A stretch of 64,000 nt of DNA from the NCBI RefSeq assembly GCF_004363095.1, contig NZ_SNYO01000003.1, positions 496,001 through 560,000 of the forward strand, read 5' to 3'. The position numbers and the translations under genes are program-made. Under the pieces are notes generated by a model that worked only from the letters and a program-made list of their open reading frames with translations, was not told the DNA's origin and did not search any database. Source of the stretch: Actinomycetospora succinea (lineage in GTDB: Bacteria > Actinomycetota > Actinomycetes > Mycobacteriales > Pseudonocardiaceae). Below are positions 1 through 64,000 of this stretch, in pieces (position 1 is the stretch's first letter; every line of letters starts with the position of its first letter).

Positions 1-187
1 GGAGCCCAGCATCGTCACCGAGCTCGGGGCCCAAGAGCCGAGCCTTACGAGCGACGGCAAGTACATGGGACCAACGACGAGGTAGAGGACCGTCAAGGAG
101 TCGCCGTGCCAACGCCTCCGCGTCGAACGGGTCGAGAGGCATCTGCCCCAGCCTAGGGGTCGAGTCGAAGACTCGTCGGCCCGACAT
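1..187 (-). CDS. HD-domain phosphohydrolase-like protein, N-terminal part only
   Basis: The gene runs off the left edge; only about 62 N-terminal residues are visible, starting at the ATG at 185-187. They read MSGRRVFDSTPRLG, then PLDPFDAEALARRLLDGPLP followed by RRWSHVLAVARKARLLGPEL. The RRWxHVxxVAxxAR pattern with its leading basic helix is the typical start of small actinobacterial HD-domain proteins, in which the first metal-binding His sits in this segment. The HD pair itself would lie outside the window. A second in-frame ATG at 140-142 is an equally plausible start, because it leaves the usual short N-terminus. Family assignment is by recognition of this motif only. Confidence 0.5.
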   Translation of the reverse strand, partial: MSGRRVFDSTPRLGQMPLDPFDAEALARRLLDGPLPRRWSHVLAVARKARLLGPELGDDAGL

Positions 188-286
188 CCTTCGCGCCTAG
201 GTCGCACCGTCAGCAGCAAGCTCGATGTCGTCGCTAACTTCAAGGATCTCAGGGCTCGTGCTGGTCTGCGGCTGTTCGGGCAACGA

Positions 287-318
287 AAGGCCCGCCGGCA
301 GAGCTGCCGGCGGGCCTT
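287..318 (-). terminator. Strong hairpin, probable terminator
   Basis: Two 15-base arms (287-301 and 304-318) pair perfectly around a two-base spacer (in practice a slightly larger loop). The hairpin lies 23 bases downstream of the stop of the minus-strand mini-gene at 342-539 and is followed on that strand by a short T-rich stretch. It is a good candidate for ending the two-gene mini-protein unit. Confidence 0.6.
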
Positions 319-341
319 CCTCGGCACAAGCGCAGCCGTCG

Positions 342-539
342 CTAGCCGTTTTCGGTGACGGTGCCGCCGGGGTTGCGCCTCGCGGTGCGCTCGTTGACGA
401 AGCGCCCGCTCGACGCGGATCGGTGAGCGGTCGCAGAGGAGCGGTTGGGACCCGGCTTCTCACGCACGCTGGTGCGCGGGTGCCGAGCAGCGGCCGCATT
501 GCTGATGTAGCGGCCGGTCTTGGCGGAGCGGTTGGGCAT
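342..539 (-). CDS. 65-residue basic protein with internal duplication (SAKTGRYIS / SASSGRFVN)
   Basis: Starts at the ATG at 537-539, preceded by a perfect AGGAGG ribosome site. The product begins MPNRSAKTGRYISNAAAARH and ends TVTENG. It is Ser/Arg rich and internally repeated: SAKTGRYISNAAAARHPRTSV aligns loosely with SASSGRFVNERTARRNPGGTV. I recognise this as a type of small hypothetical protein common in actinomycetes, with no assigned function. The positive charge and the two similar halves suggest nucleic acid or surface binding, but that is only a guess. It follows the mini-gene at 614-784 by 74 bases and probably shares its transcript. Confidence 0.7.
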   Translation of the reverse strand: MPNRSAKTGRYISNAAAARHPRTSVREKPGPNRSSATAHRSASSGRFVNERTARRNPGGTVTENG

Positions 540-569
540 GACGCCCTCCTGTCTGTGTTTGGGGAGCGA

Positions 570-590
570 GGCTTGCGTGACACGCAAGCC
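570..590. repeat. Perfect 10-bp inverted repeat between two mini-genes
   Basis: GGCTTGCGTG and CACGCAAGCC pair perfectly around a single A. The dyad lies between the stop of the upstream mini-gene (614) and the ribosome site of the next one (start 539). It could be an operator or an mRNA hairpin separating the two genes. Confidence 0.5.
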
Positions 591-613
591 GGTAGAGCTA
601 CTCAGGGGTGAGC

Positions 614-784
614 TCAGGCGAGGCGCTCGAGGCGCCAGGTCACCGCCCTCCGGTTGTAGGGGGGCATGCGGTTGCCCTTCGCGATGGGCGCGGTGGTCGT
701 CGGTGTTCCGACGACGACCCACACCCCGGACTCTGGGCAGACCTCGCCGGTGTTGGCGAGAGTGCCGACCTGTGCAGTGGCCAT
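614..784 (-). CDS. 56-residue YjzC-like small protein
   Basis: Read from the ATG at 782-784 to the TGA at 614-616, with AGGAGG upstream. The product begins MATAQVGTLANTGEVCPESG, continues with VWVVVGTPTTTAPIAKGNRM and ends PPYNRRAVTWRLERLA. The pattern of a Gly-rich turn, CPxSG, a short beta strand, IAKGNRMPP and a final aromatic strand resembles the small YjzC-type proteins, though only loosely. The function is unknown. It is probably the first gene of a two-gene unit with 342-539. The proper start codon, the ribosome site and the family-like sequence make it credible despite its size. Confidence 0.65.
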   Translation of the reverse strand: MATAQVGTLANTGEVCPESGVWVVVGTPTTTAPIAKGNRMPPYNRRAVTWRLERLA

Positions 785-844
785 CGGGGTGGCCTCCTGT
801 CCTGTCGCGAGCCAACCGGAGGTCCCGGTTCGGTCTCGAGAGGG

Positions 845-875
845 ACGCTAGCAGATCACAACCTCATGTGTGCAA
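845..875 (-). promoter_or_regulatory. Probable promoter for the mini-gene unit
   Basis: On the minus strand TTGCAC (875-870) and TAGCGT (850-845) are separated by 19 bases. They would start transcription near 838, about 55 bases upstream of the YjzC-like start. The region 785-997 is the divergent control region between the mini-genes and the XRE gene. It is more AT-rich than its surroundings around 860-890. Confidence 0.4.
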
Positions 876-997
876 CAATATCGGTACAAGAACCGCTGCT
901 GCAGCTCACGGGTGTCGCGCGGCGTGTCGCGTCGTTGCTCTCTACGGTGGCGCTACCCCGGCCAGGGGTCGACCAAGACGACGCGAGAGGGGGGTGC

Positions 998-1492
998 GTG
1001 GAGGAGCCTGTCGACGTCGAGGAGTTGCGTCGGCGAGTCGGGGACTACCGGCGCGAACGTGGCCTAAGCCTGCGTGCCGCCGCCGACGAGTCCGGCGTGC
1101 CGCTCAACACGCTCTCTCGCGTCGAGAAGGGCCAGCTACCGGACCTCGCCAACTTCAGCCGACTCGTGGCATGGATCGGACTCGACCCGGCCACTGTGTT
1201 CGGCACCGCCCCACGGCAGCGAGCCGACAGCACCCCTGAAGTCGTACTTTCCAGCCTGCGCAGCGATCCCCGCCTCACCGAACGAGCCGCCCGGCAGATC
1301 GCGGACATGGTCGACAACATGTATGCCAATCTGGCGGCCGCTCCGACCGAAAGCCAGGTGAGTCTGCGAGCGAGCAAGACGTTCACCCCTCCTGCCGCGC
1401 GGCAGGTTGGGGACCTCCTCGAGAACATCCAGGCGGCTCTCGTCGCCGACGACGCCCTCGGCACCAACTACGGTTGGCACGAGGAGGAGTAG
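998..1492 (+). CDS. XRE-family transcriptional regulator
   Basis: A 164-residue protein with an N-terminal helix-turn-helix at about residues 10-50 (RRERGLSLRAAADESGVPLN, TLSRVEKG), typical of XRE/Cro regulators. The C-terminal half is helical with no recognised domain. The GTG at 998 is chosen because a purine-rich ribosome site (GAGAGGGGGG) precedes it and the HTH then starts near the N-terminus, as is usual. The next gene begins 6 bases after its stop and encodes an ImmA/IrrE protease. Such pairs usually form a repressor and the protease that inactivates it, so this protein is probably the repressor that controls the element. Confidence 0.85.
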   Translation: MEEPVDVEELRRRVGDYRRERGLSLRAAADESGVPLNTLSRVEKGQLPDLANFSRLVAWIGLDPATVFGTAPRQRADSTPEVVLSSLRSDPRLTERAARQIADMVDNMYANLAAAPTESQVSLRASKTFTPPAARQVGDLLENIQAALVADDALGTNYGWHEEE

Positions 1493-1498
1493 GCGAGC

Positions 1499-2104
1499 GT
1501 GCGACGAGGCTTCAAGGCCCAGGCCGAACGCCAAGCCGCGGAGTTGCGAGAAGCGGCAGGCTGCTCGGACACCGAGACGATCAACCTTCACCGCCTCGCC
1601 GCCCACCTCAAGCTCGAAGTTCTGGCAGGCCATCGCGCCCTGGGTGACGTCCAGCCCTTCCTCGATCTGCATGCCGAGCAGCCGGGCGCCTTCTCCGGAG
1701 CCACGTTTCACCTACCGGGGGACCGCATCGTCGTCGTCTACAACCCCGTGGTCTACGAGTCCGGCGAGGTTCTCACGGCGCGTGCCGCTCAGACCCACGG
1801 CCGCACTCGCAGCGACGTGGCCCACGAGATCGCACACCTCGTCCTTGGTCACAAGCTGCGCGAGATCAAGACCATCGCCGGCTATCCGTTCCTCACCTGC
1901 GACCCTGAGCAGGAAGAGGAAGCGAACTGGCTAGCCGGCTGCCTCTTGCTTCCCCGTCCTCTGTTGCTGCGCGCCGCGCGGGACAAGGAGCCCGACGACG
2001 ATCTCGCTCAGCGCACCTACGTCACTACCGACATGGTGCGCTTCCGGATGAACACCAGCGGAGCGCGAATGCAGGCGTCCCGGGGCCGTGGTCGGCGTGC
2101 GTAG
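1499..2104 (+). CDS. ImmA/IrrE-family metallo-endopeptidase
   Basis: A 201-residue protein with a zinc-protease motif, HEIAH at residues 109-113, and the downstream acidic helix EEEANWLAGCLLLP (from about 139) that supplies the third metal ligand in this family. It starts at GTG 1499 after a GAGGAGGAG ribosome site embedded in the end of the upstream XRE gene. In Bacillus ICEBs1, ImmA cleaves the repressor ImmR to release the element; the adjacent XRE gene makes the same arrangement likely here. It could instead be a stand-alone IrrE-type stress regulator, but location inside a tRNA-linked element favours control of the element. Confidence 0.85.
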   Translation: MRRGFKAQAERQAAELREAAGCSDTETINLHRLAAHLKLEVLAGHRALGDVQPFLDLHAEQPGAFSGATFHLPGDRIVVVYNPVVYESGEVLTARAAQTHGRTRSDVAHEIAHLVLGHKLREIKTIAGYPFLTCDPEQEEEANWLAGCLLLPRPLLLRAARDKEPDDDLAQRTYVTTDMVRFRMNTSGARMQASRGRGRRA

Positions 2105-2178
2105 CCATTCTCGTGCCTCGGAGCAGGTCCGTGACGCCCTGCCGAGGTCGCCGTGTGGGAGTGGCCGGTCGGGTTGCG

Positions 2179-3687
2179 TCAGACTTGCGGCCGAACGACG
2201 GGGCGCTGGCCTCGCCTGACCTCGACCAGTCCCCATGCGTGCAGCAGCTTCACCGCGCGTTGCGCCGTCGCAGTCGACACTCCGAAGGCAACGCCAAGCT
2301 GCTTGCCAGTAGGAAGCTGGGTGCCACAGGCCCACTCACCACCACTGATGCGATCACTCAGGGCGGCAGCGATGCGTTCGAAGGGGTACCGCGGATCGGT
2401 CTTGGCACGCTCGACGTCGTCGACCTCAGTGAAGGCGGGCCGCTCGGGGAGCCGGTCCGCCAACCCCTCCGCCGCGCGTTGGTCAGCCTCGGCGACCCAC
2501 GCTGCGTAGACCCGGAGTGTCGTCGTGCCTCCGCCACCGTGGCCGAGACGGCCGGCAACCGTGCGGACGTCGACCCCGCCGGCGATGAGCTCGGTCGCCG
2601 AGTAGTGCCGGAGGTTGTGGAGGTGGGTGTCGATGCCGAGCCGGTCGGCCATCTTGCTGTACCGCTGGGTGACCGACGACGGCGTCAAGTGCTCCGCCCC
2701 CGTCGGTGAGGGCGAGAAGACGAAGGCGTCCGTCGACAGCTCGAGCTCGAGGGCGGAGCAGCGCTCCTTCCACCGATCGCGGTGCTCGGCGAGGGCCTCG
2801 ATCGTGCTCGGGTCGATCGTCACGTGGCGGCGCTGATGGGTCTTGGTGTCCTTCTCTTCGGTCTCGCTTCCGACCTGGGCGATCGCGCGCCGGATGGTGA
2901 TCACGCCTCGCTCGAGGTCGACGTGTTGCCAGCGCAGTCCGCACACCTCGCCACGGCGAGCACCCGTCACCATCGTCAACCAGACGAACATCCCCCAGTC
3001 GGGGTCCCGCCGCCACGCCTCGGCAACGAGCCGTGCCGCCTCCTCGGGAGTCGGAGGCTGCGGGTCCGGCGCTGGCACCGGTGGCGGCTCGGCCTGGGCC
3101 ATCGGGCTCACGGCCACCCAGCGCCAGCGGACCGCGCGCTTGTAGGCGCCGCTGAGGACGTAGTGAATCTTGCGGATGGTGGCATTGCCGAGGGGCCGGC
3201 ACCGGTGCGGTCGACATCGCGCGTCGCACTCGTGGGGGAACGAGGTCCGGTGGTCCACGCCGCGGCGGTCGCGGCAGTGATCGCGGCACCGCCGCATCTC
3301 GGCGTAGAGCGAGTCGAGGATCTCGACGTCGATCGCGCCGACCTTCGACGTGCCGATGAACGGGCGGACGTGCTTGTCGACGTACTCCCGGTAGCCCTCG
3401 ACCGTGCGCCGGCCCCCGGTGTGCTGATCGAGGTAGCGGTCGAGCAGCTGGTTGACCGTGGCCGTCGTCTGCGGATTGCGCCTCTTGCGGATGTCGGCGA
3501 GGAAGCCGAGGCGAATCTCCTCGGCCCGCTCCCATGCCTTGGGTCCGGCCGGCACGGTCTCGACGAGACTGTGCCGACGCTTCGTGACCGGGTCCTGGCC
3601 TGCGTAGACCCGCACCCGCAGCGCTCCACTCGGGAGCAGCTCGATGTTGCCCTTGTCTCGCGAGGAGGGGCGCACCGCCTTGGCCAT
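2179..3687 (-). CDS. int: Tyrosine site-specific integrase with C-terminal GntR-like winged helix
   Basis: A 502-residue tyrosine recombinase that would integrate and excise the element at tRNA-Ala. Catalytic residues are visible: Arg244 in TGARRGEV, His357 and Arg360 in HNLR, His383 in LGHG and the nucleophile Tyr394 in RVYAAW. The N-terminal part has an AP2-like arm-binding region and a SAM-like core-binding domain. Two oddities stand out. A Cys/His-rich insertion at about 134-163 (C134, C138, H152, C154, C158, C163) looks like a zinc-binding module. Residues 433-498 form a GntR-like winged helix after the catalytic domain. The ATG at 3685-3687 is used. Reading further upstream is possible but would enter the region next to the tRNA. 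Confidence 0.92.
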   Translation of the reverse strand: MAKAVRPSSRDKGNIELLPSGALRVRVYAGQDPVTKRRHSLVETVPAGPKAWERAEEIRLGFLADIRKRRNPQTTATVNQLLDRYLDQHTGGRRTVEGYREYVDKHVRPFIGTSKVGAIDVEILDSLYAEMRRCRDHCRDRRGVDHRTSFPHECDARCRPHRCRPLGNATIRKIHYVLSGAYKRAVRWRWVAVSPMAQAEPPPVPAPDPQPPTPEEAARLVAEAWRRDPDWGMFVWLTMVTGARRGEVCGLRWQHVDLERGVITIRRAIAQVGSETEEKDTKTHQRRHVTIDPSTIEALAEHRDRWKERCSALELELSTDAFVFSPSPTGAEHLTPSSVTQRYSKMADRLGIDTHLHNLRHYSATELIAGGVDVRTVAGRLGHGGGGTTTLRVYAAWVAEADQRAAEGLADRLPERPAFTEVDDVERAKTDPRYPFERIAAALSDRISGGEWACGTQLPTGKQLGVAFGVSTATAQRAVKLLHAWGLVEVRRGQRPVVRPQV

Positions 3688-3709
3688 GACCCGGGACGTT
3701 AGGCCGACT

Positions 3710-3730
3710 CGTGCCACGAACCGTGCCACG
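3710..3730. repeat. Pair of direct repeats CGTGCCACG between integrase and tRNA
   Basis: CGTGCCACG occurs at 3710-3718 and again at 3722-3730, 12 bases apart, in the 93-base gap between the integrase start and the tRNA-Ala 3' end. The spacing of about one helical turn and the place next to the attachment site fit arm-type integrase binding sites. This is inference from position. Confidence 0.35.
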
Positions 3731-3780
3731 TCGCTTGACGTTCGCTCAGTCGGACCAACGTTTTCGCAGGTCACAGTGGG

Positions 3781-3853
3781 TGGAGACGAAGGGAATCGAA
3801 CCCTCAACCCCCGCCTTGCAAAGGCGGTGCTCTGCCAATTGAGCTACGTCCCC
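3781..3853 (-). tRNA. tRNA-Ala (anticodon TGC)
   Basis: On the minus strand the 73-base gene begins GGGGACGTAGCTC and ends CGTCTCCA. The acceptor arms pair over seven positions with one G-T, the anticodon loop is TTTGCAA (anticodon TGC) on a CCGCC/GGCGG stem, and the T loop has TTCGATT. CCA is not encoded. Its 3' end is the likely attachment site of the element to the left. In M. tuberculosis alaT directly follows ileT; here the two are 3.5 kb apart. Confidence 0.95.
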
Positions 3854-3858
3854 GCGAG

Positions 3859-3972
3859 TCAGGCCGAGGCTGTCGCCTCGCGCCAGACGTCCTTCGTGGG
3901 TCGCTGTTCGCGCTGGCGCCGGAGGAGCACGACGGCCCCTGCGGCCAGGGCGAGAGTCACGAGCGCCTTCAC
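3859..3972 (-). CDS. DLW-39-family mini-protein
   Basis: A 37-residue protein starting at the GTG at 3970-3972 after a GGGGAGGGG ribosome site. It consists of a hydrophobic helix (MKALVTLALAAGAVVLLRR) and a polar tail with DVWREA (QREQRPTKDVWREATASA). The DLW-type motif near the C-terminus, the single helix and the place next to tRNA-Ala downstream of the gyrase cluster identify it as DLW-39, a widespread actinobacterial protein of unknown role. It is probably a small inner-membrane protein. It lies 5 bases upstream of the tRNA gene on the same strand. Confidence 0.75.
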   Translation of the reverse strand: MKALVTLALAAGAVVLLRRQREQRPTKDVWREATASA

Positions 3973-4112
3973 CGCACCCCTCCCCACGACGACCCGATCC
4001 ACGGTACCGCAGCACCTGACCACGTCCGTCCGCCGCACGCGAGGGGCACGCTGCGCATGATCGACAGGCCTCAGCGACTGCCGAACGTGCCCGTCGCGCG
4101 CCCGCCCGTTCC

Positions 4113-4164
4113 GGCGACGGGCGCCCCTCGCCGGTCTACCCGAGCGAAGGTGCCCTTCGCTCGG
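4113..4164 (+). repeat. Two-hairpin dispersed repeat, copy 1 (forward)
   Basis: Hairpin 1 (4113-4132) is GGCGACGGGCGCCCCTCGCC, one base off a perfect palindrome. After a short TCTACCC-type spacer comes hairpin 2 (4142-4162) with 9-base arms GAGCGAAGG and CCTTCGCTC around TGC. It lies between the divergent DLW-39 and Tm-1-like genes, in a 282-base gap that holds no gene. It belongs to the same family as 18343, 54920, 55018 and 56231. Confidence 0.85.
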
Positions 4165-4254
4165 AAAGCCGGGTGATCGTCGGGCGGCCTCGCGCCGTGC
4201 CCGCTGCGAGCGGTAGGACTCACCCGGACGACGGCGTCGTGGACGGGAGCTCGG

Positions 4255-5448
4255 ATGGGCGGGGCGGGTCGTGCCTACGTGGTGGGCACGTTCGACACGA
4301 AGGGCGAGGAGCTGCGGTACGTCGCCGGGCTCCTGCGCGACGCGGGGCACGCGGTGACCACCGTGGACGTGGGCACGAGCGACCCGGACGCGAGCACCGC
4401 GGACGTCGGGCCGCGCGAGGTCGCCGGCGACGACGCGTTCACCGGGGACCGCGGGAGCTCCGTCTCCGCGATGAGCGCGGCGCTCGAGCGCTGGCTGCCG
4501 GCGCGCGACGACGTCGCCGGCGTGCTCGCGCTCGGCGGGTCCGGCGGCACCGCGCTGGTGACGCCGGCGCTCCAGCGACTGCCGGTCGGGGTGCCGAAGA
4601 TCGTGGTGTCGACGGTGGCCTCGGGCAACGTCGCGCCGTACGTCGGCGCGGTCGACCTCACGCTCATGTACTCGGTGACCGACGTGGCCGGGCTCAACCG
4701 GATCAGCCGACGGGTGCTGTCCAACGCCGCGCACGCACTGGGCGGGGCGATCGCCGCGCCGGTACCCGCCGCGCAGGACAAGCCCGCGCTCGGGCTGACG
4801 ATGTTCGGGGTGACGACGCCGTGCGTCACCGCGGTCACCGAGGCGGTCAGCGACCGGTGGGACTGCCTGGTCTTCCACGCGACCGGCACCGGTGGGCGAG
4901 CGATGGAGAAGCTCGTCGACGACCGGCTCGTCGAGGCCGTCGTGGACGTCAGCACCACCGAGGTCGCCGACCTCGTCGTCGGCGGCGTCATGGCGGCCAC
5001 CGAGGACCGGCTGGGCGCGATCGCGCGCACCGGCGTGCCGTGGGTGGGCTCGGTCGGAGCTTTGGACATGGTCAACTTCGGGGCGCCCGACACCGTCCCG
5101 GAGCCCTTCCGCGGTCGCACCCTCTACGAGCACAACGCGCAGGTGACGCTCATGCGCACCACGCCCGAGGAGAACCGCGCGGCGGCGGAGTTCCTCGCCG
5201 GGCGGCTCAACGCCTGCCCCGGGCCCGTGCGCCTCGTGCTGCCCACCGGCGGCGTCTCGGCCCTCGACGCCCCGGGGATGCCCTTCGCCGACCCCGAGGC
5301 GGACGCCGCCCTGTTCGACACCCTGCGCGCGCAGGTCCGCACCGACGACACGCACCGCGTCGTCGAGAGCCCGCACCACGTCAACGACCCCGAGTTCGCC
5401 GCGACCCTCGTCGCCGCGCTCGAGGAGATCACCGGAGGACGCCCGTGA
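4255..5448 (+). CDS. Tm-1-like ATP-binding protein (UPF0261)
   Basis: A 397-residue protein of the UPF0261 / Tm-1-like ATP-binding family. Family hallmarks are [10 protein letters not shown] near the N-terminus, the Gly-rich [20 protein letters not shown] at about residues 96-115 and the VSTVASGN segment. In tomato, Tm-1 is the N-terminal half of a tobamovirus resistance protein; in bacteria the role is unknown. It is the first gene of a tight operon: its TGA overlaps the GTG of the next gene by four bases. The plant and fungal proteins carry the partner domain in the same chain, so the two products here probably act together. The ATG at 4255 gives the usual family length. Confidence 0.88.
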
Positions 5449-6284
5449 CCCGCGCCGAGATCCTGGAGCGACTGCGCGCCAAGGTCGACCGCGGCGAGCC
5501 GATCGTCGGCGGCGGCGCCGGCACCGGTCTCTCCGCACGCTGCGAGGAAGAGGGCGGGATCGACCTCATCGTCATCTACAATTCCGGCCGATACCGCATG
5601 GCCGGACGCGGGTCGCTGGCCGGTCTGCTCGCCTACGGCAACGCCAACGACATCGTCGTCGAGATGGCGCGCGAGGTCATTCCTGTTGTGCGCCACACAC
5701 CGGTGCTCGCCGGCGTCAACGGCACCGATCCGTTCCTCATCCGTCCTCGCTTCCTGCGCGAGCTCCGCGAGCTGGGGTTCGCGGGCGTGCAGAACTTTCC
5801 GACCGTCGGCCTCATCGATGGCACCTTCCGGGTGAATCTCGAGGAGACCGGGATGGGCTTCGACCGTGAGGTGGAACTCATCGCCGCCGCGCACGACGAG
5901 GATCTCCTCACGACGCCCTATGTCTTCTCGGTCGACGACGCCCGCGCGATGACCGAGGCGGGCGCCGACATCGTTGTCTGTCACATGGGACTGACCACCG
6001 GCGGGACGATCGGTGCGCAGACGGCGAAATCGCTGTCGGACTGTGTCGAACTCGTCGACGAATGGGCCGAGGCCGCGCGCTCGGTCCGCGACGACGTCCT
6101 CGTGCTCGTGCACGGCGGACCCGTCTCCTCCCCGGAGGACGCCGCGTACGTCCTCTCGCGCACGCGCGCCTGCCACGGCTTCTACGGCGCCAGCAGCATG
6201 GAACGCCTGCCCACCGAGAAGGCCCTGACCGCCACGACCCGGGAGTTCGTCTCCCTGCGTCCCTCGACCCCCCAGGAGGACTGA
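5445..6284 (+). CDS. Phosphoenolpyruvate hydrolase-family TIM-barrel protein
   Basis: A 279-residue TIM-barrel protein of the family annotated as phosphoenolpyruvate hydrolase-like, the C-terminal partner domain of plant Tm-1. Typical segments are [20 protein letters not shown] near the start, [20 protein letters not shown], then YGNANDIV, and GVNGTDPF further on. The start is the GTG at 5445, overlapping the stop of the UPF0261 gene by four bases. The enzyme activity is not proven for the family; the fold is well supported. Together with its neighbours it forms a three-gene unit. Confidence 0.85.
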
Positions 6285-6285
6285 C

Positions 6286-6729
6286 ATGCCGGAAGTGACC
6301 ACGAGCGCCGTCATCCCCGCCGACGCCGACACCGTGTGGCGCGTCATCCGCGATTTCGACGGACTCCCCGACTGGCACCCCGCCATCGCCGCGAGCGAGC
6401 TCGAGGGCGGCGAGCACACCGACCGTGTGGGCGCCGTGCGCAGGCTCACCCTCGGCGACGGCGGCGTCGTGCGCGAAAGCCTCGTCACCCTCGACGACCG
6501 CGAACGCCTCCTGACCTACGCGATCCTCGAATCCCCGTTCCCGGTCCGGGACTACCGCTCCACCATCCGCGTGCTCCCGGTGACGACCACCGGCGAATCC
6601 TTCGTCTCCTGGTCGGTGCTCTTCGACTGCGACCTCGACGACGCCGAACGGCTCAGTGCGTTGTTCGGAAGGGATGTGTTCGGAAGCGGGTTGGAGGGTC
6701 TGGCCTCGCATTTGTCGTCGTCGGCGTGA
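6286..6729 (+). CDS. SRPBCC (polyketide cyclase / START-like) protein
   Basis: A 147-residue protein with the SRPBCC fold: first strand VTTSAVIPADADTVWRVIRD, then FDGLPDWHPAI, a central LGDGGVVRESLVTLDDRERL and a final amphipathic helix (DDAERLSALFGRDVFGSGLE). Members bind small hydrophobic ligands. The ATG starts one base after the stop of the TIM-barrel gene, so it is cotranscribed with the Tm-1-like pair. This suggests a ligand-handling role in the same pathway. The substrate is not predictable from sequence. Confidence 0.85.
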   Translation: MPEVTTSAVIPADADTVWRVIRDFDGLPDWHPAIAASELEGGEHTDRVGAVRRLTLGDGGVVRESLVTLDDRERLLTYAILESPFPVRDYRSTIRVLPVTTTGESFVSWSVLFDCDLDDAERLSALFGRDVFGSGLEGLASHLSSSA

Positions 6730-6780
6730 CGTCGACGGCACGGAACTCCTCCCCGTTCGAACTCTCCGCCTTTTCTTTGC

Positions 6781-6786
6781 TAATCT
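6781..6786 (+). promoter_or_regulatory. Probable -10 element of lsr2
   Basis: TAATCT lies 63 bases upstream of the lsr2 start, after an unusually pyrimidine- and T-rich stretch (6769-6780). This is the best sigma-70-type -10 in the 120-base gap. The leader would be about 55 bases, with a GAGGAG ribosome site at 6832-6838. No clear -35 is seen. Confidence 0.45.
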
Positions 6787-6849
6787 CGCCCGGCAACGAA
6801 TAGACGGCACCTCATCGGTTCGATGATGTAGTGAGGAGTCACGCCAGCC

Positions 6850-7257
6850 ATGGCACAGAAGACCATCGTCACCCTGGTCGACGACCTGACCGGCGAGGAG
6901 GCCGAGGACATCACGACGGTCGAGTTCGCACTCGACGGCGTGACCTACGAGATCGACCTCGACGACAAGAACAGCGCCCGACTGCGCGACGCACTCGCCG
7001 AGTACGTCGCCGCCGCGCGCCGCACCGGCGGTCGCCGCTCGAACGGCGGCGGGCGTCGCCGCTCCGGCGCCGGCACGGGCACCCCGCGGGCGACCTCGCC
7101 CGGTGGGTACGACCGCGAGACCTCGAAGCAGATCCGTGAGTGGGCCAAGGCCCAGGGCTTTGAGGTGTCCGACCGCGGCCGCGTGCCGAACAACGTCGTG
7201 GAGGCCTGGGAGTCGCAGCGCAAGGGCTCCGAGCACTCGGCGACGTTCTCCGGCTGA
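6850..7257 (+). CDS. lsr2: Lsr2 nucleoid-associated protein
   Basis: A 135-residue Lsr2, an H-NS-like xenogeneic silencer that binds AT-rich DNA and bridges it. The N-terminal dimerisation domain starts MAQKTIVTLVDDLTGEEAED and continues TTVEFALDGVTYEIDL. A Gly/Arg/Ser-rich linker (about residues 56-85) is longer than in M. tuberculosis, whose protein has 112 residues. The C-terminal DNA-binding domain has REWAKAQGFEVSDRGRVPNN with the RGR hook that enters the minor groove. In M. tuberculosis lsr2 lies far from the origin; here it sits between the tRNA-Ile and tRNA-Ala genes. Confidence 0.95.
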   Translation: MAQKTIVTLVDDLTGEEAEDITTVEFALDGVTYEIDLDDKNSARLRDALAEYVAAARRTGGRRSNGGGRRRSGAGTGTPRATSPGGYDRETSKQIREWAKAQGFEVSDRGRVPNNVVEAWESQRKGSEHSATFSG

Positions 7258-7274
7258 GTCACCCCGAGACGACG

Positions 7275-7305
7275 ACGGCCCCGGAGCGCGGAGCTCCGGG
7301 GCCGT
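7275..7305 (+). terminator. Terminator after lsr2
   Basis: A 13-base perfect stem (ACGGCCCCGGAGC with GCTCCGGGGCCGT) and a 5-base loop lie 17 bases after the lsr2 stop, followed by TCGTGT. It can serve in both directions and so would also end readthrough past tRNA-Ile from the minus strand. Confidence 0.75.
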
Positions 7306-7333
7306 TCGTGTCGGTGTGGGTGCACCGTGAGGG

Positions 7334-7407
7334 TGGGCCCAGCTGGATTTGAACCAGCGACCTCGTCGTTATCAGCGACGCGCTCTAACCAACTGAGCTA
7401 TGGGCCC
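7334..7407 (-). tRNA. tRNA-Ile (anticodon GAT)
   Basis: The 74-base gene on the minus strand begins GGGCCCATAGCTC, has the D loop AGTTGGTTA, the anticodon loop CTGATAA (anticodon GAT) on a GTCG/CGAC stem, the T loop TTCAAAT, and ends TGGGCCCA. CCA is not encoded. It lies downstream of the DUF3566 gene, as ileT does in mycobacteria. Confidence 0.96.
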
Positions 7408-7468
7408 CTGAGGTGCGGACGCCACGGTACCCGACGGTCACCGGGCGCCCGACACCGGGATCCCGCGC

Positions 7469-8569
7469 CTAGTCGCGCTCGGAGAGCGTGACCTCGATGC
7501 CGCCGGCGACGTCGGCGGAGATGTTGTAGATGAACGCCGAGACGCTCGCGAGCGCCGTGAACAGGATGATGTTCACGACCCCGATCACCGCCGCGACGCC
7601 GAAGACGCCGCCCGCGGTGATGAGCTCGCCGCCGCCCCCCGCGTCGGAGGTCAGGTCCTGGTAGGTGCCGTTGAGCTGCGCCCACACGCCCATGCCGTCG
7701 AGCACGGCGTAGAGCACGCCGACGGCGAACATCCACACGAAGAACAGGGCCACGCCCAGCACGAGCGCGAGCTTGAGCACCGACCACGGGTCGAACCGGC
7801 GCACCTGCAGGCTCGCCCGCCGCGGCGCCTTGCCGCTGCGCGGACGCCCGGCGGAGAGCTCGGCGACGTCGTCGGGCTCACGACGGGCGTCGTCGTCCTC
7901 GCGGTTGCGCAGGCCGAGCTGCTCCGGCGAGAGCTGGTTGGTCGGCGCGTCGATGCCGGACCCGGTGACCGTCCCGGGCCCGCCGTGCGTCTCGCCCGGA
8001 CGCGACGTGCCCGGTGCGGGCGCGGTGCGCGCCGCGATCGGGATGCCGCCCGACGGCGTCCCCGACCCGTCACCGGGCGGGCGGCCGTAGCCGGGACCCT
8101 GCGGGCCGGGCCCACCCGGACCACCGGGACCGCCGGGGCCGCCCGGACGCGGGAACGGGCCGGACGGCGGGTGCGCGCCCCCCGGCCCGCCGGGACCGGG
8201 CCGCGGCGCACCGCCGCCCGGGGGACCCCCGGGCCGGCCGGTGGGGATCGGGCCCGACGGCGGGCCGGTGGCCGCCCCGCCGCGCTGCCACGGCGGGGGC
8301 GGGCCGGCGGGCCCGCCGGACGTCTCGCCGTCCGAGCCGGTGGCGGACGCCGAGCCGGTGGACTCGCCGTCGGTCGCCTCGCCGGCCGACGCGGCCTTCT
8401 TCTCGTCCTCGACGGCGTCGACCCGGGTCGTCGACTCCGCGTCTCCCCCGTTGCGCTCGGCACTGCGCTCGGCCGGCGCGGACTCCTGCGTGCTCGTCCG
8501 CGTCCCGCCCGCGCCCGACGTCTCCGACGAGGCAGGGTCCGGATCGTCCGGCTTGCTCGGTGTGCTCAC
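7469..8569 (-). CDS. DUF3566 membrane protein with long Pro/Gly-rich cytosolic arm
   Basis: A 366-residue protein. Residues 1 to about 245 are disordered and rich in Pro, Gly and Ser, including PPSGPIP and PPSGPFP. The C-terminal DUF3566 domain begins VRRFDPWSVLKLALVLGVAL and has two membrane helices (VLKLALVLGVALFFVWMFAV and FGVAAVIGVVNIILFTALAS). It is the gene immediately downstream of gyrA, as Rv0007 is in M. tuberculosis. The start is the GTG at 8567-8569. The function is unknown. The conserved place and membrane topology suggest a cell-envelope or division role, but this is inference. Confidence 0.88.
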   Translation of the reverse strand: MSTPSKPDDPDPASSETSGAGGTRTSTQESAPAERSAERNGGDAESTTRVDAVEDEKKAASAGEATDGESTGSASATGSDGETSGGPAGPPPPWQRGGAATGPPSGPIPTGRPGGPPGGGAPRPGPGGPGGAHPPSGPFPRPGGPGGPGGPGGPGPQGPGYGRPPGDGSGTPSGGIPIAARTAPAPGTSRPGETHGGPGTVTGSGIDAPTNQLSPEQLGLRNREDDDARREPDDVAELSAGRPRSGKAPRRASLQVRRFDPWSVLKLALVLGVALFFVWMFAVGVLYAVLDGMGVWAQLNGTYQDLTSDAGGGGELITAGGVFGVAAVIGVVNIILFTALASVSAFIYNISADVAGGIEVTLSERD

Positions 8570-8638
8570 GGAAGAACTCGCTTCGTCGGTCGGTGACGGC
8601 GGTCGGGAGGGATCACGCGTCGATCAGGGCTGGGACGG

Positions 8639-11152
8639 TCACGGCTGCGGCTGCGAGGACGTCGACCCGCCCGCGTCGGGGTCGGCGGCCTCCTCGGCGT
8701 TGCGCGCGATCGCGAGCAGGGTGCCGTTCTCCCCGAGGTTCATCAGGCGCACGCCCTTGGTCTGGCGTCCCGCCTTGCGGACCTCCTTGGCGGTCGTGCG
8801 GATGACCCCGCCGCTCGTCGTGATCGCGTACAGCTCGTCGTCGAGCTCGACGATGAGCGCGCCGACGAGGGTCCCGCGACGACGGTCGTACTGCAGCGTC
8901 AGCACGCCCTTGCCGCCCCGGTTCTGCACCGGGTACTCGTCGATCGGCGTGCGCTTGGCGTAGCCGCCACCGGTCGCGACCAGCAGGAACGTCCCGTCGC
9001 GCACGACGCCGAGCGAGAGCAGCTCGTCGCCCGAGTTGAAACGCATGCCGGTGACGCCGGAGGTGGCGCGGCCCATCGGGCGCAGCGCGTCGTCGCTGGC
9101 CGTGAACCGGATCGACTGGCCCTCGGCGGACACGAGCAGGAGGTCGTCGTCACCGGAGCAGAGCACGGCGCCGACGAGCTCGTCGCCCTCGCGCAGGTTG
9201 ATCCCGATGAGGCCGCCGGAGCGGTTGGAGTCGAAGTCGGTCAGGCGCGACTTCTTGACCAGGCCGCCCTGCGTCGCGAGCACCAGGTACGGCGCCGCGT
9301 CGTAGTCCTTGATGTGCATGACCTGCGCGATCTGCTCCTCGGGCTGGAAGGCGAGGAGGTTCGCGACGTGCTGGCCGCGCGCGTTGCGGTTGGCCTCGGG
9401 CAGCTCGTAGGCCTTCGCCCGGTACACGCGCCCCTTGTTGGTGAAGAACAGCAGCCAGTCGTGGGTGGAGCAGACGAAGAAGTGGGCGACCAGGTCGTCC
9501 TGCTTGAGCGTCGCGCCCTGCACGCCCCGCCCGCCGCGCTTCTGCGCGCGGTAGAGGTCGGTCTTGGTGCGCTTCGCGTAGCCGGTGCGCGTGATCGTGA
9601 CGACCACGTCCTCGACGGCGATGAGGTCGGAGTCGGCGACCTCGCCGTCGTAGCCGACGAGGCGGGTCAGGCGGTCGTCGCCGTACTTCTCGACGATCTC
9701 GCCGAGCTCGTCGCGGATGATCTGCCGCTGGCGTTCCGGGCGGGCGAGGATGTCCTCGAGGTCCCGGATCGTCGCCTCGATCTCGGCCAGCTCGTCGATG
9801 ATCTTCTGGCGCTCGAGGGCGGCCAGGCGACGCAGCTGCATGTCCAGGATCGCCTGGGCCTGGATCTCGTCGATCTCGAGCAGGTCGATCAGGCCGGCGC
9901 GGGCGACGTCGACGGTCTCCGACGCGCGGATCAGGGCGATGACCTCGTCGAGGGCGTCGAGCGCCTTGACCAGACCACGCAGGATGTGGGCCCGCTCCTC
10001 GGCCTTGCGCAGGCGGAAGCGCGTGCGCCGGACGATGACGTCGATCTGGTGGCGGATCCAGTGCCGGATCATCTGGTCGAGCCGCAGGGTGCGCGGCACG
10101 CCGTCGACGATCGAGAGCATGTTGACGCCGAAGCTGTACTGCAGCTGCGTGTGCTTGTAGAGGTTGTTCAGCACGACCTTCGCGACGGCGTCGCGGCGCA
10201 GCGTGATGACGATGCGGCGGCCCACGCGGTCCGACGACTCGTCGTTGATCTCGGAGATGCCCTGGATGCGGCCGTCGCGCACGAGCGTCGCGATCGACTC
10301 GATGAGCGAGTCGGGGTTGACCTGGTAGGGCAGCTCGGTGACGACCAGGATCGTGCGGCCCTTGGCGTCCTCCTCCACCTCGACCACCGCGCGCATGCGG
10401 ATCGACCCGCGACCGGTGCGGTAGGCCGACTCGATGCCGTCGGTGCCGACGACGAGGCCGGCGGTGGGGAAGTCGGGCCCCTTGATGAAGCCCATGAGGG
10501 CCTCGAGGGTCTCCTCCTCCGAGGCCTCCGGGTTGTCGAGCGCCCACGTCGCGCCCGCTGCCACCTCGCGCAGGTTGTGCGGCGGCATGTTGGTGGCCAT
10601 GCCGACCGCGATCCCGGCGCTGCCGTTGATCAGCAGGTTCGGCACCCGACCGGGGAGCACCGTGGGCTCCTGCGTACGGCCGTCGTAGTTGTCGGCGAAG
10701 TCGACGGTCTCCTCGTCGATGTCGGCGAGCATCGACATCGCGAGCGGCGTCAGGCGGCACTCGGTGTAGCGCATGGCCGCGGCGGGGTCGTTGCCCGGCG
10801 ACCCGAAGTTGCCCTGGCCGTCGATGAGCGGGTAGCGCATCGACCACGGCTGGGCGAGGCGCACGAGGGCGTCGTAGATCGCCGAGTCGCCGTGGGGGTG
10901 GTAGTTGCCCATGACGTCGCCGACGACGCGGGCGCACTTGACGTAGCTGCGGTCGGGCCGGAAGCCCGAGTCGTACATCGAGTACAGGACGCGGCGGTGG
11001 ACCGGCTTGAGCCCGTCCTCCACCAGGGGCAGCGCGCGACCCACGATGACCGACATCGCGTAGTCGATGTAGGAGCGCTGCATCTCCTGCTGGATGTCGA
11101 CCGGCTCGATGCGGTCGCCGGACCCACCGGGAGGCAGGGTCGTCTCGGTCAC
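8639..11152 (-). CDS. gyrA: DNA gyrase subunit A
   Basis: An 837-residue GyrA, the DNA-cleaving subunit that with GyrB introduces negative supercoils. The catalytic Tyr is Tyr129 in AAMRYTE. The quinolone region reads [17 protein letters not shown] with Ser90 and Asp94 at the two classic resistance positions, the sensitive-type residues. The C-terminal DNA-wrapping domain has the GyrA box [10 protein letters not shown]. The start is the GTG at 11150-11152 after AGGAGG. It lies 188 bases downstream of gyrB and upstream of DUF3566, the standard actinobacterial order. Confidence 0.98.
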
Positions 11153-11303
11153 GCGGTGCTCACCCTCCTGGCACCCCTCGCACAGGGCACCGGACGCTCT
11201 CGATCGTATCGGGGCCGGGATCGATCTCCCGGCTCCCCCGGACGGCCCGTCGCGGCGTGTTCGCGCCGGTCAGGGGCCTGTCGGGTTCGGGACGGAGTGC
11301 GTG

Positions 11304-11317
11304 GTTCCACGGGAAAC
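11304..11317. promoter_or_regulatory. Degenerate parS-like site
   Basis: GTTCCACGGGAAAC between gyrB and gyrA differs from the good parS core at 25258 (GTTCCACGTGAAAC) at one central position. It keeps both half-sites and lies within 15 kb of parAB and oriC. It may be a weak ParB site; the central CG step is changed. Confidence 0.4.
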
Positions 11318-11340
11318 CGGCCCCCTTCCCTCGACCTCGA

Positions 11341-14313
<2,973 letters not shown>

Positions 14314-14330
<17 letters not shown>

Positions 14331-15492
14331 CAGATCCACCCCCTGTCGTCCTAGCGACCGCAGTCGTTTCACGGACCGTGCCCGAATCGACCACGTAGCG
14401 TGCTCCCTGCAGGTCGTCCGGCACATCGTCGTCCACCGCGGCCGTCACGAGCACCTGCTCGGCGCGTGCGGCGGTGCGCGCCAGCGCCCGGCGGCGCCGG
14501 ACGTCGAGCTCGGCGAAGACGTCGTCGAGCACCAGCACCGGCTCCGAGCCCTCCCCGCGCAGCAGCTCGAAGCCGCCGAGGCGCAGCGCGAGCGCGAGCG
14601 ACCAGGACTCGCCGTGGCTCGCGTAGCCCTTCGCGGGGCCGTCGCCGAGCGTGAGCTCGAGGTCGTCGCGGTGGGGGCCGACGAGGCACACGCCGCGCTC
14701 GATCTCCTGGCTGCGCCGCCGGCGCATCTCCTCGAGCAGCATCGCCTCGACGTCCTCCACGGCCGGCTGCACCGCCTCCGGCGCGCCCAGGGCGTCCACG
14801 GTCTCCGCGCGCGAGCGGTAGCGCGCCCCGACCGGCTCCGACTCGGGCGCGACCTCGGCGTAGGAGGCGGTCACGTGCGGCGCGAGCGCGGCGGTGAGCT
14901 CGAGGCGCCCGGTGACGAGCGCGGCGCCGGCCCGGGCGAGGTGGGCGTCCCAGACGTCGAGCGTGCTGGTGTCGCCGCGGGCGTGGCGCGCGGTCTTGAG
15001 CAGGGCCGAGCGCTGGCGCAGCACCTTGTCGTACTCGGCTCGCACGCCCGCCCAGCGCGGCGCGCGGGAGACCAGCAGCTCGTCGAGGAAGCGGCGCCGC
15101 TCGCCCGGATCCCCCCGGACCAGCGCGAGGTCCTCGGGCGCGAACACGACCGTGCGGACGATCCCGAGCACCTCGCGCGGACTGCGCACCGGCGCGCGGT
15201 TGACCCGCGCCCGGTTGGCCTTCCCGCTCGCGATCTCGACCTGGACGGTGAGCTCGCGGCCCTCGTTGACCGCGACCGCCCGCACCGACGCCGACGACGC
15301 GCCCCGCCGGATCAGCGGGGCGTCGTTCGCGACCCGGTGCGAGGACAGGGTCGCGAGGTAGCCGACGGCCTCGACCAGGTTGGTCTTGCCCTGGCCATTG
15401 GCCCCCACCAGCACCGATACCCCGGGCGCGAAGGTGAGGTCGGCCTGTTCCCAGGAGCGGAAGTCGGTGACCGAGAGCGCCCGGACGTACAT
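14314..15492 (-). CDS. recF: DNA repair and gap-protection ATPase RecF
   Basis: A 392-residue RecF, the SMC-like ATPase that with RecO and RecR loads RecA at gaps. Walker A is GANGQGKT at residues 30-37, the signature segment lies near SHGESWSLALALRL and Walker B is VLVLDD at 319-324, followed by VFAELD. The start is the ATG at 15490-15492. It sits between gnd (8 bases upstream) and dciA (overlapping), the usual Pseudonocardiales/Streptomyces order. Confidence 0.97.
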
Positions 15493-15500
15493 CCGCTCCC

Positions 15501-16412
15501 TCAGCCCCCCGTGGGCGGCTCGTTAGCGGCCTCGCCGGCCTTGTGCGTGGCGTGCCCGCCGAACTGGGCACGCAGCGCCGCGACCGCCTTCATGGCCGGC
15601 GAGTCGACCTGGCGCGAGGCGAACCGCGCGAACAGGGCCGCCGAGATCACCGGGGCCGGCACGGCGTGCACGATCGCCTCGTCGACGGTCCAGCGGCCCT
15701 CGCCGGAGTCCTCGGCGTAGCCGGTGATCTGGTCGAGGTGCGGGTCGGCCTCGAGCGCCCGGACCATGAGGTCGAGCAGCCAGCTGCGCACCACGGTGCC
15801 GCGGCTCCACGCCTTCATCACGGCACCGACGTTGTCGACCGGGCCGCCGGCGGACAGCAGCTCGTAGCCCTCCGCGTAGGCCTGCATGAGGCCGTACTCG
15901 ACGCCGTTGTGGACCATCTTCGCGTAGTGCCCCGCGCCGACCGGGCCGGCGTGCACGAAGCCCTCCTCGCGCGGGCCCTCGGGCCGCAGGGCGTCGAACA
16001 CCGGCAGCAGCCGCTCGATGTCGGCGGCGTCGCCGCCCGCCATGAGGCCGTAGCCCTCGGTGCGGCCCCAGACCCCGCCCGAGACGCCGCAGTCGACGTA
16101 CCGGACGCCCAAGGTGTCGAGCAGTTCCGCGTGCACGGCGTCGTCGGTGAACTTGCTGTTGCCGCCGTCGACGACCAGGTCACCGGCCTCGAGGAGGTCA
16201 GCCAGCGCGGTGACGGTCGAGTTCGTGGCCTCGCCGGCCGGGACCATCAGCCAGATCGTGCGCGGCGCCGTGAGCGTCTTGACGAGCTCGTCGAGCGAGG
16301 CGACGTCGCCCGACCCGTCGTTCGCGTACCCGACGACCTCGTGACCGGCGGCGCGCAGCCGCTCGGCCATGTTGCCGCCCATCCGTCCGAGACCGACCAT
16401 CCCCAGCTGCAC
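15501..16412 (-). CDS. gnd: 6-phosphogluconate dehydrogenase, decarboxylating (short form)
   Basis: A 303-residue member of the 6-phosphogluconate dehydrogenase family, producing ribulose 5-phosphate and reduced cofactor in the pentose phosphate pathway. The Rossmann motif is GMVGLGRMGGNMAERL at the N-terminus; substrate-binding segments are DGGNSKFTDD, CGVSGGVWG and HYAKMVHNGVEYG. The length identifies the short form, which is often NAD-linked. It lies between dnaN and recF, as in Streptomyces, whereas mycobacteria have an unrelated gap or a different gnd place. The start is the ATG at 16410-16412. Confidence 0.93.
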   Translation of the reverse strand: MQLGMVGLGRMGGNMAERLRAAGHEVVGYANDGSGDVASLDELVKTLTAPRTIWLMVPAGEATNSTVTALADLLEAGDLVVDGGNSKFTDDAVHAELLDTLGVRYVDCGVSGGVWGRTEGYGLMAGGDAADIERLLPVFDALRPEGPREEGFVHAGPVGAGHYAKMVHNGVEYGLMQAYAEGYELLSAGGPVDNVGAVMKAWSRGTVVRSWLLDLMVRALEADPHLDQITGYAEDSGEGRWTVDEAIVHAVPAPVISAALFARFASRQVDSPAMKAVAALRAQFGGHATHKAGEAANEPPTGG

Positions 16413-16487
16413 GTCGCCATTCCTCTCGTCTACCGCCCCACCACGGGACGTGTCCTGCGCTCGGGTCGGGGGCGGGCGGGGCGGGCC

Positions 16488-17720
16488 TCAGCCCGGGAGC
16501 CGCACCGGCATCAAGAGGTAGAGGTATCCGGGACGGGGATCCGGGAGGTCCTCGGCGTGGTCGCTCGGGCCGGGCTCGACGGCCGTGGCGCCGCCCTCGG
16601 CCGGCTCGGCCTCGCCGGCGCCGTCGTCGTTCGCGTCGGCGGGCGAGGCGGGCCGCAGCAGGGCGGGGCGGCTCGGCGTCGTGAACGACAGGTGGGCGTG
16701 GTCGGCCCCGAGGGCGCCCAGGCCGTCGAGCAGGTAGCCGGGGTTGAACGCGATGGTCAGCGGCTCGCCGACGAACCGGCAGGACAGCTCCTCCTCGGCG
16801 CTGCCCTCGTCGTCGCCGCCGGCGGTGAGGCGCAGCGTGTCGTCGGCGAACTCGAGACGCACCTGCGTGCCGCGCTCGGCGACCAGCGACACGCGCTTGA
16901 TCGCCTCGACCAGAGGGGCGATCTCGATGACCGCCGCCGACGTGTGCTCCTTGGGCAGCAGCTGGCGGTAGCGCGGGAACTCGGCGTCGAGCAGCCGGGT
17001 GGTGGACCGGCGCCCGCCGCCGGCGAGGCCCAGCAGGCCGTCGCCGCGGGCCAGCGCGAGCTCGATGCGCGAGCCGGAGGACGTCAGCGTCTTGGCGGCC
17101 TCGGCGAGCGTCTTGGCGGGGGCGAGCAGCGCCACCTCGCCCGACTCGCCGCCGCCCGCGCTCTCGCCCGGCTCCCAGGCGAACTCGCGGACGGCGAGGC
17201 GGAACCGGTCGGTGGCGGCGAGCGTGAGCGTCGAGCCGTCGATCTCGATGCGGATGCCGGTGAGCATCGGCAGCGTGTCGTCGCGGCCGGCGGCGACCGC
17301 GACCTGCGAGACCGCCTGGGCGAACACCTCGGGCGCGAGCGCACCGGCGACCGGCGGCATGTCCGGCAGCTGCGGGTAGTCCTCGGCCGACATGGTCGGG
17401 AGGCTGAACCGGGCGTTGCCGCACGCGATGGCCGCGCGCGGCCCGTCGACCGTGACGTCGACCGGGTGCGGCGGCAGGGCGCGGGTGATGTCGGCGAGCA
17501 GGCGGCCGGAGACCAGCGCGCGGCCGGCGTCGCCGATCATCGCCGGGACCTCGACGCGGGCGGAGACCTCGTAGTCGAACCCCGAGACCGTCAGCGTCCC
17601 GTCGCCCTCGGTGTCGAGCAGGACGCCGCCGAGGACCGGGACGGGCGCGCGGCTCGGCAGGCTGCGGGCGACGAAGGCGACGGCGTCGGCGAGGGCGTCT
17701 CGTTCGACGCGGAACTTCAT
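16488..17720 (-). CDS. dnaN: DNA polymerase III beta sliding clamp
   Basis: A 410-residue sliding clamp. It starts [20 protein letters not shown] at the ATG at 17718-17720 and shows the three repeated clamp domains and a C-terminal PVRLPG strand (MPVRLPG). An Asp/Glu- and Ala-rich insertion near residues 365-395 ([20 protein letters not shown]) extends a loop of domain III. The clamp tethers DNA polymerase III to DNA. It is the first gene after oriC on this strand. Confidence 0.97.
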
Positions 17721-17907
17721 CGCGGGTCCTCCCCCTGCTCGGCCGTGCTGTGTCGATCCCTGGACGCGGGACGCACCCCGGCGCGGGTGCATCACGGTAG
17801 AGCGTGCAGGAGGGGTCCGACACTCCGGGCCCGGTCTCGATTCGAGCCGATCGGGTAGCCCTCGCCCGATCACCGCGTCGGTCCCTCCACGCGTCCACAC
17901 CACCTGT

Positions 17908-17930
17908 TCTTCTGGAGTTCTCCTAGAAGA
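17908..17930. repeat. Dyad in the AT-richest part of oriC
   Basis: Nested inverted repeats TCTTCT-GGAG-TT-CTCC-T-AGAAGA form an almost perfect dyad with one extra T. It lies in the least GC-rich stretch of the gap. It could be part of the unwinding element or a protein-binding site. Confidence 0.5.
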
Positions 17931-18342
17931 GAAAGACAGCAGTACCAGTAGGTCCTGTGCGTGGTGTGGATCGAGACCGTCGGCGCTGGTGGGGCGGCCG
18001 GATCCGGTGTGGACACCTCGACCCGGACCGTGCCCGGATCCGGGGACAGAGCGGCGTGTCCGGTGGACGGGCGACGGCCCGGGCTGCTCGTCCCTGCCGT
18101 TTCCACCGGCGCGCGGTGGATGTCCACAGAGTTGTCCCCAGCTGTGGGTCGATCGGGAGTCGAACGATCGCGGTGTGCTACCGGGGTCGGTGTTCGGCGA
18201 TCCCGGCCGTCGTTTCGTCGTCGGCCACTGCACCTCTCGGTCACGCTGTGTCGCTCGACATGACGTCAGATCTCGACGCAGTGTGATGGTCACGGGCGTC
18301 GGCGGCGTGTCGAGGGGCGGGCGAGGCGGCACCCGCGGCGCC

Positions 18343-18392
18343 GGCGAGGGGCGCCCCTCGCCCGTCTATCAGAGCGAAGGTGCCCTTCGCTC
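18343..18392 (+). repeat. Two-hairpin dispersed repeat, copy 2 (forward)
   Basis: Hairpin 1 is the perfect palindrome GGCGAGGGGCGCCCCTCGCC (18343-18362). Hairpin 2 (18372-18392) has the arms GAGCGAAGG and CCTTCGCTC. It lies 24 bases downstream of the dnaA stop, where it could act as the dnaA terminator, and at the edge of oriC. Confidence 0.88.
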
Positions 18393-18416
18393 AGATCGCG
18401 GACGGGCGGGAGACCG

Positions 18417-20087
18417 TCAGCCGCGGGCGCGCTGCTTGATGCGCGCGGTGAGCTCCTGGACCTGTTCGTAGGTCCGGCGGCGCTCGGCCATCTCCTTGCG
18501 GATCTTCTTGTCCGCGTGCATGACCGTGGTGTGGTCGCGGTTGCCGAAGGTCTGGCCGATCCGGGGCAGCGAGAGGTCGGTGAGCTCGCGGCAGAGGTAC
18601 ATCGCGATCTGCCGGCTCAGGGCGAGCGCCTTGGTCTTGCCCGGGCCGCAGAGGTCGTCGATGGAGACGGAGTAGAACTCGGCGGTCACCGCCATGATCG
18701 TCGGCGCCGTGATCTCCGACTGGCGGGAGTCGGGGATGAGGTCGCGCAGGACGATCTCGGCGAGCTGGAGGTCGATCGGCTGCCGGTTGAGCGACGCGAA
18801 CGCCGTGACACGGATCAGCGCGCCCTCGAGCTCGCGGATGTTGCGCTCGATGCGGTCGGCGATGAACTCGAGGACCTCGGGCGGCGCGGCCATCCGCTCG
18901 CCGGCGGCCTTCTTGCGCAGGATCGCGATGCGGGTCTCGAGCTCGGGCGGCTGGATGTCGGTGATCAGGCCCCACTCGAACCGCGTGCGCAGGCGGTCCT
19001 CGAGCGTCTCCAGCCGCTTGGGCGGGCGGTCGGAGGACACGACGATCTGCTTGTTCGCGTTGTGGAGGGTGTTGAAGGTGTGGAAGAACTCCTCCTGGGT
19101 CCCCTCCTTGCCCTCGAGGAACTGGATGTCGTCCACGAGGAGCACGTCGACGTCGCGGTAGCGGCGCTGGAACGCCACCTTGCGGTCGTCGCGCAGGGAG
19201 TTGATGAAGTCGTTCGTGAACTCCTCGGTCGACACGTACCGCACCCGCATGCCGGAGAACAGCCGCTGGGCGTAGTGCCCGACGGCGTGCAGCAGGTGGG
19301 TCTTGCCGAGCCCGGAGTCGCCCCACACGAACAGCGGGTTGTAGGCGCGGGCCGGGGCCTCGGAGACGGCGACGGCGGCCGCGTGCGCGAACCGGTTCGA
19401 CGCCCCGATGACGAAGGTGTCGAAGGTGTACTTCTCGTTGAGGCGCGTCTGCGAGCGCGGGGCGCCGCGGGCGGGGTCCGGGCCGGTGTCGCGCAGCTCG
19501 GTGACCGCCTCGCCGGGCCCGCGCGGGGTCCAGATCTCGTGGACGGCGGCGAGGCCGTCGCGGACCTCGTCGACCTCCTCCTCGGGGTGCGCCCGGTCCG
19601 GGTTGTGGGTGACCCGTCCGACGCCGGCGGCCGCGGCGATCGCCTCGGCCCGGTGGGAGGACGTGGGTTCGGAGGGCGACGAGGTCGCCGCGAGGTAGCC
19701 GGTGTCCGGGCCGTCGCCGTGGTGCCCGTCGGTGGACGGGTCGCCGTTCGGGGAGGCGGGCAGCGTCACGCGCGGGAGCGGGGAGGTGCTGGGGCCGACC
19801 TCGGGCGTGGGCCGCGCGCTGTGGTCGACGCGGACGGCGAGCGAGACGGGACGGCCGATGTGGCGCGAGAGCGCGGCGACGATCGGGTCCCGGAGGGCCC
19901 GCTCGATGGCCTCCTTGGCGAACTCGCTGGGGGCGGCCAGCAGCGCGGTGTCGTCGAGCAGACCGAGCGGTCGCGTCACCCGCACCCAGGCCCGCTGCTG
20001 GGGGGAGAGCACGGCCGCGTCGCCCGCGGTGAGCTCGGCGACGACCTGGCCCCAGGTCTCGTCGAGGTCGAAGAGCTGGTCCGACAC
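18417..20087 (-). CDS. dnaA: Chromosomal replication initiator DnaA
   Basis: A 556-residue DnaA. Domain I is residues 1 to about 85 and domain II a long acidic and Pro-rich linker to about 215. The AAA+ domain III has Walker A GDSGLGKT at 256-263 and Walker B LLVDD at 316-320. Domain IV carries the DnaA-box-binding signature [11 protein letters not shown] at about 515-525. The start is the GTG at 20085-20087 after a GGAGGGGG ribosome site. DnaA binds the boxes in oriC and also the ones in its own leader, so autoregulation is likely. Confidence 0.98.
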
Positions 20088-20145
20088 CGCGCACCCCCTC
20101 CGTCCTGCCGCCGTGAGGACCGTCCGACCCGCTCGTGGGCATGCG

Positions 20146-20165
20146 CGTCCACAGTCTTGTCCACA
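20146..20165 (+). promoter_or_regulatory. DnaA boxes in the dnaA leader
   Basis: CGTCCACAG (20146-20154) is followed by the perfect consensus TTGTCCACA (20157-20165), 11 bases apart. They lie between the dnaA start and its likely promoter, which fits autorepression or titration by DnaA. Confidence 0.65.
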
Positions 20166-20304
20166 ACTGTGCACGACGGCTCGCTGGCGGTGACGAGCGG
20201 GTGCGACGGGCGCCCCCCAGCACCCGGGTCCTCTGTGTCTCCCCCGCTCGGGCGGCACGAGTGCCGGACCCGGGGCCGAGGACCGCGTCCTCGGCGAGAG
20301 GTGG

Positions 20305-20334
20305 ACGCTAACAAGGCTGCGGCGGACCCCACAA
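20305..20334 (-). promoter_or_regulatory. Promoter of dnaA
   Basis: On the minus strand TTGTGG (20334-20329) and TAGCGT (20310-20305) are 18 bases apart, a good actinobacterial vegetative promoter. Transcription would start near 20298, giving a leader of about 210 bases that contains the two DnaA boxes. The whole dnaA-rpmH gap (20088-20485) holds no gene. Confidence 0.6.
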
Positions 20335-20389
20335 GCTCCCTGCCACGAGCGTGCGGACCCGGGGTGGGAGCGTCGGTGGCGGTACCGGC

Positions 20390-20395
20390 TACCCT
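20390..20395 (+). promoter_or_regulatory. Possible -10 of rpmH
   Basis: TACCCT on the plus strand fits TAnnnT and would give a leader of about 85 bases to rpmH. No clear -35 is present, so this is tentative. Confidence 0.35.
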
Positions 20396-20485
20396 GGTCA
20401 CGACCGGAGCCGGCGTCCGACGGGGGCGCCCGGCACCCACCGTGGCGTCGCGATCACGCGGCGCGTTGGAGCAGGAGTACTCGTC

Positions 20486-20629
20486 GTGGCCAAGGGCAAG
20501 CGCACGTTCCAGCCGAACAACCGCCGTCGGTCGAAGACGCACGGCTTCCGGCTGCGCATGCGCACGCGCGCCGGCCGTGCGGTGCTCGCCGCGCGTCGCC
20601 GCAAGGGCCGCGAGACGCTCAGCGCCTGA
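20486..20629 (+). CDS. rpmH: 50S ribosomal protein L34
   Basis: A 47-residue L34 with the invariant sequence [20 protein letters not shown], then [21 protein letters not shown]. It starts at the GTG at 20486-20488 with AGGAG eight bases upstream. It is divergent from dnaA, the universal bacterial origin arrangement, and starts the rpmH-rnpA-yidD-yidC-jag-rsmG-parAB block. Confidence 0.98.
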
Positions 20630-20741
20630 TCGGTGTGCGGGCACGGCCCGCCGGCACGACCTGACGGGACCGCTCCCACGTGGACGCGGTCCCGTTGTCG
20701 TGTATCGGACACCCGTGCCCGCGGCCGGACCGCCTCCCACC

Positions 20742-21098
20742 GTGCTCCCGCGCCCCCTCCGGATCACCCGGCCCCAGGACTTCCGCCTCGTGCTGCGCCG
20801 GGGACGGCGTGCCGGCAAGCGCCGGCTGGTCGTGCACGCCCTGGCGCCCTCGGTCGTGCCGCCGACCCCGGACCGTCCGGCGCGGGCGGGTCTCGTCGTG
20901 GGCCGCGCGGTCGGCCCCGCGGTCGTCCGGCACCGCGTCAGCCGGCGGTTGCGGCACCTGCTGCGCCCGCGGCTGGAGGCGCTGCCGGCCGGGACCGACC
21001 TCGTCATCCGCGCCCAGCCCGCCGCCGGTGACGCCACCTCGGCCGAGCTCGGCGAGGACCTCGACGCCGCCCTCGCCCGCCTGCGGCTCAGGGACTGA
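20742..21098 (+). CDS. rnpA: Ribonuclease P protein component
   Basis: A 118-residue RnpA, the protein cofactor that helps the RNase P RNA bind pre-tRNA. The start region is LPRPLRITRPQDFRLVLRRG and the RNR motif region is GPAVVRHRVSRRLRHLLRPR, with the conserved basic helix. The GTG at 20742 is chosen by comparison with typical RnpA starts; a GTG at 20715 would add nine residues. Its end overlaps by 11 bases the end of the convergent FkbM gene. Confidence 0.93.
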   Translation: MLPRPLRITRPQDFRLVLRRGRRAGKRRLVVHALAPSVVPPTPDRPARAGLVVGRAVGPAVVRHRVSRRLRHLLRPRLEALPAGTDLVIRAQPAAGDATSAELGEDLDAALARLRLRD

Positions 21099-21876
21099 AG
21101 AGGTAGTTGCGCTCGGTGTCGACGATCCCCGGGGCGGCCCGCCAGCCCGCCGACCACGTGTACGCGCGGTACCCCAGCTCGCCGGTGAGGCGGGCGAAGA
21201 GGTCCGCGGCGCGCACGCCGTACTTCTGCGTGTGCCGGTCCTCGATCTCGAGCAGGAGGTGGGGCCGGTGAGCGGCAAGCGTGCCGGCGGCCCCGTCGAG
21301 CAGTGCGCCCTCGGCGCCCTCGACGTCGGCCTTCACGAACGACACCCCGCCCGGCGCGAGGTCGGCGACGACCGCGTCGAGCGTCTCGATCGCCACGGAC
21401 TCCAGGCGGAACCCGGCGAACTCCCGGTTCGGGCCGGCGTCGTGCGCGCCCGCGGTGACGTAGGCGCGCCCGTGGACGGGCAGCCCGCGCCGGCGGGGCA
21501 CGGAGAGCTCGGCGGTGCCGGGCGTGCCACCGAGCGCGAGCCGGTGCAGGTGCACCCACGACAGGCCGGCGGCGCGGACCCCGAGCTCGAGCGCCCGGTG
21601 GGCGCCGTGCTGCGGCTCGAAGGCGTGCACGGTGCCGTCCGGCCCGACGAGGTCGGCGAGCACGTGGGTGTAGAGCCCGAACTCGGCGCCGATGTCGAGG
21701 CAGACGTCGCCCGGGCCGACCAGCTCGGCGAGCCCGAGGATCTCCTTCTCGACGACGGTGCCCCGGCGGGCGGCCGCCTCGAGCGCCCCGCGGACCGCCC
21801 GCGACCGGCGCGTCCCGCCGCGGCGGCCGGGCTCGGCGCTGGGTCGTTCGGTGGGCTGCCCTCCGGCGATCGACAC
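21088..21876 (-). CDS. FkbM-family SAM-dependent methyltransferase
   Basis: A 262-residue methyltransferase. The SAM-binding motif is CLDIGAEFGLYTHVLADLVG, followed by HAFEPQ, and the family-typical VSFVKADVEGAEGALLDGAA appears later. FkbM-type enzymes O-methylate polyketides, sugars or glycolipids; the substrate here is unknown. The gene is inverted between rnpA and yidD, which are normally adjacent and on one strand. The start is taken as the GTG at 21874-21876; other starts upstream would give an untypical arm. Confidence 0.85.
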   Translation of the reverse strand: MSIAGGQPTERPSAEPGRRGGTRRSRAVRGALEAAARRGTVVEKEILGLAELVGPGDVCLDIGAEFGLYTHVLADLVGPDGTVHAFEPQHGAHRALELGVRAAGLSWVHLHRLALGGTPGTAELSVPRRRGLPVHGRAYVTAGAHDAGPNREFAGFRLESVAIETLDAVVADLAPGGVSFVKADVEGAEGALLDGAAGTLAAHRPHLLLEIEDRHTQKYGVRAADLFARLTGELGYRAYTWSAGWRAAPGIVDTERNYLFSP

Positions 21877-22023
21877 GGCGCGGATGCTCCCACGGGCACG
21901 CGACGGTCCTGCCCGGGCGGTCGCTTCCCGGCGCGCGGACGGGCACCATGGAACCGACGACCGGGGTCGGCGCGGGCACATCCGCGGTGCGCGACCGTGA
22001 CCCCGACGAGGAGGACGGCATCG

Positions 22024-22374
22024 GTGGGTGAGGTGGCCGCGTCCCCCGACGCCGGCGCGGGTCGCCCGTCGATCGCGGTCCGCGCGCTGGTCTCCGTGCT
22101 CCGGTTCTACCAGCGGTGGATCTCGCCGATGTTCCCGCCGTCGTGCCGCTTCCACCCCAGCTGCAGTGCCTACGCGGTCGGCGCGCTGCGCACGCACGGG
22201 GTCGTGATCGGCACGGGCTTGACCCTGGTCAGGGTGGCCAAGTGCGCACCCTGGCACCCTGGAGGCCTGGACCCGGTGCCACCGCGTGAGCACCGGACGT
22301 GGTGCGGGTGGCCCCGCCGCGCCGCCGAGACGGGGGACGACACCCCCAACACCGAGGAGCGAGAGCAGTGCTGA
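22024..22374 (+). CDS. yidD: Membrane protein insertion efficiency factor YidD
   Basis: A 116-residue YidD. The core is LRFYQRWISPMFPPSCRFHP, then SCSAYAVGALRTHGVV and PWHPGGLDPVP, with the conserved cysteines and the amphipathic first helix. It assists YidC-dependent membrane insertion. The start is the GTG at 22024 after AGGAGG. It overlaps the yidC start by seven bases. The C-terminal tail after the core (about 30 residues) is longer than usual. Confidence 0.93.
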   Translation: MGEVAASPDAGAGRPSIAVRALVSVLRFYQRWISPMFPPSCRFHPSCSAYAVGALRTHGVVIGTGLTLVRVAKCAPWHPGGLDPVPPREHRTWCGWPRRAAETGDDTPNTEEREQC

Positions 22375-23687
22375 ACTTCATCTACTACCCCGTGTCCGGG
22401 ATCATGTGGTTCTGGCACGAGGTGTTCGGCTTCGTCCTCGGACCCGCCAACGGCTTCGCGTGGGCGCTGTCGGTCATCTTCCTGGTCTTCACCCTGCGCG
22501 CGCTGCTGATCAAGCCCTTCATCAGCCAGGTCCGCTCGATGCGGAAGATGCAGGAGTTCCAGCCGCAGATCAAGAAGCTGCAGGAGAAGTACAAGAACGA
22601 CAAGCAGAAGCTCGCCGAGGAGATGCAGAAGCTCCAGAAGGAGCACGGGGTCAACCCCCTCGGCGGCTGCCTCCCCCTGCTGGTCCAGCTGCCGGTCTTC
22701 ATCGGCCTGTTCCACGTGCTGCGCGGCTTCCAGCCGAACTACCCGTACAACTACGTCTTCGACCGGGCCGACATCGAGTCGTTCACCAACGCCGACATCT
22801 TCGGCGTGAAGCTGAACGAGGCGATCGCCGGCGGGATGCAGTCGCTCGGCACCATCTCGTTCAACTTCGGCGAGTTCCAGGCGCACGTCCTCCCGGTGGC
22901 CCTGCCGCTGATGATCCTCGCGGCCGTCGCCACCCACTTCACGGCGCGCGTCTCGCAGCAGCACCAGAGCCCGGCGGCCGCGGCGAACCCGCAGGCAGCG
23001 ATCATGGGCAAGATCACGATGTGGCTGTTCCCGGCCGGTCTGCTGGTCTTCGGTGCCTTCTTCCCGATCGCGATCCTCATCTACTTCCTGAGCCAGAACA
23101 CCTGGACGCTCGGCCAGCAGTTCCTCATCTACCGCAAGATCGCCCGCGAGGAGGACGAGAAGCGCGAGCAGGCGCGCGAGCAGCGTGACGCGCTCGCCCC
23201 CAAGCCGGGCCAGAAGCCGCAGGTCGGCCAGAAGCCGCAGGTGGGCCAGAAGCCGCAGCGCCAGACCGCGGTCGCCGACACCGCCGCCGCCGACGAGGCC
23301 GTCGACACGACGGCCGATGACGCACCCGGCGACTCCGCTCCCGCCCCGCAGGGCGGGGCCCAGGCCGGTGGGGGCAAGAACGGCGTGGCCCAGACCGGCG
23401 GGGGCAAGGGCGGCGGCAAGAACGCCGGCGGGTCCGGGCGGCGCGCCCCGGGCAAGGTCGGCCCCGCGCGCAACGGCGGCGGCGGTGCCCGCCAGGGCTC
23501 CGGCAACGCGACGCCGGGCAAGGTCAACCGCGGCAACGGGGCGGGCAACGGGTCGGGCAACGGGTCGGGCAACGGCTCCGGGAACGGCTCGGGCAACGGC
23601 TCCGGGAACGCGGGCAAGGGCGGCGGCAAGGGCGGCCAGCTCACCTCGTCGGGCCAGGGCACCAAGCGCGGCAAGAAGAAGAAGTAG
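22368..23687 (+). CDS. yidC: Membrane protein insertase YidC/Oxa1
   Basis: A 439-residue YidC starting at the GTG at 22368 (MLNFIYYPVSGIMWFWHEVF). Helices follow at about 25-50, with the cytosolic coiled coil KLQEKYKNDKQKLAEEMQKL, the family signature GGCLPLLVQLPVFIGLFHVL and later helices to about residue 265. After residue 285 comes a long basic low-complexity tail with tandem GQKPQV units and (GNGS) repeats, ending in lysines (KKKK-like). Such a basic tail could contact ribosomes. It inserts membrane proteins alone or with SecYEG. Confidence 0.95.
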   Translation: MLNFIYYPVSGIMWFWHEVFGFVLGPANGFAWALSVIFLVFTLRALLIKPFISQVRSMRKMQEFQPQIKKLQEKYKNDKQKLAEEMQKLQKEHGVNPLGGCLPLLVQLPVFIGLFHVLRGFQPNYPYNYVFDRADIESFTNADIFGVKLNEAIAGGMQSLGTISFNFGEFQAHVLPVALPLMILAAVATHFTARVSQQHQSPAAAANPQAAIMGKITMWLFPAGLLVFGAFFPIAILIYFLSQNTWTLGQQFLIYRKIAREEDEKREQAREQRDALAPKPGQKPQVGQKPQVGQKPQRQTAVADTAAADEAVDTTADDAPGDSAPAPQGGAQAGGGKNGVAQTGGGKGGGKNAGGSGRRAPGKVGPARNGGGGARQGSGNATPGKVNRGNGAGNGSGNGSGNGSGNGSGNGSGNAGKGGGKGGQLTSSGQGTKRGKKKK

Positions 23688-23854
23688 CTCGCGGACGGCG
23701 AGCGCCGACGGCCCACGATCCGTCGGCCCGCCGCCGCGAGTCCCGGCCACCGCGCGGCAGCGCGAGCCGGACCCATCAGACCCGCACGCACGCGAGAGGG
23801 GCGCGGAGCGTGCCAGGAGAGGCCCCGTCACGGGGCCCGGCGGAAGGAGACGGC

Positions 23855-24427
23855 GTGTCGGAGACGGTGGCGTCGCAGGAGAAGGACGAGTCGACCGAGT
23901 CGACCGGGTCGACGGGGGCGGCCGGGCCGTCCGAGGACGCACCCCGCGCGGAGCGCAGCTCGGAGGACCAGCTCGTCCGTGAGGGCGACATCGCGGGCGA
24001 CTACCTCGAGCGCCTGCTCGACATCCTCGACTTCGACGGGGACATCGACCTCGACGTCGAGGCCGGGCGCGCGATCGTGAGCGTCGACGGCGGCAAGGAC
24101 CTCGAGAAGCTCGTCGGTGCGCGCGGCGACGTGCTCGAGGCGCTCCAGGAGCTGACGCGCCTCGCGGTGCAGCAGTCGACCGGATCCCGCAACCGCCTCA
24201 TGCTCGACGTCGCCGGCTGGCGCTCGCAGCGCCGGTCGGAGCTCACCGACCTCGGCCGCACCGCGGCCCAGGAGGCCAAGGACACCGGGCGCTCGCAGCG
24301 CCTGCGCCCGATGACGCCGTTCGAGCGCAAGATCGTGCACGACGCCGTCGCCGCGGCGGGCGGGGTGCGCAGCGAGAGCGAGGGCGAGGAGCCCCGCCGT
24401 CGCGTCGTGGTCCACCCGGCGGGCTGA
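23855..24427 (+). CDS. jag: Jag/KhpB RNA-binding protein (KH and R3H)
   Basis: A 190-residue protein. After an acidic Ser/Thr-rich N-terminus, the KH-like domain is at about 50-110 (DYLERLLDILDFDGDIDLDV, then KLVGARGDVLEALQELTRLA), followed by the R3H domain (RPMTPFERKIVHDAVAAAGG). The GTG at 23855 has GGAAGGAG upstream. It is the standard gene between yidC and rsmG. Homologues (KhpB) bind RNA and affect cell elongation. Confidence 0.92.
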   Translation: MSETVASQEKDESTESTGSTGAAGPSEDAPRAERSSEDQLVREGDIAGDYLERLLDILDFDGDIDLDVEAGRAIVSVDGGKDLEKLVGARGDVLEALQELTRLAVQQSTGSRNRLMLDVAGWRSQRRSELTDLGRTAAQEAKDTGRSQRLRPMTPFERKIVHDAVAAAGGVRSESEGEEPRRRVVVHPAG

Positions 24428-24460
24428 CGACCGTGGCGTTCTGCGGTGCACCGTCTCGGT

Positions 24461-24478
24461 GTGTTCCACGTGGAACAC
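24461..24478. promoter_or_regulatory. parS: parS centromere site 1
   Basis: GTGTTCCACGTGGAACAC is a perfect 18-base palindrome and fits the bacterial parS consensus (GTTTCACGTGAAAC type). It lies just before rsmG, close to parAB and about 6 kb from oriC, as expected for ParB nucleation. Confidence 0.88.
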
Positions 24479-24482
24479 GACC

Positions 24483-25229
24483 GTGAGCACGACCCAAGAC
24501 GGGTCCACGGACGGCACGGGCCCGATCGACACCCCGGCCGTCCCCGAGACGCCGACCGGTGCCGCCGAGGTGTTCGGCGACCGGTTGGCGGCGGCGGAGC
24601 GGTACGTGGCGCTGCTCGCGGGCCCCGGTCACGAGCAAGGGGTGATCGGGCCTCGCGAGCTGCCGCGTCTGTGGGAGCGGCACGTCCTCAACAGCGCGAC
24701 GATCGGTGAGGTGCTGCCCGCCGACGCCTCGGTGGTCGACGTCGGCTCCGGCGCCGGCCTCCCCGGCATCCCGCTCGCGCTGGCCCGCCCCGACCTCGCC
24801 ATCACGCTCCTGGAGCCCATGGCCCGCCGGGTCGCGTGGCTGGAGCGGGTCGTCGACGAGCTCGGGCTGACGACTGTCACCGTCGTCCGCGGGCGCGCGG
24901 AGGAGCGCGAAGCGCGGCGTCGGTGCGGCGAGAGCGACGTCGTCACCGCGCGGGCCGTGGCGCCGATCGGGCGACTCGCCACCTGGACGCTGCCCCTCGT
25001 GCGGCCGGGTGGGATCCTGGCCGCGATGAAGGGCGCGAGCGCCGCGAGCGAGATCGAGCGGGACCTCAAGGAGATCCGCGCGGCCGGCGGGGACGACCCG
25101 CGGGTGGTGAGCTGCGGCGTGGGAGACGCGGCGACCACCGTCGTGCTGGTAAGCCGGAGCGAACGACGCGGCCCCTCCCCCGGTTCTGGGCGCCGCGTCC
25201 GCGGCAGGAAGGATCGTGCCCGTGACTGA
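24483..25229 (+). CDS. rsmG: 16S rRNA (guanine527-N7)-methyltransferase RsmG
   Basis: A 248-residue RsmG (GidB) that methylates G527 of 16S rRNA; its loss gives low-level streptomycin resistance in mycobacteria. Visible motifs are LWERHVLNSATIGEVLPADA, the SAM loop VDVGSGAGLPGIPLALARPD and ARAVAPIGRLATW. The GTG at 24483 is used; an ATG at 24459 would run through the parS palindrome and seems less likely. Its stop overlaps the parA start. Confidence 0.92.
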   Translation: MSTTQDGSTDGTGPIDTPAVPETPTGAAEVFGDRLAAAERYVALLAGPGHEQGVIGPRELPRLWERHVLNSATIGEVLPADASVVDVGSGAGLPGIPLALARPDLAITLLEPMARRVAWLERVVDELGLTTVTVVRGRAEEREARRRCGESDVVTARAVAPIGRLATWTLPLVRPGGILAAMKGASAASEIERDLKEIRAAGGDDPRVVSCGVGDAATTVVLVSRSERRGPSPGSGRRVRGRKDRARD

Positions 25230-26277
25230 GCGACCGACCTCCCCGTCCGGCCGCACCGTTCCACGTGAAACGCGCGGCGACCGACCCTCCGCCGAGAAGG
25301 TGCGCGAGGCCGTCAGCGACGCCGCGGCCAGTGTCGGCGCGGGCGTGGTCGGCGCCGGCGAGGTCCTCTACCCGCACGGCGAGGAGGGCCTCACGCCGAT
25401 CGCGGAGGAGGCCGCCCGCGCGGCACGGGTGCTGCACCCCGAGGACCACCGGCTGCCCCGCCCCTCGGAGCGACGCATCATCACCGTCGCCAACCAGAAG
25501 GGCGGCGTCGGCAAGACCACCAGCACGGTGAACCTCGCCGCGGCGCTGTCGCTGCACGGCGCGCGCGTGCTCGTCGTCGACCTCGACCCCCAGGGCAACG
25601 CGAGCACGGCGCTCGGGGTCGACCACCGCAGCGGGACGCCGTCCATCTACGAGGTCCTCCTCGGCGAGATGACCATCGACGAGGCCGCGGCGGTCTGCGA
25701 GCGCTCCGAGGACCTCCTGTGCGTGCCGGCGACGATCGACCTCGCCGGCTCGGAGATCGAGCTGGTCTCGATGCTCAACCGGGAGTCGCGGCTCAAGAAC
25801 GCGCTCACCACCGAGGCGCTCGACCGGCTCGACGTCGACTACGTCCTCATCGACTGCCCGCCGTCGCTGGGCCTGCTCACGCTGAACGCGATGGTCGCGG
25901 CGCCCGAGGTGCTCATCCCGATCCAGTGCGAGTACTACGCGCTCGAGGGGCTGTCGCAGCTCCTCAACAACATCGCCCTCGTGCAGTCGCACCTCAACCC
26001 GGGGCTGCACGTCTCGACGATCCTGCTGACCATGTACGACGGCCGCACCAAGCTCGCCGACCAGGTGACCTCCGAGGTGCGCAACCACTTCGGCGAGGTC
26101 GTGCTCCGCACGGTGATCCCGCGCAGCGTCAAGGTCTCCGAGGCGCCGGGCTTCGGCCAGACGGTGCTCACCTACGACCCGGGATCCCGTGGAGCGATGA
26201 GCTACCTCGACGCCGCCCGGGAGTTCGCGGCCCGCACGATGGTGCGGCGCCAGCCCGAGGGCGAGGGGGCACGATGA
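25222..26277 (+). CDS. parA: Chromosome partitioning ATPase ParA (Soj)
   Basis: A 351-residue ParA. A polar N-terminal arm of about 80 residues precedes the deviant Walker A KGGVGKTT at 93-100; later motifs are [11 protein letters not shown] and [18 protein letters not shown]. It drives segregation of ParB-parS complexes. The GTG at 25222 is preferred over one at 25216 because AGGAAGG lies at better distance. A parS site sits in its 5' coding part. Its stop overlaps the parB start (ATGA). Confidence 0.95.
25258..25271. promoter_or_regulatory. parS: parS centromere site 2, inside parA
   Basis: GTTCCACGTGAAAC, one base from a perfect palindrome, lies near codon 13 of parA. It combines one half of site 1 with the commoner TTTCAC half. 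Confidence 0.82.
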
Positions 26278-27365
26278 CCGAGCGGACCGAGCGTCGGGGC
26301 GGGCTGGGGCGCGGGCTCGCCGCCCTGATCCCCACCGGTCCCCCGGAGACCGACGGGACCGCCGCCCCGCCGTCGCGCCACGGGCTGGGCAACCAGGCCG
26401 CCGACGTCATGTTCGGGGCCCGTCGCAGTGACGCGCCCGCCCCCACCGCGGACGACACCGCGCCCACGGCGAACGGCGCCGCGGCCGCCCCCGAGGCGTC
26501 CGGCGAGGTCGCCGGCGCGGTGTACCGCGAGGTGCGCCTCTCCGGGATCCGGCCGAACCCGAAGCAGCCGCGGACGGTGTTCGACGAGGAAGCCCTCGGC
26601 GAGCTCGAGCACTCGATCCGCGAGTTCGGGCTGCTGCAGCCGATCGTCGTCCGCGAGCTGCCCGAGCCGGAGCCGGGCGTCGACGGCGGGCCGTCGCTGA
26701 CCCACGAGCTCGTCATGGGCGAGCGCCGCTGGCGGGCCGCCCAGAAGGTCGGCCTCGAGCACATCCCGGCGATCGTGCGCCGGACGCCGGACGACACGCT
26801 GCTGCGCGACGCGCTGCTCGAGAACATCCACCGCGTCCAGCTCAACCCGCTCGAGGAGGCGGCCGCCTACCAGCAGCTGCTCACCGAGTTCGACGTGACG
26901 CACGAGCAGCTCGCCGACCGCATCGGCCGCAGCAGGCCGGCGATCACGAACACCATCCGGTTGCTCCGGCTGCCCGTCGCGGTGCAGCGCCGGGTCGCGG
27001 CCGGCGTGCTGTCGGCCGGCCACGCCCGCGCGCTGCTCGGCCTCGAGGACGCGGCGGCCCAGGAGGAGCTCGCGGCCCGCATCGTCGCGGAGGGGATGTC
27101 GGTCCGCGCCGCGGAGGAGGCGGTCACGCTCGCCCGCGGCGGGCAGCCGCCGGCCAAGCGCGCCCCGGCCCGCCGGCCGATGCACGCCCCGGGCCTCCAG
27201 GACCTCGCCGAGCGGCTGTCGGACACCTTCGACACCCGCGTGAAGGTCGAACTGGGTCAGCGGAAGGGACGGATCGTCGTCGAGTTCGGCTCGGTCGACG
27301 ATCTGGAGCGCATCGCCCGTCTGATGGGCCCGGACCCCTCCTCGGGGCCCCCACCCCGGGACTGA
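26274..27365 (+). CDS. parB: Chromosome partitioning protein ParB
   Basis: A 363-residue ParB, the CTP-dependent clamp that loads at parS. The N-terminal [14 protein letters not shown] is the ParA-activating peptide. A linker of about 60 Ala/Pro-rich residues follows; the CTP-binding domain has PNPKQPR and GERRWRAA at 149-156. The HTH ([20 protein letters not shown]) and a C-terminal dimer domain follow. The ATG at 26274 overlaps the parA stop. Confidence 0.97.
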
Positions 27366-27380
27366 TCGTCCCGGGGCTCA

Positions 27381-27412
27381 GCGTCGATCTGGGGGCGCCC
27401 TGAGATCGACGC
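27381..27412 (+). terminator. Hairpin after parB
   Basis: A perfect 10-base stem (GCGTCGATCT with AGATCGACGC) encloses a 12-base GC-rich loop, 16 bases after the parB stop. There is no T tract, so it is a possible terminator or a protein-binding dyad. The rest of the gap 27366-27560 shows nothing else. Confidence 0.45.
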
Positions 27413-27560
27413 AGAGCAGCGGCCGTGTCCGGGTAGGACCACACTGGGTGATTCCGGGGAACCGTTCGTCCACCCGGGGGACCCGCGAGCGGCACCGTCC
27501 GGAGCGGGGACCGTATCCTCACCGCGGACGACGGTCGGGAAGTCGGGGAAGGCGGAACGC

Positions 27561-28250
27561 GTGTCGCGCACCTGTGTCGGGGTCACCCTCGACAACATCG
27601 AGGAGCTGCCGAAGCAGTGCCGTCGCTGTGTCTACTGGGAGATCCCCCCACACCTGACCGACCAGGCCGAGGAGTTCGGCACCCTCGAGCTCGAGAAGGA
27701 GGCCTGGGTCTCCGGCGTGCTCCTCGAGTGGGGCTCGTGCGGGCGGGTGGCCCACGTCGACGGTGTCCCGGCCGGCTTCGCCTTCTTCGCCCCGCCGACG
27801 GTGGTGCCCCGCGCCGCGGCCTTCCCGACGGCGCCCGTGTCCCCGGACGCCGTGCTCCTGTGCGGGCTGCACGTGCTGCCCGACTTCGCCGGTGAGGGCA
27901 TCGGTCGGCTGCTGATCCAGGACGTCGTCCGCGACCTCACCCGCCGCGGGGTCAAGGCGGTCGAGGCGTTCGCCGACGACACCGACCGGGCGCGGGCCGA
28001 GGCGCACGGGCGCACGGACCTCGACACGCCGACCTGCGTGCTGCCGGCGGCGTTCCTGCGCGCGGTCGGGTTCAAGACCGTCGCGCCGCACCCGCGGTGG
28101 CCGCGGCTGCGCTACGAGCTGCGCACCGGATTCAACTGGAAGGAGGACGTCGAGGCCGCCATCGCCCAGCTGCTGGGCTCGGTGACGATCTCGACGGCCC
28201 CGGCCGCGGTGCCGTCCCCGGCGAGGGCGACCTGCCGAACCACCCCGTGA
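27561..28250 (+). CDS. GNAT-family N-acetyltransferase of the parB-cwlM locus
   Basis: A 229-residue protein with a GNAT core: LCGLHVLPDFAGEGIGRLLI carries the acetyl-CoA loop, followed by QDVVRDLTRRGVKAVEAFAD. The N-terminal part has a conserved-looking Cys pair in LPKQCRRCVYWEIP. A GNAT gene in this place occurs in many actinobacteria between parB and cwlM; its substrate is unknown. It starts at the GTG at 27561 and ends at a terminator shared with the convergent cwlM. Confidence 0.82.
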   Translation: MSRTCVGVTLDNIEELPKQCRRCVYWEIPPHLTDQAEEFGTLELEKEAWVSGVLLEWGSCGRVAHVDGVPAGFAFFAPPTVVPRAAAFPTAPVSPDAVLLCGLHVLPDFAGEGIGRLLIQDVVRDLTRRGVKAVEAFADDTDRARAEAHGRTDLDTPTCVLPAAFLRAVGFKTVAPHPRWPRLRYELRTGFNWKEDVEAAIAQLLGSVTISTAPAAVPSPARATCRTTP

Positions 28251-28255
28251 GGTGA

Positions 28256-28287
28256 CCGGCCCGTCGGCTCAGACGCCGGCGGGCCGG
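28256..28287. terminator. Bidirectional terminator between GNAT gene and cwlM
   Basis: A 13-base stem with one G-T pair (28256-28268 with 28275-28287) and the loop TCAGAC. The loop begins with the cwlM stop codon (28269-28271). It serves both convergent genes. Confidence 0.65.
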
Positions 28288-29426
28288 TTGCTCTCGCGCT
28301 GCAGGACCTCGGCCCAGGTGAACGTGCCGGTGGGCTTGTCGTCCTGGCCGAGCAGGTAGAGCCGCTTGACCGCGACGAGGATGCTCTCGGCGACGACGTC
28401 GCGGAAGCCCGGGTCGAGCAGGGCCGCGCGGTCGCGGTCGTTGGTCAGGTAGCCGATCTCGACGCGCACCGCGGGCATGCGGGTGAGCCGCAGCAGCTCC
28501 CAGGGGCGCGGGTGCACGCCGCAGTCCAGCATGCGGGTGCGGGCGAGGAGCTCACGGTGGATGAAGCCCGCCAGGGCCTCGCCGACCGTCGAGGTGGCGC
28601 CGTTGCCGGTGCCGAAGTGGAACGCGGCGAGGCCGTTGGCGGCGGGGCTGGCGTTGGCGTCGACGTGCAGCGAGAGCACGACGTCGGCGCCCGCGGAGTT
28701 GGCGAACCCGGCGCGCTCGGCGTCGGTGGGGCAGTCCTGCGGGCCGTGGGAGAGCAGCGCCTCCATGCCGGCCGCGGCCATGCGCCCCTCGAGGCGGCGG
28801 GCGATGTCGCCGACGATCCCGGCCTCGGTGACCGCCTCCGGACCCTGGCCCACCGAGACGCCGCGGTCGGCGCCCCCGTGACCCGGGTCGATGACGATGC
28901 GCTTGCCGGAGAGCCGCGGGCCGGCCCGGTGCAGGCGCTCCTGCTCGCGCAGCAGGCCCGGGCGTCCGCCGGTGACCTTGCGACCGAGGTAGCCCAGGTG
29001 GCGCAGGGTGCGCGGGCCGCACATGCCGTCGGGGCTCATGCCGTAGTCGCGCTGGAAGCTGCGCAGGGCCTGCTCGGTCTGGCGGCCGAACACGCCGTCG
29101 GCGCGTCCGGAGTCGTACCCCAGCTCGAGGAGCCGCTCCTGCAGCGAGAACACGTCGTCGCCGGTGAGGGGCTGCTGGGTGTTGAGGAGCAGCATCCGGT
29201 CGCCGAGGGCCCAGCGGGCGTCGCGCAGGGCGCGGTAGGTGGCGGGCCCGACGATGCCGTCGGTGATGAGGCCACGGTGCTGCTGGAAGATGCGCACGGC
29301 CTGCTCGAGCTGGTCGTCGAACAGGGCCGGACCGGGGCCCGCGGGCTCGAGGATGCCCATCTCCTCGAGTGCTGCCCGGACCTCGGCGACCGGCGGGCCG
29401 GCGTCACCGCGGCTCAGCAGCTGCAT
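28269..29426 (-). CDS. cwlM: CwlM, amidase-like regulator of peptidoglycan synthesis
   Basis: A 385-residue protein. Two peptidoglycan-binding-1 repeats (about 10-75 and 90-150) precede an Amidase_3 domain (IVIDPGHGGADRGVSVGQGP, then LSLHVDANAS, VEIGYLTNDRDR). There is no signal peptide, so it is cytosolic. In mycobacteria CwlM is not a lytic enzyme but, when phosphorylated, activates MurA and binds MurJ and FhaA. Placement in one block with murJ and a pseudokinase supports that role here. The ATG at 29424-29426 has GGGAGCG upstream. Confidence 0.9.
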   Translation of the reverse strand: MQLLSRGDAGPPVAEVRAALEEMGILEPAGPGPALFDDQLEQAVRIFQQHRGLITDGIVGPATYRALRDARWALGDRMLLLNTQQPLTGDDVFSLQERLLELGYDSGRADGVFGRQTEQALRSFQRDYGMSPDGMCGPRTLRHLGYLGRKVTGGRPGLLREQERLHRAGPRLSGKRIVIDPGHGGADRGVSVGQGPEAVTEAGIVGDIARRLEGRMAAAGMEALLSHGPQDCPTDAERAGFANSAGADVVLSLHVDANASPAANGLAAFHFGTGNGATSTVGEALAGFIHRELLARTRMLDCGVHPRPWELLRLTRMPAVRVEIGYLTNDRDRAALLDPGFRDVVAESILVAVKRLYLLGQDDKPTGTFTWAEVLQRESNRPAGV

Positions 29427-29589
29427 GCAGTTCGCTCCCGCTCGTCCGCGTCCGTTGTCCGGACTCCACGTCTCGTCGCGCTTCACTGGCGTCTCATTGT
29501 GCCCTGTCCGGCGCCTCCCACCGTGAAGTGGGGCGATGTCGTTCGCGGGCCGCGGGTCACGGTTCGGGCTCGACGGGCGGACGCAGGAC

Positions 29590-29628
29590 GGCGCCGGGCG
29601 GCCACCACGGGGATGGCTACCCGGCGCC
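29590..29628 (-). terminator. Terminator after trxA
   Basis: GGCGCCGGG (29590-29598) pairs with CCCGGCGCC (29620-29628); further inner pairs GGCCA/TGGCT lengthen the stem. It lies 39 bases after the trxA stop on the minus strand. The gap 29427-29666 has no gene. Confidence 0.6.
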
Positions 29629-29666
29629 GGGCGCGACGAACGGTCGATCGGGAGGATCGGGCCGTG

Positions 29667-29993
29667 TCAGTTGATGACGTCGGAGAGGTCGTCGAGCAGG
29701 ACCGACTTCGGCTTGGCGCCGACGATCTGCTTGACCGGCTTGCCGCCCTGGAAGACCAGCAGGGTCGGGATCGACATGACCTGGTAGTCGCGCGCGGTGG
29801 CGGGGTTCTGGTCGATGTCGAGCTTGGCCACGGTCAGCTTGTCGCCGTGCTCGGCGGCGATCTCCTCGAGGACCGGCGCGACCATCTTGCAGGGGCCGCA
29901 CCAGGTCGCCCAGAAGTCGACGACGACGGGCTTGTCGCTCTGCAGGACCTCGTCGGCGAAGGTGGCATCGGTGACGTTCACGGGCGCGCTCAT
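29667..29993 (-). CDS. trxA: Thioredoxin
   Basis: A 108-residue thioredoxin with the active site WCGPC (Cys32, Cys35) and the cis-Pro segment MSIPTLLVF. It reduces protein disulfides and is recycled by TrxB, encoded 46 bases upstream. It starts at the ATG at 29991-29993. It matches TrxC (Rv3914) of the equivalent M. tuberculosis locus. Confidence 0.97.
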   Translation of the reverse strand: MSAPVNVTDATFADEVLQSDKPVVVDFWATWCGPCKMVAPVLEEIAAEHGDKLTVAKLDIDQNPATARDYQVMSIPTLLVFQGGKPVKQIVGAKPKSVLLDDLSDVIN

Positions 29994-30039
29994 CGCGGCT
30001 TTCCTCTCCCAGGGGACGGTGACGGGATGTCGGGACGGA

Positions 30040-31146
30040 TCAGGACGGGGCGGGGACGGCGTCGCCGGCGGGCTCGGACGATCCCTCGTCCACCGAGCCG
30101 CGGGTGCCCCCACGGGCCTCGGGGCCACCGTCGCGGGCGTGGATCGAGTCGAGCTCGTCGACCTCGGCACCGTCCACCCCCGGGGTGGGCGGCGGCGCGG
30201 TGTCGCGGGTGTTGCTCGGCTGCTCGGCGAGCCAGCGCTCGGCGTCGATGGATGCCTGGCACCCGCTGCCGGCGGCCGTGATGGCCTGCCGGTAGGTGTG
30301 GTCGACGAGGTCGCCACAGGCGAAGACACCGGGGATGTTGGTGCCCGTGCCGGGCAGCGCCACGCGGACGTAGCCCTCGTCGTCGGTGTCGACGACGTCG
30401 CGCACGAGGCCCGAGCGCGGGTCGTGGCCGACGGCGACGAAGAAGCCGGACACGTCCAGCGTCTCCTCCTCGCCGGTGACGGTGTTGCGGACCCGCACGC
30501 CCTCGACGGTGTTCTCGCCGAGGACCTCCTCGACCACCGTGTCGGTGCGGATGGTGATCTTCGGGTCCTTGCGGGCGCGGTCCAGCATGATGCCCGACGC
30601 CCGGAACTCGCTGCGGCGGTGCAGGATCGTCACTGACCGGGCGAACCGCGTGAGGAAGGTGGCCTCCTCCATCGCGGAGTCGCCGCCGCCCACCACGACG
30701 ATGTCGTGGTCGCGGAAGAAGAAGCCGTCACAGGTGGCGCAGGCGCTGACGCCGCGGCCGAGCAGCTTCTCCTCGCCGGGCACGCCGAGGTAGCGGGCCT
30801 GGGCGCCCATCGCGAGGATGATCGAGCGGGCGCGGTACTCGGTGCCGTGCGCGCGGACCGACTTGACGTCCCCGGTGAGGTCGAGCGCGTCGACGTCCTC
30901 GGGGCGCAGCACCGCGCCGAAGCGCTCGGCCTGGCGGCGCATCTGGTCCATCAGCTCGGGGCCCTGGATCTCCTCGGCGAAGCCGGGGTAGTTCTCGACA
31001 CCGGTGGTGGTCATGAGGGCGCCGCCGAACTGGCTGCCCTCGAACACCACCACGTCGAGCTGGGCCCGCGAGGCGTAGACCGCTGCCGTGTACCCGGCCG
31101 GGCCCGAGCCCACGATGATGACGTCGTGGATGGTCTGGTCGCTCAC
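30040..31146 (-). CDS. trxB: Thioredoxin reductase with extended C-terminus
   Basis: A 368-residue NADPH-dependent flavoprotein. The FAD loop is GSGPAGY at 13-19, the redox pair is CATC at 136-139, the NADPH loop is [13 protein letters not shown] and the second FAD motif is [11 protein letters not shown]. After the usual end of the family (about residue 310) an acidic Pro-rich tail of some 55 residues is added. The GTG at 31144-31146 is the start. It is the third gene of the sigM-anti-sigma-trxB-trxA unit, known in mycobacteria to be under SigM control. Confidence 0.95.
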
Positions 31147-31195
31147 GTGGTCGTCAACGTCTCGGGGGCCCTCAGGATTCCCCACGCGACGCCGC

Positions 31196-31864
31196 TCACC
31201 GGCCGACGAGCGTGTCGGAGACGGTGAGCGGCGCCCCGGGCGCGCATCCGGGCTCCACGACCAGCAGGCGGAAGCGCGCCGCTGTACCCGTGGGCAGCAC
31301 GAGCAGCACGCCGGCGCGCCCGTCGACGACGACCTGCCGTGCGCCCGCCGGTCGGGTCCCCGGCGGCACCCCGTGGGCGGCGAGACAGCCCGCGAGGCGT
31401 CCGGGATCGGTGAGCGGTCCGTAGTCGGCGCGCCCCAGACCGGCCCGCAGGGCCGACACGCCGTCGCCGCTGCCCAGCACCGGCGTGTCGGGCGGCGGGG
31501 CCGGCGCGGCGGTCGGCGTCGGGGCGGGCACGGCCGGCGTGGCGACGGAGGCGACGACCACCGCGACCGCGGCCGCTGCGGCGACGGCGAGCGCCGCGGC
31601 GCCGACCAGGAGGCGCCGGAACCGGCGGGGGCGGACGGGGTCGTCGACGGGGTCGTGGACGGCGTCGTCGACGGGCTCGGCACGCTCGGCGGCCAGCGCC
31701 CGGTCGATGTCGCCGAGGAGCCCGGCCGGCATCGCCGGGGTGCGCGCGGCGTGGGCCGCGAGGTCGGCACGGGTGCGCGCCAGCGCGGCGGCCACCTCGG
31801 GGTCGCCCGGGTCGGGGATGTCGGGCCGGTCGGGCCGGTGGTCGGCACGGTCGTCGTCGGTCAC
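31196..31864 (-). CDS. Putative anti-sigma-M factor, membrane protein
   Basis: A 222-residue protein: a cytosolic arm with an anti-sigma-like helix ([20 protein letters not shown]), one membrane helix ([20 protein letters not shown]) near 100 and an extracytoplasmic domain. The GTG at 31862-31864 overlaps the sigM stop by four bases. Location directly after sigM and the topology match Rv3912 (RsmA-like). No HxxxCxxC zinc motif is visible in the cytosolic part, so a non-ZAS anti-sigma type is likely. Confidence 0.75.
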
Positions 31865-32532
31865 GGTCCTCCTCCCCTCCGGGCCCGCCTGGTCGGTCCG
31901 CTCGTGGTTTGGACGCCGCCGGTGCCCCCGTCGTTCCCGCCGGCTTCGTCGCGGGTGGTGTCGCGGGTCTCGTCGCGGGGCCGCAGATGGCCGAGCAGCC
32001 CCGCCAGGCGGCCCCGCGCCCGGGCGCACCGGCTCTTGATGGTGCCCTCGGCGACCCCGAGGATCGCCCCGGCCTCGGTGACGGAGAAACCGTGCACGTC
32101 GACGAGCACCACCGCGAGCCGTTGGCCGTCCGGCAGCGCGGCGAGGGCGTCGGCGACCGTGAGCCGGGTGAGGTGGTCGTCGATCCCGTCGCGCGGGGTG
32201 GGCAGGTCGTGGCCGGCGAGCGGCTCGACGGCCCGGGTGCGGCGGCGCCGGATGCGGTCCAGGCAGGCGTTCACGGTGATGCGGTGCAGCCACGTCGACA
32301 CCTCGGACTCCCCGCGGTAGCGGTGGGCGCTGCGCAGGGCGGACACGAAGGTCTCCTGGACGGCGTCGGCGGCGTCCTCGCGATGGTCGAGGGTGCGGAA
32401 GGCGAGCAGCCACAGGCGCTCGGCGTAGCGGCGCACGAGCTCGTCGAACGCCCCGGCCTGCCCCGCCACGTGCGCCGCGAGCAGCGCGCGGTCGCTGCGG
32501 ACGTCAGCAGGCGACGGGGGCGGCTCGGGCAC
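31861..32532 (-). CDS. sigM: ECF sigma factor SigM
   Basis: A 223-residue ECF sigma factor. Region 2 is AFDELVRRYAERLWLLAFRT, then DAADAVQETFVSALRSAHRY; region 4 is ALPDGQRLAVVLVDVHGFSV, then EAGAILGVAEGTIKSRCARA. The C-terminal tail is Arg/Thr-rich and disordered. It directs envelope or redox stress genes; the downstream anti-sigma and thioredoxin genes match the mycobacterial sigM locus. The start is the GTG at 32530-32532. Confidence 0.92.
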   Translation of the reverse strand: MPEPPPSPADVRSDRALLAAHVAGQAGAFDELVRRYAERLWLLAFRTLDHREDAADAVQETFVSALRSAHRYRGESEVSTWLHRITVNACLDRIRRRRTRAVEPLAGHDLPTPRDGIDDHLTRLTVADALAALPDGQRLAVVLVDVHGFSVTEAGAILGVAEGTIKSRCARARGRLAGLLGHLRPRDETRDTTRDEAGGNDGGTGGVQTTSGPTRRARRGGGP

Positions 32533-32589
32533 GGACCGGGACGCTAGCCACCGGCGCGCCGCCCCCGGGGCCGTTTGGGGAAAGCCGGC

Positions 32590-34515
32590 TCAGGGACCCG
32601 CGCGCTCGATCGTCACGTCGGCGAGCTCGCTGATGTAGCGGTCGTCGTCGTCCTGCCCGAGCGCCGTGATCCAGACGAGCAGGTTGCCGGTCGGCGGCGC
32701 GGCCTGCAGGGGGATCCGGAGCTGGTCGCCCTCGACGGTCCCGCTGCCGAGCAGCTGGGTCTGGGCGATCGGCACGTCGGCGGCGGGCGCGGACCGGATC
32801 TCGATGCGGGTGCCGGGGCTGGGCGAGCGGACCGTCACCGCGGCCACCGCGGACGGCGCCGTGAACGTGGTCATCATCCCGATGCCGGGCTTGAGCGCCG
32901 GGAGCTGCTGGCGGTACTGCGAGGTCGACCAGGTGGTCGACGGGTCGTTGTCCGCCGCGCGGTTGATGCGGGTCGGGTTGTCGGGGCTGCCCGCCGGGCT
33001 GTACACGGCGACGCTCGAGAGCTGGACCGGGCCGCCCGGCGCGGGGGCCGGGGCGGGCGCGGGAGCCGGCGTGCCCGGGGGCGGGGCGGCCGCGGACGGG
33101 GTCTCGGGCGGGATGACGACGACGGGCGGCGCCGACGAGCCGCCGCCCGCGACCACCGAGACGACCTGGTAGGTGAGGAACCCGAGGATCGCGAGCGTGG
33201 CCAGCACGAGCGCGGTGACCCCGAGGCGCAGCTTCTTCTTGCGCGACGGGTCGGGACCCGGCTCCGGGACGCCGTCGTCGTGCCACACCTCGGTGGGGTC
33301 GTCGGCGTCGATCGTCTGGCCGTTCTCGAGCACCGGCAGCAGCACGCCGTCGTCCTCGAGACCCTCGCGCATCTGGGTGACGAGGCGGTGCACGGCGGCG
33401 GCGGTGCGGATGCCGCCGTCCTCGTCGAGGGTGCGGTCGACCAGCGCCGCGAGCTCGGTCGGCAGGTCGGGACGTAGCTGGCGGGCCGACACCGGCGCGC
33501 CGTCGGGCCCGTGGGGCGCGGGGCGCAGGCCGGCCGGGGTCCGCGCGCCCTCGCTGCCGGGCCAGCGGGCGGTCAGCAGCAGGTAGAGCAGGGCGCCGAG
33601 GCCGTGGACGTCGTCGGCGTTCGTGGCGTCGCCGCGCGGCATCGGGAACGCGAGACGGGTGGCGGCGCGGGCACTGACCCGCACGCGCTGCGGGTGGTCG
33701 AGGCCGAGGACGAGCCCGGAGCGGTGCGCCGCGGCCACGGCGTCGGCGAGCGGCTCGATGACGCGCAGCGCGGCGCTCGGGCGCAGCGGGCCGTCGGCGA
33801 CGAGCTCGGCGAGGTCGCGCCCCGGCGTCCACTCGGCGACCGCGGCCCCCAGCACCCCGGGCGGGAGCGGGCTGCCGCCGGGCCGGACGACGTCGAGGAT
33901 GCGGGCGGCGTGCGGGTGCTCGAAGTGCGCCGAGCGCGTGGCCCGGGACAGCGCCGCCCCGGCGCGGGCGTCGCCCTGCCAGGAGCCGACGAGCAGGGTG
34001 ATCGCCACGTCGCGCTCGAGCATGACGTCGCGCGCCTTCCACAGGGTGGCGTCGGCGCTGCGGTCGCGGCCCACCTCGGCGACCAGGCGGTAGCGGTCGG
34101 CCAGCAGGGTGCCGGGCATGAGCGCCCCGGCGGCGGGCATGGGACCGGACGGCGGACCGGGGCGGCGGGCACCGCCCGGACCACGCTGCGGGCGACGCGG
34201 CGGCGCCGGGAAGGGCCCCGAGGGCGGCCCGGGAGGACCGGCCGGACCCGGACCCTGCGCGGCGGGCCCGCGCGGCGAGCGGCCGGCGCCGTTGGGGGTG
34301 GCGGACGTCGTGCCGGTGGCCTCCGAGGTCGCCGAGGTCGCTGACGCCGACTCGGTGCGGGCCACGTGCATGGTCGGACCGTCGATGCCGACACCGGTGC
34401 GGCGCGGCGGGGTCGACGCGGGCGGCTCGTGCCCGTTCGTCTCCCGGCCGGCGGCCTCGGTCTCCTCGGACGGGGGGCTCGCGGGCGCGCGGTCCCCCGA
34501 CGGTTCGCCGGCCAC
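32590..34515 (-). CDS. Pseudokinase with membrane helix and extracytoplasmic domain
   Basis: A 641-residue protein. A disordered Pro/Gly-rich N-terminus to about 140 contains PPSGPFP and PPSGPMP. A kinase-like domain follows (LLADRYRLVAEVGRDRSADA), but the VAIK lysine is replaced (VAITLL), the HRD loop is absent (GLVLGLDHPQRVRVS) and no DFG is seen, so it is a pseudokinase. One membrane helix (LGVTALVLATLAILGFLTYQ) leads to an outer beta-sandwich-like domain with NPTRINRAADNDPSTTW. In M. tuberculosis this domain pair is fused to MurJ (Rv3910). Here it is a separate gene 125 bases after murJ. The GTG at 34513-34515 has GGGGAGG upstream. Confidence 0.85.
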   Translation of the reverse strand: MAGEPSGDRAPASPPSEETEAAGRETNGHEPPASTPPRRTGVGIDGPTMHVARTESASATSATSEATGTTSATPNGAGRSPRGPAAQGPGPAGPPGPPSGPFPAPPRRPQRGPGGARRPGPPSGPMPAAGALMPGTLLADRYRLVAEVGRDRSADATLWKARDVMLERDVAITLLVGSWQGDARAGAALSRATRSAHFEHPHAARILDVVRPGGSPLPPGVLGAAVAEWTPGRDLAELVADGPLRPSAALRVIEPLADAVAAAHRSGLVLGLDHPQRVRVSARAATRLAFPMPRGDATNADDVHGLGALLYLLLTARWPGSEGARTPAGLRPAPHGPDGAPVSARQLRPDLPTELAALVDRTLDEDGGIRTAAAVHRLVTQMREGLEDDGVLLPVLENGQTIDADDPTEVWHDDGVPEPGPDPSRKKKLRLGVTALVLATLAILGFLTYQVVSVVAGGGSSAPPVVVIPPETPSAAAPPPGTPAPAPAPAPAPGGPVQLSSVAVYSPAGSPDNPTRINRAADNDPSTTWSTSQYRQQLPALKPGIGMMTTFTAPSAVAAVTVRSPSPGTRIEIRSAPAADVPIAQTQLLGSGTVEGDQLRIPLQAAPPTGNLLVWITALGQDDDDRYISELADVTIERAGP

Positions 34516-34640
34516 CTCCCTCACCTCCCCCTCGACGTCGTGCGAGCCTACGGGACTGTCGGTCCGCCTCGGGGGACGCCGGGCCCGCCGTCGGGGTTGC
34601 CCCGGACACCCGCGTGGACGAACGCCGGTCCGGCGGGTGG

Positions 34641-37208
34641 TCAGGTCCGCGCGCGCCCTCGGCCCAGCAGGCGGCGCAGACGGGAGACCACCGGCTCCAG
34701 CTCGGGCACGCGCAGCAGCCGCATGGCCACGGCGACGACCACGAGGAAGGCCGTCGAGCCGCTGACGAGCACCAGCCACGACCGGAGCACGAGCGACGTG
34801 CTCCCCCCGAGGACCCGCTCCAGCAGCGTCACGCAGAGCACGGCCACGAGCACCGCGACGATCGACGCCAGCAGCGACAGCACGAACGTCCGCAGCACCC
34901 GCCGGGTGTCCAGGTGGCCGAGGCGGATGCGCAGCCAGATGTTGCCGACCACCAGGCCGACGACGAACCCGAACGCGTTCACCCCGGCGAGCCCGAGGAC
35001 GACCTGCTCGGGCGGCAGGAGCACCGGGCAGAGGTAGGCCATCGGCACCTTGATCGCCGTGATGACGACCATGATGAGCGTCGGCGTGCGGGCGTCGTTC
35101 ATCGCGTAGAACACGCGCATCTGGAGCATGACGACGGCCATCGGGAGCAGCCCGAAGGCCGATGCGGCCATCGCCCCGCCGAGCGACGCGGCGCCCTCCG
35201 GGCCGGAGCGCCCGACGCTGAACAGCGCGACGCCGAGCTGGGAGCCGAACACCGTGAGCAGGGCGCTCATCGGCAGCAGCGTCACCGTGGACAGCCGCGT
35301 GCCCAGCGACAGGTCGGCGACGACCTGGTCGGTGCGCCCGTTCGCGGCGGCGGCGCTCATCCGGGGCATCAGGGCGGTCAGCAGCGACACGCCGAGCACG
35401 CCGTAGGGCACCTGGATGAGCAGCCAGGCGTAGCTGTAGATCGCCGGCCCGCCCTCGTCGGAGCCCGAGGCCACGCGCAGGATCGCGGCGAGCCCGACCT
35501 GGCTGACCAGCACGTACCCGACGACCCAGGCCGCGAGCCCGCCGAACGCCGAGAGGCGGCGGTCCCACCCGAAGCGCCACTTCCAGTGGAAGCCGACGCG
35601 GCGCATCGCCGGGAGCATCACCGCGGCCTGCACGACGATCCCCAGCGTGCTGCCGAGCCCGAGGACCAGCAGCTGGGTGCTCGAGATGCCCACGGGGGGT
35701 GACGGGAGGACCGCGTAGATGCCGAGCGCGACGAGCGCGACGAGGTTGTTCAGCACCGGCGCCCAGGCGGCGGGACCGAAGTTGGCCCGCGAGTTGAGGA
35801 TCGCCCCGAACAGGGCGCCCATGCCGTAGAAGAAGATCTGCGGCAGGAGCAGGTAGGCGAAGTCGACCGCGAGGTCGACGTCGACGCTCGGGTCCAGGTA
35901 GGGCCGGATGAGCAGGGGTGCCGCGACGACCGCGAGCGTCGTCGCGACGAGCAGGCCCACGGTCGCGCCCGAGAGCAGCTTCTGGGCGAACGCGTCGCCG
36001 CGGTCGCCGTCCTCCTTCGCGGCCTGGACGAGCACCGGGATGACGACGCTGGTCAGCACCCCGCCGAGCAGCAGCTCGAAGATGATGTTCGGCAGCGTGT
36101 TCGCGACGTTGAACGAGCTGCCGACGAGGTTGAGGCCGACGATCGCGGTCAGCCCGAGCGTGCGCAGGAAGCCCGTGAGACGGCTGACGAGGGTCGCGAC
36201 GGCCATGCCGCCCGACGCCTTGACCAGCGCCTTGTCGTCGCGGGCGGAGTCGTCGGCCGGGTCGCGGGGCGCGGGGACCGCGGACGCGTCCTGCTCCAGC
36301 GGCGCGCGCGGGAGCAGCACGGTCTCGTCGAGGGACCCGGCGACGCTCCACGACGCGAGCGGGGCCGGGCGGGCGGTGCGCACGGTGCGCTCGTCGCGCG
36401 GGCCGGTGCGGAGGGCCTCGGTGCGGTGCGGGTCGACCGCCGGGCGGCCGGGCACGGTCGCCGTGAGGTCGCCGGCGTCGGCCGGGTCGGCGGCCCCCGT
36501 GGCGTCGACGGCCTCGACCGCGGCGGTGGGGGCGGTCAGGCCGGTGGTCGACGGCTCGGCCGCGGCGGCGCCGGGCGGCGAGCCGGGCGGGCGCGTCGGG
36601 GGCACCGGGCCGCCGGCGGGCCGTCCGGGCGGTCCGGAGCGGCTGGTCGGGGCGCCGGGACGTCCGGGCGCGGCCGGTCCCGAGGGGTGGCCCGGCGGGA
36701 CGGGGCCGGGGGGCGGTCCGCCGTGGCCCGGGGGTCCGGCGGGCGGGCCGGCCGGCGGAGGACGCGGCGGCGCGGGCGGCGGCAGCGGGCCCTGGCGGGG
36801 GTGCCCCGGCGGTGGTCCCGGCGGCGGGGACCCCTGGGGCGGGGACCCCTGGGGCGGGGACCCCTGGGGCGGGGACCCCTGGGGCGGGGACCCCTGGGGC
36901 GGGGACCCCTGCGGAGGCGGTCCCTGCGGCGAGGGACCCGGTGGCTGCGGTCCCTGGGGCGACGGGCCGGGCCCCTGCGGCGGGGAAGCGAGCCCCTGGG
37001 GCGGCCGCGGCGCCCCGGCGGGCGGGGCGGGCGGCGGTCCGGGACGTCCGGGCTGCCCCAGGGGCGCGCCGGGCGCACCCGGCCGCGCCGGCGGCCCGTC
37101 GGCGGGCGCCGGCGGGGGCGGCGGGGGGACGACGTCGGGAGCCGCGTCGGGATCGCGCCCGGCCCCGACCTCGTCGGCGGGCGCGTCGTCCGGCCGGCGG
37201 GCCGTCAC
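34641..37208 (-). CDS. murJ: Lipid II flippase MurJ with Pro-rich N-terminal arm
   Basis: An 855-residue MurJ (MviN). Residues 1 to about 320 are cytosolic and Pro/Gly-rich with tandem GSPPQ units. The flippase core of 14 helices starts near KASGGMAVATLVSRLTGFLR and includes NVANTLPNIIFELLLGGVLT. It moves lipid II across the membrane for peptidoglycan synthesis. The GTG at 37206-37208 overlaps the stop of the DUF6049 gene by four bases. Unlike the mycobacterial protein it ends after the membrane core, and the pseudokinase is a separate gene downstream. Confidence 0.93.
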   Translation of the reverse strand: MTARRPDDAPADEVGAGRDPDAAPDVVPPPPPPAPADGPPARPGAPGAPLGQPGRPGPPPAPPAGAPRPPQGLASPPQGPGPSPQGPQPPGPSPQGPPPQGSPPQGSPPQGSPPQGSPPQGSPPQGSPPPGPPPGHPRQGPLPPPAPPRPPPAGPPAGPPGHGGPPPGPVPPGHPSGPAAPGRPGAPTSRSGPPGRPAGGPVPPTRPPGSPPGAAAAEPSTTGLTAPTAAVEAVDATGAADPADAGDLTATVPGRPAVDPHRTEALRTGPRDERTVRTARPAPLASWSVAGSLDETVLLPRAPLEQDASAVPAPRDPADDSARDDKALVKASGGMAVATLVSRLTGFLRTLGLTAIVGLNLVGSSFNVANTLPNIIFELLLGGVLTSVVIPVLVQAAKEDGDRGDAFAQKLLSGATVGLLVATTLAVVAAPLLIRPYLDPSVDVDLAVDFAYLLLPQIFFYGMGALFGAILNSRANFGPAAWAPVLNNLVALVALGIYAVLPSPPVGISSTQLLVLGLGSTLGIVVQAAVMLPAMRRVGFHWKWRFGWDRRLSAFGGLAAWVVGYVLVSQVGLAAILRVASGSDEGGPAIYSYAWLLIQVPYGVLGVSLLTALMPRMSAAAANGRTDQVVADLSLGTRLSTVTLLPMSALLTVFGSQLGVALFSVGRSGPEGAASLGGAMAASAFGLLPMAVVMLQMRVFYAMNDARTPTLIMVVITAIKVPMAYLCPVLLPPEQVVLGLAGVNAFGFVVGLVVGNIWLRIRLGHLDTRRVLRTFVLSLLASIVAVLVAVLCVTLLERVLGGSTSLVLRSWLVLVSGSTAFLVVVAVAMRLLRVPELEPVVSRLRRLLGRGRART
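36826..36910 (-). repeat. 15-bp tandem repeat in murJ coding for GSPPQ
   Basis: Five perfect 15-base units (GGGGACCCCTGGGGC on the plus strand) and a partial sixth. On the coding strand each unit encodes GSPPQ. Perfect identity between units points to recent slippage. Confidence 0.92.
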
Positions 37209-39511
37209 CGCTTCTGCAGCTCGCGCGTCGGGAGGTCCGTCCCCTCCGGCCCCTCCGGACCGGTCGGGTCCCCGCGGCGATGCCTGCGGCGGGACGTCCG
37301 GTCGCGGCGCGCCGCCAGCACCCGGCGAGCGATCCGGACGCTCGCCAGGATCACCAGCACGACGGCTGCGGACGCGGTCAACCACACCGTGATCGTGCCG
37401 TAGGCCGTCGATCGCAGCAGCAGACGAGCCGTCGGACCGAGAGGTTCACCCCCCGGTGTCCGGGCCTGGGCGTCCACCTGGAACTGCCCGGCGCGGGTGA
37501 CCTCCACCTCGACCTGGACCTGCCTGCTGCCGAACGCGGGCACGGTCACGACGGGCAGCGGCGCGGTGCGCAGGCCGTTCGTGGGCTCGAGCACGACCTG
37601 CACCCGCACGGCCACCGGCAGGCGGTTCTCCACCGTGAGCAGCAGAGGGGCGTCGTTCGTGCCGAGCGAGTACGACCCCGACGGCTGGACGACCCGCACG
37701 GCCGCGCGCAGGTCGCCGACCTGTCGCTCGACGGCACCGACCTGGGCGTCCTGGACCGCCGGGTCCCCGCGCCACGCCGCGGAGAGGCTGCGCAGGATCG
37801 CGTCGGTGAGCGGTTCCACGTAGTCCGACGGCGACGGCGCGCCGACCCCGTCGCGCTCCGTGGCCGCGAGCAGCTCGCGCTGACGGTCGCGGGCGGCGGC
37901 GGCGCGGGCCACGACGGACTCCTGCACGGCGTCGACGTCGCGGGACCGGGCGCCGAGCGTGCCGCGGGGCAGCGGGGTGGTCGCGTCGACCCCGGCCACG
38001 ACGCTGCCGAGGTCGAGGGGGCGGGCGAGCCCGAGGCGGGTCAGGTCCTCGATGCCGGCGAGCAGCGCGCCCGCCTCGGCGTCGTCGGCGGCCCAGTCGG
38101 TGGGCGGGGCGACCACCTCGACCGGCGGGGGCCCGGTCGCGGGCGTGTCCTGGAGGGCCCGCAGCCCCAGCACCCCGAGGGCGTCCTGGGCGGCGAGCGG
38201 CGCGGAGGTCCCGGCGGGGCTCGTGGAGTCGCCGTCGTCGTCCGTGCGGGGGCCGAGCGCCTCCGCGGCGACCGGGTCGAGGGTGACGGCCGCGGGCCCG
38301 GGCGTGCCGGGGAGCCGGGCGAGCGCGCCGGTCGGGAGCGTGCCGTCGAGCACGTCGCCGTCGAGCAGGAGGTTGCGCGTGCCGCCGGCGGCGAGGGCGG
38401 CGGCGGTGCGCTCGTCGACGACGCCGCCGGCGGGCCAGACCGTGTCGGCGACCGGCGTGGTCTGCAGGATGTCGCCGACCCGCCGGGTCCCGGTGCTCAG
38501 GGCGGCCGCGGTGAGGTCGGGCTGGCCCCCGCGGGTCGTGGCGACGAGGTCGGTGCCGGCGTACGGCAGCGCGGTGACGCAGCGCCCGCGCGCCTGCGTG
38601 CGGACGGCGTCGAGCCACCGGCCCGCGGCCGCCGCGCCCGTGCCGGCCGTGGTGCCGCCGCCCGGCGTGCGGACCTCGTAGCCGCCGGACATCGCCTGGG
38701 CGGTCTCGAGCAGGTCGGCGTCGACCGCGAGGCACACCGAGCGCGCCGCGGCCGACCCGGGCGGCGCGGAGCGGCCCAGGGCGTCGACGAGCCCGGCGAG
38801 CCGGCCGCCGGGGGCGAACGACGTGGACAGGTCGTCGTCGGTGAGCAGCGTCGGCGCGCCGGGCAGGACCGGGATCCGCCGGGGCCGGTCGGCCAGCGGG
38901 TAGAGCAGCGAGACCCCGACCGCGCGGCCGACCGGGGGTGCCGCGGGCGGGCCGCCCCCGGGCACGCCGACGACGGGCAGCAGGAAGCGGACGGCGCCGA
39001 GGCGCGTCGCGCCCGCGCCGCCGAGCGCGCCGTCGACGCCCACCACCACGGGGTGCACGCCGGCCGCGGCGATCGCGAGCGAGCCGGGGCCGGTCAGCGG
39101 CACGCGCACGAGGAACGGCGCCTCGGTGCCCGGGGCGATCTGCGGGGCGACCTCGATCGAGGGCGTGCGCACCGGGGCGCCCGCGGTGTCCGCCCCGTCG
39201 AGCGCGCCGAGCGCCGCCCGGCTGCCCGACACGGCCGCGCCGCGCTCGAGGCGCACGCCCACGTCGCGGGCGGTGACCGCGGACCGGTTGACGACCCGCC
39301 CGCTGACGACGAGCTCGGGCGGCCCGTCGGCGGTGACCACCCGGGGCGTGAGGGTGTCGAGGACGACGTCCACCGAGCGCTCCCCCGGCGCCGCCACCGC
39401 GGCCGGCGGTGCGAGCAGCACGAGCAGCAGCCCCACCAGGGCCACCACGAGGCCCGGCAGGGGACGACGGAGACGACGCAGGGCTCCCCGCGGACCGCGG
39501 GGAGGGCTCAC
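37205..39511 (-). CDS. DUF6049 secreted/membrane protein
   Basis: A 768-residue protein with an N-terminal signal helix ([20 protein letters not shown]), a large extracytoplasmic part and a C-terminal helix ([20 protein letters not shown]) followed by a basic tail. It is the equivalent of Rv3909 between the NUDIX gene and murJ. The function is unknown; the conserved link with MurJ suggests a role in wall assembly. The start is the GTG at 39509-39511, overlapping the NUDIX stop. The end overlaps murJ, so the three genes are translationally coupled. Confidence 0.85.
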
Positions 39512-39993
39512 GCCGACTCCTCCAGGATCTGGGCGGCGCGGCGCACCAGGCGGCGCTCGTCGGCGTAGGCCAGGCGGGAGTCGAGCTCGCCGAGGGGCAC
39601 CCACGCGACCTCGGTGACCTCGACGTCGGCGTCCGAGAGCTCGCCGCCGTGGGCCCGCAGGAGGTAGTGGTGCACGGTCTTGTGGATGCGCCGGTCCTCG
39701 GCCACGAACCAGTAGTCGATGCTGCCGAGGAACGCCCGCACGGACGCGATGATGCCGGTCTCCTCCTCGACCTCGCGCACGGCGGCCTGCTCGGCGGTCT
39801 CGCCCTCCTCGAGGTGGCCCTTCGGCAGCGACCACAGCAGGCGCCCACGACGGTCGAGGCGGCCGATGAGGGCCGCACTCGTGCCGGCGGCGTCGACGAC
39901 GAGGCCTCCCGCCGAGGTCTCGTCGACCGTGCGCATCCGCCGCCGGGAGCCGCGTCGTCGCCGGTCGCCGGACCGGCGGGACGGGCTGGACAC
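39508..39993 (-). CDS. NUDIX hydrolase (MutT4-like)
   Basis: A 161-residue NUDIX protein with the box [20 protein letters not shown] followed by TGI. A short basic arm rich in Arg (RRRRGSRRR) precedes the domain, as in other members at this locus (Rv3908). The start is taken as the GTG at 39991-39993; an ATG at 39934-39936 would remove the basic arm. Substrates could be damaged nucleotides or diphosphates. It is first in the NUDIX-DUF6049-murJ unit and divergent from the pcnA-type gene. Confidence 0.88.
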
Positions 39994-40100
39994 GCCCGCG
40001 ATCGTACGGCGCCCCCGCGGTGACGGGGATCTGTCGGCCGGTCGACGCGCGGGTGTCGTGCTCGCGGATCCGCCCTCCCGGCCACTCTCCCTGCTCGCGG

Positions 40101-40106
40101 TAGCCT
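40101..40106 (+). promoter_or_regulatory. -10 element, leaderless start of pcnA-type gene
   Basis: TAGCCT ends 8 bases before the GTG at 40115 and no ribosome site is present. This is the TAnnnT-N7-GTG layout of leaderless actinobacterial transcripts. Confidence 0.55.
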
Positions 40107-40114
40107 GTCCTGTC

Positions 40115-41617
40115 GTGCCCGGACCCGCGCCAGCCCCTTCGCCCACGACCGGCGCCGATCACGCGGCGGTGGTCGAGATGCTGAGCTACTCCCCCGTGGC
40201 GGACGAGCTCGCCCGCCGGTTCGCCGACGCCGGCCACGGCCTCTACCTCGTCGGCGGCAGCGTGCGTGACGCGCTGCTCGGTCGTTTGGACCAGGAGACG
40301 CAGCGCAGCGGAGCTCGACCCGTCGAGCACGACCTCGACTTCACGACCGACGCGCGGCCCGACGTCATCCAGCGGCTGCTCTCGGGCTGGGCCGAGGCGG
40401 TCTGGGACACGGGCATCGCGTACGGCACGGTCGGCGCGGTGCGCCACGGCGTGACCTGCGAGGTCACCACGTTCCGCGCCGACGCCTACGACGGCGTGAC
40501 CCGCAACCCCGTGGTCGCGTTCGGCGACACCGTCGAGGGCGACCTCGTGCGCCGCGACTTCACCGCCAACGCGATGGCGCTCTCGCTGCCCGACCGCACG
40601 TTCGTCGACCCGTACGGCGGGCTCGCGGCCCTGGCCCGGGGTGTCCTCGACACCCCGACCGACCCGCGCACCTCCTTCGGCGACGACCCGCTGCGCCTGC
40701 TGCGCGCGGCGCGCTTCGTCGCGCAGCTGGGGTTCGAGGTCGCGCCGCGCGTGCAGCAGGCGATGACCGAGATGGCCCCGGAGCTGGGGCGGATCACCGC
40801 CGAGCGGGAGCAGGCCGAGCTCTCGAAGCTCCTGCTCGGCGCGTACCCCCGGCGCGGGATCGAGCTCCTGGTCGACACGGGGCTCGCCGAGGTCGTGCTG
40901 CCCGAGGTGCCGGCGATGCGCCTGGAGATCGACGAGCACGCCCAGCACAAGGACGTCTACGAGCACTCGCTGACGGTCATGGAGCAGGCGATCGGGCGCG
41001 AGGAGGACGGCCCCGACCTGGTGCTGCGCCTCGCCGCCCTGCTGCACGACATCGGCAAGCCGGCGACCCGCAAGGTCGAGCCCGGCCGCCGCGTGAGCTT
41101 CCACCACCACGAGGTGGTCGGGGCCAAGATGACCCGCAAGCGGCTGCGCGAGCTGCGCTACCCCAAGCAGGTCATCGAGGACGTCGCGCAGCTCGTGTTC
41201 CTGCACCTGCGCTTCCACGGCTACGGCAAGGGCGAGTGGACCGACTCCGCGGTGCGCCGGTACGTCACCGACGCCGGGCCGCTGCTCGACCGGCTGCACA
41301 AGCTCGTGCGGTCGGACTCGACGACCCGCAACAAGCGCCGGGCCGCCGCGCTGCAGCGCTCCTACGACGACCTCGAGGAGCGGATCGCGCGGATCGCCGA
41401 GGAGGAGGACCTGGCGCGCGTGCGCCCGGACCTCGACGGCAACGCGATCATGGAGCTGCTCGGTATCCCGCCGGGCCCGCTGGTCGGGAAGGCGTGGCGC
41501 CACCTCAAGGACGTGCGGCTCGAGCGCGGGCCGCTCGACCACGACGAGGCCCGCGAGGAGCTGCTGCGGTGGGCCGCCGACCAGGGAGTCGAGACCGGGA
41601 CGGAACCGGACGCCTGA
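40115..41617 (+). CDS. pcnA: CCA tRNA nucleotidyltransferase / PcnA-type protein
   Basis: A 500-residue class II nucleotidyltransferase. The head has [13 protein letters not shown] near residue 46, the catalytic HDLDFTTDA and [12 protein letters not shown]; an HD phosphohydrolase domain follows with [14 protein letters not shown]. In actinobacteria with one such gene it adds or repairs the tRNA CCA end, which fits the two tRNA genes here that lack an encoded CCA. It corresponds to Rv3907c. The GTG at 40115 is used. Confidence 0.93.
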
Positions 41618-41636
41618 CGCCTGCGTCGAACCGGGT

Positions 41637-42254
41637 GTGACATCTCTGGCCTATGTCTTCGGCACCGGGGAGGGCCCGGTGCACCGCCACGTCTCGCCCG
41701 CCGACCTCGACCTGGGCCCGTCCGGCGCGACCGACGCGGTCGCGCTCGACTTCGACGGCGACGGCCGGGTCGACGACGCGCTGTGGGACGCCGACGGCGA
41801 CGGGGTCGCCGACCGCTCGGTGCTCGACCTCGACGACGACGGCCGCCCGGACCACGCCTACACCGACCCGTCGGGGCGCGGGCTCTGGGACACCCGCGCG
41901 GACCTGCCCGGCCCGGAGCCGCTCGGCGCGACGCTGACCTGGGCCGACGTTCGCGGCCGGTCGTCGGACGCGGTGGCGGCGCTCGACACCGACGGCGACG
42001 GGGTGCTCGACGGCGTCGCCGTGGACGCCGACCACGAGAGCGGCTCGGAGGTGGTGTGCGACCTCGACGGCGACGGGCGCGCCGAGCAGCTGCTCGTCGA
42101 CGCGGACGGCGACGGCCGCCACGAGCTCGCCTACCTGTCGTCGGAGCCCGGTTCGCCCTCCGCGCGCTGGGACGTGCTGCTGCTCGACACCGACGGCGAC
42201 GGGTCGGTCGACGCGCTGGTGAACGAGGGGGCGGCGGGCTGGGTCCCACCGTGA
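41637..42254 (+). CDS. Protein with DxDGDG calcium-binding-like repeats
   Basis: A 205-residue acidic protein made largely of repeated DxDGDG-type loops (DFDGDGRVDDALWDADGDGV, DLDDDGRPDHAYTD, DTDGDGVLDG, DLDGDGRAEQLL, DADGDGRHEL, DTDGDGSVDAL). These resemble EF-hand or thrombospondin-type-3 calcium loops. I recognise the style of DUF6802-type actinobacterial proteins. No signal peptide is visible, so export by the Sec route is not supported. The GTG at 41637 follows the pcnA-type gene by 19 bases. Its last 124 bases overlap the convergent MFS gene. Confidence 0.72.
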   Translation: MTSLAYVFGTGEGPVHRHVSPADLDLGPSGATDAVALDFDGDGRVDDALWDADGDGVADRSVLDLDDDGRPDHAYTDPSGRGLWDTRADLPGPEPLGATLTWADVRGRSSDAVAALDTDGDGVLDGVAVDADHESGSEVVCDLDGDGRAEQLLVDADGDGRHELAYLSSEPGSPSARWDVLLLDTDGDGSVDALVNEGAAGWVPP

Positions 42255-43591
42255 GCGCCGCCCTGACGGTTCGCCTGCCAGCGCAGCGCCAGCTCGTGCA
42301 CCACGAGCCCGAGCAGGTAGATCGCGGCGGCCATCACCAGCAGCAGCGGCGAGCGCCCGCTGGGCGGGCAGAGGAACGCCGCGCCGGCCACGGCGACGAC
42401 GTAGGTGACGTTGAACGTGGTGTCCGAGAGCGAGAACACCCGCCCGCGCACATCGTCACCGACCTCGCGCTGCACCGCGGCGTCCGAGCAGAGCTTGATC
42501 GCCTGGCCGACGAGCCCGAGCACGAACGACCCGGCGAGGATCGTCGGCAGCGTCATCGGCAGGCCCAGCCCGAGCAGCGCGACCGCGGCCAGCACGAGCA
42601 TGATCCGGACGGTGCCGGGGCGCCCGACCCTGCTGGTCAGCCACGGGGTGAGGAACGCCGCGACCCCGAGACCGGCGGCGACGACGGCCACCACCTCGCC
42701 CAGCCCGGCGATCCCGGCCTTGAGCGGCCCGACGTCGGTCAGCGAGTTGCGCATCAGCAGCATCACCACGAGCGTCGTGATGCCGAACGCCAGCCGGTGG
42801 GCGGCGACGGCGCCGAACGCGGCGAGCACGCCGGGGGCGTCGCGGGCCGCGCGGGCCCCGTCGACGAGACCGTGCGCCACGGCCCGCAGCGCCTGCGCGG
42901 CCTCGCTGCGCTCGTCGGGACCGAGCGAGCCGCGGGCGATCGTCGCGGCCACGAGCACGATGACCAGCGAGCCGACGGCGGCCACGGACGTCGTCCACGC
43001 CGCGTTCGCGTCCTCGGGGCCGATGATCCCGCGCAGCCCGATCGCGCAGCCGGCGCCGATGGCCGCGGCGACCGCGCCCGAGGTCGTGACCAGCGAGTTC
43101 GCGCCGACCAGGTGCTCGTCGGCGACCACGTGGGGCAGCGCCGCGGACAGGCCGGCCTGGATGAAGCGGCTCACGCCGATCGTCGCCAGCGCGCCGAGGT
43201 AGAGCCCCGGCCCGGTGACCCCGGCGAGCACCACCGCCGCCGTGATCAGCGTCAGCACCCCGCGCAGGGCGCCCGCGACGATCATGACGCGGCGCCGGTC
43301 CCAGCGGTCGAGCAGCGCCCCGGCGAACGGGCCGATGAGCGAGTACGGCAGCAGGACCGTCGCCAGCCCCAGCGCGACCATCAGGGGGTCGGCCTCACGC
43401 TCCGGGCTGAACAGCACCAGCCCGCCGAGCGCGGCCTGGAACACGCCGTCGCCCCACTGCGCGGCGAGCCGGACCGTCAGCAGCTTGCCGAAGCCGGGGT
43501 GGGTCAGCAGCTCGCGCAACCGCCGGACCGGGCCCGGCGACGGGGTCGCCCCGCCCACCGCGGGAGCGGTCGGACCGGGAGCAACGGACAC
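42131..43591 (-). CDS. MFS transporter
   Basis: A 486-residue major facilitator with about 12 helices. Motif A is LLDRWDRRRVMIVAGALRG after helix 2. The substrate is not predictable; the general look is that of actinobacterial drug or metabolite exporters. The GTG at 43589-43591 is the start, apparently leaderless. The C-terminal Ser/Thr-rich tail (about 40 residues) is encoded antisense to the DxDGDG-repeat gene. Confidence 0.88.
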   Translation of the reverse strand: MSVAPGPTAPAVGGATPSPGPVRRLRELLTHPGFGKLLTVRLAAQWGDGVFQAALGGLVLFSPEREADPLMVALGLATVLLPYSLIGPFAGALLDRWDRRRVMIVAGALRGVLTLITAAVVLAGVTGPGLYLGALATIGVSRFIQAGLSAALPHVVADEHLVGANSLVTTSGAVAAAIGAGCAIGLRGIIGPEDANAAWTTSVAAVGSLVIVLVAATIARGSLGPDERSEAAQALRAVAHGLVDGARAARDAPGVLAAFGAVAAHRLAFGITTLVVMLLMRNSLTDVGPLKAGIAGLGEVVAVVAAGLGVAAFLTPWLTSRVGRPGTVRIMLVLAAVALLGLGLPMTLPTILAGSFVLGLVGQAIKLCSDAAVQREVGDDVRGRVFSLSDTTFNVTYVVAVAGAAFLCPPSGRSPLLLVMAAAIYLLGLVVHELALRWQANRQGGAHGGTQPAAPSFTSASTDPSPSVSSSSTSQRAEGEPGSDDR

Positions 43592-43599
43592 GGGAGCCC

Positions 43600-43605
43600 A
43601 CGCTA
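43600..43605 (-). promoter_or_regulatory. -10 element, leaderless start of MFS gene
   Basis: On the minus strand TAGCGT (43605-43600) ends 8 bases before the GTG at 43591, with no ribosome site between. Confidence 0.5.
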
Positions 43606-43754
43606 CGCGGTCGGGGACGACCGTGGCCCCGGGTGCGGTCCCGGAGGCCGGTCCGCCCGATCGGCGCACGGCCGTGCCCCGTCTCGCCCGATCACCTCGG
43701 CGAGAAGGACGACGCCCCGACGCGCCTGCCGCGCCGGGCCGTGCCGGTGCGACG

Positions 43755-44354
43755 ATGGGACGCGTGGCCAGTGGTGTGGGTGAACATCAAGAGGCCGAGG
43801 TCGAGGCGGGGACGCTGCTCGTGGCCTCCCCGACCCTGACCGACCCGAACTTCGCGCGCTCGGTCGTCTTCGTGATCGACCACCGGCCCGCCGGCACCCT
43901 CGGTGTCGTGCTCAACCGGCCCAGCGAGGTCTCGGTCGCCGACGTCCTGCCCGGCTGGGACCCGCACACCACCCGCCCCAACGCCGTCTTCGTCGGCGGG
44001 CCGGTCGAGCAGCGCACCGCCCTGTGCCTCGCGGCCCTGCGCACCGGCGAGGACCCGGCCAGCACCGGCGGCGTCGTCGGCGTCCGCGGCCCCCTCGCGC
44101 TCGTCGACCTCGACGGCGACCCCGACGACCTCGCCCCCCGCGTCCGCGGCCTGCGCGTCTTCGCCGGCTACTCGGGCTGGGACCGGGGCCAGCTGCACGG
44201 CGAGATCGGGCGCGGCGACTGGTACGTCGTGCCCGCCCTGCCCGACGACGTCCTCGCCCCCGCCGGCTACGACCTCTGGGGCGGGGTGCTGCGCCGCCAG
44301 GGCGTCCCCCTCGCCCTCCTCGCCACCCACGTCAGCGAGCCCCGCCGCAACTGA
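43755..44354 (+). CDS. YqgE/AlgH family protein (UPF0301)
   Basis: A 199-residue UPF0301 protein: GTLLVASPTLTDPNFARSVV, HRPAGTLGVVLNRPSEVSV, VFVGGPVEQRTALCL and FAGYSGWDRGQLHGEIGRGD are all family marks. The function is unknown. It corresponds to Rv0038-type genes, which lie upstream of leuS in M. tuberculosis. The ATG at 43755 is used; a GTG at 43764 is an alternative. Confidence 0.92.
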   Translation: MGRVASGVGEHQEAEVEAGTLLVASPTLTDPNFARSVVFVIDHRPAGTLGVVLNRPSEVSVADVLPGWDPHTTRPNAVFVGGPVEQRTALCLAALRTGEDPASTGGVVGVRGPLALVDLDGDPDDLAPRVRGLRVFAGYSGWDRGQLHGEIGRGDWYVVPALPDDVLAPAGYDLWGGVLRRQGVPLALLATHVSEPRRN

Positions 44355-44470
44355 TCTTCATCCCTGTGGCGTGCGGGGCGGGAGCGCCGACGTTCCGTGA
44401 CGCCATCGGGTGACCAGGGGTCCCCCGACCTGCTGAGAACCCTTGGGCGCGGTCCACGCCCGGACACACG

Positions 44471-46477
44471 ATGACCGTCGTCGCGGGTGGATCGGGGGGA
44501 CGGGTGGGCGCTCGACGTGTCCTGGTGCCGCTGCTCTGCGCGCTGACCACGACGGTCCTGGTCGCCGTCCCGGCCTCGGCCGCGCCCCCGGGCCCGCGCG
44601 TCGACCTCCGCGTCCTGGTCGTCCAGGACGGCAGCCCCGAGGTCGACGCCGTCCTCGAGGCGCTCACCGAGGGCGGGGTGCCCACCGACGTCGTCGACCT
44701 GTCCGACCCCGCCCGTCGCCCGGTCGACCGCGCCTCGCTGACCGTCCCGGACGCGGTGCCGCACGCCCGCTACCAGGGTGTCGTGCTGCCCGGCGACGCG
44801 CCGGTCGAGCTGGCCCCCGCCGAGCTCACGGTGCTCCACGACGTCGAGCGGGAGTTCCGCCTGCGCCAGCTGAACGCCACGGTGCGCGCGACGGCGCGGA
44901 CCGGGCTCGCCGAGCCGAGCCCAGGTGCGGGCTGGTCGGGCCGGCTGGACGGCGGGGTCGCCCGGCTCACCGATGCGGCCCGCGCCGACGGCTTCGGGGA
45001 CATGCGCGGCGACGTGCCGGTCGGCGAGGACACCTGGGTCGAGATCGGGACCCCGCTGGCGGGCTACACGACGCTCTTGACGGGGAGCTCGCCCGACGGG
45101 ACGCACCGCGGGCCGCTGCTGGGCGTCCTGCGCACCGGCGGCCGCGAGGAGCTCGGCCTCTCGTTCTCCTACGCGCCCGGGTCGATGCCCTTCGCCGCGC
45201 TGGCGCCGGGCCTCGTCGAGTGGCTGACGCGCGGGGTGCACCTCGGGATGCGGCGCGCCTGGTTCGCCGTCCACGTCGACGACGTGCTCCTCCCGGACGC
45301 GCGCTGGGTCGCCGGGGCCCACTGCGCCTACGGGGCGGACTGCCCGCCGACCGTGCCGCCGGCGCCGACCATCCGCATGACCCCGGCCGACGTCGACGCC
45401 GCGGCGAGCTGGTCGCACGACCACGACTTCCGCCTCGACCTGGCCTTCAACGGGGCGGGCTCGCGGCTCGCCGCGCCCGGCGGCGACGACCCCCTGCTCG
45501 CGGCGCTGCTCGCGCGGCGCGGCGCCTTCGGCTGGATCAACCACACCTGGTCGCACCAGTACCTCGGCTGCGTCCGCGACCACGGGGTCGTGCCCTGGCG
45601 CTGCGCCACCGTCCCCCTCCTGGGCTGGACGCGGTACGTGCCCGAGCGGGTGATCGACGACGAGGTGGCCCGCAACACCGCGTTCGCGCGCGACGTCGGC
45701 CTGCCGATCAACCCGTCCGAGCTGGTCACCGGCGAGCACAGCGGCCTGCGCGGCGACGAGGAGATGCCCGAGGACAACCCCGGGCTCGCCGGCGCGCTCG
45801 ACGACGAGGGCATCCGCAGCGTCGCCGCGGACGCGTCGAAGGAGGCCGGCCAGCGCCCGATCGGCGGGGCGCGGACCGTGCCGCGCCACCCCATCGACCT
45901 CGACTTCGACACGGCCACGTTCGCCGAGACCGTCGACCAGTACAACTGGTCGCACACCTCCCGCGCCGACGGCGGTGACGGCACCTGCGAGGCCGACGGC
46001 GGCTGCGTGCCGCCCGTGCCGGCGGGCGATCCGAGGGCGGGGTTCCTGGGGCGGATCGTGCCGATGGAGGTGACGAAGGCGCTCGGGCACGCGCTGGCCA
46101 ACGACCCCCGGCCCCACTACGTGCACCAGCCGCAGCTCACCGAGGACCGCACCCTCTACCCGGTGCTGGACCAGGTCCTCGGCTCCTACCGCGCGCTCTA
46201 CACCGAGGCGCGCCCGCTGCTGGTGCCGACGATGACGCAGTCGGCCGAGGTGCTCGGGCGCCAGGCCGCCTGGGCCACCGCGGCGGGGAGCACCCGCGCC
46301 TGGCTGCAGGACGGCATCGTGACGGTGGTGTCGGGCGGGGCGTCCGACCGGCCCGTCGACGTCCCGGTGACCGTGCCGCCCGCGCTCGACGGCGCGTTCG
46401 GCGAGCCCTACGGCACCACGCGCTCGGGCTGGGTCCCGGTCGCCGGGGAGCAACGGATCGGAGGAGTGGCCCCGTGA
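44471..46477 (+). CDS. Secreted Agd3-like (CE18-type) polysaccharide deacetylase
   Basis: A 668-residue protein with a signal peptide (RRVLVPLLCALTTTVLVAVP, cleavage near ASAAPP at about 38). Residues 45-255 look like a carbohydrate-binding/Rossmann-like domain. The catalytic part has the metal-binding-type motifs HVDDVLLPD from 268 and NHTWSHQYLG from 357, with GEHSGL at about 421. This order of a DD motif followed by HxxxH fits NodB-like deacetylases, and the overall layout resembles fungal Agd3, which removes acetyl groups from galactosaminogalactan. It is the first gene of a five-gene operon; its stop overlaps the PelF-like gene by four bases. The CE18 assignment is inference from motifs and context. 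Confidence 0.7.
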   Translation: MTVVAGGSGGRVGARRVLVPLLCALTTTVLVAVPASAAPPGPRVDLRVLVVQDGSPEVDAVLEALTEGGVPTDVVDLSDPARRPVDRASLTVPDAVPHARYQGVVLPGDAPVELAPAELTVLHDVEREFRLRQLNATVRATARTGLAEPSPGAGWSGRLDGGVARLTDAARADGFGDMRGDVPVGEDTWVEIGTPLAGYTTLLTGSSPDGTHRGPLLGVLRTGGREELGLSFSYAPGSMPFAALAPGLVEWLTRGVHLGMRRAWFAVHVDDVLLPDARWVAGAHCAYGADCPPTVPPAPTIRMTPADVDAAASWSHDHDFRLDLAFNGAGSRLAAPGGDDPLLAALLARRGAFGWINHTWSHQYLGCVRDHGVVPWRCATVPLLGWTRYVPERVIDDEVARNTAFARDVGLPINPSELVTGEHSGLRGDEEMPEDNPGLAGALDDEGIRSVAADASKEAGQRPIGGARTVPRHPIDLDFDTATFAETVDQYNWSHTSRADGGDGTCEADGGCVPPVPAGDPRAGFLGRIVPMEVTKALGHALANDPRPHYVHQPQLTEDRTLYPVLDQVLGSYRALYTEARPLLVPTMTQSAEVLGRQAAWATAAGSTRAWLQDGIVTVVSGGASDRPVDVPVTVPPALDGAFGEPYGTTRSGWVPVAGEQRIGGVAP

Positions 46478-47955
46478 AGGTCGCGCTGGTGACGGAGGGG
46501 ACGTACCCGATCCACGCGGGTGGCGTGAGCGACTGGTGCGCCCAGCTCGTCCGGAGCCTCCCGGAGATCGACTTCGAGGTCGTCGCCCTGTCGGGGTCGG
46601 GACGGGAGACGGCGACCTACACGCCGCCGCCCAACGTCGCCGCGGTGCGGCGGATCGGGCTCTGGGCCGAGCCGGCGCGCCCCCGCCGGCCCCGGCCGCC
46701 CGGGCGCCGGTTCCTGCGGACCTACACCGACCTGCTCGACGCGATGCTGCTCGGCGGGCTCGCCGCCCCGCGGGACTTCGAGCACGCCGTGCGGACGCTG
46801 CGCGACATGGCCCGCACCGTCGACCTCACCGAGGCGCTGCGCAGCCAGGAGGCCGTCGACCTGGTGCTCGAGGTGACCGCGGCGCTCCCGGAGCTCACCC
46901 CGACCCTCGCCGACGCCCTGGCGGTGACCGACCTCGTCGAGCACTTCCTGCGCCCGCTGCAGCTCCCCGCGCCGCGGGCCGACCTCGTGCACTGCACGGT
47001 CAACGGGCCGGCGATGCTGCTGGGGATCTGCGCCGCCTGGGAGCACGGGACCCCCGTGCTGCTCTCCGAGCACGGCGTCTACCTGCGGGAACGGTTGATG
47101 GCGACGCGGCGCTCCGGCGCCGGGCGCGCCGAGCGGGCCGCTCTGCACGGGTTCTACGCCGCGCTCACCGGCCTCGGCTACCGGCGGGCCGACGCGGTGC
47201 TGCCCGTGAGCGGCTTCAACGCGCGCTGGGCGCTGCAGGGCGGCGCCCGCCCGGACGCGGTGCGGCTGCTGCCGAACGGGGTCGACCCCGCCGGGCTCGC
47301 GCCGCTCGCGACCGAACCGGACGTCCCGACCCTCGTTTACGCCGGGCGCATCGACCCGCTCAAGGACCTCCACACGCTGCTCGCGGCGTTCGCCCGGGTC
47401 CGCCTCGCGGTGCCCGGCGCCCGGCTGCGCCTCTTCGGGGGCGTGCCCGCGGGCAACGAGGGCTACCGGGCCTCGTGCGACGCGCTGGTCGCCGAGCTCG
47501 GCCTGGGCGACGCCGTGGTGTTCGAGGGGCCGATCAGCCCGGTGCGCCGCGCGTTCGAGGCCGGCCACGTGGTGGTGCTCTCGAGCGTCTCCGAGGGCCT
47601 GCCGCTGACCGTCATCGAGGCCGCGATGTGCGGGCGGCCGGTGGTCGCCACCGACGTCGGCGGCGTCGCCGAGGCCGTCGGCCACGGCGGGATCGTAGTG
47701 CCGGCGGGCCACGTGGCGGCGTTCGCCGACGCGTGCGTCGAGCTGCTCACCGACGCCTCGCTGCGCCGGGAGCTCGCCCGCGCCGGGCGGGACCACGCCC
47801 GGCGGCGGTTCACGCTCGACCGCTTCCGCACCGACATCCGGGCGATCTACGCCCACCACACCGGGTCCGCCGCGGCGCCGGCGCCCCACGGCCTCGCCCC
47901 CGCGCCGTCCGACGAGGGCCGCACGGTCGAGGAGGTCGGCCGCGGATGGGCGTGA
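46474..47955 (+). CDS. PelF-like GT4 glycosyltransferase
   Basis: A 493-residue GT-B glycosyltransferase. The N-terminus VTEGTYPIHAGGVSDWCAQL (residues 6-25), followed by VRSLPEIDFEVVALSG, is the hallmark of PelF, the cytosolic enzyme that polymerises the Pel polysaccharide. The C-terminal nucleotide-sugar site has SSVSEGLPLTVIEAAMCGRP. Fungal Gt4c of the galactosaminogalactan pathway has a PelF-like domain too. It likely uses UDP-GalNAc or UDP-GlcNAc. The GTG at 46474 overlaps the deacetylase stop. Its end overlaps the next membrane gene by ten bases. Confidence 0.88.
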   Translation: MKVALVTEGTYPIHAGGVSDWCAQLVRSLPEIDFEVVALSGSGRETATYTPPPNVAAVRRIGLWAEPARPRRPRPPGRRFLRTYTDLLDAMLLGGLAAPRDFEHAVRTLRDMARTVDLTEALRSQEAVDLVLEVTAALPELTPTLADALAVTDLVEHFLRPLQLPAPRADLVHCTVNGPAMLLGICAAWEHGTPVLLSEHGVYLRERLMATRRSGAGRAERAALHGFYAALTGLGYRRADAVLPVSGFNARWALQGGARPDAVRLLPNGVDPAGLAPLATEPDVPTLVYAGRIDPLKDLHTLLAAFARVRLAVPGARLRLFGGVPAGNEGYRASCDALVAELGLGDAVVFEGPISPVRRAFEAGHVVVLSSVSEGLPLTVIEAAMCGRPVVATDVGGVAEAVGHGGIVVPAGHVAAFADACVELLTDASLRRELARAGRDHARRRFTLDRFRTDIRAIYAHHTGSAAAPAPHGLAPAPSDEGRTVEEVGRGWA

Positions 47956-49388
47956 AACGTGTCGACTCCGCGGTCGCGCACGCCGCGGGCTCGTCGACGA
48001 CCCGCTTCGAGGCGGCCGTGGTGATCGAGGGTGCCGGGGTCAACGACCGCGTGGCCTCGCAGCGCTACGGCGCCGCCGACGTCTTCGACCTCGCCGGCCG
48101 GCTCGTCGCCGACCGGCGCCGCCCGCGCTCGGAACCCGCCGCCGCGCCCCCGCGCCGGACGTGGTCCACGGCCGGCGACCCGCGGTGGCTCCCGGCGCGG
48201 GGAGTGCTCTACGCCGTCCCCGCGGTGGTCGCGCTCGCGCTGCTGCCCAGCGAGGACCCGGTGTCGGCCACGCTGATGCTCGGCGGGCTGGTGCTGGCCT
48301 GGGCGGCGGCGTACGGCGTCGCGAGCGTGGCCTGGTCGTACCTCGGCAACCTCGACCGGCCCGCCGCCCGGCGCTTCCTGCGGCGCGCCCTGCTCGTCGG
48401 GACCGGCGTCGCGCTGGTGCTGGCGGTCGCGGCGGTGTTCGGCGCGCTGGTGCTCACGGCGACGATGTCGGTCGACCTCGTCACCGTCGTGCTGCTCACC
48501 GGGCAGGCGGCGTACCTGCTCGCGGCGGCGGCCCTGCTGCTGTGCGGCCGGGAGGCCTGGCTGCTCGGCGCGCTGCTCCCGGCCGTCGTCGGCGCCGTGC
48601 TCGGTCTGCTCGTGCCGCACGAGGGGCCGGCGAGCGCGCTCGCCAACCCGACCAGCGGCGTCCCCGCCCGCGACCTGCTGTGGCCGGCCGCGTCGGTGGT
48701 GCTCGCGGTCGTCCTCGCCCTCGTCGCGACCCGCGGCGGACGCCGGCCGGTGTCCGCTCTGCCCCGGTCGGCGTGGACGCACGCCGGCGCGCAGGTCGGG
48801 TTCGGGCTCTTCGTCGCCGTGCTCGTGCTGTTCCCGGCGCTCGAGCAGCTGCTCGACCCGGGGTTCGACCCGCTGCCGCTCACGCTCACCTCGCTCGCGC
48901 TGCCGCTGGTGCTGACCACGGGCGTCGCGGAGTGGCTCCTCGTCCGCTTCCGGGAGCGGACCGGGGCGCTGCTCGCCGCCACCGGCTCGGCGTCGCGGTT
49001 CGCCCGCGGGGCGCGGCACGCGGCGCTGCGCGCCCATCTGCTGTACCTCGTCGCGCTCACGGGGGCGACCGTGCTGTTCGGCGCGGCGGTGGCGGTCTCG
49101 ATGCCCGGCTGGGACGTCCGCCTGGTGCTGCTGGGGGCCGACTACGTCGTGCTCGGCACCGCACTCTTCGCCGCGGCCGTGGCCACCGCGCTCGGCCGGG
49201 GCGACCGCGTCCTCGCCCTGCTCGCGGCGGCCGTGGCCGGGCTGGCGGCGTTCATCGTGCGCGGCCAGGCCGTGCCCGCCTCCGGCACCGCGGCGATCCT
49301 CTGGCACCTCGGGACCGGCGTGGTGCTGCTCGCCGTCCTCGGGGTCCTCGTGCGGCGCTCCGCCGGGGTCCCGGTGCGGCACCGATGA
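47946..49388 (+). CDS. 12-helix membrane protein of the polysaccharide operon (PelG-like role)
   Basis: A 480-residue protein with a cytosolic arm of about 75 residues and 12 likely membrane helices (first LYAVPAVVALALLP, last ILWHLGTGVVLLAVLGVLV). I do not recognise it by sequence alone. Length, helix number and place after the PelF-like gene match PelG, which forms the inner-membrane transport partner of PelF, so export of the polymer is the likely job. The ATG at 47946 overlaps the upstream gene by ten bases and its stop overlaps the spherulin gene. Confidence 0.72.
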   Translation: MGVKRVDSAVAHAAGSSTTRFEAAVVIEGAGVNDRVASQRYGAADVFDLAGRLVADRRRPRSEPAAAPPRRTWSTAGDPRWLPARGVLYAVPAVVALALLPSEDPVSATLMLGGLVLAWAAAYGVASVAWSYLGNLDRPAARRFLRRALLVGTGVALVLAVAAVFGALVLTATMSVDLVTVVLLTGQAAYLLAAAALLLCGREAWLLGALLPAVVGAVLGLLVPHEGPASALANPTSGVPARDLLWPAASVVLAVVLALVATRGGRRPVSALPRSAWTHAGAQVGFGLFVAVLVLFPALEQLLDPGFDPLPLTLTSLALPLVLTTGVAEWLLVRFRERTGALLAATGSASRFARGARHAALRAHLLYLVALTGATVLFGAAVAVSMPGWDVRLVLLGADYVVLGTALFAAAVATALGRGDRVLALLAAAVAGLAAFIVRGQAVPASGTAAILWHLGTGVVLLAVLGVLVRRSAGVPVRHR

Positions 49389-50011
49389 GCGTCACGAGCG
49401 TGGGCGTCCCCGCCTACTTCCACCCGCGGCGCGAGGCCGCCGACTGGGCGCGCCTGCGGGCCCTCGGCGACCGGCTGGGCATCGTGGTGGTCAACCCCGA
49501 CACCGGGCCCGGCGCCGGCGACGCCGCGTACCGGACCGCGGTCCGCGACCTGCCCGGGCTGGTCGCCGGCTACGTCGACACCGACTACGCCCGCCGCCCG
49601 CTCGCCGACGTGCTCGCCGACGTCGCGGCGTACTGCCGGCTGCACGGGATCGAGGCCGTCTTCGCCGACCAGGTCACGTCGTCGGCCGAGCACCTGCCCT
49701 ACTACGCGCGCCTCGCGGCGGCCGTCGACGCCGCGCTGATCCTCAACCCGGGCGTGCGCCCGGACCCCGGCTACCTGCGGCTGGCCGCGGTGGTCGTGAC
49801 CTTCGAGGGCCCGTGGTCGGCGCACGCCGCCCTCGACACGCCGGACCCGCCGGGCCTCGCCGCCACCTGGCACCTCGTCCACGGGGTGCCCGACGGCGAG
49901 GAGGAGCGGACGCTCGCGCGGGCGACCGCGCTGGGGGCGACCCACGCCTACGCCACCGGGGCGGCGCTACCGAACCCCTGGGGCGCGCTGCCGACCTGGC
50001 TGGGCCCGTGA
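49385..50011 (+). CDS. Spherulin-4 family (Sph3-like) glycosidase
   Basis: A 208-residue protein of the spherulation-specific family 4: GVPAYFHPRREAADWARLRA, then VVNPDTGPGAGD, GYVDTDYARRP and HGIEAVFADQVTS. Fungal Sph3 is an endo-alpha-1,4-N-acetylgalactosaminidase needed for galactosaminogalactan production. No signal peptide or membrane helix is visible, so unlike Sph3 it appears cytosolic unless exported another way. The ATG overlaps the stop of the membrane gene, and its end overlaps the GH114 start. Confidence 0.85.
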   Translation: MSVTSVGVPAYFHPRREAADWARLRALGDRLGIVVVNPDTGPGAGDAAYRTAVRDLPGLVAGYVDTDYARRPLADVLADVAAYCRLHGIEAVFADQVTSSAEHLPYYARLAAAVDAALILNPGVRPDPGYLRLAAVVVTFEGPWSAHAALDTPDPPGLAATWHLVHGVPDGEEERTLARATALGATHAYATGAALPNPWGALPTWLGP

Positions 50012-50799
50012 CGCGCGCGGGCCTCGTGGCCCTCGTGTGCGGCGGGCTGATGATGGCGCTCGCGTGCGGGTCGCCCGCCGGGGCCGGCGGCGGGGTCCCG
50101 GCGCCGGCGGGCAGCACCTGGCAGTACCAGCTCCAGGGCCCCGTGGACACGTCCGTCGACGCGGCCACCTACGACGTCGACCTGTTCAGCACCTCCGCGC
50201 AGACCGTCGCGGCGCTGCACGCCGACGGGCGCCAGGTCGTCTGCTACGTCAACGCGGGCGCGCTGGAGGACTGGCGGCCGGACGCCGGGGCGCTGCCCGA
50301 GGAGGTGCGCGGGCAGGAGCTGGAGGACTGGCCGGACGAGTACTGGCTCGACGTCCGGCGCACCGACGTCCTCGAGCCCTGGCTCGCGGCGCGCTTCGAC
50401 CTGTGCAAGGAGAAGGGCTTCGACGCCGTCGAGCCCGACAACGTCGACGGCTACACCCACCCCACCGGCTTCCCGCTCACCGAGGACGACCAGCTGGCCT
50501 ACAACCGCCTGCTCGCCCGCCTCGCCCACGAGCGCGGCCTGGCCGTCGGGCTGAAGAACGACCTCGACCAGGTCGACGACCTCGTCGGCGACTTCGACTT
50601 CGCGGTCAACGAGCAGTGCGCCCAGTACCGCGAGTGCGAGGCGCTCGCGCCGTTCGTGGCGGCGCAGAAGCCCGTCTACCACGTGGAGTACGACCTCCCG
50701 CTGGCGTCGTTCTGCCCGCCGCCGACGGGGTTCCGCTCGATCCGCAAGAACATCGTCCTCGACGCCCCCGTGGAGACCTGCCCCGCCCCGGCGCCCTGA
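50008..50799 (+). CDS. GH114 endo-alpha-1,4-polygalactosaminidase lipoprotein (Ega3-like)
   Basis: A 263-residue protein. The signal ends in a lipobox (LMMALAC, Cys20), so it should be anchored outside the membrane. The GH114 barrel has WQYQLQGPVDTSVDAATYDV, then VCYVNAGALEDW, FDAVEPDNVDGY (about 138-149, probable acidic catalytic residue) and FAVNEQCAQYREC (second acid Glu202). Family members cut polygalactosamine; fungal Ega3 is the pathway counterpart. The GTG at 50008 overlaps the spherulin stop. It is the last gene of the operon. Confidence 0.88.
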   Translation: MTRAGLVALVCGGLMMALACGSPAGAGGGVPAPAGSTWQYQLQGPVDTSVDAATYDVDLFSTSAQTVAALHADGRQVVCYVNAGALEDWRPDAGALPEEVRGQELEDWPDEYWLDVRRTDVLEPWLAARFDLCKEKGFDAVEPDNVDGYTHPTGFPLTEDDQLAYNRLLARLAHERGLAVGLKNDLDQVDDLVGDFDFAVNEQCAQYRECEALAPFVAAQKPVYHVEYDLPLASFCPPPTGFRSIRKNIVLDAPVETCPAPAP

Positions 50800-50849
50800 G
50801 CCACGAGGTGTCGCCGCTCGCTCGTCGCGCCGAGTGCTCCGACCGGGCC

Positions 50850-50855
50850 TAGCGT
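50850..50855 (+). promoter_or_regulatory. -10 element, leaderless start of DUF427 gene
   Basis: TAGCGT is followed by exactly 7 bases and then GTG 50863, the classic leaderless layout. It also marks the end of the polysaccharide operon. Confidence 0.6.
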
Positions 50856-50862
50856 CGACGCC

Positions 50863-51351
50863 GTGCGACGCGTCGAACCCGGACCCGGCCAGGAATCGGT
50901 GTGGGACTACCCGCGCCCCCCGCGCGCCGAGGCCGTCCGCCGGCGCGCGGTCGTCACGCACGCCGGCACCGTCGTCGCCGACTCCGACGACCTCGTCCGC
51001 GTGCTCGAGACCAGCCACCCGCCGACGTGGTACCTGCCGCGCACGGCGTTCGCCGACGGCGTCCTGCGTCCGGCGCAGCGGCGCACGGTCTGCGAGTGGA
51101 AGGGGACCGCGCGCTACGTCGACATCGTGGTCCCGGGTGCGGCGCCGCTGACCGACGTGGGCTGGTGGTATCCCGAGGACGCCGTCTACCCCGCGCTCGC
51201 CGACCGCGTCGCGCTCTACCCCGCCCCGTTCGACGAGATCACCCTCGACGGCGAGCGCGTCGAGCCCCAGCCCGGCGGGTTCTACGGCGGGTGGATCACC
51301 GCGGACGTCGTCGGCCCGTTCAAGGGCGCGCCGGGCACCTGGGGCTGGTGA
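50863..51351 (+). CDS. DUF427 protein
   Basis: A 162-residue protein of the DUF427 family: VWDYPRPPRAEAVRRRAVVT, the paired Trp-rich segments TSHPPTWYLPRTAF and CEWKGTARYVDI, and VGWWYPED. The fold is known but the function is not. It has its own promoter and converges on the SdpI-like gene, whose stop is one base away. Confidence 0.9.
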   Translation: MRRVEPGPGQESVWDYPRPPRAEAVRRRAVVTHAGTVVADSDDLVRVLETSHPPTWYLPRTAFADGVLRPAQRRTVCEWKGTARYVDIVVPGAAPLTDVGWWYPEDAVYPALADRVALYPAPFDEITLDGERVEPQPGGFYGGWITADVVGPFKGAPGTWGW

Positions 51352-51352
51352 C

Positions 51353-51835
51353 TCAGGCCTCTGCCTGAGCTCGCGGGCAGATCGCGCACGAGCCCCCGCA
51401 CAGGCCCGTGGCAGGCGCGCACTCGTCGGCCGGGGAGGGCTCCTCCGGCGTCACCGCCGTGCACGGCGTCGCCGGCAGGGCCATGAGGGCGTCGTTCTCG
51501 GCGTGCTCCGCGTCCGCGACGCGGGAACCGACGACGCCGCCGGCACCGAGCAGGCCGACCAGCGCCAGGGCGCCGAGCACGAGCATCGTCACGCCCGCCG
51601 CGGTCGTCGCGGCGCCGAGCGCGGCCCCCGCCCCGACGAGCCCGGCGACGCCGGCGCCGACGAAGGCCGGCGCGGCGGCGCGGTTGGCGCGGCGGAAGGC
51701 GTCGACGCTGCCCATGGTCCACACCGTGCGGACGCCGAGCACGCGGTTGCGCGGCAGGCGGTGGAACATCGCGAGGACGCCGGCGCCGCCCACCACCAGG
51801 GCCGCCGCCGCCAGGACCAGGGCCGGGACGATCAC
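51353..51835 (-). CDS. SdpI-family membrane protein with Cys-rich tail
   Basis: A 160-residue protein with four likely helices and the SdpI-type loop [17 protein letters not shown] after helix 1. Bacillus SdpI is an immunity and signalling protein against the SdpC toxin; actinobacterial members are uncharacterised. The tail [20 protein letters not shown] carries five closely spaced cysteines and may bind metal or form disulfides. The GTG at 51833-51835 appears leaderless. Confidence 0.8.
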
Positions 51836-51841
51836 ACCCCC

Positions 51842-51851
51842 AGAGTAGGCT
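51842..51851. promoter_or_regulatory. Overlapping divergent -10 elements
   Basis: On the minus strand TACTCT (51847-51842) is 6 bases before the SdpI-like GTG. On the plus strand TAGGCT (51846-51851) could start the leuS transcript near 51858, giving a leader of about 97 bases. The two -10 elements share two bases, so the promoters should compete. Confidence 0.45.
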
Positions 51852-51954
51852 CGCCTGCGTCCTCGCAGGGATCCGCGGTGCCCCGTCGTGCGGCGCCGGA
51901 CCCGGTCGCGGGATCCCCGCGGGAGGACCCCCGATCGATACGCAGGAGGAAGCC

Positions 51955-54900
<2,946 letters not shown>

Positions 54901-54919
54901 GACTTCGGGTGGCTCCTGG

Positions 54920-54974
54920 TATCCGAGCGAAGGGCACCTTCGCTCGGATAGACGGGCGAGGGGCGCCCCTCGCC
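54920..54974 (-). repeat. Two-hairpin dispersed repeat, copy 3 (reverse)
   Basis: Hairpin 2 (54924-54944, arms GAGCGAAGG and CCTTCGCTC) comes first, flanked by TATCC and GGATA that extend the stem. Hairpin 1, the perfect palindrome GGCGAGGGGCGCCCCTCGCC, is at 54955-54974. It lies 20 bases after the leuS stop and may terminate it. Confidence 0.88.
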
Positions 54975-55017
54975 GGACGAACCGAGTGCTCGCCGGCCGA
55001 TGCCCGTCGCGCCAGTT

Positions 55018-55069
55018 CTGAGCGAAGGGCACCTTCGCTCGGATAGACGGGCGGTGGGCGCCCTCCGCC
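55018..55069 (-). repeat. Two-hairpin dispersed repeat, copy 4 (reverse)
   Basis: Hairpin 2 is intact. Hairpin 1 has drifted to GGCGGTGGGCGCCCTCCGCC but is still nearly self-complementary: changes in one arm are partly matched in the other. This suggests selection for pairing. Confidence 0.82.
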
Positions 55070-55126
55070 GGAATGTTCCGCGCGGCGTCTAGCCACCCCG
55101 CGACCCGTTGCGCCCACCCTGGGTTC

Positions 55127-55150
55127 TGAGCGAACGGTCCCTTCGCGCAA
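55127..55150 (-). repeat. Degenerate half copy of the two-hairpin repeat
   Basis: CTGAGCGAACGGTCCCTTCG with the following CGCAAA resembles hairpin 2 with three changes. Hairpin 1 is missing. It lies 40 bases before the start of the AbiEi/DUF559-like gene. The gap 54901-55189 holds only this and copies 3 and 4. Confidence 0.5.
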
Positions 55151-55189
55151 AACGGGATCCCACGGCGTCCGCGGTGCGTCGAACCAGGC

Positions 55190-56140
55190 ATGCCTCGTCG
55201 TGCACGGGTCGACTGGAACGCGGTGGGCGCCGCCGCTCCTGACGGCCTCATCCTCGTCCGTGATCTCCGCGCGCTCGGCGTCCCGTCGAGCACGATCGTC
55301 TTCCGCTGCCGCAAGGTGGGCGGGGTCTGGTGGCGCCCGCTCCTCGGTCTCGTGGCGCTCGCCCGTGGGGTCCTCACGGTCCACCAGCGACTCGTCGCCG
55401 CCCTGCTCGTCGCCGGCGACGACGCCGTCGTCACGGGCCTCGCCGCCTGCCGGCTCCACGGTCTCGAGCGAGTGCCAGAGCACGACGAGGTCCACGTCCT
55501 CATCCCGCACCGGAACCGGCACCGCTCCGAGGGGTTCCTCGTGGCCGAACGGACCAAGCGGATGCCGACGTCTCGGATCCTCGACGGCATCCGCTGCGCG
55601 GCGCTGCACAGGGCGCTCCTCGACGGCGCGCGCCGCCTGAGTCGCATCGACGACGTCCGGGCCCTGCTCTGCGAGGCGGTCCAGCGGCACAAGGTCACGG
55701 TCGCCGCGCTGCGCGCCGAGATCGAGGCCGGCTCGTGCCGGGGCGCGGCCCTGGTGCGGATCGTGATCGCGGAGTTGGAGGACGGCATCCTGTCGGCGGC
55801 CGAGGCGTGGCTCCGCGAGCTGGTCTTAGGCATGGACGACTTCCCGGCCGTGCGGTGGAACGTCGAGCTGGAGCGACCGGACGGTTCCCCTCTCGCCACG
55901 GTGGACGGGCTGGTCGACGGCGTGCCGCTCGTCATCGAGCTCCACTCCTTCGCCCACCACGCCGACCTCGAGACGTACGACGCGACCATGCGGCGCCACG
56001 GAGAGCTCGCCGCAGCCGGCTACCTCGTCGTTCCCCTCACCCCGAAGGAAGTGCGCGACGACCCCGCGGGCGTGCGCCGGAAGCTCCGCGCTGCTCTCGA
56101 GGAACTGCGAGCCCGGCAGGTATCGCCCAGCGCGGCCTGA
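55190..56140 (+). CDS. AbiEi/DUF559-like protein (winged helix plus nuclease-like domain)
   Basis: A 316-residue protein. The N-terminal part (APDGLILVRDLRALGVPSST, then RCRKVGGVWWRPLLGLVALA) resembles the winged helix of AbiEi-type antitoxins. The C-terminal part (PDGSPLATVDGLVDGVPLVI, then ELHSFAHHADLETYDATMRR) resembles DUF559/Vsr nuclease-like domains, with Asp and Glu/His at the usual places. It is a common type of orphan gene in actinobacteria; no partner toxin lies beside it. Dispersed repeats in opposite orientation flank it on both sides. The ATG at 55190 is used. Confidence 0.68.
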   Translation: MPRRARVDWNAVGAAAPDGLILVRDLRALGVPSSTIVFRCRKVGGVWWRPLLGLVALARGVLTVHQRLVAALLVAGDDAVVTGLAACRLHGLERVPEHDEVHVLIPHRNRHRSEGFLVAERTKRMPTSRILDGIRCAALHRALLDGARRLSRIDDVRALLCEAVQRHKVTVAALRAEIEAGSCRGAALVRIVIAELEDGILSAAEAWLRELVLGMDDFPAVRWNVELERPDGSPLATVDGLVDGVPLVIELHSFAHHADLETYDATMRRHGELAAAGYLVVPLTPKEVRDDPAGVRRKLRAALEELRARQVSPSAA

Positions 56141-56154
56141 GCCTCGTCCCGGAC

Positions 56155-56205
56155 GAGCGAAGGGCCCCTTCGGTCGACAAGATCGACCGAAGGGGCCCTT
56201 CGCTC
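56155..56205. terminator. Perfect 23-bp hairpin between convergent genes
   Basis: Arms 56155-56177 and 56183-56205 are exactly complementary around the loop CAAGA. The outer arm contains the GAGCGAAGG of the dispersed repeat, so it probably arose from two facing copies. It lies 15 bases after the AbiEi-like gene stop and 113 before the ino1 stop, and is a strong bidirectional terminator candidate. Confidence 0.7.
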
Positions 56206-56230
56206 AGAACCTGGTACCGCGCTGGAATCC

Positions 56231-56280
56231 GGCGATGGGCGCCCCTCGCCGCTCTATCCGAGCGAAGGTGCCCTTCGCTC
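56231..56280 (+). repeat. Two-hairpin dispersed repeat, copy 5 (forward)
   Basis: Hairpin 1 is GGCGATGGGCGCCCCTCGCC (one mismatch), then GCTCTATCC and hairpin 2 (56260-56280) intact. It lies downstream of the ino1 stop on the minus strand and faces copies 3 and 4 across the AbiEi-like gene. Confidence 0.87.
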
Positions 56281-56317
56281 AGAACGGCCGGCGCGCCCCA
56301 CCCGCGTCGACCGTCGG

Positions 56318-57394
56318 TCAGCTGTCCTCGCCGCGGATGAAGGACTCGACGCGGTCGTAGGCGACGGAGTCGCGGTACTGCTCCGGCGGCGACTTCATGA
56401 AGTACGACGACGCGCCGAGCAGCGGGCCACCGATCCCGCGGTCGAGCGCGATCTTCGCGGCGCGCACGCAGTCGATGATGATGCCCGCCGAGTTCGGGGA
56501 GTCCCAGACCTCGAGCTTGTACTCCAGCGAGAGCGGCACGTCACCGAAGGCGCGGCCCTCGAGGCGCACGTAGGCCCACTTGCGGTCGTCGAGCCACGGC
56601 ACGTGGTCCGACGGGCCGATGTGGACGTTGCCCTTGCCCATGTCGCGGTCCACCTGCGAGGTGACCGACTGGGTCTTGGAGGTCTTCTTCGACTCCAGGC
56701 GCTCGCGCTCGAGCATGTTCTGGAAGTCCATGTTGCCGCCGACGTTGAGCTGCATCGTGCGGTCGAGCTGCACGCCGCGGTCCTCGAAGAGCTTGGCGAG
56801 CACGCGGTGGGTGATCGTCGCGCCGACCTGGGACTTGATGTCGTCGCCGACGATCGGAACCCCGGCGTCGGTGAACTTCTGCGCCCACTCGGGGTCGGAC
56901 GCGATGAACACCGGCAGGGCGTTGACGAACGCGACGCCCGCGTCGAGGGCGCACTGCGCGTAGAACTTGTCGGCGTCCTCGCTGCCCACCGGGAGGTAGG
57001 AGACGAGTACGTCGGCCCGCGCGTCGCGCAGCGCGGCGACGACGTCGACGGGGTCGCCGTCGGCCTCGGTGATGATCTCGCGGTAGTAGCGGCCGAGGCC
57101 GTCGAGCGTCGGACCGCGCTGGACGGTGACGCCGGTGGGCGGGACGTCCGCGATCTTGATCGTGTTGTTCTCCGACGCGACGATGGCGTCGGCGAGGTCC
57201 TGGCCGACCTTCTTCGCGTCGACGTCGAACGCCGCGACGAACTCGAGGTCGCCGACGTGGTAGCCGCCGAAGTCCACGTGCATCAGCCCCGGCACCGAAG
57301 CGGCCGGGTCGGCGTCGGCGTAGTACTGCACGCCCTGGACGAGGGACGAGGCGCAGTTCCCCACGCCCACGATCGCCACTCGGACCGAACCCAT
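56318..57394 (-). CDS. ino1: Inositol-3-phosphate synthase
   Basis: A 358-residue myo-inositol-1-phosphate synthase of the short actinobacterial type. The NAD site is [20 protein letters not shown]; later marks are [36 protein letters not shown] and [12 protein letters not shown]. It converts glucose 6-phosphate to inositol 3-phosphate for phosphatidylinositol and mycothiol. It is the equivalent of Rv0046c. The ATG at 57392-57394 has GAGGAG upstream. The padR gene lies 54 bases upstream on the same strand. Confidence 0.97.
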
Positions 57395-57448
57395 GGCTGT
57401 TCTCCTCTGTGTCTCTTTCTGGGGGTGACGGGTGACGGGACCTGCGGG

Positions 57449-58123
57449 TCAGGCGCCGTTCGGGGTCGGGCGGGCTCCGGCGCCCGGCTCGTCGTCGGGG
57501 GTGGGCGGAGCTGCCGGTGGCGGGGTCTCCCCGCGCTCGGCCGCGATCAGCTCGTTGAGCCAGCGGACCTCGCGCTCGGTGGACTCCAGGCCGATGCGGT
57601 GCAGCTCGCGCGTGTAGTGGTCGATCTGCTCGCCCGCGCGGGACAGCGTCGAGCGCAGCCCCTCGCGGCGCTCCTCCACCTGGCGGCGCCGGCCTTCGAG
57701 GATGCGCATCCGCACCTCGACCGGCGTGCGGGAGAAGAAGGCCAGGTGGATGCCGAAGCTCTCGTCGTCCCACGCCTGCGGCCCGACCTCGGCGAGGAGC
57801 TCGTCGAAGCGGTCCTTGCCCTCGGCCGTGAGCTCGAAGACGCGCCGGCCCCGGCGCGTCTTCGACTTGGAGCCCCAGGAGCCCCGGGACGACGACCGTG
57901 ACCGGGCGGACGCGGCGGTCTCGGCGCCCTCCTCGGTCCCCTCGGCCGGTGCGTCGGAGGTCTCGGCGATCAGCCCGGCGCGTTGGAGCCTGCGCAGCGT
58001 CGGGTAGAGCGATCCCCACGAGAACGCGCGGAACGTGCCGAGGCGGGCGTGCAGCTGCTTGCGCAGCTGGTAGCCGTGCATCGGGGCCTCGTGGAGCAGG
58101 CCGAGCACCGCGAGCTCGAGCAC
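57449..58123 (-). CDS. PadR-family transcriptional regulator
   Basis: A 224-residue PadR regulator: winged helix LELAVLGLLHEAPMHGYQLR, then FSWGSLYPTLRRLQRAGLIA, an insertion of basic residues (SKSKTRRGRR) and a coiled-coil C-terminal dimer region (RRRQVEERREGLRSTLSRAG). It is the equivalent of Rv0047c upstream of ino1. The GTG at 58121-58123 gives the typical MLELAVLGLL start with GGGGGAGG at good distance; a GTG two codons earlier is too close to it. It may control itself and ino1. Confidence 0.9.
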   Translation of the reverse strand: MLELAVLGLLHEAPMHGYQLRKQLHARLGTFRAFSWGSLYPTLRRLQRAGLIAETSDAPAEGTEEGAETAASARSRSSSRGSWGSKSKTRRGRRVFELTAEGKDRFDELLAEVGPQAWDDESFGIHLAFFSRTPVEVRMRILEGRRRQVEERREGLRSTLSRAGEQIDHYTRELHRIGLESTEREVRWLNELIAAERGETPPPAAPPTPDDEPGAGARPTPNGA

Positions 58124-58207
58124 GGCCACCTCCCCCGCATCCCGGACGGACCGTCCGTCCCGATCGCCGGTCCGCCGCGTCGAGCACGGCGTCCTTGTCG
58201 ACGACCA

Positions 58208-58220
58208 TATCGGACCGATA
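58208..58220. promoter_or_regulatory. Palindromic operator candidate upstream of padR
   Basis: TATCGGACCGATA is a perfect dyad around one base in a locally AT-richer stretch, 85 bases before the PadR start. On the minus strand the flanks read ATG...TGG, giving ATGTATCGG, close to the ATGT/ACAT ends of known PadR operators. A second dyad GGACGGACCGTCC lies at 58144-58156. Confidence 0.5.
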
Positions 58221-58311
58221 CATCAGGCGTCGGCGATCCGCGATCACGTCACAGTCGGGCCGGGTGTCCACGACCGCCCGCGAGCAGGGGACGCAGGGCC
58301 GCGCGCATGGC

Positions 58312-58317
58312 TAGGCT
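58312..58317 (+). promoter_or_regulatory. -10 element, leaderless start of DUF5318 gene
   Basis: TAGGCT is followed by 6 bases and GTG 58324, with no ribosome site. Confidence 0.55.
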
Positions 58318-58323
58318 GGAGCC

Positions 58324-58731
58324 GTGCCGGGAGTCCGTCAGGTGGTCGACTACGCGCTGCAGCGCCGCGCGGCGATCGCGGACGTCGCGGCCGGCCGCAC
58401 GGCCACCGCCGACGCCTGTGACGCGGGGACCTACCTGCTCCAGGCCGCCTCGTACCACGGCCGGACGACCACGCGGATGTGCCCGCTCTGCCAGCGGGAT
58501 CCCCTCGTCGAGGTCATGTGGATCTTCGGTGAACGGCTCGGCGCGGCCGCCGGATCCGCTCGTTCCGCCGACGAGATCCACCGGTTGGCGGATGCGATCA
58601 GCGAGTTCACCGTGCACGTCGTGGAGGTCTGCCGGTCGTGCCGGTGGAACCACCTCGTACAGTCATACGTCCTGGGAACCGACGATGCGTCGGGAGGGGG
58701 CCGCCGGCGGCGCCGGACCGCCTCCCCCTGA
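58324..58731 (+). CDS. DUF5318 zinc-ribbon protein
   Basis: A 135-residue protein with two Cys pairs, MCPLCQRDPLVEVMWIFGER and VEVCRSCRWNHLVQSYVLG, that should form one zinc ribbon. It corresponds to Rv0049, found in the same place next to ponA1. The function is unknown. A basic tail (GGGRRRRRTASP) ends the protein. Confidence 0.87.
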   Translation: MPGVRQVVDYALQRRAAIADVAAGRTATADACDAGTYLLQAASYHGRTTTRMCPLCQRDPLVEVMWIFGERLGAAAGSARSADEIHRLADAISEFTVHVVEVCRSCRWNHLVQSYVLGTDDASGGGRRRRRTASP

Positions 58732-58805
58732 CGCCGGTCGGACCCGGGTCCGACGGGAACGCCCACGGACGGACGAGGGAACCACCCGGCATCGGGAGGC
58801 GATCG

Positions 58806-61691
58806 GTGGACGACGAGCGGCGCACGGACCGCGGGGGTGGTCGACCCCCGGGTCCGGATCGCGGCACCCCGCCCGCACCCCCGGCCCGGTCCGGTCCGCC
58901 CGGCGACCGCCACGGCCCGCCCGGAGGCCCGAACGGCGCCCCGAGCAACGGCAGCCCGCACGGCGCCCGCAACGGCAGCGCGAACGGCAGCCCCCACGGC
59001 CGTCCCCCCGGACCCCCGCCCGGTCCGCCGCCGCCTCCGCAGCAGGGCCCGCCGCCCGGGCGCCCGCTCCCGCCGCAGGGCCGCCCGCCGGGCCCCGGCG
59101 GCCCCCAGCGCCCGCCCGAGGGCGGCCTCCCGCCCGGCTGGCGGCCGGTGCCCCCGTCGCAGAACCCCACCCACCACCCGAACCACGCGCCCACCGAGGC
59201 GCCGACGGTCTCGAACGGCGCCGCGGTCGCTGCGTCGACCGCGCGGCGCAGCGCCGTCGGCACGGTCACCCCGCCCGAGGGCCGTGAGACCGCGCGCGAG
59301 CCGCGCCTGCTCACCCACGACAGCGGCCCGAACCGTCGCGCCGAGAACGGGCGCACCGGCACGGCGACCCGCGCGATGGCGCCCACGGCCGCCGCGACCT
59401 CGCGGATGGGCGCCGGCGGCCTGTCCGGCACCGCCGTGGCCCCGGCCCGCACCCGCCCGGGCGGCGGGGACGACGGCGGCGACGAGCCCCCGCGCGGCCG
59501 GTCGAAGCGCCCCGCCCCCGGACCCGACCCCCGCAAGCGCCGCAACCGGCGCCTGCGGCGCATCGCCTACGTCGCGCTCGGCGTCGTCGTGCTCGGCCCG
59601 GTCCTGGCCTTCGCCGTCGGCTGGATCTTCTTTCGCGTGCCCACGCCCGACGACGCGACCAACAACCAGCTCGCGACGATCTCGTACGCGAACGGCTCCT
59701 CGCTGGCCTCGCTGGTGCCCGAGCAGGGCAACCGGATCAAGGTGCCGATCACCCAGGTGCCGCTGCACGTCCAGCAGGCGGTGCTCTCGGCCGAGGACCG
59801 CTCCTTCTACTCCAACCTCGGCTTCGACCCTGTCGGCATCCTGCGCGCGGTGTGGCTCCAGGCCACCGGCGGCAGCGGCGGCGGGTCGACGATCACCCAG
59901 CAGTACGTGAAGAACGTGCTGGTGGGCGACGAGTACTCGATCTGGCGCAAGTACCGCGAGGTGGTGATCGCGGCGAAGATCTCCCAGGAGCAGAGCAAGG
60001 AGGAGATCCTCGGCAACTACCTCAACACGATCTACTTCGGGCGCGGCGCCTACGGCATCCAGGCCGCCTCCCAGGCGTACTTCGGCAAGGACGTCTCGCA
60101 GCTCTCGGTCTCCGACGGCGCGATGCTCGCCGGGCTCATCCAGTCGCCGTCGCGCTGGGACCCCGCCGTCGACCGCGGGATGTCCGAGCAGCGCTGGAAC
60201 TTCGTCCTCGACGGCATGGTCAGCCAGAACTGGCTCCCCGCCGCCGAACGGGTCGGGCAGGTCTTCCCGGCGGCGATCCCGCCGCAGCCCCGGCGCAGCG
60301 GCATCCCCGACAACGACCGCGGCCACATCGTCTCCGCCGTGCGCAACGAGCTGAACACCTACGGGATCACCGAGCAGCAGGTGAACCAGGAGGGCCTCCA
60401 GGTCACGACGACGATCGACCCCGACCTGCAGGACGATGCCGTCGCGTCCGTCGAGCGCCGCCTGCGCGGCCAGCCGCAGAACCTGCGCACGTCGCTCGTC
60501 TCGGTCGACCCGCGCACGGGCGCGATCGTCGCCTACTACGGCGGCGAGGACGGCTCCGGCTTCGACTACGCCCAGGCCCAGCGCCAACCGGGCTCGTCGT
60601 TCAAGCCGTTCGTGCTGCTGGCCGGACTGCAGCGCAACCCCTCGCCGATCGGTCTCGGCACCACCTTCGACGGGTCGAGCCCGCAGACCATCGCGGGCAC
60701 CGAGGTCGAGAACAACGAGGGCGAGAACTGCGCCAACTGCGACCTGCGCACGGCGATGACGCAGTCGATCAACACCGTCTTCTACCAGCTGGGCGTGCAG
60801 GTCGGCCCCCAGCGCGTGGCCGATGCCGCGCACCAGGCCGGCATCTCGGCCGACCTGCCCAACCCCAGCGGCGGCATCTCGCTGGGCGACCGCGAGGTCC
60901 GGCCCGGCGACATGGCCGCGGCCTACGCGACGTTCGCCGCGGACGGCGTCTACCACCGGCCGCACCTCGTCAGCCGCGTCACCACCGCCGACGGGCGGGT
61001 GCTCTTCGACGCCGGCGCGCCGGCGGGCGAGCAGCGCATGACCCAGCAGCTCGCCCGCAACGTCACCGAGTCGATGCTGCAGGTGGCCGACCACTCCGGC
61101 ATCGCGCTCTCCGGCGGGCGCCCGGTGGGGGCGAAGACCGGCACCGTGCAGTCGTCGGTCGACGGGCAGAACAACGACGCCTGGACGGTCGGGTTCACGC
61201 CGTCGATCTCCACCGCGGTGTGGGTCGGCACCGACGACAACACCCCGATCAAGACCCGCGACGGGCGCCCGATCTACGGGCGCGGCGTGCCCGGCCAGAT
61301 CTGGCAGGGCTACATGAACGACGCCGTGCGCAACGACCCCGTCGAGCAGTTCTCGGACTTCCGCCCGATCGGCGCCCCGCCGCAGACCACCCCGACCGCG
61401 CCGCCGGACCAGCAGTGCGTCGAGGGCCAGCCGTGCCCGCCGGAGCAGCAGAACGGTGACCAGGGCCAGGGCGGCGACCAGGGCCAGAACGGCGGCGACC
61501 AGGGCCAGAACGGCGGCGACCAGGGCAACCAGGGCGGCGGCGACAACGGCCAGAACAACGGTCAGAACGGCGGCCAAGGCGGTGGTGACGGCGGCGGCGC
61601 GCAGGGTGATGGCGGCGGAGGCGGTGACGGCGCACAAGGCGACGGCGCCACCGGTGGCGAGAACCCTGGGGGCGGTCTGTTCGGTGGTTGA
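58806..61691 (+). CDS. ponA: Class A penicillin-binding protein (PonA1-like)
   Basis: A 961-residue bifunctional wall synthase. The cytosolic arm of about 250 residues is Pro/Gly-rich and the membrane helix is IAYVALGVVVLGPVLAFAVG at about 253. The GT51 domain has the catalytic region AEDRSFYSNLGFD near 327 and GGGSTITQQYVKN. The transpeptidase has SSFK (about 595), SIN in TQSINTVF and KTGT (about 777). The tail is rich in GGDQGQN repeats. It polymerises and crosslinks peptidoglycan outside the membrane. The GTG at 58806 has GGGAGG six bases upstream. It matches Rv0050. Confidence 0.96.
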   Translation: MDDERRTDRGGGRPPGPDRGTPPAPPARSGPPGDRHGPPGGPNGAPSNGSPHGARNGSANGSPHGRPPGPPPGPPPPPQQGPPPGRPLPPQGRPPGPGGPQRPPEGGLPPGWRPVPPSQNPTHHPNHAPTEAPTVSNGAAVAASTARRSAVGTVTPPEGRETAREPRLLTHDSGPNRRAENGRTGTATRAMAPTAAATSRMGAGGLSGTAVAPARTRPGGGDDGGDEPPRGRSKRPAPGPDPRKRRNRRLRRIAYVALGVVVLGPVLAFAVGWIFFRVPTPDDATNNQLATISYANGSSLASLVPEQGNRIKVPITQVPLHVQQAVLSAEDRSFYSNLGFDPVGILRAVWLQATGGSGGGSTITQQYVKNVLVGDEYSIWRKYREVVIAAKISQEQSKEEILGNYLNTIYFGRGAYGIQAASQAYFGKDVSQLSVSDGAMLAGLIQSPSRWDPAVDRGMSEQRWNFVLDGMVSQNWLPAAERVGQVFPAAIPPQPRRSGIPDNDRGHIVSAVRNELNTYGITEQQVNQEGLQVTTTIDPDLQDDAVASVERRLRGQPQNLRTSLVSVDPRTGAIVAYYGGEDGSGFDYAQAQRQPGSSFKPFVLLAGLQRNPSPIGLGTTFDGSSPQTIAGTEVENNEGENCANCDLRTAMTQSINTVFYQLGVQVGPQRVADAAHQAGISADLPNPSGGISLGDREVRPGDMAAAYATFAADGVYHRPHLVSRVTTADGRVLFDAGAPAGEQRMTQQLARNVTESMLQVADHSGIALSGGRPVGAKTGTVQSSVDGQNNDAWTVGFTPSISTAVWVGTDDNTPIKTRDGRPIYGRGVPGQIWQGYMNDAVRNDPVEQFSDFRPIGAPPQTTPTAPPDQQCVEGQPCPPEQQNGDQGQGGDQGQNGGDQGQNGGDQGNQGGGDNGQNNGQNGGQGGGDGGGAQGDGGGGGDGAQGDGATGGENPGGGLFGG

Positions 61692-61727
61692 CCGGACCGC
61701 TGACCGATCTTCCCCCGGCAGGACCGC

Positions 61728-63392
61728 ATGACCGGCGCCCCGACGCGCAGCAGCACCGACGGCGACGGGGGCGCCGGCGGTGCGACCGACGGCGGCCCAA
61801 GTGGACGGGCCCGCACCCACGACCCGGCCTCGCTCGGCCCGGACCAGCGGGTCCGCCCCACGCAGGAGGACCCGTTCGTCGGCTCGTTGTCGGCGGTGGT
61901 CGGCGGCCCGCTCGGCGAGCACGCCGTGGCCGGGCGGGCGCGGTTCCTCACGCCGCTGCGGGTGGTGCTGCTGCTCGCGGTGGTCGTCCTGTCGCTCGCG
62001 TGGTTCGCGAAGGCGCCGTGCCTGCAGCAGTACCCGGGTGACAACGGGCTCGAGCTCGACTGGCGCGACGGCCGCCAGTACGTGGCGATGTGCTACTCGG
62101 ACACCGTCCCGCTCTACACCGCGGAGCGCCTCGACGTCGGCGGCATCCCGTACCTGACGTCGTGGGTCGACCGGCGCGAGGACGGCAGCGAGCAGGTCCG
62201 GTACATGGAGTACCCGGTGCTCACCGGGTTCTTCCAGTGGGCCAACGCCCGCCTGGCCGACCTCTGGCTCGCGGGTGCCGACGCGGGGCTGCTCCCGGGC
62301 GGGCTGCCGGTGGTCGTCTACTTCGACCTGTCGGCGTTCTGGCTCGCGCTCGCGTGGCTGGTCACGGTCTGGGCGCTCGTGCGGCTGCGACCCGGGCGTC
62401 CCTGGGACGCCGCCCTCGCCGCCGTGTCGCCGCTGGTCGCGGTGCACGCCTTCACCAACTTCGACACGCTCGCCGTCGCCGCGGCGACCCTCGGGATGCT
62501 GGCGTGGGCCCGGCGACGACCCGTGCTCGCGGGGGTGATCCTCGGCGTGGGCGCCGCCGCGAAGCTCTATCCGCTGTTCCTGCTCTTCCCCCTCCTGCTG
62601 CTCTGCCTGCGGGCGGGGCGGATGCGGGCCTGGGCGCAGGCGACGTGCGCCGGCGTGCTGACGTGGTCGGCGCTCAACCTGCCGCTGGCCCTCGCCGCGC
62701 CCACCGGCTGGTGGGAGTTCTTCCGGCTCAACGGCCAGCGCGGCGCCGACCCCGACTCGCTCTACAACGTCGTCGCCGGCTTCACGGGCTGGAGCGGCTT
62801 CGACGGCCCGCTCGCGCCCGGGCAGCCGCCGTCGGTGCTCAACGCCGTGAGCGCCGTGCTGTTCGCGGTGTGCTGCCTCGCGATCGCGGTGCTCGTGGTG
62901 AAGGCGCCGCGGCGACCACGCTTCGCCTCGATCGCGTTCCTGGTGATCACTGCGTTCCTGCTGACCAACAAGGTGTGGAGCCCGCAGTACTCGCTGTGGC
63001 TCGTGCCGCTCGCGGTGCTCGCCTACCCGCGCTGGCGCCCGCTGCTCGCCTGGATGCTGATCGACGCGCTGGTGTGGGCGCCGCGGATGTACTACTACCT
63101 CGGCACCGACGCCAAGGGCCTGCCCGCGCCCTGGTTCTACGGGGCGGTCGTCGTGCGCGACGTCGCGGTGCTCGTCGTCGCGGGACTGATCGTGCGGACG
63201 GTGCTGCGTCCCGAGCTCGACCCGGTCCGCACGCCGCGGGACCCGTCGTTCTCCCGGGGCCTCGACGACCCCGACGGCGGCGTGCTCGACGGGGCACCGG
63301 ACGAGATGCGGCGCCTGTCACGCGCCGACGCCGTGATCGAGGCCCTGGTCCGCCCGCTGCGCCGTCGGGAACGGACTGGAGTCCCTCGATGA
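61728..63392 (+). CDS. GT87-type integral membrane glycosyltransferase
   Basis: A 554-residue polytopic GT-C protein, the equivalent of Rv0051, next to ponA. The first helix is [20 protein letters not shown], followed by an outer loop with [21 protein letters not shown] and [11 protein letters not shown]; eight to ten more helices follow. GT87 members use polyprenyl-phosphate mannose to build mannan-type glycolipids. It lies 36 bases after the ponA stop and is probably cotranscribed. The C-terminus is a basic cytosolic tail. Confidence 0.88.
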
Positions 63393-63564
63393 GGTCGTGT
63401 GCCCCCGGACGGGCGTGTCGCTGGGCGACGAGACCGGCGGCCGGGTGAGGCTGCCCGTCACCACCGGGCGACCTACTCGTTGGTCACCACGTGCCGCCGG
63501 TCGGCCCGCTCCCCCGCGGGGTCGTTCCGGCATTCCCCGGGCAGTTCGGAGAAAGGTCCCCCAC

Positions 63565-64000
63565 ATGGCGCTGCGTGCTCCCCGCCGCCTGCTGACCGCC
63601 GTCCTCGCGGGCGGACTGGTGACGGGCTCGCTGCTCCTCGGTGCCGGCTCCGCGCTGGCGGCCCCGAGCGCCGGTGACGACGTCGTCGAGGCCCGCTGCG
63701 GGCAGACCGTGCGCGCCGAGCCGGGCCAGACGATCAAGGTGATCCCGGAGCTGGGTCTGCCGTTCGAGCGCACGGCGCGCACCGGGATGGACCCGATCAG
63801 CCAGGTCGTCGGCGGGATCGGCGGGCTGCTCTGCCGCGTGCAGGTCCAGGTCGTCGAGCCGGTCGCCGCCGGGGTCGCCCAGGCGGCCCCGCCGCTGCGC
63901 CCGGCCACCGACCAGCTCAGCCGGGGCACCGGCGCCGTGCTCGACCCGACCCCGCAGTCGCGTGCGACGACCCCGCGCTCGCAGGCCGCCGTCGTGCCGC
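63565..64000 (+). CDS. Secreted protein, N-terminal part only
   Basis: A gene that runs off the right edge, with 145 residues visible from the ATG at 63565. A clear signal peptide (RAPRRLLTAVLAGGLVTGSL, cleavage near ALAAPS at about 31) is followed by DDVVEARCGQTVRAEPGQTI, a short strand region and a Pro/Ala-rich stretch. I do not recognise the family. AAAGG-type purines precede the start. The gap 63393-63564 shows nothing else of note. Confidence 0.7.
   Translation, partial: MALRAPRRLLTAVLAGGLVTGSLLLGAGSALAAPSAGDDVVEARCGQTVRAEPGQTIKVIPELGLPFERTARTGMDPISQVVGGIGGLLCRVQVQVVEPVAAGVAQAAPPLRPATDQLSRGTGAVLDPTPQSRATTPRSQAAVVP

Follow-up and report, generated by a model that had tools for sequence, protein, structure and literature searches.

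A five-gene cassette of Actinomycetospora succinea with predicted roles in the synthesis, export and trimming of a galactosamine polymer

The window analysed in this study (the whole stretch of 64 000 nucleotides from A. succinea) carries a five-gene cassette which, judging from its sequence, probably serves to make, export and trim a partly deacetylated, likely sticky galactosamine polymer. The chemical identity given to this polymer is the one suggested by the gene families. The cassette can be regarded as a minimal five-gene version of the galactosaminogalactan machinery of Aspergillus or of the Pel-type machinery of Pseudomonas. Its steps are split among separate proteins, so that the question of why glycosidases accompany synthesis becomes testable one gene at a time. 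The original prediction made for this DNA is confirmed as an observation and partly supported in its interpretation; its novelty was overstated.

Results

Gene content of the cassette

The five open reading frames are all on the + strand and span 44471-50799 (Table 1). Successive genes overlap by 4, 10, 4 and 4 bases, in agreement with the overlaps of 4-10 bases first noticed. A promoter scan gave no promoter and one terminator-like sequence on the other strand, and a PHROGs scan of g1, g4 and g5 gave no match. At the loci of relatives, genes resembling g1, g2, g3 and g4 were labelled AGD, PelF, TM and SPH, respectively.

Table 1. Positions of the five genes and of the accessory cassette in the window
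Feature	Position	Strand	Description
g1	44471..46477	+	668 aa; Agd3-type CE18 de-N-acetylase with CBM87-like domain
g2	46474..47955	+	493 aa; GTG start; PelF-type GT4 glycosyltransferase
g3	47946..49388	+	480 aa; 12-helix membrane protein, predicted MOP-flippase fold
g4	49385..50011	+	208 aa; GH135/spherulin-4 type glycosidase
g5	50008..50799	+	263 aa; GTG start; GH114, Ega3-like endo-alpha-1,4-polygalactosaminidase family
accessory cassette extent	44355..50837		yqgE (DUF179) stop codon to DUF427 gene; comparison with L127

Searched alone, g1 had no match in Pfam, NCBIfam or the PDB sequences. A profile built from 21 homologues matched Agd3 (6nwz, E 3.2e-8), and the predicted structure of g1 matched Agd3 over residues 41 to 668. 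The predicted model comprises N-terminal CBM87-like, CE and C-terminal beta domains, with catalytic motifs CM1-4 present. The six catalytic residues named for Agd3 in the available text of PMC7229062 map onto D270, D271, H358, H362, R472 and H552 of g1 and are invariant in 21/21 rows of the alignment. A hydrophobic segment at residues 17-35, at the N-terminus, is likely a signal peptide.

The g2 protein scored 159.2 bits against the NCBIfam PelF equivalog (cut-off 100) and contains the Pfam domains DUF3492 and Glyco_trans_1_4 (GT4). Its EX7E motif (E374/E382) is kept in 37/37 rows. It is likely the polymerase of the chain. The g3 protein has 12 hydrophobic segments, and its predicted fold is that of the MOP flippase superfamily (MATE/Wzx/MurJ); it is likely the chain exporter. 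The PelG HMM (PF16933) proposed as a check on this membrane protein did not match it, though the predicted fold is a MOP flippase; the model had no match genome-wide, and its control matched in Thermotoga. A g3 profile searched against the PDB sequences gave as best match a cytochrome bc1 subunit (E 0.2). The conserved N-terminal helical domain of g3 (about residues 1-60, window positions 47946-48130), which has no family match, could possibly be a docking site for PelF. The model of the c-di-GMP receptor PelD (PF16963) gave no match, nor did it match in a control, so that PelD may still be present.

A MOP fold is also ascribed to PelG. Divergence from a true Gram-positive Pel operon (pelDEADAFG) would account for the predicted fold of g3 as well as for a g2 above the curated PelF cut-off; this origin is considered unlikely. 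Membership of a canonical Pel operon is rejected on the unmatched PelG HMM and the CE18-type deacetylase.

Two predicted proteins join neighbouring functions: P0198 (985 aa) combines PelF with a membrane portion of weak similarity to g3 (E 9e-4), and P0047 (1091 aa) joins AGD with PelF, both ends of g1 being missing. Both may be artefacts of gene calling or assembly. A search for fusions toward the fungal glycosyltransferase returned bacterial or unnamed proteins only among the best 120 of 289 matches.

For g4, the PF12138 (Spherulin4) match was above the cut-off and Sph3 (5c5g) was matched with E 2e-5. The catalytic pair D95 and E141 is retained in 25/25 rows; D95 aligns with the Asp of the FFDE motif of Sph3 and E141 with the Glu of VVFEA. 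In the numbering of the Sph3 chain, the FFDE Asp is 166 if the Glu is 222, and Asp166 is taken here to be the published catalytic residue. The pair is printed as Asp196/Glu222 (PMC12054363). The residue after the catalytic Asp is a Glu in Sph3; of the 25 rows, 15 have Gln there (the window included), 7 Arg, 2 Glu and 1 Cys. A hydrophobic N-terminus was scored as a 15-residue stretch of mean hydropathy >1.6 ahead of the VPAYFHP-like start of the domain; it was absent in 23/25 rows and present in L083 and L084, which are also the only two retaining the Glu. In the window, a single start codon occurs within 60 codons upstream of the domain, 7 residues ahead of it. Since there is neither a hydrophobic stretch nor another nearby start codon, operon-borne g4 is predicted to be cytosolic, without signal peptide or anchor. 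The SPH proteins of L083 and L084 are about 460 aa long. Their N-termini are hydrophobic, the C-terminus is greatly extended and the DE pair is of the fungal type; both are encoded on the strand opposite to AGD.

The g5 protein matched PF03537 (GH114) with 282.9 bits and Ega3 (6ojb) with E 1.1e-53. Residues D144 and E202 are retained in 19/19 rows. Its N-terminus is lipoprotein-like in the window (MMALAC), and a lipobox-like pattern was seen in 13/19 rows. The original prediction had described a fungal enzyme set (an Agd3-like deacetylase, a Sph3-like spherulin-4 enzyme and a GH114 enzyme) around a PelF-like GT4 core with a 12-helix membrane protein. These gene identities are upheld, and the 668-residue protein proved CE18-like rather than a member of another enzyme class.

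Conservation in relatives

Matches to g1 at E <= 1e-3 were obtained in 27/200 sampled genomes of the family, about half of them weak, and matches in the phylum sample came from 13/396 genomes, the own genome being included in both. The nearest named locus, L002, is from Actinomycetospora sp. NBRC 106375 (Pseudonocardiaceae), with a g1 91% identical. Thirty-six loci were read around AGD matches (2 + 20 + 14 from three samplings). They were picked by g1 matches, some genomes gave several, and the stretches were limited, some lying at contig ends, so that gene absences at the loci are lower bounds. PelF was found at 33 of these loci, TM at 28, SPH at 24 and GH114 at 18. PelF was not found at L038, L039 and L085, nor GH114 at 18/36 loci, some of which were ended by contig or stretch ends. 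All five genes were in order at 15/36 loci. The synteny expected for a genuine operon was thus found, and because the same genes occur together in relatives, chance adjacency of g1-g5 in the window is ruled out.

A scavenging cluster would deacetylate and digest the galactosamine slimes of neighbouring fungi or bacteria, and 3/5 genes do belong to families of esterases or glycosidases that are associated with polymers of this type. This explanation is very unlikely: a polymerase-type glycosyltransferase and a MOP-fold membrane protein lie in mid-operon with overlaps of 4-10 bases, PelF accompanies AGD at nearly all loci, g4 has no export signal, and no uptake or catabolic family is present among g1-g5.

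In the enlarged g1 set of 43 rows (the window and the loci, with a shortened L049 copy entered twice and rows below 60% of the window protein length dropped), D270 was conserved in 43 rows, R472 in 34, and D271, H358, H362 and H552 in 41 each. Locus L049 has three consecutive AGD genes (L049:7369-13978); the middle one is shortened, and its metal-binding histidines are absent in the alignment.

A LegB-like gene (>=65% identical to that of L042) follows TM at 17/36 loci. SPH then comes in 16 of these 17, the stretch of L049 ending before. The long form AGD-PelF-TM-LegB-NTP-SDR-SPH-GH114 is complete, with eight genes, at 12 loci. Short forms are those of the window, L002, L003, L075, L078, L080 and L081, among which GH114 was not detected in L078 and L080, nor TM in L081. 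Two genomes have one long and one short form each (G551 with L075/L076, G327 with L077/L078). A third class (L050, L051, L052, L053 and L086) has a divergent AGD, in two copies at 4/5 loci, with PelF, TM, NTP and SDR; SPH and GH114 were not detected there. At the CM3 arginine position, the AGD rows of this class have Asp (eight rows) or Cys (one row), so that these copies may not be ordinary CE18 enzymes.

The LegB-like proteins of L042 and L036 reached 451.5 and 455.6 bits with TIGR04180 (cut-off 475). In the long-form trio, the second gene matches nucleotidyltransferases and the third is an SDR nearest to GalE at low score. By analogy with established pathways, in which a sugar-1-phosphate nucleotidyltransferase acts with a 4,6-dehydratase and an SDR, the trio would make an NDP-6-deoxysugar. 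No description of the long form was found by title or abstract opening among the papers listed in the literature searches.

The window holds no match to the LegB-like, NTP or SDR genes. Nor is there an epimerase gene among g1-g5 or a match to the galE model inside the window; two GalE proteins score above the NCBIfam cut-off elsewhere in the genome. The claim that the operon lacks an epimerase thus stands for the window, and needs qualifying for the many relatives carrying genes for a LegB-like dehydratase, a nucleotidyltransferase and an SDR in the operon. With sugar-nucleotide genes so frequent there, their absence marks the short form.

The polymer might be built from another amino sugar, for example 6-deoxy-N-acetylhexosamine or N-acetylglucosamine, as the LegB-like genes after TM, two of them just under the TIGR04180 cut-off, could indicate. 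For the window this is improbable: neither it nor L002 has the trio, L003 has no more than distant homologues (25-30%), located next to its operon on the opposite strand, the genome has no close LegB (best match 33% identical), and both glycosidases match galactosaminidase families. Some relatives may use another sugar, given the 6-deoxysugar-type genes in those sampled.

In the PelF tree, which is unrooted and has stray rows on long branches (L048_g2_1, L088_g2_1) and two rows for L043, the window, L002 and L003 form one group (97/94) separate from the long forms. The short forms require at least two label changes and are therefore not shown as one group.

Distribution within the genus

PelF (E <= 1e-60) was found in 2/18 genomes of the genus, the own genome and G600, the latter probably the same assembly as that of L002. 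The 17 other genomes of the genus comprise G600, which has the operon, two fragmentary genomes that were left out (G598, G601) and 14 that were read at the site. In all 14, DUF427 comes next after yqgE (DUF179), and none of g1-g5 lies in the stretch. The alignment of the window with L127, a locus of the same genus without the operon, breaks off where yqgE ends with its stop codon (44354) and starts again at about 50811-50837, the range in which the right border of the cassette lies. Either the operon arrived here as a unit or the others have lost it. Two genomes of the genus have extra DNA between DUF427 and SdpI (L130:12136-14011, L133:841-2138), close to the cassette site, which may make this region a hot spot for insertions.

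Discussion

Proposed mechanism

The galactosamine polymer predicted here would be made as follows. PelF (g2) would polymerise UDP-GalNAc at the cytosolic face, the precursor being probably supplied by housekeeping GalE; with no close LegB and two GalE in the genome, the short form would depend on the ordinary UDP-GalNAc of the cell. Passage of the chain over the membrane would fall to the MOP-fold protein (g3). Lacking an export signal, the GH135 enzyme (g4) would work on the cytosolic side, where it would cleave or clear the chain while this is still acetylated. Such a role agrees with the preference for acetylated polymer that is reported for Sph3 (PMC12054363). Outside, deacetylation would be the task of the secreted CE18 enzyme (g1), and the lipoprotein-like GH114 (g5) would trim deacetylated stretches like Ega3, for which such a preference is described in PMC7229062. 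This scheme, considered likely, draws on gene order, families, conserved catalytic residues, synteny, the lack of a signal peptide in g4 and the predicted folds of g1 and g3, as well as on the two GalE proteins, the signal peptide and lipobox patterns and the two joined proteins. Weighing against it are the failure of g1 to match any family by itself, the Gln beside the catalytic Asp of g4, the missing sequence match of g3 to PelG, the 6-deoxysugar-type genes in sampled relatives, the 18/36 loci at which GH114 was not found, and the presence of a lipobox-like pattern in 13/19 rows of g5. The signals and the published preferences together suggest the division of labour between a GH135 inside and a deacetylase outside.

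More tentatively, and with the odds rather against it as a whole, a joint reading can be proposed: in Actinobacteria, GH135 would edit inside beside PelF, with CE18 and GH114 outside, unlike in fungi, and the family would make at least two polymers, a plain GalNAc/GalN slime by the short cassette and a 6-deoxy-amino-sugar slime by the long form, a genome sometimes having both.

Comparison with known systems

In Aspergillus fumigatus the galactosaminogalactan cluster consists of uge3, gtb3, sph3, ega3 and agd3, Gtb3 being called a putative transmembrane glycosyltransferase in the text available (PMC4817252). The window cassette has counterparts of agd3, sph3, ega3 and the glycosyltransferase. 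It differs by the absence of the epimerase (uge3), by PelF and the membrane protein being separate genes, in contrast to the putatively transmembrane Gtb3, and by a GH135 without signal or anchor; fungal Sph3 and Ega3 are termed membrane-bound (PMC12054363).

Pel systems are encoded by pelABCDEFG in P. aeruginosa and by pelDEADAFG in Bacillus cereus (PMC7112168, PMC13254593, PMC7112194), and the Gram-positive Pel papers, as far as their available text goes, place pelDEADAFG also in actinobacteria. This gene set differs from that of the window. PelF, a polytopic membrane partner and deacetylation of a GalNAc polymer (predicted in the window) are common to both, whereas the window has a CE18-type deacetylase in place of PelA/PelADA, GH135 and GH114 where Pel has the hydrolase domain of PelA, and a g3 that fails the PelG HMM.

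The closest precedent is that of Bamford et al. (2020; PMC7229062). In its available text, Agd3 homologues are reported in 45 bacterial species; of the 35 in the tree, 30 have the gene within or close to an operon of carbohydrate-active enzymes. A cytoplasmic glycosyltransferase and a multi-spanning membrane protein are present in all the operons identified, GH114 is a very constant member and some Actinobacteria also have spherulin-4; the authors see support for a transfer of the galactosaminogalactan cluster from bacteria to fungi. The window cassette shares the Agd3 homologue and these four partners. The original view that a system of this kind is little or not described does not hold, operons of this kind as an undescribed class being ruled out by that report. 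The PelF name, the MOP fold assignment of the membrane protein, the long and short forms, a cytosolic GH135 and a genus-level cassette do not appear in the same text. Two testable additions to the 2020 report are the predicted cytosolic location of GH135 and a long form that brings sugar-nucleotide genes of its own. Given that report, the window operon, which fits its description, is a clear new example and not a new system.
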